Source: Planctomycetota bacterium (lineage in GTDB: Bacteria; Planctomycetota; B15-G4). Taken from it: a stretch of DNA of 64,000 bases. The notes under the pieces were generated by a model. The model worked only from the letters and a program-made list of their open reading frames with translations. It was not told where the DNA came from and did not search any database. Position numbers and translations under genes: made by a program. The stretch spans positions 310,001-374,000 of the forward strand of contig BQJR01000003.1 in the NCBI GenBank assembly GCA_021604805.1, written 5' to 3'. Positions 1-64,000 of this stretch are shown here, one piece after another; the stretch's first letter is position 1, and each line of letters opens with the position of its first letter.

Positions 1-182
1 TTGGCCGGGTCGGTGTCGTTCTCGGTCACGGGCTGCAAGTTCGCGAAGGACGTGCGCTCCTCACTCTTGCGCTCTTGGATGTTGAGCAGCAGCGCTGTGA
101 GCAGCGCGGCGGCGATCAGCACCACCACCATCAGCACGAACACCAAAGCCTTACCGCTCTCGCGATCTGAGTGCTGCGTCAT
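1..182 (-). CDS. nrfA: Ammonia-forming cytochrome c nitrite reductase NrfA, N-terminal fragment
   Basis: Only the first 60 or so residues are in the window; the gene runs off the left edge. The protein starts [11 protein letters not shown] and has one hydrophobic segment (about residues 12-34, rich in V, L and A) that would act as signal or membrane anchor, followed by a polar stretch. No haem motif falls inside the visible part, so the name rests mainly on position: the ATG overlaps the stop of nrfH as ATGA (179-182), the usual nrfHA order. NrfA is the periplasmic pentahaem enzyme that reduces nitrite to ammonium using electrons from NrfH. A different NrfH-partnered cytochrome cannot be excluded from this fragment. 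Confidence 0.7.
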
Positions 183-700
183 CGCATCTCCGCTTCGATT
201 CCCAAGTCGCGCCCACCGAGGCCGGCGCGCACTCCATGCCCCACGCTGCTGTGACAATGCACGCAGCTCACGGCTTCTTGTGCGCCACCGACACCAGGCG
301 CGAGTTCGTGCACGAGGTCACTGTGACAGCGCACGCAGTTGTTCTGCAGGATCTCCGCGTTGCCGGGCGTGATGCGGATCGGCTCGGGGAAGTCCTGGAA
401 GGTGAAGGCCTTGCTGTGCCGGTAGCCGTTGTCGGCCTTGGCGATCCACTTCTCGATCCCCGAGGCCGGCAAGTGACAGTCGACACAACCAGCCGAGATG
501 TGATGGCTGGCCTTCTGCCAGGAGTCGTACTGCGGCCGCATGATGTGGCAGTTCACGCAGGCCTTCGGATCCGTGCTCAGGTACGACGTGCCTTCGGCGT
601 AGTGAAAGGTGTAGCCGCCGAGGCCCAGCGCGCCGCCGGCCATGAGCGCGAGCAACAGCCAGGCCCGCGGAAAATGCTTCGTTGCTGAGGTCTCGCCCAT
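179..700 (-). CDS. nrfH: NrfH-type tetrahaem quinol dehydrogenase
   Basis: 173 residues with one N-terminal membrane helix (about residues 13-31) and exactly four CxxCH haem-binding motifs at residues 48-52, 72-76, 122-126 and 146-150. The first is followed by x-Met (CVNCHIM), the arrangement that gives NrfH its unusual Met-ligated haem 1. NrfH is the NapC/NirT-family membrane subunit that takes electrons from menaquinol and passes them to NrfA. It is translationally coupled to the downstream gene by an ATGA overlap. A TAGCTT element at 740-745 on the minus strand, about 40 bases upstream, could be the -10 box. The pair suggests dissimilatory nitrite ammonification or nitrite detoxification. 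Confidence 0.92.
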
Positions 701-920
701 CTCGCTGCCCCGTGCCCGGCATGCTCGCCGCGAGCACTGAAGCTAGGCGCGCGCTCCCCTGAGAACAAGCTCCTTACGCCCCGCACAGGTGCGTATGGAA
801 TCGACGGACTCCCCGTGCTTGAACGCTCAGCGCCGGTGGTGAGGAGCTGCGCTCGCGAGGGATCCAGCTGTCATCGGGTCGCTGTCACCTACGGACGGAG
901 AGCCGGCAGTCGCGGGAGCG

Positions 921-2030
921 TCACTCCCTGAAGCGCACCGCGTAGATCGGCGGCAAGTGGTTCGCCAGCGTGCTCCACGCGTCGCCCTGGTTCTCGCTCA
1001 GCCAGAGATTGCCGGTGGTCGAGCCGAAGGCGAGCACGTCGCCGCTGCTGTCGATGTCGAGGGCGTGCCGCAGCGCGAGATCGTAGGCGTTGGACTGCGG
1101 CAGGCCGTCGCGCAGCACGTCGAAACTCTTGCCGCCATCTCGCGTGCGCGTCACGACGACTTGCCCCGCCACCGCGTGGCGCTTCTGGTCGTTCACACCG
1201 GGCACGAACCAGGCCGTGTCGGGATCACGCGGGTGCACCGCCACGCCGAAGCCGAACACCGACGGCCCGGCCTCCTCGATCTCGGTCCAGGTCGCCGAGT
1301 CGTCGACCGAGCGGAAGATGCCGTTGTGGTGTTGCACCCAGAAGTTGTCGGGCGCGCCGGGGCACAGCTCCATGTGGTGCGGGTCTTGCGTGTTCTGGTC
1401 GTAGGCTTCGTCGGGCGGCATGTACTCGGCGCGCATGCCTTGGGCGCACAGCTCCCAGTTGTCGCCGCCGTCGCGGGTGCGCCAGACGCCGCCGCAGGAC
1501 ACGGCCACCGTGACATGCGCGCTGTCACGCGGGTCGACACACACCGAGTGCACGCCGGGTTCGTCTGCGCCACCTCCGAACCAACCTTGGCGCAACTCGT
1601 GGTTCCACAGGCTCTCGACGATCTGCCAGGAGTCGCCGCGGTCGCTGCTCTTGAACAGCGCGCCGGGCAGGGTGCCGCACCAGATCACACCGGGCTCGTT
1701 CGCGCCGCCGGTCTCGAGCGCCCACACGAGCGACAACTTCCATTCGCGCTCTTGCTGCGACATCGGATTGACTTCGCTGGAAGCTGCGGGCTTCTCGGGA
1801 TACTCGGGCGTGGCGATCTCTTGCCACGCGCCGCCCTTGTCGCGGCGGTGCAACTTCACGCCGAAGTGTCCGTGGTTGAGGGCCGCGTAGTCGCTGCCGT
1901 CGCGTGGGTCGTGCAGGGCGAGCGTGACGTTGTCACCCAGGAAGTGCGTGTCGCACACGGCCCAGCCGTCGCTGCCGCGCTCGAACTCGAACAAGCCTTT
2001 GCGCGTGGACACCAACAGGTTCGCGACCAT
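921..2030 (-). CDS. BNR/sialidase-like beta-propeller protein
   Basis: 369 residues without a signal peptide, starting MVANLLVSTRKGLFEF. The sequence has several S/T-x-D-x-G-x-x-W (BNR/Asp-box) elements, for example SSDRGDSW, TRDGGDNW, TRDGGKSF and ENQGDAW, which mark blades of a beta-propeller as in sialidases, sortilins and Ycf48-like proteins. Conserved catalytic residues of true sialidases (the Arg triad and nucleophilic Tyr) are not evident, so enzymatic activity is doubtful and the propeller is more likely a binding platform. The start lies 4 bases after the stop of the MoaD-like gene, so the two are almost certainly one operon. Being cytosolic is unusual for this fold. Confidence 0.8.
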   Translation of the reverse strand: MVANLLVSTRKGLFEFERGSDGWAVCDTHFLGDNVTLALHDPRDGSDYAALNHGHFGVKLHRRDKGGAWQEIATPEYPEKPAASSEVNPMSQQEREWKLSLVWALETGGANEPGVIWCGTLPGALFKSSDRGDSWQIVESLWNHELRQGWFGGGADEPGVHSVCVDPRDSAHVTVAVSCGGVWRTRDGGDNWELCAQGMRAEYMPPDEAYDQNTQDPHHMELCPGAPDNFWVQHHNGIFRSVDDSATWTEIEEAGPSVFGFGVAVHPRDPDTAWFVPGVNDQKRHAVAGQVVVTRTRDGGKSFDVLRDGLPQSNAYDLALRHALDIDSSGDVLAFGSTTGNLWLSENQGDAWSTLANHLPPIYAVRFRE

Positions 2031-2034
2031 CCGT

Positions 2035-2304
2035 TCAACCTCCCGACAAGGCTTGCATGACGAAGACTTCGGCGCGCTCGTCGAGCACGTCGCTCAGCGT
2101 GACGCGGTCCTTGATGGGCGTGCCGTTCACGAACACGTTCATGTGCGCGCGCAAGGCGCCGTGTTCGTCCACGATGTAACCACGCGCCCGAGGTCGCTCC
2201 GAGAACACCGCTTCGAGCGCCGCCCGCACGCTGTCGCCAACCACCTCGCAGGGCGGCAGCTCGACATGGCGCTGCAAGTTCGGCGTGAAACTCACCCTTG
2301 GCAC
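2035..2304 (-). CDS. MoaD/ThiS-family ubiquitin-like protein
   Basis: 89 residues from a GTG start. Length and pattern fit the beta-grasp sulfur carriers: an N-terminal strand (RVSFTPNLQRHVEL), a central segment with VFVNG before the last strands, and a free C-terminal Gly-Gly (QALSGG). In MoaD and ThiS that diglycine is adenylated and thiocarboxylated. No moaE, thiG, MoeB-type activator or other molybdopterin gene is nearby; the only partner is the BNR propeller protein 4 bases downstream, so the function is probably not ordinary molybdopterin synthesis. A TAGCGT element about 31 bases upstream may be the promoter -10 box. Confidence 0.8.
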   Translation of the reverse strand: MPRVSFTPNLQRHVELPPCEVVGDSVRAALEAVFSERPRARGYIVDEHGALRAHMNVFVNGTPIKDRVTLSDVLDERAEVFVMQALSGG

Positions 2305-2432
2305 GTCCCGATGCTCCCACGAAACAGGAAGGCCGCACGCTAGCGGGGTGCTCGAGAGCGGTCAATGACGCAGCGGCGAGCGGCCCGCGCGGTCCATTTG
2401 CGTCGAGTGGGTCAGCGCGCGACGATGGGGCC

Positions 2433-3473
2433 ATGTTCACACTCCGCTCGCTGTTGCTCTCCACGCTGCTGCCCGCACTCCTCATCACCGGCGCGCTCGC
2501 CGCGGTGCTCGTCGCGCAGGACGCCGCGACCGACACCGCGCTCCCTCACGACGCCCCGCTCGCCGCCGGTGAAGTCGCGCGCGTGAACGGCGCCGCCGTG
2601 CCGCTGCCCGCCTTCGAGCAGTACGTGGGTGCCACGGAGTCGCGCAGCGAACTCGGCCAAGCCATCATCCGCCAAGCGCACGACGCCTGGGTCGTGCGCG
2701 TCAGCGCAGCGCGCGCCAACGTGGTCGCCACCCCCGAACGCGTGAACTCCGTGGTCGCGCAACTCGAAGAACGCGCCGGCTCCTCACTCGAAGCCTTCCG
2801 CGACAACCCCGAGTTCGAGGCGCACCTCACGCTGCTCACGCAACAGGTGCTGCTCATGCAAACCCAAGGTGTCGACGACCCGCTCGACCCGGCCGCGCAG
2901 TCCGCCTGGCTCGAGAGCCAACGCGCGCAACACCCGCTCGTGCCGCACCCGCTCAGCGACGACCTCGCCGTGAGCTGGCCCGGCGGCGAACTCACGCGCG
3001 CCGAGCTGGGCGCCACGCTGCTCGCGCAGCTCCCCGTCGAAGACCGCGGCGAGTTGCTCAGCGAGTTCCTCGGCGTGCTCGTGCTGCACGCGCACGCCAA
3101 GAAGCTGGGCGTGGAGCTGAGCACCGAGGCCGCCGCCGCCGAGCTCGCCGAGCGCGAGGCGCTGGTGGCCCACAACGTGTCGACCGCAGGCCTCACCTAC
3201 GAACAGATCATCGAGCAGACCCAGGGCCTCAGCCTGGAAGAACTCGTGGCCAGCCCGCGCTTCTCGGCCGAAGTGCTGCTGCGCGAGATGGTCGATCTCA
3301 GCTGGGACGACGAGCAGCTGGAAGCGCTCTTCGAGCGCGAGCGCGCGCTTTTCGTCGAGCGCTACGGCGAGGACGTGGACTTCGCGGGCGCGCGCCACGG
3401 CGTGCTCCAAGAGGTCCGTCGGCGCAGCTACCAGAACCTGATGGCCGAGAGTAAGATCGTGCGCCGGTACTGA
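2433..3473 (+). CDS. SurA-like exported foldase/peptidylprolyl isomerase-family protein
   Basis: 346 residues. An ATG at 2433 is chosen because it directly precedes a hydrophobic signal/anchor (residues about 5-25); an upstream in-frame ATG at 2298 would add 45 residues with no hydrophobic character. After the signal comes a segment ARVNGAAVPLPAFEQYV, the usual opening of SurA N-terminal chaperone domains, followed by long helices. No parvulin catalytic domain is recognisable, so it is more likely a chaperone-type protein than an active isomerase. It lies on the same strand as, and 89 bases ahead of, the microcompartment pentamer genes, but the gap leaves cotranscription open. Confidence 0.6.
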   Translation: MFTLRSLLLSTLLPALLITGALAAVLVAQDAATDTALPHDAPLAAGEVARVNGAAVPLPAFEQYVGATESRSELGQAIIRQAHDAWVVRVSAARANVVATPERVNSVVAQLEERAGSSLEAFRDNPEFEAHLTLLTQQVLLMQTQGVDDPLDPAAQSAWLESQRAQHPLVPHPLSDDLAVSWPGGELTRAELGATLLAQLPVEDRGELLSEFLGVLVLHAHAKKLGVELSTEAAAAELAEREALVAHNVSTAGLTYEQIIEQTQGLSLEELVASPRFSAEVLLREMVDLSWDDEQLEALFERERALFVERYGEDVDFAGARHGVLQEVRRRSYQNLMAESKIVRRY

Positions 3474-3562
3474 ACGAGCGAGCGGCAGGTTGGTCCTTAC
3501 GGGAGCGGCTTTGCCGGGCGCACGACCCTCACTCACCACCCCAACCGCCGAAGGCGCGCCTC

Positions 3563-3889
3563 ATGTTCATCGGAAAAGTCGTCGGCACGGTGGTCAGTTC
3601 CGTGAAGGACCCCAAGGTCACCGAGCTCAAGCTGCAGATCGTGCAGGAGCTCGACGAGCACAACGAGCCGCGCGGCAAGTACGTGGTGGCAGCCGACGCG
3701 GTCGGCGCGGGCCAGGGCGACCTGGTGCTCTACGCCAGCGGCAGCTCGGCGCGTCAGACCACGCAGACCGACGGCCGCCCCATCGACGCCGCGATCTTCG
3801 CGATCATCGACAGCTGGGACGTGGACAACGAGCTCGTCTACCAGAAGGAAGGGCTCGAGAGTTTCGACCGCGAGCCCGAAGAGGTCTGA
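3563..3889 (+). CDS. Bacterial microcompartment vertex protein 1 (EutN/CcmL, BMC-P)
   Basis: 108 residues beginning MFIGKVVGTVVSSVKDPKVTE, the classical EutN/CcmL opening, then KLQIVQEL, a central GAGQGDLVLYASGSSAR and PIDAAIFAIIDSW near the end. BMC-P proteins form pentamers that cap the vertices of polyhedral microcompartments. It is the first of three BMC-P genes spaced 4 or fewer bases apart and followed by a class II aldolase, the gene company of the planctomycete/verrucomicrobial microcompartment that breaks down fucose- and rhamnose-derived sugars. The short C-terminal extension after the core is acidic. Confidence 0.93.
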   Translation: MFIGKVVGTVVSSVKDPKVTELKLQIVQELDEHNEPRGKYVVAADAVGAGQGDLVLYASGSSARQTTQTDGRPIDAAIFAIIDSWDVDNELVYQKEGLESFDREPEEV

Positions 3890-3893
3890 GCGC

Positions 3894-4304
3894 GTGCACC
3901 TCGGACGCGTCATCGGTCGCGTGGTCGCCACGCAACGCACACCGGAACTCGACGGCGAGCGCCTGCTGCTCGTGCGCGTGCTCGACGAACACGGCGAGCA
4001 CCCCGATCAAGTGATCGTGGCGTGCGACGTGGTCGACTCGGGCCCCGGCGACCTCGTGCACGTGTGCGACGGCCGCGAGTCCACGCTCGCGCTGCGCCGA
4101 AACTTCGTGCCCATCGACGCGACCATCGTGGGTCACGTGGAAGAGTTCGCGCACACGGGGCCGGGCCCGCAGGTGCACGGCTCGGTGCTGGGCGACGCGC
4201 CGGGCGACACGAAGGCCGGCAAGCCGAAGTCCAAGGCCACGCGCGGCAAGTCGGGCAGCGAGTCCGCTGGCAAGTCGAAGTCCGCGCGGAGCGGCAAGAA
4301 GTGA
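3894..4304 (+). CDS. Bacterial microcompartment vertex protein 2 (EutN/CcmL) with basic tail
   Basis: 136 residues from a GTG start 4 bases after the first pentamer gene. Residues 1-85 are a complete EutN/CcmL domain (MHLGRVIGRVVATQRTPEL, DSGPGDLVHVCDGRES, FVPIDATIVGHVEEF). Beyond about residue 106 the protein carries a 30-residue tail made almost only of Lys, Ser, Gly, Ala and Arg, ending SGKK. Ordinary BMC-P proteins stop near 90-100 residues, so the tail is an addition, perhaps an interaction or cargo-tethering segment. The stop overlaps the GTG of the third pentamer gene (GTGA, 4301-4304). Confidence 0.92.
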   Translation: MHLGRVIGRVVATQRTPELDGERLLLVRVLDEHGEHPDQVIVACDVVDSGPGDLVHVCDGRESTLALRRNFVPIDATIVGHVEEFAHTGPGPQVHGSVLGDAPGDTKAGKPKSKATRGKSGSESAGKSKSARSGKK

Positions 4305-4606
4305 AGCTCGCGCGCGTCGTCGGCACGGTGGTCACGCCGGTGCAACATCCGGCTTATGAAGGGCGACGGCTGCTGGCCGTGCGTCCGATCCAACCCGACG
4401 GCAGCGAGTCGGGCGAACGCATGTTCGTGGCGGTCGACCGCGCGCAGGCCGGCCTGGGCGACACCGTATTGCTGATGGCCGAAGGCAGCTCCGTGCGCGC
4501 CGTGCTCAGCAACGAACACGCCCCCATCCGCTGCGCCGTGGTCGGCGTGGTCGATCAGATCGCCGTGGGCGACGAGATCCTTTTCGACGGCAGCGAGCCG
4601 CTGTAG
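4301..4606 (+). CDS. Bacterial microcompartment vertex protein 3 (EutN/CcmL)
   Basis: 101 residues from a GTG start that overlaps the previous stop by 4 bases. The frame is also open upstream, but the domain begins exactly at this GTG (MKLARVVGTVVTPVQHPAYEG when read as fMet), so the shorter start is right. Core motifs AGLGDTVLLMAEGSSVR and PIRCAVVGVVDQI match EutN/CcmL. With two other pentamers adjacent, the locus follows the three-BMC-P pattern described for planctomycete microcompartments. The three copies differ enough to be separate paralogues rather than recent duplicates. Confidence 0.92.
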   Translation: MKLARVVGTVVTPVQHPAYEGRRLLAVRPIQPDGSESGERMFVAVDRAQAGLGDTVLLMAEGSSVRAVLSNEHAPIRCAVVGVVDQIAVGDEILFDGSEPL

Positions 4607-4619
4607 TCCCGCGAGAGGC

Positions 4620-5501
4620 ATGATGAATCCGATGCGCCCCACCTCCGACATCGACGACGTCCCACCCACGAACACGGGTTGCCCGCTGCCCGCGGTCGAC
4701 CCCGCGCTCGAGGGCAAGCCCCTCGGCGCCACGCCGTGGAGCGCGCCGGAGCAACCGCCGCAGCGCCACGGCGTGCTCACGCAAGCCGAGCCCGCCGACA
4801 AGGCCGCGCTCGCGCAACAGATCTGCGACGTGATGCGGATCATGTACCAGCACGAGTTCGTGGTCGCCAACGACGGCAACGTCTCGTGTCGCCTGCCCAA
4901 CGGCAACTTGCTGATCACCGCCTCGGGCGCGCTCAAGGGTTACATGACGCCCGACCAAGTGATCGAGTGCGACCCGCAAGGCAATGCGCTCGACGGTCGC
5001 CGCGTGACCACCGAAGTGAAGATGCACGTCGCCGCCTACCAAGAGCGCCCCGACATCCGCGCCGTGGTACACGGCCACCCGATCTACGCCATCGCCTTCT
5101 CACTCGCCGGCATCTCGCTGGCCGGCTGCGCGATCCCCGAGATCATCGTGACCATGGGCTCGATCCCCACCGCGCCCTACGCCACGCCGAGCACCGACGG
5201 CCTGCCCGACTCACTGCGCAAGTTCCTCTCCAAGGGCGACGCCGTGATCATGGAGCGCCACGGTGTGGTCTGCGTCGGCAGCGACCTGATCGACGCCTAC
5301 AAGAAGATGGAGATGGTCGAGCACACCGCCAAGATCACCCACGCGGCGCGCACGCTCGGCGGCAACGTCACCCCACTGCCGCCCACCGAGGTGAAGACCT
5401 TGCTCGAGACCCGCAAGGAACTCGGCATCTACACGAAGAACAATCTCTGCGACGGGTGCGGCGCGCGCGAGGTGTGTGCGGCGCCGTTGTTTCCGGATTG
5501 A
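4620..5501 (+). CDS. Class II aldolase/adducin-family protein (microcompartment L-fuculose-phosphate aldolase type)
   Basis: 293 residues, 13 bases after the third BMC-P gene. Zinc-site and catalytic residues of the L-fuculose-1-phosphate aldolase family are visible: Glu132 (TTEVKMH), His151 and His153 (VVHGHP) and His214 (MERHGVV). The early NDGNVSCRL segment is the phosphate-binding region. Compared with FucA (about 215 residues) it has an extra 50-60 N-terminal residues, Pro-rich and unstructured, and a C-terminal cysteine cluster CDGCGAREVC. The expected reaction is cleavage of a deoxysugar phosphate to dihydroxyacetone phosphate and lactaldehyde inside the shell. The lactaldehyde dehydrogenase and hexameric shell genes are not adjacent. 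Confidence 0.88.
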   Translation: MMNPMRPTSDIDDVPPTNTGCPLPAVDPALEGKPLGATPWSAPEQPPQRHGVLTQAEPADKAALAQQICDVMRIMYQHEFVVANDGNVSCRLPNGNLLITASGALKGYMTPDQVIECDPQGNALDGRRVTTEVKMHVAAYQERPDIRAVVHGHPIYAIAFSLAGISLAGCAIPEIIVTMGSIPTAPYATPSTDGLPDSLRKFLSKGDAVIMERHGVVCVGSDLIDAYKKMEMVEHTAKITHAARTLGGNVTPLPPTEVKTLLETRKELGIYTKNNLCDGCGAREVCAAPLFPD

Positions 5502-5532
5502 GCTGAGCCGCAGATCCAGCGGACAGCGAGCA

Positions 5533-6735
5533 TCACTGCTCCTCCTCCAGTACGAGCGTGAGCGGCCCGTGCACCGGGTCGTGCAACACTTCGAACACGC
5601 GCTGCTCGTTGTGACGCAGCGCGAGCGGCGCGCCGCCGCGGATCACGCTCACCCAGACGGCGTGTTGCGGGACCGTGAGTGAGAGGTTGGCGCTTGCTGG
5701 GAGGTGCGCGCCCGCCACGCGGTCGTTGCGTTCGACCCCGGGCGGCGGTGCCGGCAAACTTGCAGCCCAGCTGTCTCCGAGCAAGGCTTCACGCTGCGCC
5801 GCGGCGAGGCGCGCGATGACGAGCACTGACCCTTTCGGCTGGTCGACCAAGGCTGGCACGCTCACCGGCAACATCACGCTGGGCACGAACACGAAGTCGA
5901 GGTCTTTGAGCTTGGTCCCGTGAGCAAGTGTGCCGCGCCAGGTCCAGAGTGGGACGGTGTCGCGCAGGGAGGCGCTCAACTCGAACGCCCCGCTGAAGCG
6001 CGAGAGTTTGTAGCGACCGAGTTCGTCGACGTCGGCGAAGAACGGACGGCCGGTGACGTAGCCAGGATCCCAGGATTCGTGCGCCGCAAGCTGAGCCGTG
6101 ACCTCCGCGACCACTCTTGTGCGCTCAAGCTCACGGCCGTCGAGCGCGCGAAGGTGCCCGGAGATCGAGCCGCCTTCGCCTGGCACCGCGTGGTCCAGCT
6201 CCACGAAGCAGGAACCCGAGGCGTCGAGCTGCTTCGGACTGGGCAACAGCTGCGACGACCAGACCCACTCCGAACCGTGCTTCACCACACAGCCGTGAAT
6301 CTGTAGTCCCGCTGGGACCTGGAGCCGCGCCACTCCGAGGCGGTCGGCCTGCGCCTCGGGATTCTGACGCTCCTCGCCGGAACCGAACTCCGACTCCAGC
6401 CCGGTTGTGAGCAGCGTGACCCTCGCGTTGTTCGTGGCGTGGCGGCGACCGCTGAGTCGCACCACGACTTCACAGGTCGGCAGCGCTCCCGCCGCAGCGT
6501 GCGACGCCGCGAGCTCGCTCGTCGCGGCGGGGATGTGGAGCGGACGTGCTCGCGGCAGTTCGGAGGCGACTTCGCTTGCACTGCCGTCAACGATGAGTCC
6601 CGCGCGCAGCAGCGGCTGCCCGAGTTCTTCGTCGGGCTCGCGCTGCGTCGTGCGCAGGTCGTCACTCGCGATGAACCATGATGCCCCCGTGCCTACTGCG
6701 ACCACGAGCGCGAGCAGCAACAGGGCGCGTGTCAT
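5533..6735 (-). CDS. Secreted protein with carboxypeptidase-regulatory-like repeats, paralogue 1
   Basis: 400 residues with an N-terminal hydrophobic segment (TRALLLLALVVAVGTGASWF). A GGAG precedes the ATG by about 8 bases. The mature part looks all-beta, with recurring GxISGHLRALDGRE-type segments resembling carboxypeptidase regulatory-like (CarboxypepD_reg) or transthyretin-like folds. No catalytic motif is recognised. It shares layout and a similar end (GPLTLVLEEE versus GPLRLTVVN) with the next gene upstream in the same orientation, 123 bases away, so the two are probably diverged duplicates. Function unknown; such domains are usually parts of surface or periplasmic proteins. Confidence 0.6.
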   Translation of the reverse strand: MTRALLLLALVVAVGTGASWFIASDDLRTTQREPDEELGQPLLRAGLIVDGSASEVASELPRARPLHIPAATSELAASHAAAGALPTCEVVVRLSGRRHATNNARVTLLTTGLESEFGSGEERQNPEAQADRLGVARLQVPAGLQIHGCVVKHGSEWVWSSQLLPSPKQLDASGSCFVELDHAVPGEGGSISGHLRALDGRELERTRVVAEVTAQLAAHESWDPGYVTGRPFFADVDELGRYKLSRFSGAFELSASLRDTVPLWTWRGTLAHGTKLKDLDFVFVPSVMLPVSVPALVDQPKGSVLVIARLAAAQREALLGDSWAASLPAPPPGVERNDRVAGAHLPASANLSLTVPQHAVWVSVIRGGAPLALRHNEQRVFEVLHDPVHGPLTLVLEEEQ

Positions 6736-6858
6736 GTGTCGCTCCGGGCGGGTTGGAGGGCGTCGACCACCTCCAGCCCTTCAGGGTCGTGCCACGTGAG
6801 GGACTATCCCACGCGCCGTGCTGAGTGACACAACTGAGCCTGTGCACCCGGCAATCGT

Positions 6859-8103
6859 TTAGTTCACTACCGTCAACCGCAACGGCCCGGCGGCGGGATC
6901 GTGTTTCGCGAAGAAGCGCGTGCGCCCCTCGGCACCGCGCACGAACAGTGGGATGTTGTCGCGGAAGGCCTCGATCTTCATCGGGAAGCCCGGCGCGTCG
7001 ATGAGCAGGCTGCCGTCGGCGCCAGAGACGGCGTGAATCCAGGGGCCGAGGTCTTCGAAGCCGCGCGCGTGGGCGAGCTCGAACGTTTCGCTGGCGCGCG
7101 CGTCGGCCTTGGCGCGCAGCTCGACGCCCGGCACAGGTCGATCGCTGAGCGTGACCAGCTCGGCGCGCAAAGGCGCCGCACGCACCGCGAGGAAGTCGAG
7201 CTCGGCGTGCGCGTTGGGTGACTCCAGTCGCCCGACGAAGCGCTGCAACACCGCCATGTCGGGGGCGTTCGCGCGCGCGGCCAACTCCACGTCGGGGCCG
7301 ACACCTTTCAACTCGTAGTGACCGTTTGCATCGGTGGGTACGGCGCGGCCCGTGAAGCTCGCGAGCGGCTGGGAACGCTCCGTGCCGAGTTCGAAGGGCA
7401 GCCGCGTCGTGAGCACGAGCGCGCCGGGGACGCCGCGACCATCGACACCGATCATGCGCCCGCTGAGCGTGCCGCCGGGCGGAACGTGCAACACGATCTC
7501 GTGCGGGTGGCGCACGAAGTCGTCGTCGTGCGTGATCGGGGTCATCGGCAGCAGACGCCAGGCCGTGTCGTCGCTGCGATCCACCACGATCGCTTCGAGC
7601 CGCGGGCGCCAGCTGCCGGCGAAGCGCGCGAGCCCGTGCTCATCGGTCACGCGGCGCACGCTCTTCGTGCGGCAACGGATCGTCGTGCCGGCAGCGCGTT
7701 CGCCGCAGCCCGGGTGCAGCTGCCCGGCGCCGTGACCGTAGGCGTAGACATCCACACCTCGCACCGGCGTGCCGTCGGTCTCGCGAAAGACGTACACGTC
7801 GAGCACGTAGGGATCGAGCACGACTTGACTTTGCGCTGGCGACGGCCCGGTGTGCGCATCGGGAAAGTGCAACACCTCGGGTTCGCGCGCGTGCTCGCTG
7901 GGCGCATCGCTTGCAGCGGCCTCCACCGCGACGGCTTCCACCGGCACCGCGCGCACCGGGATCGGCGGCGCCTGCGCAGGTTCGTCGAACTCCCACGCCG
8001 TGACCACGAGCGCAGCGATCAACAACGCGATCAACGTCAGCAGTACTCTGCGACGGCGGGCTGTGTCGGTTGCGCTCAGCGGTTGCTGCGCAACACACGC
8101 CAA
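6859..8103 (-). CDS. Secreted protein with carboxypeptidase-regulatory-like repeats, paralogue 2
   Basis: 414 residues. After about 20 polar residues there is one membrane/signal helix (VLLTLIALLIAALVVTAW), a Pro/Ala/Val-rich linker to about residue 90, then beta-rich repeats including PVRGVDVYAYG, GTLSGRMIGVDGRGVPGALV and PVPGVELRAKADA, typical of carboxypeptidase regulatory-like modules (a G-x-V-x-D-xx-G-x-P-x-x-x-A-x-V pattern). The start overlaps the end of the upstream DUF4184 gene by 28 bases, suggesting coupling. No catalytic residues are evident. Confidence 0.6.
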   Translation of the reverse strand: MACVAQQPLSATDTARRRRVLLTLIALLIAALVVTAWEFDEPAQAPPIPVRAVPVEAVAVEAAASDAPSEHAREPEVLHFPDAHTGPSPAQSQVVLDPYVLDVYVFRETDGTPVRGVDVYAYGHGAGQLHPGCGERAAGTTIRCRTKSVRRVTDEHGLARFAGSWRPRLEAIVVDRSDDTAWRLLPMTPITHDDDFVRHPHEIVLHVPPGGTLSGRMIGVDGRGVPGALVLTTRLPFELGTERSQPLASFTGRAVPTDANGHYELKGVGPDVELAARANAPDMAVLQRFVGRLESPNAHAELDFLAVRAAPLRAELVTLSDRPVPGVELRAKADARASETFELAHARGFEDLGPWIHAVSGADGSLLIDAPGFPMKIEAFRDNIPLFVRGAEGRTRFFAKHDPAAGPLRLTVVN

Positions 8104-8903
8104 CTCGCGCCCACCGCCAGCGACATGCCGAGCAGCGCCGTGCCGCCGTCGAAGCTGGCCACGGTGAACACGTGATCGAGGCCGCGCACGAAGCCGGCCT
8201 GCTCGAAGCTCGCTTGCCAGAGCGCGCGCAGCACGATCGCGAGCGGGGGCAGGAACACCAATGCCGCGAGGGTCGCACGCAGTTTGGACGACGGCCTGAG
8301 AAGGGGCATGCCAGCTTCCGAGAGTTGGTGACGCTCGCGCTCGTGGTCTTCACGCGCGCCCCGGCGCCACCCGCGACGCAGCGCGAACGCGATCGCGAGC
8401 GCGCCCACCACGCTACCACCGTGTTGCAACAACTTGTACGGACGCAACGGGAAGCCGCCCACGCGCAGCAGCGGCTCACCCAACCACGGGAAGGCGCGCA
8501 CACCCGGATCACCTGCGTGCGTGAAGGCGTCCCAGCTCACATGCGTGAGCGCGCCGAGCAGCAGGGCGCACAGAACGCGCCAACTCGACACACTCGGCAG
8601 CAAAGCGCTCGACCAGCGCTGCGGCAAACGCGCGCGCCACGCACGCGGCGACAGATCCGCGATCAACGGCGCGACCCAAACATGAAAGGCCGCGTAGGCC
8701 AGCGCCCCCACCGGCAAGCAGAACCAGAGCAGTCCCGCAGACGAGTGGCTCTCCGAGCGCCCCACGTTCAGCGGCAGGAAGTACGCCAAGTCGGGGGCGA
8801 CGCTCCCCACCACCAGAGCCGAGAGCGGCAGCTGATTCCGCAACAGCGGGAGCAGCGGCAAGACAGCAGCAGGATGCGCGAGCGTGTGGGGCATGCGCGG
8901 CAT
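8076..8903 (-). CDS. DUF4184-family integral membrane protein
   Basis: 275 residues with about six hydrophobic segments. The opening MPHTLAHPAAVLPLL, the following ALVVGSVAPDLAYFLPL and the LLLGALTHVSWDAFTH segment are hallmarks of DUF4184, which shares its conserved His and Asp residues with the YdjM/LexA-regulated membrane hydrolase-like group. The reaction is not known. Two ATGs (8903 and 8894) are possible; the internal one gives MPHTLAHP, the usual family start, so the first three residues may be untranslated. It is followed at once by the overlapping secreted-protein gene. Confidence 0.75.
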   Translation of the reverse strand: MPRMPHTLAHPAAVLPLLPLLRNQLPLSALVVGSVAPDLAYFLPLNVGRSESHSSAGLLWFCLPVGALAYAAFHVWVAPLIADLSPRAWRARLPQRWSSALLPSVSSWRVLCALLLGALTHVSWDAFTHAGDPGVRAFPWLGEPLLRVGGFPLRPYKLLQHGGSVVGALAIAFALRRGWRRGAREDHERERHQLSEAGMPLLRPSSKLRATLAALVFLPPLAIVLRALWQASFEQAGFVRGLDHVFTVASFDGGTALLGMSLAVGASWRVLRSNR

Positions 8904-8987
8904 GAACCGCTCAGGCCACCGAGGGTGACGCAGCAGCGGAAGGGTCGACCCGGCGGTGAGCGTGGCCGCGGACGTCCCGCGCCCGCG

Positions 8988-10055
8988 TCAGAGGTCGAAG
9001 GGCGTGCTCGGCTGGTTGCCGGCGAAGAAGTTGCCCGTGCCTTCCACGGAGATGGCGTCGCCACCGCTCTTCTTGACCTTGTTGCCGACGAAGCTGCCAT
9101 CGTTGCCGACAGCGCGCAGACCAGCGCCGCCCGTAGCGCTCACCGTGTTGCGCACGACTTGGATGTTGACGGCGTCGGCCGCGATGCCCGAGCCGCCCGT
9201 CTTCTTCACGATGTTGCGCATCACGCGGCTCTCCGACGCGCGCAGGAAGATCCCGTCGACAGCGCTCTGCAGCACGCGGTTGTCGGCGATCGTGTAGAGC
9301 GTGTGCGCCGCGCCGAAGGAACTGCGGATGCCGGTGCCGCACTTCTTGAGCGTGTTGCCGAGCACACGGTGGCCGCCACCGGCGAGCGCGATCCCGATGT
9401 TGGCCACGTCGCGAATCAGGTTGTCGTTGAGCTCCACCTGGCTCGTGGTGCCGCCCAGGAAGATGCCGAAGAGCCCGCCGGTGAACTTGTTGTCGTCCAC
9501 GATGTGCTGCTCGCCGCTCGACACGTTGACGCCCGTGGCCGTGACCTTGAAGCGGTTCTCGGTGATCACCACGGCCTCGCCCCCAGCCACCTGCACACCC
9601 GTGGAACCGCTGTCCACACGGCAGTCGCGCACCGAAGCCTGGGACACGTTGTTGAGGTTGACCGCGATCGTGTTCTCGCGGAACACGCAGTCGCGCACCA
9701 CGAGTCGCTGCACCTGCGTGACCTCGATGGCATCGGCGAACCCTTCGAACTCGAGCGACTCGAACACGACATCAGCGCTGAAGGCGAGCGTGAAGGCAGG
9801 CGCGTTGCCTTCCTCGATCGAGGGCGTGAGGATCACCTTGCCCTGGCCGCGAAAGGTCACGCCCGCGATGGCCGAGAGCGTCACGGCTTCGGCGTAGGTG
9901 CCCTTGGCGATCAGCACCACGTCACCTTCTGCAGCGAGGTCGGCGGCAGCCTGGATCGTGGCGGCCTCCGCGGGCACCTGGATCGTGTCAGCGCGCAGCG
10001 CGCCAGCGAGCGAGAGGCCAACGAAGAAGACGGGCAGCGAGCGAGCGAACAGCAT
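8988..10055 (-). CDS. Secreted right-handed parallel beta-helix protein
   Basis: 355 residues when started at the ATG at 10055, which sits after GGAG and just before a signal peptide (MLFARSLPVFFVGLSLAGALRA). The mature protein begins DTIQVPAEAATIQAAADLAAEGDVV, the standard opening of pectate-lyase-like/NosD-type parallel beta-helix proteins, followed by many 20-25-residue coils with V-x-x-N-x-F/V and G-I/V patterns. No catalytic triad of a polysaccharide lyase can be identified, so it may be a lyase, an epimerase-like protein or a non-enzymatic surface helix. It ends NQPSTPFDL without an anchor. Confidence 0.75.
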   Translation of the reverse strand: MLFARSLPVFFVGLSLAGALRADTIQVPAEAATIQAAADLAAEGDVVLIAKGTYAEAVTLSAIAGVTFRGQGKVILTPSIEEGNAPAFTLAFSADVVFESLEFEGFADAIEVTQVQRLVVRDCVFRENTIAVNLNNVSQASVRDCRVDSGSTGVQVAGGEAVVITENRFKVTATGVNVSSGEQHIVDDNKFTGGLFGIFLGGTTSQVELNDNLIRDVANIGIALAGGGHRVLGNTLKKCGTGIRSSFGAAHTLYTIADNRVLQSAVDGIFLRASESRVMRNIVKKTGGSGIAADAVNIQVVRNTVSATGGAGLRAVGNDGSFVGNKVKKSGGDAISVEGTGNFFAGNQPSTPFDL

Positions 10056-10176
10056 GGAGGCACTCCGGTCGAAGGTGGTTCGCGGGGAGAACGCGGATCC
10101 CCGATCTTCGCGATCCGACCTGTTCACCGCCACCGCTTCTCTGGCGGCGCGTGCGACACGCCCCGGTCCTTCGCGC

Positions 10177-11556
10177 TCAGGCGATGCGCCAACTCGGATT
10201 GCTGAGCGCCTTGCCTTCCACGCGCGCCTTCTCGGCTTCGAAACCTTCGCGCCCCATCAAGCCGTAGGTGGCGACCTTGCCGGCTTCGACACCGGGTTGG
10301 TTGAAGGCGTCGACTCCGTAGAGCTCACCGCCGAAAGCGGTGGCGATCTGCAGCCACATGATGAGCTCGCCCACGGAGCGTGCGTCGACCTCGGGCAGCG
10401 TGATCAGGCAGTTGGGACGACCGGCCTCCGTGAGCGCGAGCTGCGTGGCGCGACACTCGGCGTCGAGCAGCTGACCGAAGGTCTTGCCGCCGAGGTAACT
10501 CAGGCCCTCGAGCCCCGCAGGCGGCGCGGGGATCACGACCTCGTCCTTGTGATTGAGCACGCGCAAGAAGGTGAACACCTTGTCGTGCGGGCCTTCGGCG
10601 AAGAGCTGCACCTGGCTGTGTTGATCGGTGGCGCCGAGCGCGCCGTGCGGCGTGGGCCCCACACCTTGACCGTTGCGCGACTTCCCCAAACTCTCGGCCA
10701 CGAGCTGCACGTTCCAGTCGGCCATCAGGCGCAGCTTGTGGCTGTACGGGAACAGCACCTGCACGTTGTGACCGAGCTTGGTGTCGAGCAAGTGGTGCGT
10801 GGCAGCCAACATCGCTGCGGGGCTCTGACGGAAGTCTTCGCTGAGGCAGCGCTCGCGACCGTGCGCGGCGCCTTCGAGCAGTTCGTCGAGCTCCCAACCC
10901 ATGAGTGCGCCGGGCACCAAGCCCACCGGCGAGAGCACGCTGAAGCGTCCACCCACATTGCCGGGTACCGCGAAGGTGGTGAGCCCGTTCGCTTCCGCGA
11001 AGGGACGCAAGAAGCCCGCCTCGCCATCCGTGGTCACGACCACGTGCTGCTGCCAGTGATCGCCCACCGTGTGCTTGAGCGCTTCGAGCACGAGCAGGAA
11101 CTGGCTCATGGTCTCAGCCGTGGAGCCGCTCTTGCTGATCACGTTGTAGAGCGTGGTCGCGGGGTTCGCGGCGCGCAGGATGCCCCCCACCAACACCGGG
11201 TCGACGTTGTCGATCACGAAGAGCTTGGGCCGCGAGATGTCGCGCGGGCGACGGTCGTGCAGCGCGGGTGAGAGCGCGGCGTGCAGCGCTTGGGTGCCGA
11301 GCGCCGAGCCGCCGATGCCGAGCACGACGATGTTCTCGAAGCGCCCGTGTTGCTTGTCAGCGAAGGCGCGGATGGCGTCGATCTGCTGATCGGGCAGGTC
11401 GAAGAAACCGAGCTCCCCGCCGGCGCGCTTGTCGAGCAAGGACTTGCGGTGAGCTGCGTGCGCCGACTCGGCGGCTTGCAGATCGGCGGGATCGACACCC
11501 ACGGCACCTTGCGGGCCGCCGGCAACCAGGCACGTCAGATCAAGTGTCAGGCTCAT
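10177..11556 (-). CDS. pgi: Glucose-6-phosphate isomerase
   Basis: 459 residues from the ATG at 11556. Two SIS domains are clear: VVLGIGGSALGTQAL and SKSGSTAET in the first, and the PGI signature GGRFSVLSPVGLVP and LVAESLGKSRNGQG in the second. Length and the end FNQPGVEAGK place it in the shorter bacterial group rather than the 550-residue eukaryote/E. coli type. The enzyme interconverts glucose 6-phosphate and fructose 6-phosphate. An ATG at 11580 would add eight residues. The gene is divergent from the RND pump gene across about 118 bases and stands alone in its orientation. Confidence 0.93.
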   Translation of the reverse strand: MSLTLDLTCLVAGGPQGAVGVDPADLQAAESAHAAHRKSLLDKRAGGELGFFDLPDQQIDAIRAFADKQHGRFENIVVLGIGGSALGTQALHAALSPALHDRRPRDISRPKLFVIDNVDPVLVGGILRAANPATTLYNVISKSGSTAETMSQFLLVLEALKHTVGDHWQQHVVVTTDGEAGFLRPFAEANGLTTFAVPGNVGGRFSVLSPVGLVPGALMGWELDELLEGAAHGRERCLSEDFRQSPAAMLAATHHLLDTKLGHNVQVLFPYSHKLRLMADWNVQLVAESLGKSRNGQGVGPTPHGALGATDQHSQVQLFAEGPHDKVFTFLRVLNHKDEVVIPAPPAGLEGLSYLGGKTFGQLLDAECRATQLALTEAGRPNCLITLPEVDARSVGELIMWLQIATAFGGELYGVDAFNQPGVEAGKVATYGLMGREGFEAEKARVEGKALSNPSWRIA

Positions 11557-11660
11557 GCTGCGGTTGTACCAACGGTCCATGTCGGATCCGAGTGCGGGGA
11601 CGAGCAGCTCGACACGCGCAGGACATGGGCTCGCTGGGGCGCCGGATGCCGGCAGGGCGG

Positions 11661-11666
11661 TAGGAT
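11661..11666 (+). promoter_or_regulatory. Putative -10 element TAGGAT of the RND pump gene
   Basis: TAGGAT ends 8 bases before the ATG at 11675. No Shine-Dalgarno sequence fits between them, so transcription would start at or within a few bases of the start codon. No clear -35 hexamer is seen. Confidence 0.45.
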
Positions 11667-11674
11667 CGGACGCC

Positions 11675-14600
11675 ATGAACGTCCCGCCCGACCAGCCAGG
11701 CTCCAGCAGCGGTGTGGCCGCCGCACTCGTGCGACGCCCCGTCACGCTCTTCATGCTGTTCCTCACGCTGATCGGCCTGGGGGTCATGGCCTACTCGCGC
11801 ATCCCGCTGACCTTCGTGCCCGAAGGCATGACCGGCGAGACGCTCTCGGTCAGCTTGCCCTTCCGCGGCGCCGGCCCGCGCGAGGTCGAGGATCAGATCA
11901 CGCGCCCGGTGGAAGACGCGCTCAGCACGATCCCGGGCATCGAGTCGATCCGCGGCATCAGCTCCGAGGGACAGTCGCGCGTCACGGTGGAGTTCTCGTC
12001 CAACACCGACATGGACGTGGCCTACGGCGAAGTGCGCGATCGCATCGAGCGCATCCGCGCCGAACTGCCGCCGGAGATGGATCGCTACCGCGTACAGAAG
12101 TGGGACATGAGTCAGCTGCCGGTGCTGTTCATGGGCGTGCACTACCCACCCGAACACGCCGAGCCCTTCACGCCACTGGAGCAGATCGTCGTGCCGCGCT
12201 TGGAGAGCGTGGAGGGCGTGGCGAACGTGGGCCTCAATGGGGTGATCGACGACGCGGTGCGCATCTTCGTCGACATCGAGAAGGTGAAGGGCTTCGGCAT
12301 CGACCTGGGCGAAGTCATCCGCAAGCTGCAGACCGACAACTTCACGTTGCCCGCAGGCCAAGTCGACGAAGGGGACCGCCGCTTCGCCGTGCGCATCGAC
12401 TCCACCTTCAAGTCGGTGGACGAGTTGCGCCGCTACCCCGTGGGCGAGAACTTCGTGCTCGCCGACGTGGCCGAGATCGTGCTCGCCTCGAGCGTGCGCG
12501 ACTCGGTGTGGCGCCGCAACGGCCGCCCCGCCATGTCGATGGAGATCTCCAAGGAAGCGGGGGCGAACACGCTCGAGACCACCGAGCGGGTGCGCGACGT
12601 GCTCGCCGGCCTGATCGACGACCCGCGCCTGGAAGGTTTCGAGATCGTGGAGCTCTGGGGCCAAGCCGACGACATCACGGCCTCGCTCGACACCATGCGC
12701 AGCTCCGCGCTGTGGGGCGGCCTGTTCGCCGTGATCGTGCTGCTCTCCTTCCTGCGCGACCTGCGCATGACCTTGCTCGCCGCGCTCGCGATCCCCAGCG
12801 CCTTGCTCGGCGCGATGATCGCGCTGCACTTCGGCGGCGGCACGCTCAACATCATCTCCCTGGCCGGTTTCACCATCGGCATCGGCATGCTGGTCGACAA
12901 CGCTGTGGTGGTGATCGAGTTGATCGTGCGTCGTCGCAGCCTGGGCGACGACGACCTGACCGCCGCCGCCAACGGCGCGCGCGATGTCGGCGTGGCGGTG
13001 CTCACGGCCACGCTCACCACCATCGTGGTCTTCTTGCCGATGGTCTTCCTCGACGTCGAGCGCAACCAAGCCGTGATGATGAAAGCGCTGGCGCTGCCGA
13101 TCAGCTTCTCGCTGATGGCCTCGCTGGTCGTGGCGCTCGTGTTCCTGCCGGCTTTCTCCGCGCGCATGCGGAGGCGACGTGCGGCAGCAGCGGCACCGCG
13201 TGTCGCAGCGACCGAGGCGTCGAGCCCTCCGCGCGGCATCTACCCGCGGTTGCTCGCGTGGACCTTGCGCAGACGCCTGGCCGCCACCTTGCTCTTCGCG
13301 GTCGCGCCGCTCGCGCTCGCCATCGGGATCGCGAGCAACGGCGGCGTGCCCATGGCCATGTCCGAGGGCGGCAACTGGTCGGGCACGAACATGGAAGTGA
13401 AGCTGCCGTCGACCTACTCGCTGGCCGACGCCAACGGCGTCTTCGAACGCATCGAGGCCTGGCTCAACGCGAACCGCGACGAGCTGCACATCGACAGCTT
13501 CTCGTGCAGCTTCTCGCGCCGCCGCGGCAACGTGAACCTGTGGCTCGACCCGAGCATCGGCGAACTGAAGACCAAGGCCGTGGAAGCGCGCCTGCGCACC
13601 GAGTACCCCAAGCTGCCCGGCGTCACGATCACCCTGGGACGCGAAGGCGCCAGCAACACGGGCGACGTGGAACTCAGCCTGCAAGGCGCCGACATCGACG
13701 TGCTGGCGCAAGTCGTCGAGCAAGTCGCTGAGGAACTCCGCGAGCTGCGCACCGTGAACGAAGCCGGCGAGTCGGTGCTGCTCTTCGAACGCGTGCGCAC
13801 CGACCTCACCGACGGCCTCGACGAAGTGCAGGTGTCGATCGACCGTGATCGCAGCTCGGAGCTGGGCGTCAGCCCGCAGGGTTTGCAGGGCATGGTCGCC
13901 TGGGGACTGAGCGGGCAGCGCCTGCCCGACATGCGCGTGAACGAGCGCGAGATCCCGGTGATCATCGAGTACGCGCGCGGCGAGGCCGAGAGCCTCGAGT
14001 TCCTACGCAACATGGGCGTGCCGAGCGACACGGGGAACATGATCCCGCTCGCCGCCATCGCCGAGCTCGACTTCAAGAACGCGCTCGGCGCCATCGTCCG
14101 GCGCGACGGTCACACCATGCTGAGCATCACGGCCACCCCCGCCGTCGACGACATCCTCAGCGTGAGCCGCGAGCTCGCCGCCGTCACCCGCAACACGCCC
14201 ATCCCGGAGGGCTACGAGTGGGTGCGCAAGGGTGGCCGCGAAGACTTCGACCAAGTGGCCAGCGAGATGATCAGCACGCTGCTCATGTCGGTGGCGCTGA
14301 TCTACCTGCTCATCGCGATCCTGCTCGAGTCGGCGATCCTGCCCTTCTCGATCCTGATGTCGATCGTGCTCGCCGGAACCGGCGTGATCTTCGCGCTCGC
14401 GCTCACCGCCACGCCGCTCGACCCCATGGGCATGATCGGCGGGGTGCTGCTCGCCGGCGTGGTCGTGAACAACGCCATCGTGCTCCTGGATCGCGTGCAG
14501 CGGTTGCGGGAGCAGGGACGGTCGCGTCGCGAGGCGCTCATCCATGGCGGCGCGGATCGCGTGCGTCCGATCATGATGACGGCGCTCACCACGATCTGCG

Positions 14601-14878
14601 GGCTGTTGCCGATGGCCGTGCCCACGCTGTTCTCGGGCGGCGAGAACTCCAACATGTACCGCGGCATGGCGGTCGCCGTGGCCGGCGGCCTGGCGGTGTC
14701 GACCGCCTTCACGCTGCTGGTCGTGCCGCTCTTCTACACCTTCTTCGACGACCTCGCGGGCGTGCTCTCACGGCTGAGTCCCTTCGGCGAGAGAGGGCGC
14801 AGTGCCGCCGAGCCGCCCACCCCGCGCGCGGACAGGGCGACAGCAGGTGCTCCCGTGATCCCTGCGGAGCCGGGCTGA
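11675..14878 (+). CDS. RND efflux transporter permease (AcrB/HAE family)
   Basis: 1067 residues, full length for an RND pump. Membrane helix 1 (LFMLFLTLIGLGVMAYSRI) is followed by the FVPEG loop and porter domain; helices 2-6 lie around residues 345-510, a second helix 7 near 540-560, and helices 8-12 after about 870 with VVVNNAIVLLDRVQRL. In helix 4 the proton-relay pair reads Asp408-Asn409 (GMLVDNAVVV) where AcrB has Asp-Asp. The ATG at 11675 is chosen because the upstream frame has no homologous sequence and a -10-like box lies there. No membrane fusion protein or TolC-like gene is adjacent, so the partners must be elsewhere. Substrate unknown. Confidence 0.9.
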   Translation: MNVPPDQPGSSSGVAAALVRRPVTLFMLFLTLIGLGVMAYSRIPLTFVPEGMTGETLSVSLPFRGAGPREVEDQITRPVEDALSTIPGIESIRGISSEGQSRVTVEFSSNTDMDVAYGEVRDRIERIRAELPPEMDRYRVQKWDMSQLPVLFMGVHYPPEHAEPFTPLEQIVVPRLESVEGVANVGLNGVIDDAVRIFVDIEKVKGFGIDLGEVIRKLQTDNFTLPAGQVDEGDRRFAVRIDSTFKSVDELRRYPVGENFVLADVAEIVLASSVRDSVWRRNGRPAMSMEISKEAGANTLETTERVRDVLAGLIDDPRLEGFEIVELWGQADDITASLDTMRSSALWGGLFAVIVLLSFLRDLRMTLLAALAIPSALLGAMIALHFGGGTLNIISLAGFTIGIGMLVDNAVVVIELIVRRRSLGDDDLTAAANGARDVGVAVLTATLTTIVVFLPMVFLDVERNQAVMMKALALPISFSLMASLVVALVFLPAFSARMRRRRAAAAAPRVAATEASSPPRGIYPRLLAWTLRRRLAATLLFAVAPLALAIGIASNGGVPMAMSEGGNWSGTNMEVKLPSTYSLADANGVFERIEAWLNANRDELHIDSFSCSFSRRRGNVNLWLDPSIGELKTKAVEARLRTEYPKLPGVTITLGREGASNTGDVELSLQGADIDVLAQVVEQVAEELRELRTVNEAGESVLLFERVRTDLTDGLDEVQVSIDRDRSSELGVSPQGLQGMVAWGLSGQRLPDMRVNEREIPVIIEYARGEAESLEFLRNMGVPSDTGNMIPLAAIAELDFKNALGAIVRRDGHTMLSITATPAVDDILSVSRELAAVTRNTPIPEGYEWVRKGGREDFDQVASEMISTLLMSVALIYLLIAILLESAILPFSILMSIVLAGTGVIFALALTATPLDPMGMIGGVLLAGVVVNNAIVLLDRVQRLREQGRSRREALIHGGADRVRPIMMTALTTICGLLPMAVPTLFSGGENSNMYRGMAVAVAGGLAVSTAFTLLVVPLFYTFFDDLAGVLSRLSPFGERGRSAAEPPTPRADRATAGAPVIPAEPG

Positions 14879-14961
14879 AGCCGCCGGGTCGCCTGCCCAG
14901 CGCCCGACGCCCGACGCCCTCGATGGCGGGAGTGCGCCCAGACTTGGCGCGAGGCGCTTGC

Positions 14962-14967
14962 TATCCT
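14962..14967 (+). promoter_or_regulatory. Putative -10 element TATCCT of the P5C dehydrogenase gene
   Basis: TATCCT ends 8 bases before the ATG at 14976, the same spacing as at 11661-11666. The intervening bases are only C and G with no ribosome-binding site. Confidence 0.45.
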
Positions 14968-14975
14968 CCGCCCCC

Positions 14976-16607
14976 ATGTCCGACGCCATCACAGCGGTGC
15001 CCACGCCGCACAACGAACCTGTCTTGTCCTACGCCCCCGGTTCTGCCGAGCGCGCCACCCTGAAGGCCGAGCTCGCGCGCACCCGCGAAGAGCGCGCCGA
15101 CGTGCCGCTGCTCATCGGCGGACAGGAGATCCGCACCGGCAACACCTTCGAGATGGTCGAGCCGCACGATCACCAGCGCACGCTCGGGGTCTGTCATGCG
15201 GGCGACGCGTCCACGCTGAACCAAGCGGTCGACGCCGCCATTGCCGCGAGTCACGACTGGGCGCTGATGCCCTTCGAAGACCGCGCCGCGATCTTCCTGA
15301 AGGCCGCCGAGCTGCTCTGCGGTCCGTGGCGCGCGCGCATCAACGCCACCACGATGCTCAACCAGAGCAAGACCGCCTACCAAGCCGAGATCGACGCGGC
15401 CTGCGAGTTCGCGGACTTCCTGCGCTTCAACGTGTCCTACGCGCGCGACCTGTTCGAGATGCAGCCCGAGTCGGCGCCCGGCATCTGGAACCGCGTCGAG
15501 TACAGGAACCTCGAAGGCTTCGTGTTCGCCGTCACGCCCTTCAACTTCACGTCGATCGCGGGCAACTTGCCGAGCGCGCCGGCGCTCATGGGCAACGTGG
15601 CCGTGTGGAAGCCGGCGAGCACCTCGGCGCTCAGCAACTGGGCCGTGATGGAACTGTTGCGTGAGGCCGGCTTGCCCGACGGCGTGATCAACTTCCTGCC
15701 CGGCGCGGGCCCCGCCATCGGCGACCCGGCGTTGGCGCACAAGGACCTCACGGGCGTGCACTTCACCGGCAGCACGGGCGTGTTCCAGCGCATGTGGAAC
15801 ACGATCGGCGGCAACATCGCGAACTACCGCAGCTACCCGCGCATCGTGGGTGAGACCGGCGGCAAGGACTTCGTCTTCGCGCACGCTTCGGCCGATGTGC
15901 GCGCGCTCGGCATCGCGCTGCTGCGCGGCGCCTTCGAGTACCAAGGCCAGAAGTGTTCGGCCGCGAGCCGCGCCTACGTGCCGCGTTCGCTGTGGGACGA
16001 GCTGCGCGAGATCCTCGTGGAAGAAGTCGGCGCGATCCCGCAAGGCGACCCCACCGACTTCAGCAACTTCATGTGCGCGGTGATCGACAAGAAGAGCTTC
16101 GACAAGTGCCGTCAATACATCGAAGGCGCGCGCAACGATCCGGCGTGCTCGATCCTGGTCGGCGGCGGTTGCGACGACAGCACCGGCTGGTTCGTGCAGC
16201 CCACGGTGATCGAGACGGCCGACCCGAAGGCCACCTCGATGTGCGAAGAGATCTTCGGCCCGATCCTCACGATCCATGTCTACGACGACGCCAAGTTCGA
16301 AGAGACGCTCACGCTCTGCGACACGACCTCGCCCTACGCGCTCACCGGCGCGATCTTCGGGCGCGACCGCGGTGTCGTGCGGCACATGGCGCAGCGACTG
16401 CGTCAGGCGGCGGGCAACTTCTACGTGAACGACAAGCCCACCGGCGCGGTCGTCGGGCAGCAGCCTTTCGGCGGCGCGCGCGCGAGCGGCACGAACGACA
16501 AGGCCGGCTCGATGCTCAACCTGATCCGCTGGACGAGCGTGCGCACGATCAAGGAAACGCACGTGCCCGCACACGACTGGCGCTACCCCCACATGGGCGA
16601 GGACTGA
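14976..16607 (+). CDS. pruA: L-glutamate gamma-semialdehyde (1-pyrroline-5-carboxylate) dehydrogenase
   Basis: 543 residues, the length of the group 2 (eukaryote-like) P5C dehydrogenases. The NAD-dependent aldehyde dehydrogenase core is intact: FAVTPFNFTSIAGNLP, the cofactor segment GVHFTGSTGVFQRMW, the general base Glu in RIVGETGGKDFV and the catalytic Cys in YQGQKCSAASRAY, with EEIFGPILTIHVY and GQQPFGGARASGTNDK near the end. It oxidises glutamate semialdehyde to glutamate, the second step of proline catabolism. The start at 14976 sits 8 bases after TATCCT. No proline dehydrogenase gene is near. A solute-binding lipoprotein follows 4 bases downstream. Confidence 0.92.
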   Translation: MSDAITAVPTPHNEPVLSYAPGSAERATLKAELARTREERADVPLLIGGQEIRTGNTFEMVEPHDHQRTLGVCHAGDASTLNQAVDAAIAASHDWALMPFEDRAAIFLKAAELLCGPWRARINATTMLNQSKTAYQAEIDAACEFADFLRFNVSYARDLFEMQPESAPGIWNRVEYRNLEGFVFAVTPFNFTSIAGNLPSAPALMGNVAVWKPASTSALSNWAVMELLREAGLPDGVINFLPGAGPAIGDPALAHKDLTGVHFTGSTGVFQRMWNTIGGNIANYRSYPRIVGETGGKDFVFAHASADVRALGIALLRGAFEYQGQKCSAASRAYVPRSLWDELREILVEEVGAIPQGDPTDFSNFMCAVIDKKSFDKCRQYIEGARNDPACSILVGGGCDDSTGWFVQPTVIETADPKATSMCEEIFGPILTIHVYDDAKFEETLTLCDTTSPYALTGAIFGRDRGVVRHMAQRLRQAAGNFYVNDKPTGAVVGQQPFGGARASGTNDKAGSMLNLIRWTSVRTIKETHVPAHDWRYPHMGED

Positions 16608-16611
16608 ACGC

Positions 16612-17472
16612 ATGACCGACCGCGTCGCCCCGAACAGCACCCAAGTCGACCTTGCGACCACCCACGGTGCGCGCGCACGCGGTCCGACCCGCCGCACGCT
16701 GCTCGCGGCGAGCCTGGCCGCGTTGCTGGTGGCCTGCATGGCGCCCGAGGAGAAGCGCGGCTTCATCACCCCCGCCCGCTCGAACCAGGGCGACGGCGTC
16801 GCGCCGCTTGTCGTGACCTCCGACCTCGACAACCTGCCCTTCGCCGGCGTGGACGAGAACGGCAAGCCCATCGGCCGCGACGTCGAGATGATGGAAGCGC
16901 TCGCCGCCGCGCTCGGTCGCCCGGTCGAATGGAAGCGCAGCCCTTTCGAGACCTTGCTGCCCGCTGCGCACGGAGGCTTCGTGGATGTCGTCTGCGCCAC
17001 GCTGGGCATCACGCCGGAACGCAAACAAAAGGTGGCCTTCACGCGGCCCTACTTCAAAACCGTGATCCACGTGGTCGTGCGCGCGGGCGAAGGTGAGGCG
17101 CGCGGTTGGAGTGACCTCTACGGGCGGCCCGTCGCCGCCAGCATCGACACCACTTCGGAACGCGCCGTGCGTCAGATCTTGCCCGGCGCCACGCTGGTGC
17201 TCGAGAACAAGGAAGCGCTCGGGGCCGCAGAGCGCTTGCTCCTCGGTGAGGTCGACGGCGTGGCCATGGACGGCCCGGCCGCCGAGAAGGTCGTGCGCGA
17301 GAGCGGCGGCGCACTCACGCTGATCGAACCGCCACTCACGAGCGAGCACTACGCCCTGGCCTTGCCCAAGGATCGCGTGCAGCTACTCGCCGAGCTGAAT
17401 GCTCTGTTGGCACGCTTCGAGGCCAACGGGCAGCTCGACGCATGGAACCGTCGCTGGGGGCTCGCTCGCTAG
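16612..17472 (+). CDS. Family 3 solute-binding lipoprotein (amino-acid type)
   Basis: 286 residues. The N-terminus carries twin arginines followed by a hydrophobic stretch and lipobox (TRRTLLAAS then LLVACM), consistent with Tat or Sec export and lipidation at the Cys. The mature protein shows the SBP_bac_3 pattern: LVVTSDLDNLPFAGVDENGKPIGRDVEMMEALA, then GFVDVVCATLGITPERKQKVAFTRPYF, the hallmark ligand-binding region, and LNALLARFEANGQLDAWNRRW at the end. These proteins bind amino acids for ABC importers, but no permease or ATPase gene is adjacent. Coupling to pruA suggests a ligand related to proline or glutamate, an inference only. Confidence 0.82.
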   Translation: MTDRVAPNSTQVDLATTHGARARGPTRRTLLAASLAALLVACMAPEEKRGFITPARSNQGDGVAPLVVTSDLDNLPFAGVDENGKPIGRDVEMMEALAAALGRPVEWKRSPFETLLPAAHGGFVDVVCATLGITPERKQKVAFTRPYFKTVIHVVVRAGEGEARGWSDLYGRPVAASIDTTSERAVRQILPGATLVLENKEALGAAERLLLGEVDGVAMDGPAAEKVVRESGGALTLIEPPLTSEHYALALPKDRVQLLAELNALLARFEANGQLDAWNRRWGLAR

Positions 17473-17720
17473 GCGCGCCCACTTCCGCTGCAGCTCGGGC
17501 GGCGCTTTGGCGCTGGCAGATGCGTGCACTCAGGCGCCGACGCGCGAATCCAGTAGGGCGCTCACCCCAGCCGTCGGGAACGACGCTGCGGAGCCCCACA
17601 GTCGCCGCCACAACTGCGTCCGAGGCACCGCCACACCTTTGCCACGCCGCACTTCGGGCGCCCGATCCACCGTCTGGTAAGGTCGCCGCCTCACTCCATC
17701 TCGTGCTTGGGAATTCCACG
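17473..17720 (+). other. Intergenic leader region of the zinc protease gene
   Basis: 248 bases without a convincing gene. A TAAGGT element at 17678-17683 lies about 37 bases before the protease ATG and could be its -10 box, giving a short untranslated leader. Otherwise I see nothing recognisable. Confidence 0.4.
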
Positions 17721-20441
17721 ATGCGAAAGCGTAGTTTCACTTCCGCGCTGATGCTCGGTGTGCTCGCTCTGAGCCCCGCCTGTCAGCTGCCTACGAACGA
17801 CTCTTCTTCGGCGGCCAGCACCGACGCGCCGCCCGCAGCTCCCGCGCCCGCCGAGGCCGCCGCCGCAGAGCCGGCCGCTGCCAAGCCCGCTGCTGCCAAG
17901 AGCGCGCCTGCCGACGCAGCCCCCGCCGCTGCCAAGTCCAACGACAAGAAGAAGGACAAGTCGGACGAGGAGAAGAGCAAGGAACAGAAGAAGTGGGACG
18001 ACACGCTCAAGGACACCGAGAAGGCCACCGGCCTCTTCACCACCCACCGCGGCGAGCACAAGCTGTTCATCGAGCTCGACGAGAAGAGCTTGGGTCGTGA
18101 GTTCCTCTACCACGGCCACATGAACAGCGGCCTCGGCAGCGGCAACATCTACCGCGGCGCCATGCTCTCCGACACACCCTTCGTGGTGCATTTCGAGCGC
18201 CGCAACGAGAAGCAGATCGTGCTCGTCGCCGAGAACACGCGCTACTTCGAGGCCGACGACGCTCGCGAGCAACGCATGCTCGAACAGGTCACGGCCGACA
18301 GCATCATCCAGGCCTTCCCGATCAACGCCGAGCTCGAAGACGAGGGCCGCGCGCTGATCGACATCGGCGCCTGGTTCATGAGCGACAACCTCAGCTTGGC
18401 GCGCAGCCTGCGCGGCAAGTTCGGCCCGAACCGAGACCTCTCGGCCTTCACCGACGTGAAGAGTTTCCCGAGCAACGTGGAGGTCTACCAGGAGCTGCAC
18501 TTCTCCGGCAGCTCCAGCAACCCGACCAACATCGCGCTGGCCGACGGTCGCGGCGTGACCCTCAAGGTGCGTCACTCGCTCGTGGCGCTGCCCGAGCCGG
18601 GCTACAAGCCGCGCGCGCTGGATCAGCGCATCGGCTACTTCCCCACGCTGCGCAAGGACCTGTTCCGCCGCGACGGCGAGGACCCGGTCACGCAGTACAT
18701 CAACCGCTGGCGCCTGCAAAAGAAGGATCCCTCGCTCGACGTGAGCGAGCCGATCAAGCCGATCACGTACTGGATCGAGAACTCCACGCCGCCCAAGCTG
18801 CGCGGCGCCGTGCGTGAAGGCATCGAGGCCTGGGAGCCCGCCTTCCGCAAGGCCGGCTTCCAGAACGGCATCATCGCCAAGCAGATGCCCGAAGACGCCG
18901 ACTGGGACCCGGCCGACGTGCGCTACGCCGTCGTGCAGTGGTCCGAGGACGAGAACGTGGGCTTCGCCATCGGCCCGTCGCGCACCGACCCGCGCACCGG
19001 CGAGATCTACGACGCCGACATCACGATGCAGGCCAGCTTCCTCAACACCTACGCCCAGCGCTTCGACAAGTACATCGCTGGTCGTGAGTCGATGACCAAG
19101 GAAGACATGCTGCAGATGGTCCAGGAGATGTTCGAGCCCGACCTCGAGAAGCTCGCGTCCATGTCCACCGACGCCACTTGCATGATGATGAGCACCGAGC
19201 GTGCCATGCAGGTGAGCACGGCCGCGATGCTGCTGCCGGCCCTCGACGGCGACTTCAACAAGGACGACTTCCTCTACGCGATCATCCGCGAAGTCACGGC
19301 GCACGAAGTCGGGCACACGCTCGGCCTGCGCCACAACTTCAAGTCGTCGCGCTGGCGCAGCATGGAGGAGCTCGGCAACGAGGAGCTCACCGCCGCGGAA
19401 GGCATCTGTGGTTCCTTCATGGACTACCCCGCGATCAACATCGCGGCGCCCGGCAAGACGCAGGGTGAGTTCTTCCAGTCGCACGTCGGTGCCTACGACT
19501 ACTGGGCCATCGAGTACGGCTACAAGGAGTTCGGCTCCAACGAGGAGAAGGCGCTGGCCAAGATCGCCGAGCGCTCCAACCTCCCCGGGCACGAGTACGG
19601 CACCGACGAAGACTCCTTCGTCGGCGATCCCTACACCGTCACCTGGGACATGGGCGCCGACCCGGTGGCCTTCGCCGAGAGCCAGATGGAGCTCGCCGAG
19701 TGGGGTCTCGCGAACATGCTCGAGCGCGGCGCTGAGAAAGGCGACGGCTTCTACGAGTACACGATCTACCGCGCGATGTTCCAGGGCATGTACGACAACG
19801 CCTACCGCGGTCTGGGTCGCTTCCTCGGCGGCTTCACGCTCAACCGTGACGTGGTCGGACAGACCGACGGCCGTCCGCCGCTGGTCGCTGTCGACGCCGA
19901 CGTGCAGAACCACGCGCTCGACCTGATGGTCGACAAGGGCCTGCGCTGGGACGGCGGACTCAGCAACGAGCAAGTGCTGCTGCTGGCCAACCGCAAGCAC
20001 GGCACGCTCACCAGCTGGTTCACCCCGTGGTCGATGACGAACGTGGCGCGCAGCGTGAACAGCTCGCGCTTCCTCACGCTCGCCACGCTCATGAGCACCT
20101 TCCTGCAGGAGCGCTTGCTCAACCAAGCTGCGCTCGTGGAAGGCGCGCCGAGCATCCACGAAGTGGGTGACCGCGTGTTCGCCGCCGTGTTCGTCGACAA
20201 CCCCGACGAGCACGATCTCTGGATCCAGAAAGACTGGGTCAGTCTCGCAACGAGCACCGCCGAGACGGACACCATGCCGCAGATCCTGGCCGCCAACGAC
20301 AACTTGATCCGTCGCGCTCAGAGCAAGTTGGAGGAGTACAGCGGCTCCTCCGACCGCACGGTGGCCGCGCACGGCCGCTGGCTGAGCCAGAAGATCAAGG
20401 ATTGGCGCGAGAAGAAGCAGATCACGACCAGCCTGTTCTGA
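17721..20441 (+). CDS. Lipid-anchored zinc metalloprotease (DUF5117/DUF4953 family)
   Basis: 906 residues. The N-terminus has a signal peptide with lipobox (LALSPAC), then a linker of Ala/Pro/Lys and Asp/Glu/Lys repeats to about residue 95. A DUF5117-like beta domain follows (TGLFTTHRGEHKLFIELDE onward). The zinc site lies near residues 527-540 in HEVGHTLGLRHNF, an extended HExxHxxGxxH motif, with SSFMDYP-type Met-turn material (GSFMDYPAIN) shortly after. Family members are about 800-900 residues and are common in planctomycetes and Bacteroidetes; substrates are not well known. Chosen start ATG 17721 precedes the signal peptide. A strong hairpin at 20468-20502 ends the transcript. Confidence 0.88.
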   Translation: MRKRSFTSALMLGVLALSPACQLPTNDSSSAASTDAPPAAPAPAEAAAAEPAAAKPAAAKSAPADAAPAAAKSNDKKKDKSDEEKSKEQKKWDDTLKDTEKATGLFTTHRGEHKLFIELDEKSLGREFLYHGHMNSGLGSGNIYRGAMLSDTPFVVHFERRNEKQIVLVAENTRYFEADDAREQRMLEQVTADSIIQAFPINAELEDEGRALIDIGAWFMSDNLSLARSLRGKFGPNRDLSAFTDVKSFPSNVEVYQELHFSGSSSNPTNIALADGRGVTLKVRHSLVALPEPGYKPRALDQRIGYFPTLRKDLFRRDGEDPVTQYINRWRLQKKDPSLDVSEPIKPITYWIENSTPPKLRGAVREGIEAWEPAFRKAGFQNGIIAKQMPEDADWDPADVRYAVVQWSEDENVGFAIGPSRTDPRTGEIYDADITMQASFLNTYAQRFDKYIAGRESMTKEDMLQMVQEMFEPDLEKLASMSTDATCMMMSTERAMQVSTAAMLLPALDGDFNKDDFLYAIIREVTAHEVGHTLGLRHNFKSSRWRSMEELGNEELTAAEGICGSFMDYPAINIAAPGKTQGEFFQSHVGAYDYWAIEYGYKEFGSNEEKALAKIAERSNLPGHEYGTDEDSFVGDPYTVTWDMGADPVAFAESQMELAEWGLANMLERGAEKGDGFYEYTIYRAMFQGMYDNAYRGLGRFLGGFTLNRDVVGQTDGRPPLVAVDADVQNHALDLMVDKGLRWDGGLSNEQVLLLANRKHGTLTSWFTPWSMTNVARSVNSSRFLTLATLMSTFLQERLLNQAALVEGAPSIHEVGDRVFAAVFVDNPDEHDLWIQKDWVSLATSTAETDTMPQILAANDNLIRRAQSKLEEYSGSSDRTVAAHGRWLSQKIKDWREKKQITTSLF

Positions 20442-20467
20442 TCTGAGCACCGCCTCGGCGGTCCTTC

Positions 20468-20502
20468 GAGGGCCGGGGAGCCAGCGCGGCTTCCCGGCCC
20501 TC
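20468..20502 (+). terminator. Intrinsic terminator-like hairpin after the zinc protease
   Basis: A 14-base-pair stem with one G-T pair (GAGGGCCGGGGAGC at 20468-20481 with 20489-20502) and a 7-base loop, followed by a T-containing stretch (GTTGCGTTTG). A second smaller hairpin, ACCGCC-TC-GGCGGT, precedes it at 20449-20462. Confidence 0.7.
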
Positions 20503-20554
20503 GTTGCGTTTGCCGGCAGCCACGCGCGCGCTTCGGCGGCCCACACGCACCGCG

Positions 20555-20560
20555 TATCAT
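20555..20560 (+). promoter_or_regulatory. Putative -10 element TATCAT
   Basis: TATCAT ends 10 bases before the ATG at 20571. If it is the -10 box, it favours the ATG at 20571 over the in-frame ATG at 20559 that overlaps the hexamer. Confidence 0.4.
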
Positions 20561-20570
20561 GCGCGCGCCC

Positions 20571-21077
20571 ATGAGCGACACGCCGCCCGCGACGCCATCC
20601 CCCACCAGAACCAAGACACCCCGCGCGGGTGGCTCGGCGCTGATCTTCGCTTTGTGCGCGGTGCTGTTGCTCAACCTGCCGCGCGCGCGGGCGCAGTGGC
20701 GTGAACACAGCGCGAACTCCGAGCGCGGGCGCCCGTTCTGGATGCAACCCGTCTATCCCGCCCTGGTCGAGCAGCTCGACGCCGCGCTGCCGAACGCGAG
20801 CAAGGTGATCCTGTTCAGCGACCGCGTGGCGCGCGACCACCAACATCGCGTGTTCGGCTTGCAGTTCCACGCCGTGCCACGCAGCGTGCACGACGTGACG
20901 AAGCTCGCTGCAGCGCTCGCAGCCCTGCGTGCCGGCGCGCCCGTGCTCGTCGATCTGTCCGATGAAGAACGTTCGGTCAGGGCGGCGTTGCAGCTCGCGG
21001 AAGCCACCGGTGCGCGCGTGCTGCACGAACCCTCGCACCACGCGCGGCTCCTGGTTCCCGCGGAGCCCGGAGCGTGA
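20571..21077 (+). CDS. Small membrane-anchored protein of unknown function
   Basis: 168 residues from the ATG at 20571. One hydrophobic segment (ALIFALCAVLLLNLPRARA, about residues 22-42) could be a signal peptide or anchor; the remainder is a soluble domain with alpha/beta character (VILFSDRVARDHQHRVF, LRAGAPVLVDLSDEE). I do not recognise the family. It is coupled to the downstream multi-spanning protein by a GTGA overlap, so it probably works with it, perhaps as an accessory of a membrane glycosyltransferase. Confidence 0.6.
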   Translation: MSDTPPATPSPTRTKTPRAGGSALIFALCAVLLLNLPRARAQWREHSANSERGRPFWMQPVYPALVEQLDAALPNASKVILFSDRVARDHQHRVFGLQFHAVPRSVHDVTKLAAALAALRAGAPVLVDLSDEERSVRAALQLAEATGARVLHEPSHHARLLVPAEPGA

Positions 21078-22588
21078 TCAGCGGCGACGCCTACGTGCTC
21101 TGCGTGTCGCTGGCGGGTTGGCTCTGCGGCCGCGCGCTGAGCCGCGGACGACTCGGCGCGCTCGAGAGTTGGGCGCTCGGCACCGCGGCGAGCTTGGGGC
21201 TGCTCACGCTCGCGGCCTTCGTGCTCGCGCTCGTGGGTTGGGGACTCCCCGGGCCGCTGCTGCAACTTGCGCTGCTCGCAGGCGGCATCCAGCTGGCACG
21301 CGTCCTCGCGCGTCCGCGTGCGGGGCAGGAGCGTACGTCGTCCCGGCGGACGTCGTCCGGGCGAGAGTCGACAGCGCGCGAGTCGACAGAGCGCGAACCC
21401 ACGGAGGCGACGTCGCCGCGCTGGCCATGGCTTGTGGTGCTGCCGTCGCTCGCGCTGGCCGTGCTCATGGCCGGCGACTGGGGACAGCGCGAACCCGCCG
21501 GCAACTGGGACGGCATGGCGAACTGGACCACGCAGGCGCGTCACCTCGCGCGCAGCGCAGGCGATCCCGGCGAAGGCCTGCGCGCACGCGTGGTCGGTCA
21601 CGCCGACTACCCACTCATGTTGCCGCTCGCCATCGCGCTCGGCTGGCAGTGGACCGGCGACGAGACCCAACACGTCCCACGCCTGCTCGCGGTGCTCTTC
21701 GTGCTGCTGCTCGCCGCCGCGTCGCTCGGGAGTTTCGCGCGCGTGGCCGGCTCACGCAGCGCCTGCTTCGCCAGCGCCGCGTTGCTCGCCGCGCCCGCGC
21801 TGCAGCTCGCCGCGCGCGGACAGATCGCCGACCTCCCACTCGCGGTGCTCACCTTGCTCGCGGGCACACGCTTGGTCGCGAGTCTGCAGGCGTCAGCACG
21901 TGGCGACGCCGACCCGCTCCCGGCCACGCTCACGGGCTTCCTCATCGGCCTGCTCCCGTGGATGAAGAACGAGGGCATGCTGCTCGCGCTGTGCCTCGCG
22001 CTCGCCGCGCTGCCCGCGGTCATCGGGCGCCTCAAGAGCCACGCGCCCTTGCTCGGCCGACTGCTCCTCGGCGCGCTGCTGCCGCTCGCGTTGGTGCGTC
22101 ACTTCAAGCACGCCTGGGCGCCGCCCGACCGCATGCTCGAGCAACTCAAGCCGGCGATGCGCAACTTCGTACCCGACCCGGAACGCTGGCGGATCGCGCT
22201 CGACGGCGTGGCGCGCGAGTTCGTGCCACTCGAGTTCGGCTACGGCCTCCAAGGGCTCCTGCAGGGTCCGTGGATCGAACGCTGGGGTGGCCTCGGCGCG
22301 CTGTGCCTCGTGGCTCTGTTGCTCGGCGTGCTGCGTCGTCCGCGGGCGGCGCAAGGCGTGCCGCTGCTGGCCACCTTCGGTTGGCTCGCCGCGCTGTGTC
22401 TCGTGTACGTGCTCACCATCGCCGACGACCCGCAATGGCATGTGGACACGAGCCTGTGGCGACTGCTGCTGCAGATGCTGCCCTTCACGCTCTTCGGCGC
22501 GCTCGCTGCTTGGTCGCGCGAAGCCCCGCCCGTTATGCTGCGCGATTCGATTCGCCCACCCGACAACACATCACCCGAGGCCCCATGA
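21074..22588 (+). CDS. Polytopic membrane protein, GT-C glycosyltransferase-like
   Basis: 504 residues from a GTG start. About ten hydrophobic helices separated by short loops, with a large charged segment near residues 85-120. After the third helix a loop reads WDGMANWTTQARHL and later HADYPLMLPLAIALGW, the style of first periplasmic loop seen in lipid-linked-sugar GT-C enzymes (ArnT/PMT-like), where acidic residues bind the metal. PWMKNEGMLLAL and further helices follow. The family is not certain; an O-antigen ligase-like or other polytopic enzyme remains possible. Its stop overlaps the ATG of the next gene (ATGA, 22585-22588). Confidence 0.6.
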   Translation: MISGDAYVLCVSLAGWLCGRALSRGRLGALESWALGTAASLGLLTLAAFVLALVGWGLPGPLLQLALLAGGIQLARVLARPRAGQERTSSRRTSSGRESTARESTEREPTEATSPRWPWLVVLPSLALAVLMAGDWGQREPAGNWDGMANWTTQARHLARSAGDPGEGLRARVVGHADYPLMLPLAIALGWQWTGDETQHVPRLLAVLFVLLLAAASLGSFARVAGSRSACFASAALLAAPALQLAARGQIADLPLAVLTLLAGTRLVASLQASARGDADPLPATLTGFLIGLLPWMKNEGMLLALCLALAALPAVIGRLKSHAPLLGRLLLGALLPLALVRHFKHAWAPPDRMLEQLKPAMRNFVPDPERWRIALDGVAREFVPLEFGYGLQGLLQGPWIERWGGLGALCLVALLLGVLRRPRAAQGVPLLATFGWLAALCLVYVLTIADDPQWHVDTSLWRLLLQMLPFTLFGALAAWSREAPPVMLRDSIRPPDNTSPEAP

Positions 22589-23172
22589 CCGCTCACCCGA
22601 TCCTCACTCAGGTCGACGCGCACATCGCGTCGCTCAAGCTCGACAGCAACTCCAACGGCTGGCGCACGTCGCTCCAAGCGCCGCCCGACTTCGAGCTCCC
22701 CGCCGACGCGAACATCCACTGGGTGCTCAACACGAACAAGGGCGAGATCAAGGTCAAGCTCTGGCAGTCGATCGCGCCCAAGCACGTAGGCTCCACGGTC
22801 TTCCTCACGCGCGCCGGCTTCTACGACGGCCTCGCCTTCCACCGCGTGATCAGCGACTTCATGGCGCAGGGCGGCTGCCCGCTCGGCACCGGCACCGGTG
22901 GCCCTGGCTACAAGTACGGCGGTGAGTTCGACCCGAGTGCCAAGCACGATCGCCCCGGCCTGCTCTCGATGGCCAACGCCGGTCCCGGCACCGACGGCAG
23001 CCAGTTCTTCCTCACCTTCGTGGCCACGCCCTGGCTCGACGGCAAGCACACGCTCTTCGGCGAAGTCGTGGAAGGCATGGACAACCTGCGCGCGCTCGAA
23101 GCCGCCGGCAGCCAGAGCGGCACGCCGAAGGAACCCATGAGCATCCAGACGGCCACGATCGAGATCAGCTGA
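22585..23172 (+). CDS. Cytoplasmic cyclophilin-type peptidylprolyl isomerase
   Basis: 195 residues without a signal peptide. The cyclophilin core is complete: IKVKLWQSIAPKHVGSTVFL, FYDGLAFHRVISDFMAQGG (catalytic Arg in FHRV), GPGYKYGGEF, SMANAGPGTDGSQFFLTF and LDGKHTLFGEVVEGMD. It catalyses cis-trans isomerisation of proline peptide bonds. The ATG at 22585 overlaps the stop of the membrane protein by 4 bases. The frame is open upstream for a long way, but that stretch is the shadow of the membrane gene. A second, lipid-anchored cyclophilin lies 104 bases downstream. Confidence 0.93.
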   Translation: MTAHPILTQVDAHIASLKLDSNSNGWRTSLQAPPDFELPADANIHWVLNTNKGEIKVKLWQSIAPKHVGSTVFLTRAGFYDGLAFHRVISDFMAQGGCPLGTGTGGPGYKYGGEFDPSAKHDRPGLLSMANAGPGTDGSQFFLTFVATPWLDGKHTLFGEVVEGMDNLRALEAAGSQSGTPKEPMSIQTATIEIS

Positions 23173-23276
23173 GTCGCGGCTTTTGTGCGGCCCCGGCGCG
23201 TCGGTATCCTGCGCGCTGCTGCTCGTCGCCACGATCCGTGTGGCCGGGGCCGTTCACGTCGCCAGGAGTTCTTCGC

Positions 23277-24095
23277 ATGCTGCGCCTGTCCCAGTTGTCC
23301 CTCGCTCTCTTCGCGTTGCTCGTCTCGCTGACTGCTTGTGAGGCCGACGAATCCTCCGACCCGGGCAGCCTCAACAGCGAGGGCGTCGCGGAGCAAGGCG
23401 GCGCCACCGCAGGTGAACAGAGCGACGCCGCCAGCGAACACGCCACCGACGCCGCCACCCCCGTCGCCACCGACGACGAAAGCGCCGCCGCACCGAGCGC
23501 CGCCGGCGCCGACCTCACCGCGCAGATCGACGCCTTCATCGCCAGCGCCAACATCGACATGAGCAACCCGAAGTGGCGCGAGAGTCTCCCGCAGCCACCG
23601 GTCTTCGACTTCCCCGCCGACGCCAAGATCTTCTGGGAGTTGCAGACCAACCACGGCCCGATGCGCCTGCGCTTGTGGCAGACCGTGGCGCCGCTGCACG
23701 TGTCGTCCACGCTCTACCTCACGCGCCTCGGCTTCTACGACGAGCTCGAGTTCCACCGCGTGATCAATGGCTTCATGGCGCAGGGCGGCTGCCCGCAAGG
23801 CACCGGCATGGGCGGCCCCGGCTACGGCTACAACGGTGAGTTCCAGACGGGCGTGGTGCACGACCGCCCGGGCCTGCTCTCGATGGCCAACACCGGCCGC
23901 CCGAACAGCGACGGCAGCCAGTTCTTCCTCACCTTCGTGCCCACGCCGCACCTGAACAACAAGCACACGCTCTTCGGTGAGATCGTCGGGGCCGAGGGTC
24001 GCAGCACACTCAAGAAGATCGAGGGCTTCGGTTCGCGCAGCGGCAAGACGAGCGCGCCGGTCGTGCTGGAGCAAGCGCGCTTCGTGGTGGAGTGA
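23277..24095 (+). CDS. Lipoprotein cyclophilin-type peptidylprolyl isomerase
   Basis: 272 residues. The ATG at 23277 is preceded by AGGAG (23262-23266) and starts a lipoprotein signal (SLALFALLVSLTAC). A low-complexity Ala/Asp/Glu/Thr linker of some 60 residues spans to about residue 85, then a complete cyclophilin domain with FHRVINGFMAQGG, GPGYGYNGEF, NSDGSQFFLTF and LNNKHTLFGEIVG. It is probably an exported folding helper on the periplasmic side. A TATCCT at 23205-23210 is a plausible -10 box with a 60-base leader. The stop overlaps the GTG of the MutS-like gene (GTGA, 24092-24095). Confidence 0.92.
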   Translation: MLRLSQLSLALFALLVSLTACEADESSDPGSLNSEGVAEQGGATAGEQSDAASEHATDAATPVATDDESAAAPSAAGADLTAQIDAFIASANIDMSNPKWRESLPQPPVFDFPADAKIFWELQTNHGPMRLRLWQTVAPLHVSSTLYLTRLGFYDELEFHRVINGFMAQGGCPQGTGMGGPGYGYNGEFQTGVVHDRPGLLSMANTGRPNSDGSQFFLTFVPTPHLNNKHTLFGEIVGAEGRSTLKKIEGFGSRSGKTSAPVVLEQARFVVE

Positions 24096-25942
24096 ACGCC
24101 GCCGCAGCACCCAGCAGCAGCGCGCCGAAGTCCGCAGACGCGGCGCTCGAAGAACGCCGGGCACGCAACGCGCATTGGTCGACGGAAGCCGAGGCCGCAC
24201 GCGCTCGCGTGCGCGCACTCGGCAACGCGCGCCTCGCGCTCTTCGTGATCGGCGGGCTCGCGTCGCTCTGGTTGATCAAGACGCACGTGACCTCCTGGCC
24301 GCTGCTCGGGCTGCCGGTCGCGGCCTTCGCCGTGCTCGTGGTCCTGCACCATCGTGCCGACCTGCGCGCCACGCGGGCCGAGGCGCGGCGCGCGGCGGCG
24401 GCCTTCCGTTTGGCGCGCCGCGAAGCGCGGTGGAGCGACCTGCCCGCCCCTGAGCAAGCTGGCGACCTGCCCGACACGCACCTCTTCGCGCACGACCTCG
24501 ACCTCGACGGTGGCGCCTCGCTGCTGGGTCTGCTCGGCGCCCCCGCGCAACCGCTGCAACGCCCCAGCGCGCTGCTGCGCTGGCTCACCGAGCCGCCCGT
24601 GCTCGACGACGTGCGCTCCCGCCAAGACGCCGTCGAAGAGCTCGCCGCGCACGACGGGTTGCTCGAGGCCGCCGCCGCGCTGCCTCACGGTGAAACCGAG
24701 GCGCGCACACCGAGCGAACCGCCGGGCAACGAGTTGCTCGCCTGGGTGGCGCAGCCGCCCGCACCGCCCGTCGCTTGGGAGTGGTACGCCGGCGCGCTGC
24801 TCGCACCCGCGGGCTTGTGGGCCTCGATCCAGTGGTTGCTGCTCGACGGCGGCCCGTCACTGCTCGCCTTGGTGGCTTTGATCGAGGCCTTCGTGGATCA
24901 GCTCGCGGTGAAGCGCCGGCGCGCGACGCTGGCCGCCGCCGACATGGCGCTCGCTCGCCTCGCGCGCGTGCAAGGCCTGCTGCGTCTGCTCGACGAGCAC
25001 AACGCCCAGACCGACGCCGTGCGCGCGCTGCAAGCCAGCGTGCGCGCCAGCGATCACAGCGCGCACGCCGCACTCGCAACGCTCGAGTCGCGCCTCGACG
25101 CGCTCAACACCGGACGTCGCAACCCCTTCGCCTTCGTGTTCGGTTTCATCCTGCGCCTCGAGCTCCCGCGACGCCGCGCGCTCGAAACCTGGCGCGCACG
25201 CTGGGCCGCGCACGCGCCGCGCTGGATCGCCACCGCCGACGCCTTCGAAGCGCTGCTCGCGCTCGGCGCCTATCGTCGCGATCATCCCGAAGACGCGCGC
25301 CCGGAGTTGCTCAGCGGCCCCGCGCGGTTCACGGCCACGGGTCTCGCGCACCCGCTGCTCGCCAGCGACGCGGCCGTGCGCAACGACCTTTCACTCGGCG
25401 ACCCCGCACGCCTGCTCGTGGTCTCGGGCTCGAACATGTCGGGGAAGAGCACGCTGCTGCGGGCCTTGGGTTGCAACCTCATGTTGGCCTTCGCGGGCGC
25501 GCCGGTGCGCGCCCACGCGCTCTCCACGACCGCGCTGCAGCTGGGCGCCTCCTTGCGTGCCCGCGACTCGCTGCTCGACGGACGCAGCCGCTTCTTCGCC
25601 GAGATCGAGGGCCTGCGTCGCATCGAACAGGCCACCAACGGCGAGCTACCCGTGCTGGCCCTGCTCGACGAGTTGCTCGCCGGCACGAACAGCAGCGACC
25701 GCCTCGCCGGTGCCCGCACGCTGCTCGAACACCTGCGCGAGCAGGGCGCGCTCGTGATCCTCACGACCCACGACCTGGCGCTCACGGCGCTCGCCGAAGA
25801 AGCCGGCTCAGCGGCCCGAAACGTGCATTTCCGCGACGAACTCCATGAAGGTCGCCCGCACTTCGATCACCGTCTGCGCGCCGGTGTCGTGCCGCGAGGC
25901 AACGGTTTGGAGCTGATGCGTTCGCTCGGTCTGCCCGTCTGA
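24092..25942 (+). CDS. Membrane-associated MutS-family ATPase
   Basis: 616 residues from a GTG start. The C-terminal 180 residues are a MutS domain V ATPase: Walker A GSNMSGKST near residue 445, LDELLAGTNSSDR (Walker B with the ST motif) and VILTTHD. Ahead of it is a helical MutS III-like core. Unlike mismatch-repair MutS (about 850 residues) it lacks the N-terminal mismatch-recognition domains and carries two hydrophobic helices near residues 48-85 (LALFVIGGLASLWLI and VAAFAVLVVL) and another pair around 230-275. Such membrane MutS paralogues exist in several phyla with unknown role. The coupling to an exported cyclophilin is notable. Confidence 0.85.
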   Translation: MNAAAAPSSSAPKSADAALEERRARNAHWSTEAEAARARVRALGNARLALFVIGGLASLWLIKTHVTSWPLLGLPVAAFAVLVVLHHRADLRATRAEARRAAAAFRLARREARWSDLPAPEQAGDLPDTHLFAHDLDLDGGASLLGLLGAPAQPLQRPSALLRWLTEPPVLDDVRSRQDAVEELAAHDGLLEAAAALPHGETEARTPSEPPGNELLAWVAQPPAPPVAWEWYAGALLAPAGLWASIQWLLLDGGPSLLALVALIEAFVDQLAVKRRRATLAAADMALARLARVQGLLRLLDEHNAQTDAVRALQASVRASDHSAHAALATLESRLDALNTGRRNPFAFVFGFILRLELPRRRALETWRARWAAHAPRWIATADAFEALLALGAYRRDHPEDARPELLSGPARFTATGLAHPLLASDAAVRNDLSLGDPARLLVVSGSNMSGKSTLLRALGCNLMLAFAGAPVRAHALSTTALQLGASLRARDSLLDGRSRFFAEIEGLRRIEQATNGELPVLALLDELLAGTNSSDRLAGARTLLEHLREQGALVILTTHDLALTALAEEAGSAARNVHFRDELHEGRPHFDHRLRAGVVPRGNGLELMRSLGLPV

Positions 25943-26133
25943 GGCGGGGAGGAGCGCTGAATTGAGTGCCCGCAAGCGGGCCGCGGAAGAGCGCTGTCAG
26001 CAGCTCACGCTCGACCGATCCCCGTGAGGCGCATAGACTTGGGCCCTGCGGTTTCCCCGAAGAAACCGGCTCTCCCCTCGTCGCGCCCTCTCCCGAAGCT
26101 CCGGGTGCGACCTCTCCCGTCTGGATCTCACTC

Positions 26134-27846
26134 ATGCAGATTGCGTGGAGCCGTGCGTTGCCCGGCAAGTCACTCGTCGCTTTCGGACTCGGTCTCGCAC
26201 TGACACTCGGTGCTGGTTGGCTCAGCCAGAGCCCCGAACCGACGTCCGAAGAAGAAGCCCTCGACCCCTTCTTTGCCTGCTTCGACCAGGGCACTTCGCC
26301 CAGCGTGATGGAGTACTGGTATCAGCGTGGCGCGTACAAGCCCGGCCTGGAGCCGCAGCTCGGCGACGACGGCCTCGCGGAGTACTTCCTCGGCGGTAAC
26401 TGGAACGGCCAGGGCGCGCCCGCGAGCCTGACCTGGAGCTTCCTGCCCGACGGCTACTCGTTCCCCGGCTCGGTCGGCGGCAGCGGCAACTCGTCGATGT
26501 TCTCCACCATGGACAGCAAGTTCGGCGGCGACACCGCGCTGTGGATCTCGCGCTTCGAAGCCACGTTCAACCGCTGGTCGCTGCTCACGGGTCTCGACGT
26601 GCAACGCGTGACCAACGGCGGCAACGAGTGGGACGACGGCGCCAGCTGGAACTCCAGCGGCAACGCCAACCGCGGTGACATCCGCATCGGCATGCGCAGC
26701 CTCGACGGCGGCGGCGGCACGCTCGCCTTCGCCTTCTTCCCGGGCAGCGGTGGCGGCGGCAACATGGTCTTCGACACGGCGGAAAGCTGGAACGGTTCGC
26801 AAGACGACCGCCTGCTGCGCAACACGTTGTTCCACGAGCTGGGCCACTCCTTCGGCATCAACCACGTCTGCCCGACGAACGGCACGAAGCTGATGGAGCC
26901 CTTCCTCAACACGAACTTCGTGGGCCCGCGCCACGACGACCTGCGCGCCGCGCACCGTCTCTACGGCGACGCCTTCGAGAACAACAACAGCGCCGGCGCC
27001 GCGCACGACTTCGGCGACGTGGACACCAGCGGCACCTTCTCGCCTTGCGAGATCCCCGGTGCGGCCATCGCGATCCCCGACAACAGCTCGCTGTGCTCGC
27101 TCGACGCCAACGGCGAGGTCGACTTCTACGAGATCAACGTCACCGAGGGGAACACGATCAGCGTGACCGTGTCCCCCACCGGCCTGACCTACTCGAACAA
27201 CTCGCAGGCCTTCAACGGTTCGTGCAACACGGGTAGCAGCACCAACTCTCTGGATGCCACGGACCTCGCCGTGCAAGTGATCGCCGCCAACGGCGTCACC
27301 GTGCTCGCCACGAGCGACTCGGCGGGCGTGGGCCAGGCCGAAACCATCACGGACCTCAACATCGGCGGCCCCGGCACGATCTTCATCCGGGTCTACGAGA
27401 CGGGCAGCCTCTCGATCGTGCAGATGTACGACATCGACATCGACGTCGAAGAAGGCGACGAGCCGGGCGGTGAGTTCATCGACATCGGTCCCGGCGTGGC
27501 AGGCCTCTTGGGCACGCCCAGTTTCACGGGCACCGGCGACCTCACGCCGGGCAGCGCCATGGGTTACTCGACCACCGTGACCGGCGCGATCCCGTTCAAC
27601 ACGGGCTTCCTGTTCCTGGGTCTCGTTGAGGGCAGCACGCCCTTCAAGATGGGCACGCTCTACCCGTCCCCGTTCTTGTTCCTCACGCAGATCAACATGA
27701 CGGGCGCGGGCAACCGCACGATCCCGAGCACGATCGACTTGGGCACGCCCAGCGGTCTCGAGATCATCGCCCAGTGGTGGTTCGCCGACGCAGCGGCCGT
27801 GTCCGGCGCGTCTGCCAGCAACGGGCTGAAGCTCGTGGTTCCCTGA
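26134..27846 (+). CDS. Secreted matrixin-like zinc metalloprotease
   Basis: 570 residues. The ATG at 26134 begins a signal peptide (SLVAFGLGLALTLGAGWL). A catalytic domain occupies roughly residues 75-290, with the extended zinc motif HELGHSFGINH near residue 234 and LMEP as Met-turn. The fold and length fit matrixins (M10). Beyond about 300 there is a DUF-type beta module (VDFYEINVTEGNTISVTVSPTG) resembling bacterial pre-peptidase C-terminal domains, and an end domain LGTPSGLEIIAQWWFAD seen in planctomycete secreted proteins. A TAGACT at 26034-26039 may be the -10 box. A strong hairpin follows the gene. Confidence 0.85.
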   Translation: MQIAWSRALPGKSLVAFGLGLALTLGAGWLSQSPEPTSEEEALDPFFACFDQGTSPSVMEYWYQRGAYKPGLEPQLGDDGLAEYFLGGNWNGQGAPASLTWSFLPDGYSFPGSVGGSGNSSMFSTMDSKFGGDTALWISRFEATFNRWSLLTGLDVQRVTNGGNEWDDGASWNSSGNANRGDIRIGMRSLDGGGGTLAFAFFPGSGGGGNMVFDTAESWNGSQDDRLLRNTLFHELGHSFGINHVCPTNGTKLMEPFLNTNFVGPRHDDLRAAHRLYGDAFENNNSAGAAHDFGDVDTSGTFSPCEIPGAAIAIPDNSSLCSLDANGEVDFYEINVTEGNTISVTVSPTGLTYSNNSQAFNGSCNTGSSTNSLDATDLAVQVIAANGVTVLATSDSAGVGQAETITDLNIGGPGTIFIRVYETGSLSIVQMYDIDIDVEEGDEPGGEFIDIGPGVAGLLGTPSFTGTGDLTPGSAMGYSTTVTGAIPFNTGFLFLGLVEGSTPFKMGTLYPSPFLFLTQINMTGAGNRTIPSTIDLGTPSGLEIIAQWWFADAAAVSGASASNGLKLVVP

Positions 27847-27871
27847 ACCCACGACCACGCGCTGATTGAAC

Positions 27872-27908
27872 CGGAGGCCGGAGCGACCACGCGTCGTTCC
27901 GGCCTCCG
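27872..27908. terminator. Bidirectional terminator-like hairpin
   Basis: Arms 27872-27887 (CGGAGGCCGGAGCGAC) and 27893-27908 (GTCGTTCCGGCCTCCG) form a 16-base-pair stem with one G-T pair and a 5-base loop, between the convergent protease and small membrane protein genes. No long T-run follows on either strand. Confidence 0.65.
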
Positions 27909-27912
27909 CGCG

Positions 27913-28287
27913 TTAAGGAGCGGCCTCGTGCGGCCACCAACTCGGACGCCAGCGCAAGCCGCGACGCCAACGCGGCGACAGGCGCTCGTCGAGCCGGTTG
28001 ATGCGCGTGGCCATCCACGGCGAGACTTTCGCGAGGCACACCAGCCCGACGACGTAGAAAGGGATGCCCGTGATCACCGGCACCAACCAGCCCACGACGC
28101 CGGCCGCGAAAGCCAACACCGCGATCACGATGAGCACCACGCGTTGCCAGAGCGGGCGCTCACGATGCGGCTCACTGATCAGCGGCCCCAGCTCGGGCAC
28201 CTCCGAATCGTCGGGCGGCTGAGACGGCTCGGACGGCTCCGGGCACGGAGTGGCGGCGGAGGCTTCGGGGCGGGGCCGGGCGGACAT
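27913..28287 (-). CDS. Small two-helix membrane protein
   Basis: 124 residues from the ATG at 28287. A Pro/Ser/Glu-rich N-terminal 45 residues precede two adjacent membrane helices (VVLIVIAVLAFAAGVVGWLVPV and GIPFYVVGLVCLAKVS), then a basic tail with repeated Trp and Arg. The helix pair with a GWLVPVITGIPFYVVG turn resembles DUF454/PGPGW-like small membrane proteins; the assignment is loose. It is convergent with the matrixin gene and shares the hairpin terminator. Confidence 0.6.
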   Translation of the reverse strand: MSARPRPEASAATPCPEPSEPSQPPDDSEVPELGPLISEPHRERPLWQRVVLIVIAVLAFAAGVVGWLVPVITGIPFYVVGLVCLAKVSPWMATRINRLDERLSPRWRRGLRWRPSWWPHEAAP

Positions 28288-28436
28288 GCGGATCTCTTGG
28301 GACGCGTCGGGATCGAGTTTCAGCCGCGTAGGGCCTCGAGCACGTCGCGCGTGGCCTGCAGTGTCCCACATGCGATCCTCACCGCAGCCCCGCAGGTGCA
28401 GCGCTGCCGAAGTGGAGACTCGTGGCGACGAGCCGC

Positions 28437-28442
28437 TAGGAT
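28437..28442 (+). promoter_or_regulatory. Putative -10 element TAGGAT upstream of the GT9 gene
   Basis: Same hexamer as at 11661-11666, but here about 70-100 bases ahead of the start, so a leader would exist. It is the only TAnnnT of this form in the divergent gap between 28288 and 28512. Confidence 0.3.
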
Positions 28443-28539
28443 CGGGATCAGTCCGAGACGCTCGGGCGCCGAAGCAGACTGTGGCTCGACGCGTCGGCTT
28501 GCCGACAAGAACGTGCCCACCTCCCCCGCTCCCTGCGCC

Positions 28540-29691
28540 ATGTCCCCCCCGCAAACCGACTGCCGCCACTACCAGGGCGACCGCCCCTGTGCGCCGCACA
28601 AGGCGGAAGGCGTGGCCTGCGAGGCGAGCTGCCCGCACTACGACCCGGCCGGAACGCGCTTGCTGCTCGTGAAGTTGGCAGCCATGGGCGACGTGTTGCG
28701 CACCACCAGCCTGCTGCCCGCGATCCACGCGCGCTGGCCCGGCGCACATCTCACCTGGGTGACCGCGCCCAACGCCGTGCCGTTGCTCAAGGCCAACCCG
28801 CTCGTGGACCGCGTGCTCACCTACAGTGGTGCGCTGCCCTTGGCGCTGGCCACCGAACGCTTCGACGCCGTGCTCAACCCCGACGCCGACCCCGAAGCCG
28901 CCGCGCTGGCCCACGCCGCGCGCACCGAGCTGCGCGTGGGGTTCGGCTTCGACGAGCGCGGCGCCTCCGTGCCACTCTCACCCGGCGCCGAATCCTGGCA
29001 CGCCATGGGCCTCGACGACGCGCTCAAGAAGGCCAACCGTCGCAGCTACCAGTCGCACATGTGCGACGTGCTCGAGATCGAGAACCGTCGCGACCCGCCG
29101 CAGCTCGTGCTGCCGGAGCGCGTGCTCGCCGCGAGCCGCGCACGCCGCGAACAACTGGCGCGTCCCGGCGCTTCGCTCGTGGGTCTGAACACCGGCGCCG
29201 GTGGACGTTGGCGTTTCAAACGCTGGACCGAAGACGGTTACGTCGAACTCATCGAGCGCTTGCACGCCGCCGGTCACCGCGTGCTGCTGCTGGGCGGCCC
29301 CGAAGAACGCGAACGCAACGCGCGCTTGGTCGCAGCGAGCAAGGGGCGCGCCGTCGACACAGGCTGCGACAACAGCATCGAAGACTTCGCCGGCATCGTG
29401 CAGTCCTGCGACGCCCTCGTGGTGGGCGACACGCTCGCCATGCACATCGCCATCGCGCGGCGCGTGCCCGTGGTGGTGCTCTTCGGTCCCACGTCATTGC
29501 ACGAGATCGACGTGTTCGAGCGCGGCGAACGCTTGGCTCCCGAGTTGGATTGCCTCGTCTGCTACTTGATGGACTGCGACAAGCAGCCCAACTGCATGGA
29601 GTCGCTGAGTGTCGACCAGGTGGAAGCGGCCGTGCTCCGTCAGCTCGACGCCGCGCCGCAGACGCTGGCCGATCCCGAGCGCGCGCGCTAG
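28540..29691 (+). CDS. Glycosyltransferase family 9 protein (heptosyltransferase-like)
   Basis: 383 residues from the ATG at 28540; a GTG at 28513 in frame is an alternative. The first 35 residues hold a cysteine-rich segment (CRHYQGDRPC, CEASCPHYD). Then comes the GT9 opening RLLLVKLAAMGDVLRTTSLLPAI, an ADP-heptose transferase signature, and later GLNTGAGGRWRFKRWTEDGY, VLLLGGPEERERN, VVGDTLAMHIAIA and VVVLFGPTS, the C-terminal nucleotide-sugar site. The natural role is transfer of heptose or a related sugar to lipopolysaccharide core. The Cys cluster at both ends (CLVCYLMDCDKQPNC near 360) suggests bound metal, uncommon for GT9. Confidence 0.87.
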   Translation: MSPPQTDCRHYQGDRPCAPHKAEGVACEASCPHYDPAGTRLLLVKLAAMGDVLRTTSLLPAIHARWPGAHLTWVTAPNAVPLLKANPLVDRVLTYSGALPLALATERFDAVLNPDADPEAAALAHAARTELRVGFGFDERGASVPLSPGAESWHAMGLDDALKKANRRSYQSHMCDVLEIENRRDPPQLVLPERVLAASRARREQLARPGASLVGLNTGAGGRWRFKRWTEDGYVELIERLHAAGHRVLLLGGPEERERNARLVAASKGRAVDTGCDNSIEDFAGIVQSCDALVVGDTLAMHIAIARRVPVVVLFGPTSLHEIDVFERGERLAPELDCLVCYLMDCDKQPNCMESLSVDQVEAAVLRQLDAAPQTLADPERAR

Positions 29692-29758
29692 TCTGGCGCG
29701 CCCGAACGGAGCGTCGCGCTCCCGGACATCGCCCAAAGACCTGAAGCGAGGTTCACTG

Positions 29759-30118
29759 ATGCGCACCATCGTGGTTCTCGGCGCCAGCGCCGATCCCGCC
29801 AAGTACGGCAACCGTTGCGTGCGCATGTACGCCAGCGCAGGTTGGCGCGTGCTGCCGGTGAATCCCAAGGGCGGAACGATCGAGGGCCTCCCCGTGCTGC
29901 GCTCCCTGGATGAGGTCGACGAGCACGTGGACCGCCTTTCGCTCTATCTGCCGCCCGCACGAGGTGTCGACGCGCTGCCCGACATCGCGCGCGTGAAGCC
30001 CGACGAGGTCTTCGTGAACCCCGGCGCCGAGAGCCCCGAGCTCAGCGCGCGCGCCGCCGAGCTCGGCGTGCCGGTGCGCGAAGCCTGCGCACTCGTCGCG
30101 CTCAGCTTGGAAGCCTGA
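29759..30118 (+). CDS. CoA-binding (YccU-like) protein
   Basis: 119 residues starting MRTIVVLGASADPAKYGNRCVRMY, the Rossmann opening of the CoA_binding family, then GWRVLPVNPKGGTIEGLPVLRSLDEV and ending with VREACALVAL. These small single-domain proteins bind CoA or acyl-CoA; their physiological role is generally unknown. Family members usually run 120-140 residues, so this is complete. It is 68 bases after the GT9 gene and 4 bases before the alcohol dehydrogenase gene, likely the same transcript as the latter. Confidence 0.88.
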   Translation: MRTIVVLGASADPAKYGNRCVRMYASAGWRVLPVNPKGGTIEGLPVLRSLDEVDEHVDRLSLYLPPARGVDALPDIARVKPDEVFVNPGAESPELSARAAELGVPVREACALVALSLEA

Positions 30119-30122
30119 CGAC

Positions 30123-31127
30123 ATGCGCGCGCTCGTGCTCGACGCTCAGGGCGCGCGGGTGCGCAGCGACCTGCCCGAACCCGAAGCGCGCGCCGACCAC
30201 GTGCGCGTGAAGGTGAGTGTGGTCGGCGTGTGCGCCACCGACCTGGCTTTGGCGCGCGGCTACATGGGCTTTCGCGGCGTGCCCGGTCACGAGTTCGTGG
30301 GCGAAGCGCTGAGCGGCCCGCTGGCCGGACAACGCGTCGTCGGCGAGATCAACGCGGGCTGCGGGCGCTGCGCGCGTTGCAACGCGGGCGACCCGCGACA
30401 CTGTGCGACACGCAGCGTGCTCGGCATCCTGAATCACTCGGGCGCCTTCGCCGAATACCTGGCGCTGCCGCAAGCGAACCTGCTCGCCGTGCCGCACGAC
30501 ATGCCCGACGAGGTCGCCGTGTTCGCCGAGCCGATGGCGGCCGCGTTGCAGATCACGGAGCAGTTGCAGGTGCGCGACCAACACGCGCTCGTCGCGGGCG
30601 ACGGACGCCTCGGTCTGCTCTGCGCGCATGCCTTGCACGCGGCGGGCGCGCGCGTGCAGGTGGCAGGTCGTCACGCCGAACACGCCGACCTGCTGCCGCC
30701 GGGCGTGCCGCTGCACACGGGCTGGCTCGAGTCGGCCGGGCCGCCGCCACGAGCGCTCGACGCCTTCGACTTGGCCGTGGAAGCCACCGGCAACCCCGAG
30801 GTGCTCGCGCGCCTCTCGCCGCTAGTGCGCCCCGGTGGCGACCTCGTGCTCAAGACCACCGCCGAGCGTGCCGTGTCCCTCGACCTGGCGCCGATCGTGG
30901 TGCGGGAGCAGCGCCTCGTGGGCAGCCGCTGCGGGCGTTTCGCGCCCGCACTGGAGCTGCTCGGCGGCGGGACGATCCCCGCCGAACGCATGGTTCAGGG
31001 ACGGTATTCACTCGATCGCGCTCCCGAGGCGCTGGAGTGCGCCGCTCGACCGGGGGTCCTGAAGGCGCTCGTTTTTGTAGCTGAAACCGCCAATCGAAAT
31101 ATCGATGTAGCTCAAGGAATGTCCTAG
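30123..31127 (+). CDS. Zinc-type alcohol dehydrogenase-like protein
   Basis: 334 residues of the medium-chain dehydrogenase/reductase superfamily. The catalytic zinc ligands are visible as Cys (VGVCATD) and His-Glu (VPGHEFVG), and the structural zinc lobe as CGRCARCNAGDPRHC, complete with four Cys. The nucleotide-binding glycine run is degenerate (VAGDGRLGLLCAHA rather than GxGxxG). It may act on polyols or alcohols. Normal family members end shortly after RPGVLKAL; here 17 more residues (VFVAETANRNIDVAQGMS) come from an AT-rich patch and may be a read-through extension. Confidence 0.85.
   Translation: MRALVLDAQGARVRSDLPEPEARADHVRVKVSVVGVCATDLALARGYMGFRGVPGHEFVGEALSGPLAGQRVVGEINAGCGRCARCNAGDPRHCATRSVLGILNHSGAFAEYLALPQANLLAVPHDMPDEVAVFAEPMAAALQITEQLQVRDQHALVAGDGRLGLLCAHALHAAGARVQVAGRHAEHADLLPPGVPLHTGWLESAGPPPRALDAFDLAVEATGNPEVLARLSPLVRPGGDLVLKTTAERAVSLDLAPIVVREQRLVGSRCGRFAPALELLGGGTIPAERMVQGRYSLDRAPEALECAARPGVLKALVFVAETANRNIDVAQGMS
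31076..31115 (+). repeat. Pair of direct repeats TGTAGCT(G/C)AA in an AT-rich patch
   Basis: Two 10-base copies differing at one position start at 31076 and 31106, exactly 30 bases apart (about three helical turns), in the last codons of the dehydrogenase and just ahead of the coiled-coil/LruC operon. They may form a regulator site; no family is recognised. Confidence 0.35.
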
Positions 31128-31187
31128 CGCGACTCGATGGGTCGGAGTCGGGCCCCTGGCCCGCGACACCGATTCCGGAGATTCACG

Positions 31188-32273
31188 ATGACGTCCTCAC
31201 GCATCCCGCTGCTCGGCTTGGTCGGCGCAGCGGCCCTTTGCTCATGGTTCGCCTTCAGCGGGTCCGCCGTCGACGGGCAAGTGCCCGCGCGCGCGCTGCA
31301 GATCGAGACGTCACGCGCGGCCGAAGCGCCGCGAGCCACCAGCGTCGGGATGTCGAACACGCCGCGCCCGCTCGTCGAGGCGTCGCCCACGTTGTTCGCC
31401 GGTGAACTCGTTGCGCCGCAAGCCGATCAGCCGGTCGCGCTCGGCGCCCTGCAAGAGCTCACGAGCAAGAAGATCGCCAAGGCCGAGAAGGCGCTCGCCA
31501 AGAAGGAGACCAAGCTCGGTGCGCTCGAAGGCAAGCTCGCCGCACGCGAAAGCGCGCAGGCCGACGCAGAGAGCGCGCTCACCGCTGCCGAAGCGAACGC
31601 CACGCAAGCGGCCCTCGACCTGAGCGCCGCCGAACAACAGCTCGCCGACGCGCTGGAGTTGCCGCAAGGAACGCCCGAGGAGATCAGCGCGCGCAAGGCC
31701 GCCATCAAGGCCGCGAACAAGGCTGTCTCCGCCGCGAAGAAAGCGCAGAAGGTCGCCAACAAGCAGGCCGCCAAGGCCACGAAGAAGCTCAGCAAGTTGG
31801 CGGCCAAGATCGCCAAGCTCGAGGACAAGGTCGACGACGCGGAAGACGCGGTCGCGGATCTCGAGGACACGCTCGCCGCGCTCGGCGGTGACTTCGACTT
31901 CCAGTCCACGCGCGTCGTGGGGATGGACGGCGCCGTCACCTACGGCCAGGGGGCCCCGCTCGCCTTCGCGCAGATCACCGTCGTCGACAAACTGAAGATC
32001 CCGAAGAAAGCCAAGCACCTCATCGAGAACGAGATCACGCCCGCCGTGTACTGGCAGGGCTTCACGGATGAGAGCGGCGCCTTCGCCGCCGAGCTGCGCC
32101 TGCCCGGGCACATCGACGAGGTCGACCTCATCGTGACCAAGGCCGGCTTCCGCGGGAGCTACACCGAGGAAGGCCTGCGTGAACTCTGGGGCCCCTTCGC
32201 CCCCGCCTCGCGCCAGACCTTCGAGGACGACCAACTCGCAGAGCTCGTGATCGAGCTCCAGGAGAACCTCTGA
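31188..32273 (+). CDS. Secreted coiled-coil protein of the LruC operon, copy 1
   Basis: 361 residues starting at the ATG 31188 with GGAG 8 bases upstream. A signal peptide (LLGLVGAAALCSWFAFSGSA) is followed by a linker to about residue 85 and a long Lys/Ala/Glu coiled-coil region to about 225, rich in KKAQKVANK-type heptads. The last 110 residues form a globular domain with VYWQGFTDESGAFAAELRLPG and GSYTEEGLRELWGPFAPASR. That end domain is shared with the product of 35865-36833, including the GxYTxExLRExWGxFAPAxR motif. Its stop and the ATG of the next gene share one base (TGATG). Confidence 0.75.
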   Translation: MTSSRIPLLGLVGAAALCSWFAFSGSAVDGQVPARALQIETSRAAEAPRATSVGMSNTPRPLVEASPTLFAGELVAPQADQPVALGALQELTSKKIAKAEKALAKKETKLGALEGKLAARESAQADAESALTAAEANATQAALDLSAAEQQLADALELPQGTPEEISARKAAIKAANKAVSAAKKAQKVANKQAAKATKKLSKLAAKIAKLEDKVDDAEDAVADLEDTLAALGGDFDFQSTRVVGMDGAVTYGQGAPLAFAQITVVDKLKIPKKAKHLIENEITPAVYWQGFTDESGAFAAELRLPGHIDEVDLIVTKAGFRGSYTEEGLRELWGPFAPASRQTFEDDQLAELVIELQENL

Positions 32274-34066
32274 TGACCGCGTCCGACTCCCACTGGAACC
32301 GTTTGCTGCGTCGCGTGGCACAAGCCTTGCTCGGTCGCGTGGAGCTGCGCGCCAGCTGGCCGTTGCTCGCGCTCGCTGTGATGGTGAGCGGCGTGAGCGC
32401 ACAAGGCGCCGGGCCGACGACTCCCCGCCAGTTCGTCGACGGCTTCGTGTCGCTGCCCGAATCGGTGCTCACGCAAGTGGGCGAGCTGCTGCCGGAACAG
32501 TCGAACGCCAACGCACACTTCTTGAGCGACACCTACTCGCCCAACCTGCTCATGCAACAGGACGCCACCGTGTCGGTGACCTTCGTGCACGAGGGTGCCG
32601 ACTACCACAACACGCTCGGCTACTTCACCTACACCTTGAACCCGTTCACGATCGTGGACCGTCAGCTGATCTTCCCCGACGTGTCCTTCTCGGAGCTCGC
32701 GAGCGGCGACCGCTCCACGCTGCGCGATGCCAACGGCGACGTGCGACAGTTCAACGCCGGTGAGCTGATCGGCTTCTTCCTGGTGGCCGACGGCTACCGG
32801 AAGTCGAACGAGATCAAGCAGAACTGGTCCCCGCTGAGCACCGCGATCCCCTCCGAGGACCCGGCAGACAACTACCAGTTCCCGCAGCAGGACCTGCACA
32901 CCTTCCTCACCATCGACGAGGCCAACCCCGAGAACGACATCGGGCGCTCCGACATCGCGCGTCACACGGCGATGCTCGTGCTCGACGGCATCCCGGGTTT
33001 CGAAGACGGCGAAGACTTCGTGCTCATGGGCTTCGAAGACCTGCTGCGCACCGTCGGCGACAACGACTTCAACGACGCCGTGTTCCTGGTGCAGTCCACC
33101 CCGCCGCAAGCGTACGCGACGAGCTTCCTCGCCACCGCCGTGGACGACCCCGACGAGGACGGCGTGATCGGACTCGCCGACGCCTACCCGCTCGACAGCG
33201 AGCGCGCGCTCGTGCTCAGCTACCCGTCCTTCGGTTGGAACGGCGTGGGCCTCGAGGACCTCTACCCGGCCATCGGCGACGGCGACTACAACGACACCGT
33301 GATGATGTACCGCTTCGACCTGGTGCTCTCGGCGACCGGCATGTTGAAAGACGTGCGCGGCACCTTCCACTTGCTCGCGCGCGGCGGCAGCTTCGATCAC
33401 CGCCTCGGTCTGCACTTCCCCGACCTGCCCGACGGCACCGAGGGCACGATCGAGGTGGAGCGTTTCCTGAGCGACGACGAGGACACGCACGTGATCGAGA
33501 CACCGCTGGAGATCGCGACGCTCATCGACGACCTCGAGCGCCGTCTCGAAACGATCCTCCCGAGCAGTGCGCTGGCCATGCCCGGGCTGCCCGGCAAGTT
33601 CCTGGTGAACACCACGGGCGAGGGCGTGGATCGCCAGGGCGCTTCGTCGCGCCTGATGATGACCTTCGACGAAGCGATCGACCTCGCGGACTTCGGTGCG
33701 CCGCCGTGGGATCTCTACTGGTCCGTCAACGACGGCAACGGTTGGCTCGACGTGCACTTCGCAGGCTTCGATGCCTTCGAAGACCGCCCCGAAGGTCTGC
33801 CCGAAGAGACCGGACCCGAAGCCTTCCTCGACGAGCAGGGTTACCCGTGGATGATCGAAGTGCCGTTCAACTGGCGCTTCCCGCTCGAGTCGACCTTCAT
33901 CGGTCAGGCCTATCCGAGCTTCCTCGGTTGGGCCGCGAGTCACGGCAGTCAGTTCGGCGCCTGGTACGACACGCCCACGAACTCCAAGGTCAGCAGTGAG
34001 TCGGGCGAGTACCTCGTGAACCGCGATTGGTCGGTCACGCTGCCCGACCCGACCGTGGCGCCCTGA
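32273..34066 (+). CDS. LruC-domain secreted protein, copy 1
   Basis: 597 residues. A signal peptide ending near residue 45 (LLALAVMVSGVSAQG) is followed by a DUF4114/LruC-type body. Acidic calcium-site-like motifs recur: DNDFNDAVFL at about residue 263 and GDGDYNDTVMMYRF at about 337, with a DPDEDGVIGLADAYPLDSERA bridge that is the LruC-type thrombospondin-like loop. Two later segments, RGTFHLLARGGSFDHRLGLHF and PPWDLYWSVNDGNGW, define the family core shared with the products of 34075-35781 and 36836-38518. LruC-domain proteins are exported, often anchored to the outer membrane; their function is unknown. Confidence 0.82.
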   Translation: MTASDSHWNRLLRRVAQALLGRVELRASWPLLALAVMVSGVSAQGAGPTTPRQFVDGFVSLPESVLTQVGELLPEQSNANAHFLSDTYSPNLLMQQDATVSVTFVHEGADYHNTLGYFTYTLNPFTIVDRQLIFPDVSFSELASGDRSTLRDANGDVRQFNAGELIGFFLVADGYRKSNEIKQNWSPLSTAIPSEDPADNYQFPQQDLHTFLTIDEANPENDIGRSDIARHTAMLVLDGIPGFEDGEDFVLMGFEDLLRTVGDNDFNDAVFLVQSTPPQAYATSFLATAVDDPDEDGVIGLADAYPLDSERALVLSYPSFGWNGVGLEDLYPAIGDGDYNDTVMMYRFDLVLSATGMLKDVRGTFHLLARGGSFDHRLGLHFPDLPDGTEGTIEVERFLSDDEDTHVIETPLEIATLIDDLERRLETILPSSALAMPGLPGKFLVNTTGEGVDRQGASSRLMMTFDEAIDLADFGAPPWDLYWSVNDGNGWLDVHFAGFDAFEDRPEGLPEETGPEAFLDEQGYPWMIEVPFNWRFPLESTFIGQAYPSFLGWAASHGSQFGAWYDTPTNSKVSSESGEYLVNRDWSVTLPDPTVAP

Positions 34067-34074
34067 GCCTCGTG

Positions 34075-35781
34075 ATGACGCGCGCCTCCCTCTTCTGCGC
34101 CGCGCTGGTTGCGGCGCTGCTCTGTGCTCCTGTCGGCGCGCAGATCACAGCCACGGCTTTCGTCGACGAGCAACTCGACGTGCCCGCGAGCGTGCTGGAT
34201 CAACTCGGTGAGTGGTTGCCGTCGGTGCCCAACGCCGACAGCGCGCTGCTCACATGGGCGCTCGGTCCCGCACTCCGTCTCACCGCCGACAGCCAAGTGA
34301 GCGCGGTGTACTTGGCGAACACCACCGGGAAGCAACACACCCTCGGTTACTTCACGTACACCGAGTCGCCGCTCACGATCGTGGACCGTCAACTGATCTT
34401 CCCGCGCGCCAGTGGACAGGCCTTGGAGGTCGGTGCGCGCTCCGTGCTGCGCGACGTGAACGGCCTGCCACGCACCTTCAGCAGCGGCACCAAGCTCGGC
34501 TTCTTCCTGGTGAACGAAGGCTGGCAGAGCTCGCAAGACGTCCAGAACTGGAGCGCCGCGACGGCCCAGATCCCGGCGCTCGACCCGGCACTCAACCAGC
34601 AGGTCGGCGAAGGACTCTTCACCACGCTCGACGCGCTCAACCCCGAGTTCCCTCACGGCTCCGCCGAGCTCGCGCGTCATGCCGTGGTGCTGCCACTCGA
34701 CGGCGCACCCGGCCTCTTCGCCGGCGAGGACCTGCTGGCGCTGAGCTTCGAGGACGACAACCGTGAGTCCTCCTCGGACAACGACTTCAACGACCTCGCG
34801 CTGCTGCTCCACGCCCACGAACCCGGCGCGCTCGGCGACGGCTTGCCGGAGCTACCCAGCGCCAGCGCCGACAGCGACCTCGACGGCGTGCCCGACCAAC
34901 TCGACTCCTTCCCGGGCGACCCGGAGCGCGCGCAGGTCGAGAACGTCCCGAGCCACGGCCTCAACGTGATCGGGCTCGAAGACCTCTACCCCGCCGACGG
35001 CGACAACGACTTCAACGACACCGTGCTCGCCTATCGCTTCCAGCTCGTGAAGGACGCGGCGGGCAACCTGCGCGAAGTGCTCGGCAGCTTCCACCTGCTC
35101 GCGCGCGGCGGCAGCTTCATCCACCGCCTCGGCCTCCACGTCCCGGGAGTGCCGGCCAGCGCGGGAGGCAGCGTGCAGGTGGAGCGCTTCCTCGAAGACG
35201 ACGCGCAGAGCCATGAGCTCGACGAGCCCATCGCGATGAGCAGCTTCGTGCTGGAACACGAGCGGCGTCTCGACACCTTGCTGCCCAACTCGCACTTCGC
35301 GATCGCACCGCTGAGCGGCGCCGTGTTCGTGAACACGCAGAGCGAAGACGTGGAACGCCCCGCGGCGTCCGCGCGCGTGTTGCTGCGCTTCGACACGCCT
35401 GTCCCGCCGGCGCTGCTCGGCGCGCCGCCCTACGATCTCTACTGGGAGATCTTCGACGGCTCGCGTTGGGTCGACGTGCACAAGGCCGGCGTCGACGCGT
35501 TCGCGGATCACCCAGCCGACCTGCCCGTCGAACAAGGCAGCGACGCCTTCCTCGACGACCAACGCCTGCCCTGGCTGCTCGAGGTCCCCTACGACTTCCG
35601 CTTCCCGGTGGAGCACCACTCGGTGCGCTCGGCCTACCCCAAGTTCTTCCAGTGGGCCGCGAGCAAGGGCACCGAGGCGCAGGATTGGGCGCAGTTCCCG
35701 GCGCCTGACGCGAAGCTCTCGGCTCCCGCGGAGGACTACCTCGTCACGCGGGATTGGCTGCTGACCCTGCCTCAGCCCTGA
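34075..35781 (+). CDS. LruC-domain secreted protein, copy 2
   Basis: 568 residues; ATG at 34075, with an in-frame GTG one codon earlier. Signal peptide ASLFCAALVAALLCAPVGAQ. Same domain order as copy 1: a beta domain with GYFTYTESPLTIVDRQLIFP, SDNDFNDLALLLHAHE, the loop DSDLDGVPDQLDSFPGDPERA, GDNDFNDTVLAYRF and LGSFHLLARGGSFIHRLGLH. It ends without an anchor. It follows copy 1 after 8 bases and is followed by the second coiled-coil gene after 83 bases. Whether the two copies bind each other or share a ligand cannot be told from sequence. Confidence 0.82.
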   Translation: MTRASLFCAALVAALLCAPVGAQITATAFVDEQLDVPASVLDQLGEWLPSVPNADSALLTWALGPALRLTADSQVSAVYLANTTGKQHTLGYFTYTESPLTIVDRQLIFPRASGQALEVGARSVLRDVNGLPRTFSSGTKLGFFLVNEGWQSSQDVQNWSAATAQIPALDPALNQQVGEGLFTTLDALNPEFPHGSAELARHAVVLPLDGAPGLFAGEDLLALSFEDDNRESSSDNDFNDLALLLHAHEPGALGDGLPELPSASADSDLDGVPDQLDSFPGDPERAQVENVPSHGLNVIGLEDLYPADGDNDFNDTVLAYRFQLVKDAAGNLREVLGSFHLLARGGSFIHRLGLHVPGVPASAGGSVQVERFLEDDAQSHELDEPIAMSSFVLEHERRLDTLLPNSHFAIAPLSGAVFVNTQSEDVERPAASARVLLRFDTPVPPALLGAPPYDLYWEIFDGSRWVDVHKAGVDAFADHPADLPVEQGSDAFLDDQRLPWLLEVPYDFRFPVEHHSVRSAYPKFFQWAASKGTEAQDWAQFPAPDAKLSAPAEDYLVTRDWLLTLPQP

Positions 35782-35864
35782 GCCCTGGGCGCCGCGCCCG
35801 CGGACGACCCGGCTCTCGAAACCTGCCCTCAAGACACCCCCTCCAGCTCCCGAGGAAGGGAAGG

Positions 35865-36833
35865 TTGTCCGCCCCCTCGATCGAGGCCCGACCGCTGCTC
35901 GTGTTCCGTCGCAACTCTCTTCGCGCCAGCTTGCTGGCCGTCTGTGCCCTGCTCGTGATGGTGAGTCCGCTCGCCGCGCAAGCCAAGGTCGTGCCGCGCA
36001 AACCGCTCGCCGCCGCCACCGCCAAGTTGATCGGCAAGCAGGAGAAGTTGATCGCCAAGTCGGAGGCCGCGATCGCGAAGTCGGAGACGAAGATCGCGCT
36101 GAAGGAAGCGCTCATCACGCAAGCCGAACTCGATCAAGACGAGTCGCAGAACACCGCCGACTTCCTGGCGACGCTGCTCGCCACCGCCGAACAAGACCTC
36201 GCTGACGCGCTCGAACTGCCCGAGAGCACCGAGGAAGAACTGACCTTCAAGACCGAGGCGATCAAGGTGGCCACGCTGGGCGTGAAGCTGGCCACCAAGG
36301 AGCAGAATCTCTACCTCAAGCTCGTGGCGAAGTACCAGAAGAAGATGGACAAGGCCGAGCTCGCCATCGACAAGGCTGAGCTCGTCATCGACAAGAACGA
36401 AGACAAGATCGCGGCCGCCGAAGCAGAGATCGCGCGGCTCGAGACGCCCTTCGACTTCGATGCACGTGTGCCGCGCGACATCATGGTGCGCGTGGTCGAC
36501 GGTCAACCGCAGCCGATCATCAACGTGCACGTGCTGATCGTGCCCGCGATGCTGCCGCCCAAGGGTGCCGGCGCCAAGCGCATGGAGCTGCGCAGCTCGG
36601 GCACCGTGTACGCGCAGGGCCTCACCGACGCGTCGGGTGAGATCGAGTTCGAACTCGACCTGCCCGAAGACGTCGACGCGATCGACGTGCTCCTGCTCGC
36701 CCCGGGGCGCGCCGGACCCTACACGCACGAAGCGCTGCGCGAACGTTGGGGAGCCTTCGCCCCCGCCGCGCGTCTCACCGTGAGCGTGGACGACCTCGAC
36801 TTCGTGCAGCTCGCGCTGCCCTTGGAGAACTGA
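35865..36833 (+). CDS. Secreted coiled-coil protein of the LruC operon, copy 2
   Basis: 322 residues from a TTG start that is preceded by a strong purine-rich ribosome-binding stretch (GAGGAAGGGAAGG, 35852-35864). A GTG at 35901 is the alternative and would still keep the signal peptide (LRASLLAVCALLVMVSPLAAQA). Residues about 45-210 are a Lys/Glu/Ala coiled coil with repeated KxEKLIAKSEAAIAKSET-like heptads. The C-terminal domain matches copy 1 (VYAQGLTDASGEIEFELDLPE, GPYTHEALRERWGAFAPAAR). The next gene starts 3 bases after its stop. Confidence 0.75.
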   Translation: MSAPSIEARPLLVFRRNSLRASLLAVCALLVMVSPLAAQAKVVPRKPLAAATAKLIGKQEKLIAKSEAAIAKSETKIALKEALITQAELDQDESQNTADFLATLLATAEQDLADALELPESTEEELTFKTEAIKVATLGVKLATKEQNLYLKLVAKYQKKMDKAELAIDKAELVIDKNEDKIAAAEAEIARLETPFDFDARVPRDIMVRVVDGQPQPIINVHVLIVPAMLPPKGAGAKRMELRSSGTVYAQGLTDASGEIEFELDLPEDVDAIDVLLLAPGRAGPYTHEALRERWGAFAPAARLTVSVDDLDFVQLALPLEN

Positions 36834-36835
36834 GC

Positions 36836-38518
36836 ATGTTCCGCCTGCGCGCACTGATCGTGGCCACCGTGTTCGTCGCGCCGCTCTCGGCGCAGCTGGA
36901 CCCGTTGGGCTTCGTGACTCCCGGCGCCTACGACCTCTCGAACGGCGCGCTCGAGAGCGTGGCCGACTTGCTGCCCGAGTTCCCGCGTGCGCACGCCGCT
37001 TGGCTCGATCCCGACGTGAACGCCGAACTCGTGCTCACCCAGGACTCCTTCGTGGAGCTGGTGTTCGTGCGTGAAGACGCCGACCGCAAGCACGCCATCG
37101 GTCACTTCACGCACAGCGCGGGCGGCGCCGTGCTCGACCGTCAGCTCGACTTCCCCGACCTCTCGCTGGCCGACAAGGGCAAGCTCAACCCGGGCGACGC
37201 CGTGACCCTGCGCGATGCTGCGGGCGACGTGCGCCTGTTCCCCGCCGGCACGCGCCTCGGCTTCTTCCTCGCGGCGCACGGCGCGAAGCATCCCTTCATC
37301 AAGAAGTGGGACCCGCTCACGGCCACGCTGCCCTACGGCGACCCGGCCGCGAACGGCGCCGTGGGCGACGGTGTGTTCTCCACGCTCGACGCGCACAACC
37401 CCGAGATGGCGGGCGGTGAATCGGATCGCGCGCGTCACGCGGCGCTGATCGAGGTGCCCGGCTTGTTGCCCGGCGGCAAACCCACCTTCGTGCTCGGCTT
37501 CGAGGCCGTGGATCGACGCGAGGCCCACGCCGACCACGACTTCAACGACGTGATCGCCATCGTGCGCCTCAACGCCGTGGACACCGACGACATCCTCACG
37601 CTCGACGACGGCGACGCAGACGGCGACAAGCTCGACCAGAGCGAAGACGCCTTCCCCACCGACGCCCAGCGCGGCAGCGTGTTGCGCGTCCCCGGGCACG
37701 GCCTGCGCTTGATGGGTCTCGACGAGGAGTACCCCGACGCGGGCGACGGCGACATGAACGACACGGTGCTCGGTTGGGCCGCGCGCCTCGTGCTCGACGC
37801 CACCGGCGACGTGAAAGAGATCGTCTTCGACGCGCACCTGCTCGCGCGCGGCAGCCAGAACGATCACCAACTCGGCCTGCACTTCCCGGGCCTGCCGGGC
37901 GGCACCAATGGCAGCGTGTCGGTGGAACGTTTCGCCGGCTCGGCCAGCGCCCCGCTGGAGAGCGCGCCGGCCATGACCGTGGCGCAGCTCATCTCCAACG
38001 GGCGTCGCCTCGAGACGCTGCTGCCCTCGAGCGCGAGCGCGCTGCCCGTGTTGCCCGGACTCAGCGGCGTCAACACGAGCGACGGTTCGGTGGAAGCCTT
38101 CGCCGCGTCGAGCCGACTGCACATCGAGTTCAACAGCCCCGTGTCACTCGACGCGCTCGGCGCGCCGCCCTGGGATCTCTACTGGTTGGTCGACACGCCG
38201 CAAGGCCTGGCCGACGTGCACCGCCCGGGCTTCGACGCTTTCGGCGACCGCCCCGCCGGCCTGCCCACCGAAGCCGGCGCCTCCGCCTTCCTCGACGACG
38301 AAGGCTGGCCCTGGCTCATGGAGCTCCCGCGGCAACAGCGCTTCGCGCGCGAAGGCCAACCCGTGGAAGCGCTCTACCCCAAGTTCTTCAAGTGGGCGCT
38401 CGACAAGGGCGCCTCCGCCCCCGACTGGCCCGCGAAGCTGCGCGCCAACAAGGGCAGCCAACACGCCTCGGCCTACTTGCTGGCGCGCGACTTCACGCTC
38501 GCCGATGATCTGCCCTGA
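36836..38518 (+). CDS. LruC-domain secreted protein, copy 3
   Basis: 560 residues from ATG 36836. Short signal peptide (LIVATVFVAPLSAQ). Family motifs: GHFTHSAGGAVLDRQLDFPD, ADHDFNDVIAIVRL, the loop DADGDKLDQSEDAFPTDAQRG, GDGDMNDTVLGWAARLVL (Met replaces the usual aromatic residue) and FDAHLLARGSQNDHQLGLHFPG. It therefore resembles copies 1 and 2 throughout but is the most diverged in the acidic motifs. With the preceding coiled-coil gene it repeats the coiled-coil/LruC pairing seen at 31188-34066. Confidence 0.82.
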   Translation: MFRLRALIVATVFVAPLSAQLDPLGFVTPGAYDLSNGALESVADLLPEFPRAHAAWLDPDVNAELVLTQDSFVELVFVREDADRKHAIGHFTHSAGGAVLDRQLDFPDLSLADKGKLNPGDAVTLRDAAGDVRLFPAGTRLGFFLAAHGAKHPFIKKWDPLTATLPYGDPAANGAVGDGVFSTLDAHNPEMAGGESDRARHAALIEVPGLLPGGKPTFVLGFEAVDRREAHADHDFNDVIAIVRLNAVDTDDILTLDDGDADGDKLDQSEDAFPTDAQRGSVLRVPGHGLRLMGLDEEYPDAGDGDMNDTVLGWAARLVLDATGDVKEIVFDAHLLARGSQNDHQLGLHFPGLPGGTNGSVSVERFAGSASAPLESAPAMTVAQLISNGRRLETLLPSSASALPVLPGLSGVNTSDGSVEAFAASSRLHIEFNSPVSLDALGAPPWDLYWLVDTPQGLADVHRPGFDAFGDRPAGLPTEAGASAFLDDEGWPWLMELPRQQRFAREGQPVEALYPKFFKWALDKGASAPDWPAKLRANKGSQHASAYLLARDFTLADDLP

Positions 38519-38552
38519 CACCGCCTGCACGACCGCTCCGGAGATTCGCGCG

Positions 38553-39377
38553 ATGCTCTCGCTCCTGCTGCTGACTTCTGCTCTGCTGCCCTCCGGTGTG
38601 TCCGACGCGGACATCGCCGTGCTGATCCACCAGTCGCTCACGAGCGACGCGCGCGCCTCGACCTCGGCCGACGCCCTGGGTCGCGCCACGAACCGTCGCC
38701 CTGATGCAGCGGTCGCGCGCGACGTGCTCTCGGTGCTGCGCGTGCGACTCGGCACGAAGCTCGGCTCGCTCTCGGTGAGTTGCGTGGAGGGCACCGTGCG
38801 TCTGCGCGGCACGGCGGTGAACAGTGAGGCGGTGGAGAAGGCCGCGTCGATCACGGCCTCCGTGAGCGGCGCGCGCAAGGTCGACAACCAACTGCGCGCC
38901 GCTGGCGACGACAGCGAAGCCGAAGCCGCCGCCGCCGAAGTCGAGGTGCCCGAAGAGCCCGTGGTGGGCCCCTTCGACTTCCTCACGCGCGACGGCCTGG
39001 CCGGCGCACACGTGGTCGTGTCGGTGGAGGCCGGCGTGGTGCAGATCCACGGCAAGGCGAGCAGCATCGGCGCCCGCGACTACGCCACCTCGGCAGCGCG
39101 GCTCGTGCCCGGCGCACGCCTCGTGAAGAACCTCATGGAGGTGCGCCCGGTGTCCTCCACCGAAGACGCTCGCTTGATGAAGCTGATCCGGCGGCAGATG
39201 GAATGGAGCGGCACCTTGCGCAGTGTGTTGTCGCGCATCAGCGTGTCCGTGAAGGACGGCGTGGCGCGCGTGGAAGGTTCCGGACTGACGGCCGCGCAAG
39301 CCAAGGAAGCCGCGCGCGTGGCCCGCGCCACGGTGGGTGTGCTGCTGGTCGACGATCGTCTCAAGCGCCTGCCCTGA
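38553..39377 (+). CDS. Secreted protein with three BON domains
   Basis: 274 residues. The ATG at 38553 has CGGAG about 8 bases upstream and begins a short signal peptide (LSLLLLTSALLPSGVS); the in-frame ATG at 38505 lies inside the previous gene. Three BON modules are visible: LGSLSVSCVEGTVRLRGTAVNSEA near residues 70-105, HVVVSVEAGVVQIHGKASS near 155-180 and RISVSVKDGVARVEGSGLTAAQA near 230-260. BON domains bind membranes or hydrophobic ligands in osmotic and outer-membrane proteins. The gene follows the LruC block on the same strand with 34 bases between. Confidence 0.8.
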   Translation: MLSLLLLTSALLPSGVSDADIAVLIHQSLTSDARASTSADALGRATNRRPDAAVARDVLSVLRVRLGTKLGSLSVSCVEGTVRLRGTAVNSEAVEKAASITASVSGARKVDNQLRAAGDDSEAEAAAAEVEVPEEPVVGPFDFLTRDGLAGAHVVVSVEAGVVQIHGKASSIGARDYATSAARLVPGARLVKNLMEVRPVSSTEDARLMKLIRRQMEWSGTLRSVLSRISVSVKDGVARVEGSGLTAAQAKEAARVARATVGVLLVDDRLKRLP

Positions 39378-39398
39378 AGCCGCTGTCGCGCGACGCGC

Positions 39399-40160
39399 TC
39401 AGTGCTCCCAGAAGTGCTCCAGCGGTGTCGAGTGCTTCGACACCACGCCCACGAGCACGTCGCCGCGATTGAGGGTGTGACCGAACAGGCCCCGGTCCCG
39501 CACGTCGATCTCCACGGCGCTGGCGTCGTCGAGCTGCGCGCGGTTCATCAAGAACACGGACACGGGTTCGCCGCAGCACTCGAAGTGCACGTTCACCGCG
39601 TGCTCGCCGGTGATCTCGAGCGAGCGTGCTCCCAGGCGTGACACGGCGTGGTTGTCGAGTCGGCCCGTGCCGGGCACCGGAACGGACTCCAAGTGCGCCG
39701 CGCGGAAGAGCTCCTCGAAGGACTCGCTCTGCAGATCGACGCGCGCACCGTCGAGCAACTCGCGGTGCGAAGCCACGAAGGCTTCGGCCAGGGAACCGCG
39801 CGGCGCCGGCGCGTGCAGGAGGCTGTCGCGGAGGAGCAAGCCCACGGCCAGGAGCACCACCGCGGCGGCAGCGAGCGGCACCCAACGCACACGGCGCACG
39901 GGCGCGGGACCGTCGTTGGCCTCGTTGGCCTCGTTGGCGAGGCGATCCGTGATCCGTTGCCACACGGCGTCGGGCATGGGGTCGTCGCGCAGCTGCTCGC
40001 GCAGGCGCGTCTCGAGCATCTGCTCCGCACCGAAACGCTCGCGGCAACTGGAGCAGCGCTCGAGGTGCTGACCGACTTCGAGCGTGTGCACCGCGTCGAG
40101 TTCGGAATCGAGGTACGCCATCAGCAGCGTGCGGGTCTGTTTGCAGTCGAGGATGCTCAT
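39399..40160 (-). CDS. Membrane anti-sigma factor with zinc-binding motif
   Basis: 253 residues. The first 45 residues hold a zinc-binding anti-sigma motif, HLERCSSC (His-x3-Cys-x2-Cys) preceded by Cys6, then a helix. One membrane helix lies near residues 92-112 (VPLAAAAVVLLAVGLLL). The 140-residue outer part has no recognised enzyme motif. The ATG overlaps the sigma factor stop as ATGA, the usual arrangement of an ECF sigma with its cognate anti-sigma. It is convergent with the BON gene. Confidence 0.85.
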   Translation of the reverse strand: MSILDCKQTRTLLMAYLDSELDAVHTLEVGQHLERCSSCRERFGAEQMLETRLREQLRDDPMPDAVWQRITDRLANEANEANDGPAPVRRVRWVPLAAAAVVLLAVGLLLRDSLLHAPAPRGSLAEAFVASHRELLDGARVDLQSESFEELFRAAHLESVPVPGTGRLDNHAVSRLGARSLEITGEHAVNVHFECCGEPVSVFLMNRAQLDDASAVEIDVRDRGLFGHTLNRGDVLVGVVSKHSTPLEHFWEH

Positions 40161-40723
40161 GATTGAGGACTCCGTGCGAAGCCCGTCTGGGTGGCGTAGT
40201 CGGCGAGGAACTCGCGCAGGCGCGCGCGAGCGCGGAACAAGTGACTCATCACCGTTCCCATCGGGATCTCCAACTGCGCAGAGATCTCCTTGTAGCTGAA
40301 GCCTTCGATCGCCCTGAGCAGGAACACCATGCGCTCGGTGGGCGGCAGCGCTTTCACCGCGCCGCGCACTTCGCCCGACACTTTGTCGAGCAGCTCTTCG
40401 GGCGCTTCGAGCACGCGGTCGTAGGACTCCTCGCGCTCGAGCGTGGCGACCAGGTCGAGGTCTTCCACTTGGCTCGTGCGCGCCAGCTTGCGTCGCAGCG
40501 AGTTGTTCGCGTTGAGGATCGTGTTCGTGAGGATGCGGAACATCCACGCGCGGAAGGACGTGCCCGGCGTGAACACGTCGAACTTGCGGTAGGCGATGAG
40601 CACCGCTTCTTGGAGCGAGTCTTCCGCCGAGGAGGCGTCCCAACTCATGCGCCGCGCGTGACGCCACAAAGCGTCGCGCTGGGCCTCCAGGAGGCGGGTG
40701 AATTCGGCGTGCTTCGGGTTCAC
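40157..40723 (-). CDS. ECF-type RNA polymerase sigma factor
   Basis: 188 residues from a GTG start. Region 2 is visible as EDSLQEAVLIAYRKFDVFTPGTSFRAWMFRILTN and region 4 as LPPTERMVFLLRAIEGFSYKEISAQLEIPMGTVMSHLFRARARLRE, the helix-turn-helix that reads the -35 element. The longer frame reaches back past 40900 but lacks sigma sequence. A TAGGCT box ends 8 bases before this GTG, supporting the start. It directs RNA polymerase to stress- or envelope-type promoters; the signal is unknown. Confidence 0.88.
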   Translation of the reverse strand: MNPKHAEFTRLLEAQRDALWRHARRMSWDASSAEDSLQEAVLIAYRKFDVFTPGTSFRAWMFRILTNTILNANNSLRRKLARTSQVEDLDLVATLEREESYDRVLEAPEELLDKVSGEVRGAVKALPPTERMVFLLRAIEGFSYKEISAQLEIPMGTVMSHLFRARARLREFLADYATQTGFARSPQS

Positions 40724-40731
40724 GTCGGGTG

Positions 40732-40737
40732 AGCCTA
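40732..40737 (-). promoter_or_regulatory. Putative -10 element TAGGCT of the sigma factor gene
   Basis: Read on the minus strand, TAGGCT ends 8 bases before the GTG at 40723, with no ribosome-binding site between. Confidence 0.4.
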
Positions 40738-40854
40738 TCGGGGTCGTGGGCCCCGAACGCGGGGTTTCAGGGTCGGCGGCCCATGTGTCGGCCTGCCTGT
40801 CTTCTTGCAAGATCCTGCCAGATCCTCCGCGGCGAGGCGGCCCCCGAGCCAGCG

Positions 40855-40864
40855 CCCCCCCCCC
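40855..40864 (+). repeat. Ten-base poly-C tract
   Basis: C10 in the gap between the divergent sigma factor and hybrid kinase genes, 55 bases before the kinase GTG. Such tracts are prone to slippage. The kinase reading frame is open upstream through the tract, so if a more upstream start were used, slippage would switch the protein on and off. Confidence 0.5.
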
Positions 40865-40919
40865 GCGGGCCGATCGGGGCTGGCTCAAGGCACCCCGCCC
40901 CGCTGGTCGATGCGACGAC

Positions 40920-43247
<2,328 letters not shown>

Positions 43248-43254
43248 ACGCGGC

Positions 43255-44604
43255 TCAGGCCGACTCGAGGTCGATGCGTCGCAGGTCGCCGGCCAAGCGG
43301 GAACGCACGCGCAACAGGAGGCCCAGCGCCACCAGCGCCAAGGCACCGCCGAGTGTGATCCAGAGTTGCGTCGGGCCGCCTCCGCCGCGCAAGACCCACC
43401 ACGCGCCGATCGGGATCGCGATCAGCCAGTAGCCCACGAGGTTCATGATCAGCGGCCAGCGCGTGTCGCCCGCGCCGCGCAAGATGCCCGAGCAGAGCAC
43501 TTGCAGGCCGTCGAACAACTGGAAGGCGGCGGCGTAGGGCATCAAGCTCACGGCCACGGCGAGCACGTCGCTCTGGTCGGTGAGCAGCAGCGAGAGCGCG
43601 CGCGGTTGCCAGGCGAAGAGCGCGGCGAAGCAGAGCATCACGAACACGGCGAGTCCCACGCCGGTGCCTGCCGCGCGTCGCGCCGCGGCGCTGCGTCCTT
43701 CGCCGATGCAGTGACCCACGCGCACGGCGACCGCGGTCGAGAGTCCCAGCGGCACCATGAACGAGGTGGACGCCAGGTTGAGCGCGGTGCGATGTCCGGC
43801 GACTTCCACTTCACCGAGCCGGCCCACCAGGAACGTGACGGCGTTGAAGGCGCCCGCCTCCACCGCGAGTTGAAAGCCGATCGGCAAGCCCAGGCCGAGC
43901 ATGCGCATCAAGGGGCGCAGGTTGAACACGCGCGGCACGAGCGGCCACAAGCGCGGCAGCAACAGGCCGCGCGCGAAGAAGAGCACGCCGCCGACCATCA
44001 ACACGTCGCAGAACACGGTGGACCACGCGACTCCCACCACGCCGAGTTCAGGCAGCCCCCACCACCCTTCGGTGAGCGCGCGGTCGAGCACGTAGTTCAA
44101 CACGTTGGCGAGCAACACGGCGATCACGAGCTCGCGCACATGCCCCATCGCCTGCAGCGTTTGGCGCAGGGCCGAGAACACGAAGGCCGGCAACATCGCC
44201 AGGATCAACACGCGCACGTAGGCCGACGCCGGCTCGATCACGGCAGGCGGTTGATCGAGCGCACGTAACACGGGCTCGGTGAACCACAACAGAGGTGCGA
44301 TCGCGATCGCCAGCAAGGCCGCGAGCAGCACAGCGCGTTGCAGCGCACGCGACACGCCGACCTCGTCGCCGGCACCGCGCGCTTGGCTCACGAGCGCGTC
44401 GAGACTCAGCATCACACCGATGCCGAAGGCCATGCCGCCCCAAGCCCAGGCGAGCCCGATGCTCACGGCCGCGTAAGCCGTGGTCGACAAGTGCCCCACG
44501 ACCGCGCTGTCCACGAGCATCATGCCCATCATCGACAGGTTGACCACGATCACCGGACCGGCGAGACGCAGCTGGGTGAAGGCTTCTTGGAGGCGCGAGC
44601 GCAT
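43255..44604 (-). CDS. MATE-family efflux transporter
   Basis: 449 residues with about twelve membrane helices in two halves. The start LRLAGPVIVVNLSMMGMMLVDSAVVGHLS and the second-half equivalent LGLGLPIGFQLAVEAGAFNAVTFLVGRLG show the MATE internal repeat. MATE pumps export drugs, toxins or metabolites using Na+ or H+. No transcription regulator lies beside it; it ends 7 bases from the kinase stop on the opposite strand. A TAGAGT box ends 6 bases before the ATG. Confidence 0.9.
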   Translation of the reverse strand: MRSRLQEAFTQLRLAGPVIVVNLSMMGMMLVDSAVVGHLSTTAYAAVSIGLAWAWGGMAFGIGVMLSLDALVSQARGAGDEVGVSRALQRAVLLAALLAIAIAPLLWFTEPVLRALDQPPAVIEPASAYVRVLILAMLPAFVFSALRQTLQAMGHVRELVIAVLLANVLNYVLDRALTEGWWGLPELGVVGVAWSTVFCDVLMVGGVLFFARGLLLPRLWPLVPRVFNLRPLMRMLGLGLPIGFQLAVEAGAFNAVTFLVGRLGEVEVAGHRTALNLASTSFMVPLGLSTAVAVRVGHCIGEGRSAAARRAAGTGVGLAVFVMLCFAALFAWQPRALSLLLTDQSDVLAVAVSLMPYAAAFQLFDGLQVLCSGILRGAGDTRWPLIMNLVGYWLIAIPIGAWWVLRGGGGPTQLWITLGGALALVALGLLLRVRSRLAGDLRRIDLESA

Positions 44605-44610
44605 CGCGGG

Positions 44611-44616
44611 ACTCTA
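44611..44616 (-). promoter_or_regulatory. Putative -10 element TAGAGT of the MATE gene
   Basis: On the minus strand TAGAGT ends 6 bases before the ATG at 44604, with no Shine-Dalgarno sequence between. The region 44617-44762 also holds the oppositely oriented promoter of the SDR gene. Confidence 0.4.
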
Positions 44617-44762
44617 GCAAGCGCGGACCGCGGGCGATGCGGGCGACACGCCGCCGTTTCTGCGCCACGGAGCGCGGGCTGCACTCGAGCGTGCACGCGG
44701 CGCAGCTCCGAACTGCTGGCCGAGTTCGTGGAGTTGCGCTGGAGCGCGCACGCCGCGCCCGC

Positions 44763-44768
44763 TACGGT
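44763..44768 (+). promoter_or_regulatory. Putative -10 element TACGGT of the SDR gene
   Basis: TACGGT ends 7 bases before the ATG at 44776. Only CGCGCCC lies between them, so no ribosome-binding site. Confidence 0.4.
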
Positions 44769-44775
44769 CGCGCCC

Positions 44776-45624
44776 ATGGAACTCGGACTCAGTGACAAGA
44801 ACGTGTTGATCACCGGCGCGTCGGGCGGCATCGGACGCGCACTCGCCAGCGCTTTCGGCGGGGAAGGCTGCGGCCTCGTGTTGCACGCGCACCGTGGAGG
44901 CGAAGGCCTGCGCACTTGGCTGGCCGAGCAAGCTTTCGCCGCGCGCACAGAAGTCCTCGAGGCCGACCTGCGGGAACCCGCCGCGCTCGACGAAGGCCTC
45001 GCGCGCGCGCGCGAGCGCCTCGGCCGCATCGACATCGCCGTGGCGAACGCCGGTCTCTGGCCCGTCGACGACGTGCCGATCCATCGCATGGACCCCGACC
45101 GGTTGACCAACACCGTGGGCGTGAACTTGCTCGGCGCGACCTACACTGCCGCCGCCTTCCTGCGCGGCCTCGCGTCCGCCGGCCCGCGCCCCGACGGCCA
45201 CGGCGCCTCGCTCGTGTTCATCGGTTCCACCGCGGGCGCCGTGGGCGAGAGCGGTCACGGCGACTACGCGCTCGCCAAAGCCGGGCTGGTCGGCTTGGCG
45301 CAGACGCTCAAGCACGAGATCGTCGACCTGGATCCCTACGGACGCGTGAACGTGGTGCAACCCGGCTGGACGGTCACGCACATGGTGCGCCCGGCGCTCA
45401 GCGTGCCGGGTGTCGTGTCGCGCGTGGTGGCCACGATGCCGCTGCGTCAACTCGCGCGCGCCGCCGACATCGCGCGCAGCGTGTTGTGCTTGAGTTCACC
45501 GTTGGCCTCGCGGCACACGAGCGGTCAGGTGCTCACCGTGGCCGGCGGCATGGAAGGCCGTCTGCGCTGGACTCCTGAGCAGGTCGACGAAGACGCCGTC
45601 CGCGCGCGCCTCGCCGACGACTGA
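44776..45624 (+). CDS. Short-chain dehydrogenase/reductase
   Basis: 282 residues from ATG 44776. The classical SDR fold is complete: cofactor motif TGASGGIG at residues 13-20, the AVANAGLW segment (NAG), the catalytic Ser in FIGSTAG, Tyr164 and Lys168 in YALAK, and a C-terminal TSGQVLTVAGGM that resembles the 3-oxoacyl-ACP reductase/FabG end. NADP preference and substrate cannot be judged. It is alone in its orientation, divergent from the MATE gene and convergent with crcB. Confidence 0.9.
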   Translation: MELGLSDKNVLITGASGGIGRALASAFGGEGCGLVLHAHRGGEGLRTWLAEQAFAARTEVLEADLREPAALDEGLARARERLGRIDIAVANAGLWPVDDVPIHRMDPDRLTNTVGVNLLGATYTAAAFLRGLASAGPRPDGHGASLVFIGSTAGAVGESGHGDYALAKAGLVGLAQTLKHEIVDLDPYGRVNVVQPGWTVTHMVRPALSVPGVVSRVVATMPLRQLARAADIARSVLCLSSPLASRHTSGQVLTVAGGMEGRLRWTPEQVDEDAVRARLADD

Positions 45625-45708
45625 GCCGCAACGCGTCACGCGAACGCGAGGGCCGCCCCACTCGCAGGCAGCGCATCGATCAGCAGCTGACGCGAGCCAG
45701 CCGAACGC

Positions 45709-46089
45709 TCAGCGCAACACCGCCGTCATCCCGGCGCGACCGATCATCAGCGCCGCGAAGCCGAGCAGCAGCTGACCGAACACGTTCAGCGCCGCCGCGC
45801 CCCAGCGCCCGTGTTCGATCAGCGCGAGGTTCTCGAAGGACCACGTGGAAAAGGTCGTGAAGGAACCGAGCAAGCCGACGCCGAGCAGCAGCCGCCAGCG
45901 TTCCTGCGCCGCCGGGCCGTGCGCCAAGGCCGCCGCGATCGCGCCGAGCAACAAGCAGCCGAGCAGGTTCACCAGCAGCGTGCCCACCGGGAAGTCCGCA
46001 CCGGCGCGCGCCTGCGCCCACTGAGCGAGCACGTGTCGGCCGACTGCACCGAGCGCGCCACCTACGGCCACAGCGATGAGTTCGGTCAT
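45709..46089 (-). CDS. crcB: CrcB/Fluc fluoride channel
   Basis: 126 residues from the ATG at 46089, typical length for one Fluc subunit; upstream ATGs would add a long non-membrane extension. Four helices with family signatures GGALGAVGRHVL, GTLLVNLLGCLLLG and GLLGSFTTFSTWSFE, the last containing the Phe-rich fluoride path. It works as an antiparallel homodimer exporting fluoride. No crcB riboswitch was found in front of it. It is divergent from the arsenic operon across about 118 bases. Confidence 0.92.
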   Translation of the reverse strand: MTELIAVAVGGALGAVGRHVLAQWAQARAGADFPVGTLLVNLLGCLLLGAIAAALAHGPAAQERWRLLLGVGLLGSFTTFSTWSFENLALIEHGRWGAAALNVFGQLLLGFAALMIGRAGMTAVLR

Positions 46090-46137
46090 GGCGAACGACG
46101 CGCGAGCGCGCCCCTTGCGAGGGGAAGTGAGGCTCCC

Positions 46138-46143
46138 TAGGAT
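46138..46143 (+). promoter_or_regulatory. Putative -10 element TAGGAT of the arsenic operon
   Basis: TAGGAT, 64 bases before the GTG of the aquaporin gene, leaving a leader of about 55-60 bases that contains overlapping inverted repeats. Confidence 0.35.
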
Positions 46144-46153
46144 CCGATTCTGC

Positions 46154-46181
46154 GAGGGTCGATCCACCCTCAGTTGCTGAG
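46154..46181 (+). promoter_or_regulatory. Overlapping, mutually exclusive hairpins in the arsenic operon leader
   Basis: GAGGGT (46154-46159) pairs with ACCCTC (46166-46171) across a 6-base loop, and CTCAG (46169-46173) pairs with CTGAG (46177-46181) across a 3-base loop. The two stems share bases 46169-46171, so only one can form. This could be an attenuator, an RNA switch or a DNA operator. It is not a recognised riboswitch. Confidence 0.4.
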
Positions 46182-46207
46182 AGTTCTCCCGACCGGAACA
46201 CGCCCGC

Positions 46208-46903
46208 GTGCAGCGACCACCCCCACAACGTCTGCTCGCGGAAGCGCTCGGCACCTTTGGATTGGTGGCCGTGGGCACGGGCGCCATGCTGCTCGAAGGC
46301 GGCCGCTCTGGCTGGCTCGGCGCGGTCGGGATCGCACTCTCCTTCGGCCTCGTGGTCGTGGCCATGGTGTTGATCTTCGGACGCGCATCGGGCGCACACA
46401 TCAACCCGGCCGTCACCTTCGCCGCCTTCTCGGCCGGCCTGATCGCACGCCGCGACGTGCTGCCCTACATGCTCGCGCAGTGTGTCGGCGCGATCGCAGC
46501 GAGCGCCCTGCTCGCCGTGTGGGCCGCGCCCGGCTCCGCGCTCGGCGCGACCTTGCCGGCCGTGCCGCTCGCAGCGGCGTTCGCCATCGAGGTCGGGGTC
46601 ACGGGTCTGCTGGTCTACGTGATCCTGCGCGTGATCTCGCGCCCCGACGCCACGCTGCCGCGCATCGCTTGGCGCGTGGGTGCCACGGTGAGCCTGCTGG
46701 CCTTCGTGTCCGGCCCCGCCACCGGGGCCTCGATGAACCCGGCGCGCAGCCTCGGCCCGGCGCTCGTGAGCGGCAACGTCAGCGCGCTCTGGCTCTACTT
46801 GATCGCGCCCGTGTTGGGCGCTTGGTTGGCCGTGCAGGCTTGCAAGCGCTCTGCGGGTGCGGCCTGTTTCGAGAGCGTGAACAGCAGCGAGCCGTGTCGA
46901 TGA
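46208..46903 (+). CDS. Aquaporin-family channel (arsenite-type)
   Basis: 231 residues from a GTG start. The MIP family's two NPA boxes are present as HINPAVTF and SMNPARSL with six membrane helices. The AEALGTFGLVAVGTG opening is characteristic. Coupling to arsC (ATGA overlap at 46900-46903) fits AqpS-type channels that let arsenite leave the cell after arsenate reduction. A MIP of general water or glycerol transport would be the alternative. No arsB, acr3 or arsR is adjacent. Confidence 0.87.
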   Translation: MQRPPPQRLLAEALGTFGLVAVGTGAMLLEGGRSGWLGAVGIALSFGLVVVAMVLIFGRASGAHINPAVTFAAFSAGLIARRDVLPYMLAQCVGAIAASALLAVWAAPGSALGATLPAVPLAAAFAIEVGVTGLLVYVILRVISRPDATLPRIAWRVGATVSLLAFVSGPATGASMNPARSLGPALVSGNVSALWLYLIAPVLGAWLAVQACKRSAGAACFESVNSSEPCR

Positions 46904-47313
46904 GTGCTTCGAAGACCCGCGCGCCCAAGGTGCTCTTCGTGTGCGTGCAGAACGCCTGCCGCAGTCAGATGGCGCAAGGCTTCGCGCTGCAACTCGGGCT
47001 CGACGCGCACAGCGCGGGCAGCGCGCCGTCGGGACAAGTGAACCCGAAAGCGATCGCCTCGATGGCCGCTGTCGGGATCGCGCTCGACGACCACGCGAGC
47101 ACCGGTCTCGACGAGTTGCGCGGCGTGCCCTTCGACGCCACCGTCACCATGGGTTGCGGCGACGCCTGCCCGTTCGTCCCCGCGCCGCTGCGCGAAGACT
47201 GGAACATCCCCGACCCGAAGGACATGGACAGCGAGGCCTTCGCCGAAGTGCGCGAGCTCGTGCGTCGGCAAGTGACCGAGCTGGCCGAGCGGCTGCGCGC
47301 GGCGGCGGAATGA
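46900..47313 (+). CDS. arsC: Arsenate reductase, low-molecular-weight phosphatase type
   Basis: 137 residues. The P-loop CVQNACR gives the CX5R motif with nucleophile Cys15 and Arg21; Ser22 follows. Further cysteines in MGCGDACPFVP fit the thioredoxin-linked redox relay of ArsC. DWNIPDP near residue 105 supplies the general acid Asp. The enzyme reduces arsenate to arsenite. It is overlapped on both sides, by the aquaporin upstream and by the acyl-CoA synthetase downstream (ATGA at 47310-47313). Confidence 0.92.
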   Translation: MSASKTRAPKVLFVCVQNACRSQMAQGFALQLGLDAHSAGSAPSGQVNPKAIASMAAVGIALDDHASTGLDELRGVPFDATVTMGCGDACPFVPAPLREDWNIPDPKDMDSEAFAEVRELVRRQVTELAERLRAAAE

Positions 47314-49004
47314 CGGGCGGAGGCGCGCGCGCGGTGCCCGTCGACACGCTGCTCACGCGGCTCGACACCCATGCGCGCGAGCGACCGGACGCGCTCTTGC
47401 TGCGCGGACCGTGGGGCGCGCTCACCGCGATCGAACTCGCCGCCGGTGTCGCGCGCGCCGAACACTGGTTGCTCGAGCGCGGACTCGGCGCGGCGGGCGC
47501 GCAGACTGCGGACGCAGACCTTCCTGCGCGACTCGGCCTATGCCTCGAGAAAGGTGCGGCCTTCGTGTTGCTGCACCTCGCGGCGCTGCGACGCGGGCTC
47601 GTGATCCTGCCGCTGAACCCGCGCGCCCCCGCCAGTGAGCGCGACGCGCTGCTCGCCGAAGCCGGCGCCGCCACGCTCGTGCTCGACGACACCCTCCCCG
47701 CCGGCGCGCCCGACTGCGCCGTGCACCGCCTCCCCACCGACGAGCTCTTCGATGCGCTCGCGGGCGCCGCCCCGGCCCCGCACGACCGCAACGCCGCCGC
47801 CGAGCGCGCGCACGCCGCCCACGCGCCACCGTCCGAGGCGCAGGCCGCCGTCACGCCGCTGCCCACTGCCGACGCCCCCGCCGTGATGCTCGCGACCTCG
47901 GGCACCACCGGCCGCCCGAAACTCGCCGTCCACACGCACACCTCGCTGGCGGCGAACCAGCGCGCCTTGCAAACCGCCTGGCGTTGGTCCGCCGACGACG
48001 CCTTGCTGCACGTGCTGCCGCACTTCCACGTGCACGGCTTGTTCGTCGCGCTGCACGGGGCCTTGTGGGCTGGCGCCGAGACGCACTTCGCGCGCCGCTT
48101 CGACAGCGACGACGTCTGGGCGGAACTCGCCGCGGGCCGCGTGAGCGTGTTCATGTCCGTGCCCACGATGGTGCACCGCATGCTCGCCGGTGCGGCGGGT
48201 GCATCGCCAGGCAACGCGTCGCGTGGCAGCGCAACCGTCGAGGAGGGCGCACAGGCTGCCGGTGCGTCGCGAAGGCATGCTCGACAGGTCGGCCGGCTGC
48301 GCTTGATGACGTGCGGCAGCGCGCCGCTGTCGCTCGAGGACCGCGCCGCCTTCGTGGAGCGCTGCGGCGTGTCGATCGTGGAGCGCTACGGCATGACCGA
48401 AACCGGCATCCTCACCAGCCAGTCGCTCGACGCACCCCGCGACGCGGGCGGCGTGGGCGACGCGCTGCCGGGCGTCGAGTTGCGCGTGGCCTCCTCGAGC
48501 ACACACGTCGCGTTGCCCCTCGGCGAGGAAGGCGAAGTCCAAGTGCGCGGCGACTCACTCTTCGCCGGCTACTGGCAACGCCCCGAAGCCGACGCCGAAC
48601 TCTTCACGCCCGATGGTTGGTTGCGCACCGGCGACCTCGGCGCGCTCAGCCCAAGCGGCGAACTCACGTTGCTCGGCCGCAGCAAGGACCTCGTGATCAG
48701 CGGCGGCTTCAACGTGCACCCGCGCGAGGTCGAGCTCGTGCTGGAGCAACACGCCGCGGTCGACCAAGCCGCCGTGCTCGGTGTGGCCGACGCCGACTTC
48801 GGCGAGCGCGTGATCGCCGCGGTCGTGCTCGCAAGCAGCGCGTCACCGAGCGAAACCCTCGCGCGCACACTCATCGCGCACTGCCGCGCCCAGCTCGCCG
48901 CCTACAAGTGCCCGAAGCGCGTGCTGTTCCGCGAGCAGCTGCCGCGCAACGCGATGGGTAAGCTGATGAAGGTGGCGCTCAAGCGTGAGTTGAGGTTGAG
49001 CTGA
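47310..49004 (+). CDS. AMP-binding acyl-CoA synthetase-like protein
   Basis: 564 residues from an ATG that overlaps arsC. Adenylating-enzyme motifs are complete: the phosphate loop LATSGTTGRPKLAVHTH, RYGMTETG, GWLRTGDLG, LGRSKDLVISGGFNVHPREVE and the C-terminal catalytic Lys in PRNAMGKLMK. The organisation is like malonyl-CoA/long-chain acyl-CoA synthetases. A low-complexity insert (about residues 290-320, GNASRGSATVEEGAQAAGASR) interrupts the middle. Carboxylate substrate unknown. Its linkage to arsC is unexpected. Confidence 0.88.
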   Translation: MTGGGARAVPVDTLLTRLDTHARERPDALLLRGPWGALTAIELAAGVARAEHWLLERGLGAAGAQTADADLPARLGLCLEKGAAFVLLHLAALRRGLVILPLNPRAPASERDALLAEAGAATLVLDDTLPAGAPDCAVHRLPTDELFDALAGAAPAPHDRNAAAERAHAAHAPPSEAQAAVTPLPTADAPAVMLATSGTTGRPKLAVHTHTSLAANQRALQTAWRWSADDALLHVLPHFHVHGLFVALHGALWAGAETHFARRFDSDDVWAELAAGRVSVFMSVPTMVHRMLAGAAGASPGNASRGSATVEEGAQAAGASRRHARQVGRLRLMTCGSAPLSLEDRAAFVERCGVSIVERYGMTETGILTSQSLDAPRDAGGVGDALPGVELRVASSSTHVALPLGEEGEVQVRGDSLFAGYWQRPEADAELFTPDGWLRTGDLGALSPSGELTLLGRSKDLVISGGFNVHPREVELVLEQHAAVDQAAVLGVADADFGERVIAAVVLASSASPSETLARTLIAHCRAQLAAYKCPKRVLFREQLPRNAMGKLMKVALKRELRLS

Positions 49005-49006
49005 CT

Positions 49007-49034
49007 GCGGGCGACGCGCGCGTCAGCCGCCCGC
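49007..49034. terminator. Terminator-like hairpin between convergent genes
   Basis: GCGGGCG (49007-49013) pairs with CGCCCGC (49028-49034), and the inner GACGCG/CGCGTC can extend it. It lies in the 35-base gap between the acyl-CoA synthetase and the toroid gene, with no clear T-run. Confidence 0.4.
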
Positions 49035-49039
49035 GCGCC

Positions 49040-50236
49040 TCACGGGAAGCCAGCTTCCAGTTCGCCCATCGCAGACTCGTAGCGCAGCACGCTGCCGAGC
49101 AGCACTTGCGTGAGCGCGGCGCCGTCGAGCGTGCCACCGAAGGATCCCGGCTCGCACGGCTCGGTGACCGGCGAGAGACAGGCGGGACGCTTCATCGCCT
49201 GACTCACGAGTTTCGAGGCGAGGCCCGGATCGCGGGCTTCACCGGGCAACGTGCGCGTCGCAAGCCACGTCCACAGGCGCGCCTCGGGCGTGCCGAACTC
49301 GACGACGTCGCGGGACACGCGTTGCGCGAAGGCGCGCAGCGTGGACTTCGAGAACTCGTCGCGCGAGGCAGGCTCCACGAAGCTGAGCACCGCCAAGGAC
49401 GCGAGCGCTGCAAGCGCGACCGGCTCCGTGGACGCATCGTCGGCGAGCGCCGCGTCCACCTGCTGACGGCAAGCGGTGCGCGCCAGCTCGCGGGCGATGT
49501 CGCGAGTTGACGCCGCAGGCAGCCCACGCATCTGCGCGGCGACGAGCGCGTACGTGGCCCACGCGCTCGTGTTCGCGGACCCGGCGTCAGGCCAAGTGCC
49601 ATCGCTCGACTGCCGCGCGACGAGATGATCGAGCGCGAGGTTCGCGCGTGCACTCAAGTCGGCATCGCCGGTGAAACCCGCGAGGTCCACGAAGGCTAGC
49701 GTGGCAAAGGTGTGCGCAAGCAGGTCGGGACCGCGCGCACCGAAGCGCCCGCGGTCGACGTCGTCGGGCGCGAGCTGCTGCGCGTTCTCGAGGAAGCGCA
49801 GCGCGCGTTGGAGTTCGTCGGTGAACGGATGCTCACCGCGCGGCCACTTCGATGGGCCCGGAAGGCTGTAGCCGAGATTCGTGAAGGCCCAGAGCACGAG
49901 TGCCGTGGTGCCGACGCGCGCGCTGGGCTCCGCGCCCTCAGGTCCCCACGAACCGTCGGCCTGCTGCGCTTCCGCGAAGTGCGCAAACGTGGGGTCCGCG
50001 GGATGCGCTCCGGGCGCTGAGGCCGGGCCGCAGGCGACGCCGCCACCTTCCCGGGGCGTGCACGACATGCCGATCTGGCTCGCGGCGAGCACGACGGGCG
50101 TGTCGTCCTGCGCGGCGGCTGAACGCAAGCACATCCCCACAACGACGCAGACGCCCGTGAAGCCCAGCATGCAAGTGAAGCGGCTGCGCACCAGCGCTCG
50201 AATTCTTGCGAGCTCCGATGGCCTGTCAGAGCGCAT
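49040..50236 (-). CDS. Secreted alpha-alpha toroid (prenyltransferase/squalene cyclase-fold) protein
   Basis: 398 residues from the ATG at 50236 (a GTG one codon upstream also fits). The N-terminal segment CMLGFTGVCVVVGMCLRSAAAQ is a signal peptide. The body is a series of helical repeats with QxxDGSWG (QQADGSWGPEG, RQSSDGTWPDAG), the QW motif of squalene-hopene cyclases and prenyltransferases. The DxDD catalytic motif is not found, so it is probably not a cyclase; exported toroid proteins of this fold are common in planctomycetes. It directly follows the membrane protein gene at 50240-50842. Confidence 0.75.
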   Translation of the reverse strand: MRSDRPSELARIRALVRSRFTCMLGFTGVCVVVGMCLRSAAAQDDTPVVLAASQIGMSCTPREGGGVACGPASAPGAHPADPTFAHFAEAQQADGSWGPEGAEPSARVGTTALVLWAFTNLGYSLPGPSKWPRGEHPFTDELQRALRFLENAQQLAPDDVDRGRFGARGPDLLAHTFATLAFVDLAGFTGDADLSARANLALDHLVARQSSDGTWPDAGSANTSAWATYALVAAQMRGLPAASTRDIARELARTACRQQVDAALADDASTEPVALAALASLAVLSFVEPASRDEFSKSTLRAFAQRVSRDVVEFGTPEARLWTWLATRTLPGEARDPGLASKLVSQAMKRPACLSPVTEPCEPGSFGGTLDGAALTQVLLGSVLRYESAMGELEAGFP

Positions 50237-50239
50237 CAC

Positions 50240-50842
50240 TCAGCCCTCCTCGGAGTCGTCGGAAACCGGATGCGCTTCGCCCCAAGTGCGGATGCTCGTG
50301 AGCAACGACGCGAACTCAGTACCACCGTGAGTCATGATGCGTACGAGACCCGGGACGTCGTCAGCCTCGCTTGCTTGGAGGAAGCGCGCCCAGAGTTCGT
50401 TGTCGATTCGGTAGGCGGTCAGACTCGCCTGCATGCTGGAGCTCATCCCCGAGTCGGAGATCGAGGTCCAGCAACCTTCGCGCTCCCAGGCGTGCTCGTG
50501 GCGGGGAACGTTGTCGGCGATCCAGATCGAGACGTCGGCCGAGGACGCCGATGTCACGGTGTAAGTCTCGCCCTCGAGGTGGACTTCGCGCTTCGCGCGA
50601 CAACCAGGGCAACCCTCGGTGCCGCGCCTGCCGCGCCATTCGGGTTGCGTCGAGCCGCCACGATCACGCCTGCCGTCGTCGACCTCGAAGTTGCCGCTCA
50701 CGTAGGTCGCCATCTTCGGCAGGTTCCAGGCGCCGAAGGCCCCGCCGCCGAGCAGCGTGAGCGACGTGCTGACGATCACGAGCAACGACCAGCGCCGGAT
50801 CTGCGGGAGCTGTTCGCGGAGTGTGGGAGGGTCGCGGGTCAC
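50240..50842 (-). CDS. Single-span membrane protein with CxxC motif
   Basis: 200 residues from a GTG at 50842, a start supported by a TATCGT box ending 6 bases before it. A helix near residues 17-38 (LLVIVSTSLTLLGGGAFGAW) is followed by a soluble part with a CPGC motif near residue 80 and a further Cys about 60 residues on. I do not recognise the family. The stop is directly followed by the start of the toroid gene, so they are one operon. Confidence 0.55.
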   Translation of the reverse strand: MTRDPPTLREQLPQIRRWSLLVIVSTSLTLLGGGAFGAWNLPKMATYVSGNFEVDDGRRDRGGSTQPEWRGRRGTEGCPGCRAKREVHLEGETYTVTSASSADVSIWIADNVPRHEHAWEREGCWTSISDSGMSSSMQASLTAYRIDNELWARFLQASEADDVPGLVRIMTHGGTEFASLLTSIRTWGEAHPVSDDSEEG

Positions 50843-50848
50843 GGCACC

Positions 50849-50854
50849 ACGATA
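50849..50854 (-). promoter_or_regulatory. Putative -10 element TATCGT
   Basis: On the minus strand TATCGT ends 6 bases before the GTG at 50842, matching the spacing of other leaderless-type starts in the window. Confidence 0.4.
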
Positions 50855-51003
50855 CAGCACCCTGGAACAGGCCCAGCGTTTCCGGCGACGCGCGCGCCCC
50901 GTAAGCTCAAGGGCGCGACTCGCGGCCGCCCGCGTGCCGCACGAGTTCTCGCAGGCTGGTCCCAAGCCGCACGCTCGCCCGTTCACTCTTCGCCCCACCG
51001 CGC

Positions 51004-54000
51004 ATGACCGCTTCCGATCCTGTCGCTGAACGCATCGTGCTCGAGTTCTTGCGGCGGTATGCCGAGGACGCGCGGCGCGGCGTGGCGCTGGGCGTCGAAC
51101 ATTATCAGGCGCTCTATCCGCAGCACGCGGCGCGCATCGCGTTGGAGTGGGACGCGCTGCAGCAACCCGAGGACAACCCCACGCGCCGGCTCGGGCCGTA
51201 TCGCTTGCACGAGGTGCTCGGGCGCGGCGGGCAAGGCGTGGTGCATCGCGCGGTCGACGAACGCATCGGGCGCACCGTCGCACTGAAACTCCTGCCCGGC
51301 CTGGCGGGCGAGGACGGCCTGCCCGCGCGCGTGCAACGCGAAGTCGAAGCCATCGCGCGGCTCGATCATCCCGGGCTCGGCGTGGTCTACGAAGCCGGCG
51401 TGCTCGAAGGCCAAGTGTTCCTCGCCATGCGCTACGTGCCCGGGCGCTCGCTCGCCGAGCTCATGTCGGAGCGCAGCGTCGCGGCGCACAGTGGCGACGC
51501 GCCCACGCGCGGCCGTCGTGATCGGCTGCGCGACGACGTCGGCCTCGTGGAGAAACTCGCGCGCGCCCTGCACACCGCGCACGAAGCCGGCGTGGTGCAT
51601 CGCGACGTGAAGCCCGCGAACGTGATGATCCACGAGAGCGGCGAACCGGTGCTGCTCGACTTCGGTCTCGCGCGCGCCGACGACAGCGAACTCGCCACGC
51701 TCACCGCCAGCGGCGAGCTGCTCGGCACCACCGCCTACATGGCGCCCGAGCGTTTGAGCGGTGAGGGCAGCGCCGACCGGCGCGTGGATGTCTGGTCGCT
51801 GGGCGTGCTGCTCTACGAGTTGCTCACCGGTCGTCGCCCTTTCGAAGGCCCGGGCATGGACGAACTCTCGCGGCGCATCCGCGTGGAGGAACCCAGCGAC
51901 CCGCGGCGCCTCGAGCGCGGCATCCCGCGCGACCTCGCCGTGGTGCTCGGCACCGCGCTCGAGAAGGACCTCGGCCGTCGCTACCCGACGGCACTGGACT
52001 TCGCCGAGGAACTCGCGCGCGTGCGCGCCGGACGTCCGGTGCACGCCAAGCCGCCGAACCCGCTCGGACGTTTGCGCCGCTGGGCCTGGCGTCATCAGGC
52101 GCTCGCGGCGCTCACGCTCGTGGTGCTCGCCGCGCTGATCGGCAGCGCCTGGGCCGCGCTGGCCTTCTCGGATCTGGCCGACGCCGAACGCGAATCGCGC
52201 GAGAGTGTCGAGGCGCTCAACACGGAGTTGCAGACGCGGCAGCAAGAACTCGTCGCCGCAGTGGAACGCGAGCAACTCGCCGCCGAACGCGAACGTCTCG
52301 CCGCGGAGAGTGAACGCCTGGCCGCCACACGCGAACGCGACGCACGCCGCGCCGCCGAAGCGCTGCTCGTGCAACGCGGCGCCGAACGCGCCGAGCTGTT
52401 GCAACTCAACGGCGCGCTCGGACGTCGTTGGGAGATGCTCGACACGCTCGCCGCCGCCGCCGCCACGCGCACAGAGCTCGCCGCGCCGCTGCCCGACGAC
52501 CTGCCCTCGCGTCTCAGGCTGCGCAACCTCGCGACCTCCGCGCTGCTCACACCCGACGCGCGCCACGACCGCGTGATCCAGCGCAGCAGCCTCGGCGCCG
52601 GTCGCTTCTCGAAGGATGCCTCGCGCCTCGCGCTCACTTGGGTCGCGCCCGACTTCCAGTCGTCGGGCGTACGCATCCTGAACACGTCCACCGGCGCCGA
52701 AGAGCTGCGCATGGACGCCAGCTACCTGGTGTCGAACTCGTTCAGCGTGACGCTCGCGGAGGATGGCGCGCACCTCGTGATCCCGCGCTCGGACGCGATC
52801 AGCGTCTGGCGCACGCGCGACGCCCATCACGCGCAACAGGTGACGATCCCCGAAGACATCGGCCCCACCGACAAGGTCAGCCGCTGGGAAGTCGCGTTCT
52901 TCCCCGGCGAGCGCTACCTCGTAGGCGTGGGCGCACCCGGTCATCACCCCACGCTGCCCGCGGGTTGGGCGATCTGGGACCTCGGGTCGGGGGACACGGT
53001 GCAGAGCCGCGCCGGCTCGCCCGACATGAACGACTGGTTGGCCTTCGCGCCCGACGACTCGCACTTGCTCCTGCCCGTGAGCGCCACACGCATGCAACTG
53101 CTGCGCCTGCCGGTCAGCGCCGAGGGCGCGCCGAAGATCGCCGAGCTCGAAGCGCCCGCCGAAGTGCGCGCCGCCCTGCTCGACATGGGCGCCGATCCCG
53201 AGGTCACGCTGCTGCTGCGCCCCGCCGACAGCCCCGTGGATGAGATCGCTCGCATGGCTCTCGACGGCGAACTGCTCGCGCGTCGCGCTTTGCCCGCGCG
53301 CAGCTCGGAGGATTGCGGACTGCTGCGTCGCTCGCCCGACGGCGCCACGCTGGCCCTGGCCACCGAGCATGGCGACCTGCTGCTGCTCGACGCGCAGGAC
53401 CTCAGCCCGCGTCTGCGCATCCCCGCCCACTCGCCGCGCAGGCTCGAAGACCTGCGCTTCTCAGCCGACGGCAACGAGGTACTGAGTCACTCGCCGCAGG
53501 AAGGCAGCGACGCCTGGGAGCTCGTGGCCACCCCCGGTCTCGAACACACACTTCCTCTGCGTCCGCAGAAAGAGCGCGCGCTCGCCTGGTCGGGCGACGG
53601 GCAGCTCGTGGCCGCCTTGCCGACCGGGCATCGCGCGCCGAGCCTCTCACGCCCCGACGGCAGCACGCGCGACTTACCGCGCCTGGAGTTGCCCGACGGC
53701 GCCGCGCCGCTCGAACTCTTGGCGCTGGATGCCACGGGCGCGCGCGTGGCCGCCGTCGCTGAGGGAGCAGCCTGGTTGTGGACGCTGCCCGATGCTCGCC
53801 CCACCTCGCTGCCTTGCCCCGACGACGGCACCCCGCTCGCGCTCGCCTTCGGCCCCGACGGCGCCCCGCGCCTGCTCACGCGCCGCGCCGACGGCAACGA
53901 AGAACTCGTGCGACTGGACACCGGCGAAGCCCACGAACTCCCCGGCTTCACGCGCGAGCACTGGATCACCCCCGACGCCAGCTTGCAGCGCGCACTGCTC

Positions 54001-54543
54001 GTGTCGCGCGAGGGCGAGCGCGCACCGCTGCGCCTGGTGATCGGCGAGCTGGCCTGGTGCGAGCTGCCGGCGGGCTCGCGTCACGTGCTGCCGGGCGTTT
54101 CCGCCACGGCGTACAAACAGGTGTTCGGCGCGCGACTCTCCCACGACGGCAAGCGCTTGGCCGCGATCGTCTACGTGCCGCTGCTCGACACGCAAGCCGC
54201 CGAAGGTGTCGACGACTGCCAACTCATGCTCTGGGATCTCGAACACGACACGCTGCTCTGGAGCGCACAGGTCGATCCGCAGGTCGCGCATGTCGCGCCC
54301 GCCTTGGGACAAGACGGCGCTCTCGTGCTCACTGCCGAACTCAACGGAGCGGTCTCACTGCGCGACGGCGCCAACGGCGAGGTGCTGCTGCGTTGGCAAG
54401 CGCACACGAGCGCCGGCCTGCAAGCGCTCGAGATCCTCGGAAGCGGCACGCGCGTGTCGAGCCGCTCGGCGGCGGGCGAGGTCAAGACCTGGGAACTCGC
54501 CGAGTTGCGTCGCCAACTCGCGGAGCTCGCGCTCGACTTCTGA
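51004..54543 (+). CDS. Membrane Ser/Thr protein kinase with C-terminal WD40-like propeller
   Basis: 1179 residues. An N-terminal helix (FLRRYAEDARRGVALGVEHYQALYP) is the usual opening of planctomycete kinases linked to ECF sigmas. The Hanks kinase domain spans about 65-345: glycine loop GRGGQGVVHRA, Lys95 (VALKLL), HRDVKPANVM with Asp201, DFGLAR and APERLSGE. One membrane helix (about 365-388) leads to a coiled coil with AAERERLAAESERLAATRER, then a long WD40-like beta-propeller. Kinase and propeller lie on opposite sides of the membrane. TAAGCT at 50902-50907 may be the -10 box. Stop to stop distance to the sigma factor is 7 bases. Confidence 0.92.
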   Translation: MTASDPVAERIVLEFLRRYAEDARRGVALGVEHYQALYPQHAARIALEWDALQQPEDNPTRRLGPYRLHEVLGRGGQGVVHRAVDERIGRTVALKLLPGLAGEDGLPARVQREVEAIARLDHPGLGVVYEAGVLEGQVFLAMRYVPGRSLAELMSERSVAAHSGDAPTRGRRDRLRDDVGLVEKLARALHTAHEAGVVHRDVKPANVMIHESGEPVLLDFGLARADDSELATLTASGELLGTTAYMAPERLSGEGSADRRVDVWSLGVLLYELLTGRRPFEGPGMDELSRRIRVEEPSDPRRLERGIPRDLAVVLGTALEKDLGRRYPTALDFAEELARVRAGRPVHAKPPNPLGRLRRWAWRHQALAALTLVVLAALIGSAWAALAFSDLADAERESRESVEALNTELQTRQQELVAAVEREQLAAERERLAAESERLAATRERDARRAAEALLVQRGAERAELLQLNGALGRRWEMLDTLAAAAATRTELAAPLPDDLPSRLRLRNLATSALLTPDARHDRVIQRSSLGAGRFSKDASRLALTWVAPDFQSSGVRILNTSTGAEELRMDASYLVSNSFSVTLAEDGAHLVIPRSDAISVWRTRDAHHAQQVTIPEDIGPTDKVSRWEVAFFPGERYLVGVGAPGHHPTLPAGWAIWDLGSGDTVQSRAGSPDMNDWLAFAPDDSHLLLPVSATRMQLLRLPVSAEGAPKIAELEAPAEVRAALLDMGADPEVTLLLRPADSPVDEIARMALDGELLARRALPARSSEDCGLLRRSPDGATLALATEHGDLLLLDAQDLSPRLRIPAHSPRRLEDLRFSADGNEVLSHSPQEGSDAWELVATPGLEHTLPLRPQKERALAWSGDGQLVAALPTGHRAPSLSRPDGSTRDLPRLELPDGAAPLELLALDATGARVAAVAEGAAWLWTLPDARPTSLPCPDDGTPLALAFGPDGAPRLLTRRADGNEELVRLDTGEAHELPGFTREHWITPDASLQRALLVSREGERAPLRLVIGELAWCELPAGSRHVLPGVSATAYKQVFGARLSHDGKRLAAIVYVPLLDTQAAEGVDDCQLMLWDLEHDTLLWSAQVDPQVAHVAPALGQDGALVLTAELNGAVSLRDGANGEVLLRWQAHTSAGLQALEILGSGTRVSSRSAAGEVKTWELAELRRQLAELALDF

Positions 54544-54550
54544 GCGTGCT

Positions 54551-55108
54551 TCAGTCGCGTTCGAGCAGCTCGTTGGCCGCGGGCAGTTGTTGCAAGCGCG
54601 CGCGCAGACGTTGCCAGCGCTTCTTGGCCGTCTCCTCGCTGCACTCGATCAGGCGCGCGACCTCCGCGAGTTGCAAGCCTTCGAGCCCGCGCCAGACCAG
54701 GAGCTTGCGATCCTCGTCGTCGAGCTCGGACACGCGCCGCAGGAAGCGCAGCAAGCCTTCGTCGCGGGCCACGCGTCGACTGAGTGTGGTCGCGTCTTCG
54801 GGGACACCACCGGCGTGACTGCCGAGCAGGTCGGGACCGAAACCGCGAGCCCGCGCGCGCGCCGCCTGACGCAACATGTCGGCGGCCACGTGACTCGCCA
54901 CGCCGAAGACCCAGCGCCGGAAGCTGCCGCGCGTGGCGTCGAACTTGGCGTAGCTGCGGTAGGCCTGGAAGCAGACTTCTTGCACCAGGTCGTCGGCTTC
55001 CACATAGCGACCGAGCACGGCCTGGCACTGCAGCACGGCCCACGCGCGCAGGGCGGAGGCCATGCCGGCGTACTGTTCGCTGAAGGCGCCGGCGTCGGGA
55101 AGCGACAT
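54551..55108 (-). CDS. ECF sigma factor, Rhodopirellula/Verrucomicrobium type
   Basis: 185 residues from ATG 55108. Region 2 reads VEADDLVQEVCFQAYRSYAKFDATRGSFRRWVFGVASHVAADMLR and region 4 LDDEDRKLLVWRGLEGLQLAEVARLIECSEETAKKRWQRLRARL. The group is typically found beside Ser/Thr kinases in planctomycetes, exactly the context here. A TACGAT box ends 8 bases before the ATG. No anti-sigma gene is adjacent, so the kinase may be the controlling partner. Confidence 0.88.
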   Translation of the reverse strand: MSLPDAGAFSEQYAGMASALRAWAVLQCQAVLGRYVEADDLVQEVCFQAYRSYAKFDATRGSFRRWVFGVASHVAADMLRQAARARARGFGPDLLGSHAGGVPEDATTLSRRVARDEGLLRFLRRVSELDDEDRKLLVWRGLEGLQLAEVARLIECSEETAKKRWQRLRARLQQLPAANELLERD

Positions 55109-55116
55109 GGGCGGCC

Positions 55117-55122
55117 ATCGTA
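55117..55122 (-). promoter_or_regulatory. Putative -10 element TACGAT of the sigma factor gene
   Basis: On the minus strand TACGAT ends 8 bases before the ATG at 55108; a GTGGAC 17 bases further upstream is a possible -35 element. Confidence 0.45.
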
Positions 55123-55227
55123 GGCCCGCCGAAGGTCGCGTCCACCTTTTCGCGCGCGCCCCGGCTGGCTCCTGCGGGAGGCCGTCGGGCGGCGGCGCGT
55201 CCGAATCGGCGCCGGTCCCGCGCACGA

Positions 55228-55653
55228 TCAGCGCATGCCTTGCTGCATGGCGTCGCCCATCGACTCCATCAATTCCGAGGCCTGCTCGCGCAACTCGGGG
55301 TTCATCACCAAGTTCATCACGGCTGCCTGCATGCGTTGTTGCGCCGCCGCCAGTTGTTGGCTGCTCTCGGCGAGCTTCTGCGCCGTCCCTGAGTTGACGG
55401 CCCACTGCTTGGCCTGTTCCTTCCACTCCTTCGCGTGCTCGGCGAGCTCCTCACCCAGCGCGCGCATCTTCGGCTTGGCGGCTTGCAGCGAGGCCGAGTC
55501 CGTCACGCCCTCCAGGATGTCGGCCATCTCGTTCATGACGTCGAGTTGCACGTCGACGACATCGTCGACATCCACGCCACCTCCGCCGCATGCGAGGCTC
55601 AGCGCGACGAGCGCTCCGGCGAACAATCTCAGGCTGCTACGGGCGAACGACAT
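55228..55653 (-). CDS. Small helical lipoprotein
   Basis: 141 residues with a lipobox (LVALSLAC at about residues 15-22). The mature protein is nearly all helix, with heptad-like runs rich in Ala, Glu, Gln and Met (AEHAKEWKEQAKQWAV, LAESSQQLAAAQQRMQAAV). AAGGAAC lies 7 bases before the ATG. No family is recognised. It follows the sigma factor in the same orientation reading toward it with 119 bases between. Confidence 0.65.
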   Translation of the reverse strand: MSFARSSLRLFAGALVALSLACGGGGVDVDDVVDVQLDVMNEMADILEGVTDSASLQAAKPKMRALGEELAEHAKEWKEQAKQWAVNSGTAQKLAESSQQLAAAQQRMQAAVMNLVMNPELREQASELMESMGDAMQQGMR

Positions 55654-55796
55654 GACGGTGTTCCTTGAAGAGTGGCGGATCAGGGCGCCGGACGATGAGC
55701 GAGTCGCCCGCGACGCGGCGTGGGCGAGGGTTGAGTCACGCGCGGCAAGTCGCCGCCGCGGACTCGTGATGCGTGATGCAAGTGCGCCACGAAAGG

Positions 55797-55832
55797 GCGC
55801 GGCCGGGGCGTTGCACCGCGCCCCGGCCGCGC
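55797..55832 (-). terminator. Terminator-like hairpin after the TIG-like secreted protein
   Basis: A 14-base-pair GC-only stem (55797-55810 with 55819-55832) and 8-base loop, directly downstream of the minus-strand gene ending at 55841. CTTTCG follows it on that strand. Confidence 0.65.
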
Positions 55833-55840
55833 GCTTCGGA

Positions 55841-57451
55841 TCAGCCTCCCGTGACTGTGCCGAAGCCTGGATCGTAGAGCGGGATCTCGAAGGTGCCGCT
55901 GAGCGTCTGCGTCATCTCGGTCGGGCCGGCGCCCTTCGACACCGTGCCCGTGAAGCTGCCCGTGAAGCAGCCCAGGATCCCGAACTGGTTGTTCGGCGCG
56001 GCGGTGTAGTCGGTGATCGTGACCGACATGCTGGAGTTGAGGTTCTCGTCGAACTTCTGGCTCCAGATCTCCAAGCCGAGCTGCAGCGTGAAGGCCGTGA
56101 TGCCGTCGCCGGAGGGGACTTCGATGTGGTCAAAGGTGGCGGGCGTGGCCGTGGTGCCGGGCTCGAAGCTCACGTTGAACGAGATGACCTGCGCGGGGAA
56201 ACCTTCGCCGCCGTCTTCGGTGCCGGTGGTGAGTCGCACGGTGCCGGGGCCGCCGATGTCGGCGAGCGCGATGCTCTCCTGAGGGTCGCCTTCGAAGGCG
56301 CCGGTCATGCTGCCGATGGCGTCGGTGAACGGTTGGCAGGGCCCGTTGAACACGGGCTCTTCCTCTTGCGAGGGCGCCGTGACCAGGCCACTGAAGCAGA
56401 GGACGGCGGGGCCGTCGCACTCGCCGTCGCTGCCTTCGGGCGTGAAGCGGATCTTGCCGCACACGAAGAGCACCATGGTCTCGTCGTCGATCGACACGAC
56501 TTGCACCGCGATGTCTTCACCCTTCGCGTTGACCCCTGAGGTCCACACGCACTGCGTGCCGTCCTTGGCGGTCTCGGTGTAGAGGATCTGGGCGCCGTCG
56601 TCGGAGAGCGTGAACATGTCGCCCGCTTCGAGGTCGGCGACCAAGCCCGGCATCTGGATGCCGAAGGCCTTGGGCGCTTTCTTCGAGCCGCTCAGCAGAC
56701 CCACGCTGACGGTGTCGGGATCGCCGAGGGCTTCGTCGATGCCGATGAACTTCTTCTTCGCCTTGAAAGGCTTCTGCCCGACGAAGTTGATCACGGCCGA
56801 GAAGCCGCCGACCTTGCCGGTGCTGCCCGTGACTTCGAGTGCGTTCTTGAGCGTGCCGGTGCCGAGACGGTTCTGCAGCGACACGGGCCAGTTGCCGTTG
56901 GCCACCTTCGGCACCTTGAAAGTCACGGCGGTCACGGGATCGGAGCCGCCTTCATCGACCACGGTCACGTCGGTGATCTTGGCCTTCTTGCTGCCCACGA
57001 AGACCTTGTGCGCGCCGACCGTGCCGTAGTCGCGCACCATCATCACGACCTCTTGCTTGGGCGACGCGCTCTCGGGCGCCACCGAATCGACCGTCGGCGG
57101 CACGAGATCGATCGTGTCCTCCGACTCACTCACGATGTTCTTCTTGACCTTCAGGCCGATGCTGAACGTGCCTTCGAAGGCCTTCTTGAGCGTGACGTCC
57201 ACGTAGTCACTCTCGACTCCTTCGCCGAGGGTCCCGCTGCCCACGACCTTCAGCTTGGTCTTCTTGGCGAGCTCGCCGTCTTGCACGAGCACGAGCTTGG
57301 GCTTGCTGCCGAGGTCGGTGCCGAACACACGGATGACGTCGCCGAGCGTGGCGGTGTCGAGGTCGATGCTCTCGACTTCCTGGGCAGCGCTGAGGGGGGT
57401 CAAGGAGGCGATGGCGAGCGCGAGGCCGGCCAAGAATCGTGGTGCAAACAT
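55841..57451 (-). CDS. Secreted protein with IPT/TIG-like domains
   Basis: 536 residues from ATG 57451, which has a strong AAGGAGA about 7 bases upstream. Signal peptide RFLAGLALAIASLTPLSAAQ. Residues 25-115 and 115-210 look like two IPT/TIG-type beta domains (VIRVFGTDLGSKPKLVLVQDGE; PTVDSVAPESASPKQEVVMMVRDYG; VFVGSKKAKITDV). The rest is a beta-rich region with a GPGTVRLTTGTEDGGEG segment. It ends FGTVTGG with no anchor. No enzyme motif. Probably a surface or secreted binding protein. Confidence 0.7.
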   Translation of the reverse strand: MFAPRFLAGLALAIASLTPLSAAQEVESIDLDTATLGDVIRVFGTDLGSKPKLVLVQDGELAKKTKLKVVGSGTLGEGVESDYVDVTLKKAFEGTFSIGLKVKKNIVSESEDTIDLVPPTVDSVAPESASPKQEVVMMVRDYGTVGAHKVFVGSKKAKITDVTVVDEGGSDPVTAVTFKVPKVANGNWPVSLQNRLGTGTLKNALEVTGSTGKVGGFSAVINFVGQKPFKAKKKFIGIDEALGDPDTVSVGLLSGSKKAPKAFGIQMPGLVADLEAGDMFTLSDDGAQILYTETAKDGTQCVWTSGVNAKGEDIAVQVVSIDDETMVLFVCGKIRFTPEGSDGECDGPAVLCFSGLVTAPSQEEEPVFNGPCQPFTDAIGSMTGAFEGDPQESIALADIGGPGTVRLTTGTEDGGEGFPAQVISFNVSFEPGTTATPATFDHIEVPSGDGITAFTLQLGLEIWSQKFDENLNSSMSVTITDYTAAPNNQFGILGCFTGSFTGTVSKGAGPTEMTQTLSGTFEIPLYDPGFGTVTGG

Positions 57452-57658
57452 GCTGCGGTCTCCTTCATCGAGGGCGCCGGTGCGCGCCGCCGAGAGGCGT
57501 GGGATCTGGGGCCGCCCAGACATCGGGACGGCGCTTCGAAAACCCCTTCGCTGGAGCGGGACCGCGGGGGACAGGAAAACTCGGGAGCGCAACGAACGGC
57601 CCTCGGATCGTTGGCTGCGACGCCCGAAACCAGACCACTCAGCAACCTGCTGACGGAC

Positions 57659-58789
57659 TCAGGCCATCGAGCGCTCGCGTCCACCGCTGTCGAGGCGCTT
57701 GGCCAGCATGCGGTGGAAATGGTGCACGCCGAGCTCGTGCGCGGGCGCGTACCGCCCGCGGCCGTAGAGTCGCGCACGCAGCCCCTCGGCCACCGCTTCC
57801 ACGACCTCTTCGTCTTGCGCCTCCACGACATCGAGCGGACCGCCGGCGCCGCGCGAGCGCAGGCTCGGCTCGGCCACGAAGGGCAGGAAGCGCACGCGCG
57901 TGCGTCGCGGACCGAGCGGCTCGACAACGTTGAGCGACAGCCCCCACGGGTACACGTTGAGCATCGTGCCGGGCAGCAACCACAGGTAGTAGGCGGCCAG
58001 GCGCGCGTCGGCGTCGGGGTGATCGGCGGGCAGCTCGAGCACGACGTCACCCTCGGCCGCGCGCGCGGTCTGCAGCACGCCATGTGGCAGCAGCTCGGTG
58101 GCGTAGCCGCCGGGATCGAGGACGCCCGCGAGCTCGGGATGCACGAAGGGGATGTGGAAGCCTTCGAGGTAGTTGTCCACGTAGAGCGCCCAGTGTGCCT
58201 CGATCTCGAAGTCGGCGGCGCTGTCGGCGTCGAAACAATGCGGGCGCGCGAGCAAGGGCGCGAGACGTTCGGCCCCCGCGCTCCAAGCGCTGAAGTCGAC
58301 CTCCGGCGCGAGACTGGTGAAGCGCACGGGGCCGAGGCGCTCCAAGGGCAAGGCCGGCAAGTTGTCGCTGGCGGACGGGAAAGCCTGCGCGCCTTCGAAG
58401 CCGGGAGCCGCGATGAGCTCGCCGTTCAGCCCGAAGCGCCGACCGTGGTAGCGGCAACGCAGCTGCGGGCCGGGGTTGTGTTCGGCGCAGAGCAGATGAC
58501 CGCGGTGTGTGCAGACGTTGCTGAGCAAGCGTTCGCGTGTGTTCGCCGCGCCCTCTGCGAGCAGGCTGTGCAGCAGCGGTTCGTCGAGGCTGCCGGGAAG
58601 CAAGCGGAAGGGGCGCGCGCCCGACGCGCTCCCGGCGTGGGCCGTGGCCAGCTCGGGCAAAGCCTGCCACGTGGCAGCGAAGACGCGCTCCAGCTGCAGC
58701 GCGTAGAAAGCGGGATCGCCGTAGAAGGCGGCGGGCGGGGTCCACGCGCGGCGGATGTCCGCGTCGATGTCGAGGCGTAGGGGATTCAT
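57659..58789 (-). CDS. Rieske non-haem iron oxygenase, alpha-subunit type
   Basis: 376 residues, no signal peptide. The Rieske [2Fe-2S] site is complete: Cys93-x-His95 (CTHRG) and Cys112-x2-His115 (CRYHG). The mononuclear iron site shows in DNYLEGFHIPFVHPEL with His212 and His217, with Asp205 as bridge residue. Homologous proteins include choline monooxygenase-like and other hydroxylases of quaternary amines and aromatics. No ferredoxin or reductase gene is present. Its ATG overlaps the stop of the fifth lipoprotein gene (ATGA, 58786-58789), so it is the last gene of a lipoprotein operon. Confidence 0.92.
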   Translation of the reverse strand: MNPLRLDIDADIRRAWTPPAAFYGDPAFYALQLERVFAATWQALPELATAHAGSASGARPFRLLPGSLDEPLLHSLLAEGAANTRERLLSNVCTHRGHLLCAEHNPGPQLRCRYHGRRFGLNGELIAAPGFEGAQAFPSASDNLPALPLERLGPVRFTSLAPEVDFSAWSAGAERLAPLLARPHCFDADSAADFEIEAHWALYVDNYLEGFHIPFVHPELAGVLDPGGYATELLPHGVLQTARAAEGDVVLELPADHPDADARLAAYYLWLLPGTMLNVYPWGLSLNVVEPLGPRRTRVRFLPFVAEPSLRSRGAGGPLDVVEAQDEEVVEAVAEGLRARLYGRGRYAPAHELGVHHFHRMLAKRLDSGGRERSMA

Positions 58790-59181
58790 GGTTCGGACGC
58801 AGCCTCCTCACGTTCGCGCGCGGAACGCGTCTCCTCGCGCAGGCCGAAGGAGAGCAGCACGCCCTGGGTGTCGAAGAGCAGCGCGAGGCGGTCGCTGCCG
58901 CCTTCGCCCTGCGAGTTCTCGTAGATCGCGAAGAGCGGAATCAGTAACAGGCGCGAGGAGTGACTCTCACTGCGGCGCCAGACATAGAGGTCACCCGAGA
59001 AGGTACGACGCAGGCTGGCGGGCGCGCCGAGCAACTCCAGCGCATCGGGCAGGGTGCTCACGCCGGGTTGCAGCGCGCTGAGTTCGGAGGCGCTCGGGAG
59101 CGCACGTCCCGCGATGCGGTGTTCGATGGCGCAAGCGCCGAGCCCTGCGAAGCAGGCCGCGAAGAGGAGCGCGCGTCTCAT
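58786..59181 (-). CDS. BamE/SmpA-like small lipoprotein 5
   Basis: 131 residues. Lipobox GLGAC with Cys17. Pattern after the Cys: CAIEHRIAGRALPSASELSAL, then GVSTLPDALELLGAPA, a DLYVWRRSES strand, a hydrophobic RLLLIPLFAIYEN strand and DRLALLFDTQGVL. The order resembles BamE/SmpA domains (G-x-x-x-x-x-V/A-x-x-x-L-G-x-P followed by a W-containing strand and FD-x-x-G-x-L). It is the fifth similar lipoprotein in a row, coupled to the fourth upstream and to the Rieske gene downstream. Confidence 0.7.
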   Translation of the reverse strand: MRRALLFAACFAGLGACAIEHRIAGRALPSASELSALQPGVSTLPDALELLGAPASLRRTFSGDLYVWRRSESHSSRLLLIPLFAIYENSQGEGGSDRLALLFDTQGVLLSFGLREETRSAREREEAASEP

Positions 59182-59813
59182 GGCTGCGACTCCGTGACAG
59201 AGGCAGCGGGCTTCGCGTGCGTGTCGAGCGGCGCGTTGTTGGAGGACGAGTCGCTCGCGGCTGCCGCGCCGCCAGCGCCCCAGCGCTGACCATCGATCGC
59301 GGCGTGGCGCAGCTTGCCGGCGCGATCGAAACTGAGCATCAGGCTGCGGTCGCGCTGATCGCCGTCGAGGCGGCCGTAGAGCGGCAGCGCCACGGGTGCC
59401 ACGAAGCCGGAGTGCAAGTTGAGCGTGTCGAGCTCGATCTCGCGCCAGCGGTACACGAACACGTCGCCGTCGACCAAGCCGAGCACTTCGCCGGGCGGGC
59501 CGAAGCGCTGCAAGGCCTCGGCTTGCGTGGCGGGCAACGCGGCCGTGTCGTCGAAGACCGGGCGCTCCCCCCAGGCGAACGCGCGATCCGACACGACGGC
59601 TGGCGTGACGCGCGCGAGCGCGTCGTTGAGCGCCACGATGCTGCAGGCCGGCGCGAACGCGAGCGCGAAACAGGCGGCGAGCGCTGCGCGGGTGGCCCAC
59701 GGAACACGCAGCGCGAGGTGCGAGCGCTGCCGACGCGTCTCGCGCGCGGGGCAGTCAGTCTGCCGCGGCACATCGTGCGCAGGGAGGCGATCGCGAGCGT
59801 GAGCGTGAGTCAT
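59178..59813 (-). CDS. BamE/SmpA-like small lipoprotein 4
   Basis: 211 residues with a 45-residue basic N-terminal extension before the signal helix (TRAALAACFALAFAPAC, lipid Cys57). After the Cys an unusual insert (residues about 70-90) precedes ATQAEALQRFGPPGEVLGLVDGDVFVYRWREIELD, the common core, then VALPLYGRLDG and SLMLSFDRAGKLRHAAID. The C-terminal 35 residues are Ala/Ser/Asn-rich. The upstream overlap with lipoprotein 3 is ATGA at 59810-59813. A later start shortening the N-terminus cannot be excluded. Confidence 0.7.
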   Translation of the reverse strand: MTHAHARDRLPAHDVPRQTDCPARETRRQRSHLALRVPWATRAALAACFALAFAPACSIVALNDALARVTPAVVSDRAFAWGERPVFDDTAALPATQAEALQRFGPPGEVLGLVDGDVFVYRWREIELDTLNLHSGFVAPVALPLYGRLDGDQRDRSLMLSFDRAGKLRHAAIDGQRWGAGGAAAASDSSSNNAPLDTHAKPAASVTESQP

Positions 59814-60226
59814 GGCGCCTCCTCGCGGAAGGCCATGTGCTTGAGCACGTCGTCGGCGTCGAACCAGAGCACGAGGGTACGGCGCGTGATGCGCGTGTCG
59901 CCCCAAGCGAAGAGCACGGGCAGGAAGAACACCGAGGCATCGACGTTCACTTCTTGCCAGGCGAGCACATCGCGATCCACGCGGCCGGGCGTGGTGGGTT
60001 CTTCGAGCAAGTCGCCGAGGCGCACCGCGGAGCGCAGCAGGTCCACGCGATACAGACCGCTGGGCGGGCCGAGCGCATCGAGCGCCTGTTGACGCGTGGT
60101 CCGGCCGCGCTGCAAGCCCGCGATCGCCGCGTCGGACACGGGCACGCCCGCGTGATCGCTGAGCACGATGCAGCTCGGCGACGCGCAGGCCGCGAGCACC
60201 ACGATCCACAGCCAACGTGCGCTCAT
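59810..60226 (-). CDS. BamE/SmpA-like small lipoprotein 3
   Basis: 138 residues from ATG 60226, with lipobox VVLAAC at Cys14. Core: DHAGVPVSDAAIAGLQRGRTTRQQALDALGPPSG, then RDVLAWQEVNVDASVFFLPVLFAWGD and TLVLWFDADDVLKHMAF. The WFDADDVL end corresponds to the FD-x-x-G-x-L of the other members. Coupled by ATGA at both ends. Confidence 0.7.
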   Translation of the reverse strand: MSARWLWIVVLAACASPSCIVLSDHAGVPVSDAAIAGLQRGRTTRQQALDALGPPSGLYRVDLLRSAVRLGDLLEEPTTPGRVDRDVLAWQEVNVDASVFFLPVLFAWGDTRITRRTLVLWFDADDVLKHMAFREEAP

Positions 60227-60705
60227 GACGTGCTCGCCACGGCGGCCACGCGGGCCTGGTCGTCGAACCACACGACCAACATGTCGTGCTCGGTGTCGAT
60301 GTCGAACCACGCGAAGAGCAGCAGCCAGGTGCCGTCGAGCGCAAAACGATCGAGCTGCCAGGTGAAAGCGTGGTCGACGCGCCGGGCGACATCCAGCGCG
60401 TCGCTCAGGCGCACGCGTTCGTCGAGCAGCAGCGCCGTTTCTTCGGCGCTGAGGAACTCGTCGGGCGGACCGAGCAGCGCCAGCGTGTCGTCGAGCGTGC
60501 TCACGCCGATCTGCAACTGCTGCACGGCCGACGCTTCGATGGGCGCGCCGACGCGACCGCGCGCGCCCACGTAGAGGCAGCCCGGCAGCGCGGCGATCAC
60601 GAAAGTCAGCGCCAGCGCGCAGCGGCGCGCGGAGCCGCCCCCACCGTTCACGTCCGTGCCGCGCGCTCTGTTCATCACGCGCCCGTCCATCAAGCGCCCG
60701 TTCAT
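60223..60705 (-). CDS. BamE/SmpA-like small lipoprotein 2
   Basis: 160 residues from the ATG at 60705, which shares a base with the stop of lipoprotein 1 (TGATG). Two more in-frame ATGs at 60690 and 60675 sit in a 15-base tandem repeat, so the true start is ambiguous. Signal ALALTFVIAALPGC (lipobox Cys43). Core: VGAPIEASAVQQLQIGVSTLDDTLALLGPPDEFLS, then HAFTWQLDRFALDGTWLLLFAWFDID and DMLVVWFDDQARVAAV. It is the member with the clearest LLGPPDEF. Confidence 0.7.
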   Translation of the reverse strand: MNGRLMDGRVMNRARGTDVNGGGGSARRCALALTFVIAALPGCLYVGARGRVGAPIEASAVQQLQIGVSTLDDTLALLGPPDEFLSAEETALLLDERVRLSDALDVARRVDHAFTWQLDRFALDGTWLLLFAWFDIDTEHDMLVVWFDDQARVAAVASTS

Positions 60706-60715
60706 CAAGCGCCCC
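60671..60715 (-). repeat. Three tandem 15-base repeats carrying in-frame start codons
   Basis: Read on the minus strand the three imperfect copies each contain an ATG followed by GACGGGCGC or a close variant, giving MNGRL, MDGRV and MNRAR. Since 15 is a multiple of 3, gain or loss of a copy keeps the frame. They cover the start of lipoprotein 2. Confidence 0.7.
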
Positions 60716-61166
60716 CGCCCACGCGTCGCGCGGCGCCGGTCAAGCGCCCGGCCTCGTCGAAGCGCAACTCGAGGCGGTCCAGTTCGGCGTGCTCGTGACG
60801 CCAGCTGAAGAAGTTGAGGAAGGGCAGGAACACGAAGCGCCGGTCGCGCGACCGCTCCTGCGTGTAGCTCAGCGTGTCGGGCAGGAGCAGACGGCCGTCG
60901 TCGGCCACGCGCGGTGCGAGCGGCTCCAGGCGGCGCGCCTGCATCGGGCGCGGCGCGCGGTACTCGTCGGACGGACCGAAGGCTCGCAGCACCTCGGCAC
61001 GCGAGGCCGAACGCGCGAGCAGAGACGCCACGCTCTCAGCGCTCGGCAAGTCGCGACCGGCTTGCCGCTCGATCACGGTGCACGCACCGCAGAGCAGCGC
61101 TCCGCACAAGACGACCCTTCCGAGCACTCTTCGCACGCGTCGTTCCAAGAGAGGAAGGCGCATCAT
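60705..61166 (-). CDS. BamE/SmpA-like small lipoprotein 1
   Basis: 153 residues; tandem ATGs at 61166 and 61163. Signal VLGRVVLCGALLCGAC with lipid Cys29. Core: RQAGRDLPSAESVASLLARSASRAEVLRAFGPSDEYRAP, then RRFVFLPFLNFFSWRHEHAELDRLELRFDEAGRLTGAARR. It is the first gene of the six-gene operon that ends with the Rieske oxygenase. A TATGAT on the minus strand (61167-61162) overlaps the first ATG, so if it is a -10 box, translation must start further in, perhaps at the TTG six codons later. Confidence 0.7.
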   Translation of the reverse strand: MMRLPLLERRVRRVLGRVVLCGALLCGACTVIERQAGRDLPSAESVASLLARSASRAEVLRAFGPSDEYRAPRPMQARRLEPLAPRVADDGRLLLPDTLSYTQERSRDRRFVFLPFLNFFSWRHEHAELDRLELRFDEAGRLTGAARRVGGGA

Positions 61167-61199
61167 AGCCAGCGCGTGCCGTCAGGCCGAGCGGCGCGG

Positions 61200-61205
61200 T
61201 AACCT
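61200..61205 (+). promoter_or_regulatory. Putative -10 element TAACCT of the sulfatase gene
   Basis: TAACCT ends 6 bases before the ATG at 61212. The divergent gap to the lipoprotein operon is only 45 bases, so the two promoters overlap. Confidence 0.4.
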
Positions 61206-61211
61206 GGGCGC

Positions 61212-62693
61212 ATGTCCGCCGCGCGCCTCTGCCTCCTCGTCGGCCTGCTCACGCTCGCGTGCGCCGAGCCTCCCGCGACGCCGCCACGCCCGAACGTGTT
61301 GCTCGTGGTGCTCGACACGCTGCGCACCGATCACCTCTCGGCCTACGGCTACGAGCCCGTGGTCACGCGCAACCTCGACGAGTTCGCCGCACAGGGTGTG
61401 CTCTTCGAAGACTGCCTCGCGCAGGCCTCGTGGACCATGCCCTCGATGATCTCGCTGATGACGGGGCAGCCGTTGTTCCAGTCGATCTACCGCATCCCGA
61501 GCGAGGTTCCGGTGATCGCGGAACACTTTGCGGCGGGCGGCTACCGCACAGGCGCCTTCGTGGCGAACTCGTTGGTGGGCAGCGAAGCGGGCTTCGATCG
61601 CGGCGTGACGCAGTTCCAAGCGCGCGAGAAGTTGCATCGGCAGTGGGATTGGCGCGACGTCATCACGCGTGGCCTCAACTTCATCGACGACGAGCCGGCG
61701 CTCGCCCCACACGACAGCATCCCCGCCGACGTGGCGAACGCCCTCAGCGACAAGCCCCGCTCGCAAGCCGACCACCACGAACCTTTCTTCCTGTGGCTGC
61801 ACTTCCTCGACACGCACTCGCCCTACGAGCCCAAGCGCAAGGACCCCGAACGCCCGGTGAACGAAGTGCTCGGCGTGCACGATCTGGCCACGGCGCGCGC
61901 GCTGCTCGAGTCGCTCCCCGACGACGAAGCCGCCGAGCTCTACCACCAACTCCCCGAGCTCGCGGACAGCGTGCAGCGCTACGACGCCGAGCTGCGTCAA
62001 CTCGACGCCGCCTTGGGTTACCTCTTCCGTGCGCTGCACGAACGCGGCCTCGACGAGAACACCTACGTGCTCGTCGCCGCGGATCACGGCGAGACGCTCT
62101 TCCGTCGTCGGCAACATCCCGATCGCCTGCAGGTGCTCGCCGAAGTGCGCGCCGACAGGGGCGAGAGTTTGCGTCTCTCCGACCGCCTCAAGATGGAACA
62201 CGACGGTTGGCTCTACGACGAGCTCGTGCGCACGCCGCTGATCCTGCGCGGCCCCGACCTGCCCCGCGGCCGGCGCGTGGACAGCTTGGTCACGAACCTG
62301 GACATCTTGCCCACGCTGCTCGGGCTCGCCGGTCTGCCGGTGCCGCGCACCCCCGGCCGCGATCTCGCTCCCGCCTTGCGCGGCGACACTCCGGTGCAGG
62401 CCGCCGAGTTCGCCGTGAGCGCCTGCGGCGGCGCCATGGCCGCGCGCACGCCCGAGGGCCGCAAAGTGGTGCTCTATTCCGAGCGACTGAAACGGCGTCA
62501 CCAGTTGGTCGACGAGCTCTTCGACCTGCGGAGCGACCCCCTCGAACTGCAACCACTCGCGCTCGACGAGGCAGCCAATCGGCTCGCAGAGCGTCTCAGG
62601 GCCGCCGCCGAGGCCGATCCGTTTCAGAGCTTCTACAGCGCCCCCGACGACGACACCCTGCAAGCGCTGCGCGAGCTCGGCTACGTGCGCTGA
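61212..62693 (+). CDS. Sulfatase-family lipoprotein lacking the formylglycine residue
   Basis: 493 residues. Lipobox LLTLAC at Cys17. The alkaline-phosphatase-superfamily fold is clear: metal site PNVLLVVLDTLRTDHLSAYGY, LHFLDTHSPYEP and DHGETL with the following metal-binding lysine and His. The usual CxPxR (or SxPxR) active-site motif is instead WTMPSMISLMTG, with Thr75 at the nucleophile position and Met where Arg belongs. A Thr nucleophile is used by phosphoethanolamine and phosphoglycerol transferases and by some non-formylglycine hydrolases, so the activity may be a transfer or phosphatase/phosphodiesterase reaction rather than sulfate ester cleavage. Confidence 0.8.
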   Translation: MSAARLCLLVGLLTLACAEPPATPPRPNVLLVVLDTLRTDHLSAYGYEPVVTRNLDEFAAQGVLFEDCLAQASWTMPSMISLMTGQPLFQSIYRIPSEVPVIAEHFAAGGYRTGAFVANSLVGSEAGFDRGVTQFQAREKLHRQWDWRDVITRGLNFIDDEPALAPHDSIPADVANALSDKPRSQADHHEPFFLWLHFLDTHSPYEPKRKDPERPVNEVLGVHDLATARALLESLPDDEAAELYHQLPELADSVQRYDAELRQLDAALGYLFRALHERGLDENTYVLVAADHGETLFRRRQHPDRLQVLAEVRADRGESLRLSDRLKMEHDGWLYDELVRTPLILRGPDLPRGRRVDSLVTNLDILPTLLGLAGLPVPRTPGRDLAPALRGDTPVQAAEFAVSACGGAMAARTPEGRKVVLYSERLKRRHQLVDELFDLRSDPLELQPLALDEAANRLAERLRAAAEADPFQSFYSAPDDDTLQALRELGYVR

Positions 62694-62801
62694 GCAGCTG
62701 ACGGTTTCGTCATTGGAGCGCACCCTGCGATCTTCATAATGGATCCCCGCGCGCGCGACGCTCCCCGTCCGCGCCCATAATCTCCCACGAGTTCAGCGTT
62801 C

Positions 62802-63788
62802 ATGAGCACCACCGAGCTTCCCGAGCCCACGTCCGGCAAGCCCACCCAGGCGCCGACCTCCACGCCTTCCGACACGCCTACTGAGGCGGGCGAAGCGGCG
62901 AACGCAACAGGCGCGGCGAAGGCGGCCACGAGCGGCCCCCTGCGCGTGCGCCTCGCCGACTTCGAGAAGCGTCACATGGCGGGTGCAGGCAACTGGCTGT
63001 ACGAGATCCCGTGGCAAGGCGGCAAGGCCGTGCTCAAGGTGTACTTCGGCAGCCGCAACCCGCTGCTCCACGTGCGCAAGACGATTAGCAACGCGATCTT
63101 CTCCGGCCGCAGCTCGCACATGCCGCGCGCGCGTTGCCAGATCGAGAAGGAGTGCCTGGAGACGTGGTCGAAGCACGGCTTCGAGATCTTCGGCTACCAC
63201 CCCGACGTCATCTTCGAAGACCTTCCCGAAGGCGGCTACCTGCTCTTCGACTTCACCACCGGCACGCACTTCCGCGAGTACTACAAAGACACGTCGATCC
63301 CGATCGACGAGCGCATGGCCACCTGGCGGCGCTTCCTCAAGATCTGGCATCGGCGTCACGCGCTCGCGGTGCAACACAACGAGCCGCGCCTGATCCACGA
63401 GAACGGCGACGTGAAGCACGTGCTCATCCAAGGCGAAGGCGAAGACCAACACTTCGTGTCCTTCGACTTCGAGATCATCTTCCGCTCGCGCGACCTGCGC
63501 GACCAGGTCGGGCGCGAGATCCTGGCCTACCTGCGCTCGTGCGGGAAGTTCTTCGGCGAAGAGATCTACCAGGTGATGCTCGCCGAAACCGTGAAGCACT
63601 ACCCCGACCCGTCGATGCTGGTGGCGGCTTGGGAACACGGCTGGCGCAACCGCAACCCGCTGATCCGTTTCGCGCGCGTGCTCGACCGCGCGCTGCGCCC
63701 CGGCAAGCGCAAGCGCTTCAGCAAGTACAGCGTGGCCGCGGAACTGAAGCAGAAGCTCGACGCGGCCTCGCTCACGAACCCGAGTTGA
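62802..63788 (+). CDS. Kinase-fold protein, LPS-kinase (InaA/KdkA)-like, atypical
   Basis: 328 residues; the first 45 are Thr/Ser/Pro/Ala-rich linker. The core opens with GAGNWLYEIPWQGGKAVLKVYFGSR, where Lys near residue 79 matches the ATP-binding VAIK lysine. The catalytic loop reads LIHENGDVKHVLI and the metal-binding motif is DFE, so the Asp is retained but the HxDxxxxN Asn is missing. This suggests a divergent lipopolysaccharide or sugar kinase, possibly with weak or no activity. ATG 62802; two CATAAT-like boxes lie upstream at 62735-62740 and 62776-62781. The next kinase gene follows 10 bases later. Confidence 0.7.
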   Translation: MSTTELPEPTSGKPTQAPTSTPSDTPTEAGEAANATGAAKAATSGPLRVRLADFEKRHMAGAGNWLYEIPWQGGKAVLKVYFGSRNPLLHVRKTISNAIFSGRSSHMPRARCQIEKECLETWSKHGFEIFGYHPDVIFEDLPEGGYLLFDFTTGTHFREYYKDTSIPIDERMATWRRFLKIWHRRHALAVQHNEPRLIHENGDVKHVLIQGEGEDQHFVSFDFEIIFRSRDLRDQVGREILAYLRSCGKFFGEEIYQVMLAETVKHYPDPSMLVAAWEHGWRNRNPLIRFARVLDRALRPGKRKRFSKYSVAAELKQKLDAASLTNPS

Positions 63789-63798
63789 CCGCGCCTCC

Positions 63799-64000
63799 GT
63801 GAGCAGCAGCGAAGGCAATCGCGTCTGGCGCGTGGAGTCGGCCAAGGGTCCGCTGGCGCTCAAACGTTACGCCATGCGCAACTCCCCCGTCGCCGACGCC
63901 GTGCGCTCCACGCTCACTTGGTTGTGGCGTCGCAAGTCCTCGCCCACGGCACGCGGGCGTCGACACGCGGAGTTCACGCTGCTACGCCACTGGCGACAGC
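63799..64000 (+). CDS. Kinase-fold protein, LPS-kinase (InaA)-like, N-terminal fragment
   Basis: Only about 67 residues are inside the window; the gene continues past the right edge. A GTG at 63799 starts VSSSEGNRVWRVESAKGPLALKRYAM, a typical kinase beta strand 2-3 hairpin with the ATP-binding Lys in LALK. It lies 10 bases after the related gene. The catalytic loop is not visible. The tandem arrangement suggests a lipopolysaccharide-core or capsule modification cassette. Confidence 0.6.
   Translation, partial: MSSSEGNRVWRVESAKGPLALKRYAMRNSPVADAVRSTLTWLWRRKSSPTARGRRHAEFTLLRHWRQ

Follow-up and report, generated by a model that had tools for sequence, protein, structure and literature searches.

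A tandem array of BamE-like lipoproteins of two types in Planctomycetota, overlapped by a Rieske oxygenase gene in one genome

Main finding

Within the window, i.e., the whole stretch of 64,000 nucleotides of planctomycetal DNA analyzed here, five lipoprotein genes follow one another in tandem and overlap a sixth gene coding for a Rieske oxygenase. We propose that genes 1 to 5 represent an expanded form of a lipoprotein operon of the Planctomycetota which is built from two protein types, A and B, that the set may act at the outer membrane where A and B would bind each other, and that the Rieske oxygenase is independent of it; we believe in this reading as a whole about as much as we doubt it. 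The computed support consists of the order of type A followed by type B, the near-zero spacing of the genes, the orthology of the five genes with an array of another genus, the invariant cysteine and the BamE-like predicted fold.

The six-gene cluster

An earlier note on this DNA had described six overlapping minus-strand genes, five for lipoproteins and one for a Rieske oxygenase. We confirmed the open reading frames and found overlaps of one or four bases at all five junctions. As read directly from the sequence, gene 1 and gene 2 are joined by TGATG (1-base overlap) and the other four junctions are ATGA (4-base overlap). In the following list, G005 denotes a genome from another genus of the same family.

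60705..61166, minus strand: gene 1, open reading frame of 153 aa, type B lipoprotein (P0001), orthologous to position 1 of the G005 array (z 27)
60223..60705, minus strand: gene 2, open reading frame of 160 aa, type A lipoprotein (P0002) of the type A clade, orthologous to position 2 of the G005 array (z 41)
59810..60226, minus strand: gene 3, open reading frame of 138 aa, type A lipoprotein (P0003), predicted structure with BamE as top Foldseek matches
59178..59813, minus strand: gene 4, open reading frame of 211 aa, type B lipoprotein (P0004), orthologous to position 4 of the G005 array (z 26)
58786..59181, minus strand: gene 5, open reading frame of 131 aa, type B lipoprotein (P0005), orthologous to position 5 of the G005 array (z 41)
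57659..58789, minus strand: gene 6, open reading frame of 376 aa, alpha subunit of a Rieske oxygenase (P0006), PF00355 with 30.9 bits and PF00848 with 74.9 bits

The G005 orthologue of gene 1 scores best with the type B profile. GC3 is uniform and coding-like across all six genes (0.81–0.90), and a scan for promoters and terminators gave no useful signal. Each of the genes 1 to 5 encodes a hydrophobic N-terminal stretch, and when the window proteins are aligned with their relatives the lipid-type cysteine never varies (13/13 type A and 13/13 type B sequences); gene 1 has an atypical lipobox, LLCGAC. The plan which all five proteins were said to share is clear in genes 2, 3, and 5, where the G-x-x-T ... 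L-G-P-P core is readily seen. Genes 1 and 4 have it in degenerate form, gene 4 without the glycine of GxxT and with a long C-terminal tail of low complexity. Some pairs within the window show very little similarity, for example gene 2 and gene 4 (z 0.8).

The cluster is flanked by genes for a 560-aa protein (55841-57523, minus strand) and a 328-aa protein which is kinase-like by eye (62802-63788, plus strand), both without a Pfam match. Elsewhere in the window, three small tandem genes resembling by eye the EutN/CcmL microcompartment vertex proteins lie beside a 289-aa gene (3563-4606, plus strand).

Fold of the lipoproteins

When the window proteins were searched singly against Pfam and NCBIfam, none of genes 1 to 5 scored above the cut-off. 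Gene 2 (14.0 bits) and gene 3 (16.8 bits) match PF04355 below its cut-off of 23.2 bits, and no other lipoprotein of the window touches this family. With profiles of type A and type B, built from the window proteins together with their relatives, searches of the PDB rank BamE-type chains first (E 5e-4 to 1e-3), and PF04355 matches 11 of the 13 type A members and 5 of the 13 type B members (best E 7e-7). AlphaFold models of gene 5 and gene 3 (mean pLDDT 87.3 and 82.5) have two helices followed by three strands, and in Foldseek BamE chains of BAM complexes occupy the top seven places for gene 5 and the top five for gene 3, with a probability of 1.00. The next match for gene 5 is OsmE (4dm5), and the TpgA-type complex 9vnj is among the matches of both models. 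With BamE leading both the profile searches of the PDB and the matches of the two models, a BamE-like fold of the lipoprotein family is well supported at the level of profiles and models. The E-values of the BamE matches are modest (3e-3 to 3e-2) and the rmsd large, so that they indicate a kinship at the fold level and are no proof of BamE function; we regard the five lipoproteins as predicted kin of BamE and do not file them as BamE proper. The comparison with SmpA_OmlA and the structure prediction which the earlier note had suggested gave BamE-like family profiles and similar, BamE-like models for genes 3 and 5. Its statement that BamE/SmpA domains normally occur once per genome had to be given up: BamE can be accompanied by relatives of the OsmE type, of which P. 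aeruginosa has two (PMC3359395), and the source genome has no Pfam-detectable BamE, as a whole-genome search with PF04355 at E up to 1 returned nothing.

BamE (SmpA/OmlA, PF04355), a lipoprotein of the BAM complex of proteobacteria, is the best profile and fold match of the family and shares with it the lipid cysteine and two short helices with the G-x-x-T...LG-x-P core, which are followed by three strands. The family differs from BamE in that its members singly stay below the Pfam cut-off, in the longer insert which type A has before the strands and in the presence of 2–5 different copies per operon with no known link to BamA. The BamE-like paralogues OsmE and TpgA (N-terminal domain) come after BamE in the fold comparison, and their sequence kinship to the window lipoproteins is found only at the profile level. 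OsmE sets a precedent for several BamE-like proteins per cell, but we know of no directional A-B pair in one operon among the OsmE/TpgA-type proteins.

Conservation of the lipoprotein operon

A match to the family at E up to 0.001 was found in 85 of 392 sampled Planctomycetota genomes, 26 of them, in about 20 families, with E below 1e-20. As only 85 of the 392 genomes have it, the family is no essential part of BAM. A search across phyla covered 23 genomes and detected the family only in three Planctomycetota genomes; in this small sample it was absent from all genomes of other phyla.

Among the 31 loci outside the window there are 26 arrays with both types, and in each of the 26 the type A gene or genes are immediately followed by a type B gene in the same orientation. 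Type A comes first in 25 of them, the exception being G005, whose array starts with an extra type B gene like that of the window. The median gap in these arrays is 4 bp; the copy number of the lipoproteins varies between 1 and 5. The loci were found via the type A profile, and hence the presence of A is selected while the presence and the direction of B are not. All type A genes fall into one clade (support 0.967) with the later genes outside of it; the type A and type B scores of the middle gene are equal in the arrays of L188 and L189. The directional A-then-B arrays together with the single type A clade suggest an A-B pair as the ancestral plan, and the five-gene set of the window would thus read B-A-A-B-B. 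No BamA gene was noticed adjoining any array. We found no paper on tandem A/B BamE-like lipoprotein operons in Planctomycetota in the open-access literature.

Four type B variants of 213–228 aa have an extra N-terminal region (CG..HDK.IGPISPAG) before the BamE-like part (L129:8790-9476, L128:8719-9405, L187:3654-4325, and L189:7016-7657). In two loci the array lies among genes which by eye resemble those for a LolA-like protein, an MMPL-type exporter and a ketosynthase, as in aryl-polyene-type clusters (L129:2840-6758; L189:959-4131 and 8120-10110).

In G005 five lipoprotein genes stand in the same order as in the window (L124:9703-11867), and no Rieske gene lies beside them. Every window protein matches its positional counterpart in G005 best, with scores far above chance (z 26–41), the only close second match being that of gene 4 with G005 position 5 (z 22). 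From this position-by-position orthology we conclude that the five-fold array is older than the split of both genera, and a recent local tandem amplification was rejected on the same ground. The array is patchy within the family, since it is missing from four other genomes of the window's family. The five diverged paralogues pointed out at the outset are therefore old and of distinct types, with order and number kept in another genus, and because of this conservation one may reasonably suppose that the non-identical paralogues act together as a set. The earlier note had gone further and suggested an envelope complex of such paralogues plus a hydroxylase, as well as a scan of planctomycete genomes for the same six-gene order; the five lipoprotein genes are kept in order in G005, but the Rieske gene is unlinked elsewhere.

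Each lipoprotein could instead be an independent accessory of the OsmE or TpgA kind with its own client, the tandem order arising from duplication and shared regulation without any complex. The fold matches to OsmE (4dm5, next after BamE for gene 5) and to 9vnj in both models are in line with this, as are the existence of OsmE-type duplicates and the variable copy number of the arrays. The fixed order of A and B with near-zero spacing in about 20 families and the orthology at five positions, however, fit stoichiometric partners better, and we see independent accessories as possible but on the unlikely side.

Tandem diverged paralogues are also typical of immunity banks. We think it improbable that the five lipoproteins form such a bank, with BamE-like immunity proteins against periplasm- or lipid-acting toxins, although membrane-anchored immunity proteins of the BamE-like superfamily are known from the lipocone toxin systems (PMC12419801). 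Unlike fast-shuffling banks, the array keeps order and identity position by position between genera with one-to-one orthology, and no toxin gene was spotted on visual inspection of the surroundings of the arrays; a Pfam search of the window flanks recognized none either, and PADLOC gave no match.

The Rieske oxygenase gene

Gene 6 is full-length and has the cluster ligands C93, H95, C112, and H115, the mononuclear iron ligands H212, H217, and D326 and the bridging Glu E209; each of the cluster and iron-site ligands is present in 98–100% of 61 sequences. No reductase gene adjoins gene 6, and a search of the 89%-complete assembly with PF00970 (reductase domain) gave no match. Its description as a complete Rieske oxygenase with no reductase gene beside it was correct. 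The closest solved relative is the carnitine monooxygenase CntA of Group V (E 1.7e-15), which has the same metal ligands including the bridging Glu, and against GbcA gene 6 reaches 50 bits with a cut-off of 670 bits. CntA and Stc2 have a pair of cysteines, Cys206/Cys209, beside the mononuclear iron, which is present in some Group V members (PMC10952381). Where these enzymes have Cys-X-X-Cys, gene 6 has Gly210/Ile213, with Gly in 61/61 sequences, and it also differs from CntA in having no adjacent reductase. Given this replacement of the cysteine pair, the proposed hydroxylation of a quaternary amine is not supported. Records with relatives of gene 6 are named Planctomycetota, Acidobacteria, myxobacteria, Bacteroidota, and marine group II archaea, and the neighboring genes differ between the relatives.

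When 109 Rieske loci (1.25 Mb) were searched in six frames, neither type of lipoprotein turned up, whereas 29/29 control arrays were recovered in this way; conversely, none of 32 lipoprotein loci contains a Rieske gene. Eleven other genomes hold both, either on separate contigs or with neither inside the loci of the other (G005, G008, G011, G014, G016, G029, G042, G056, G397, G399, and G412). The Rieske protein is more distant (33–36% identity) in G005, G011, G016, G029, and G042, so that the cleanest unlinked cases are G008, G014, G056, G397, G399, and G412. Linkage to the Rieske gene as a conserved trait was therefore rejected, and with it the claim that the lipoproteins are locked to the oxygenase. 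The outcomes named beforehand as speaking against the whole proposal were unrelated folds, or a broken order with an unlinked Rieske gene; its lipoprotein half came through and its Rieske half is refuted. On present evidence the overlap is an arrangement private to the source genome, and the Rieske gene is a widespread stand-alone gene which is joined to the array only there. For this reason overlapping gene starts alone do not prove a shared pathway. The Rieske gene is probably co-transcribed with the array by accident of position and without a functional tie.

It is highly improbable that lipoproteins and oxygenase form one functional unit in which the enzyme modifies a lipid or quaternary amine handled by the lipoproteins: genes 5 and 6 overlap by ATGA, which implies that their translation is coupled in the source genome, but the 109 Rieske loci and the 32 lipoprotein loci lack the respective partner, the five-gene array of G005 does without a Rieske gene and the CntA-type cysteine pair is missing from gene 6.

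A possible role at the outer membrane

In five arrays the type B protein is extended at its C-terminus by a conserved, barrel-like domain of about 220 residues, the last two of which are KF or SF:

L198:5323-6426, type B with barrel-like fusion
L199:7038-8087, type B with barrel-like fusion
L200:3811-4827, type B with barrel-like fusion
L203:1365-2417, type B with barrel-like fusion
L204:8083-9084, type B with barrel-like fusion

The fusion domain has weak Pfam matches to outer-membrane barrels (PagL, porin), and a PDB profile search with the alignment of the fusions matched no solved structure. Judged from its sequence the domain is a probable outer-membrane barrel, and this would place the A-B pair at the outer membrane. 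The source genome encodes a BamA-like protein with five POTRA matches about 200 kb from the array.

According to the reading we prefer, the products of genes 1 to 5 would undergo export and lipidation and stay at the outer membrane, where A and B would bind each other and the extra copies would add further non-identical subunits. For outer-membrane proteins the set would then probably play the part of an adaptor or chaperone, be it together with BamA or on particular clients. Most likely it would help the assembly or stability of outer-membrane proteins, with the extra copies broadening the range of partners. The Rieske oxygenase would work independently as a soluble enzyme, its gene having arrived at the operon's 3′ end in the source lineage.

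BamB, BamC, and BamE have been traced to particular proteobacterial lineages, and other lineages are expected to use lipoproteins of their own (PMC3359395). One could go further and suppose that an obligate heteromer of two BamE-fold types, sometimes with five subunits or fused to a barrel, replaces BamE or serves a dedicated class of clients and is a lineage-specific accessory of outer-membrane assembly in Planctomycetota, which we regard as rather doubtful. We found little in the literature on how Planctomycetota build their outer membrane, and the conserved operon of two BamE-fold types with its barrel-like fusions offers a concrete set of genes for deletion and pull-down experiments.

In four loci the A-B pair lies just downstream of two small genes which by eye resemble those for the molybdopterin synthase subunits MoaE and MoaD (L190:8372-9122, L198:4169-4884, L199:8555-9215, and L200:5351-6053).
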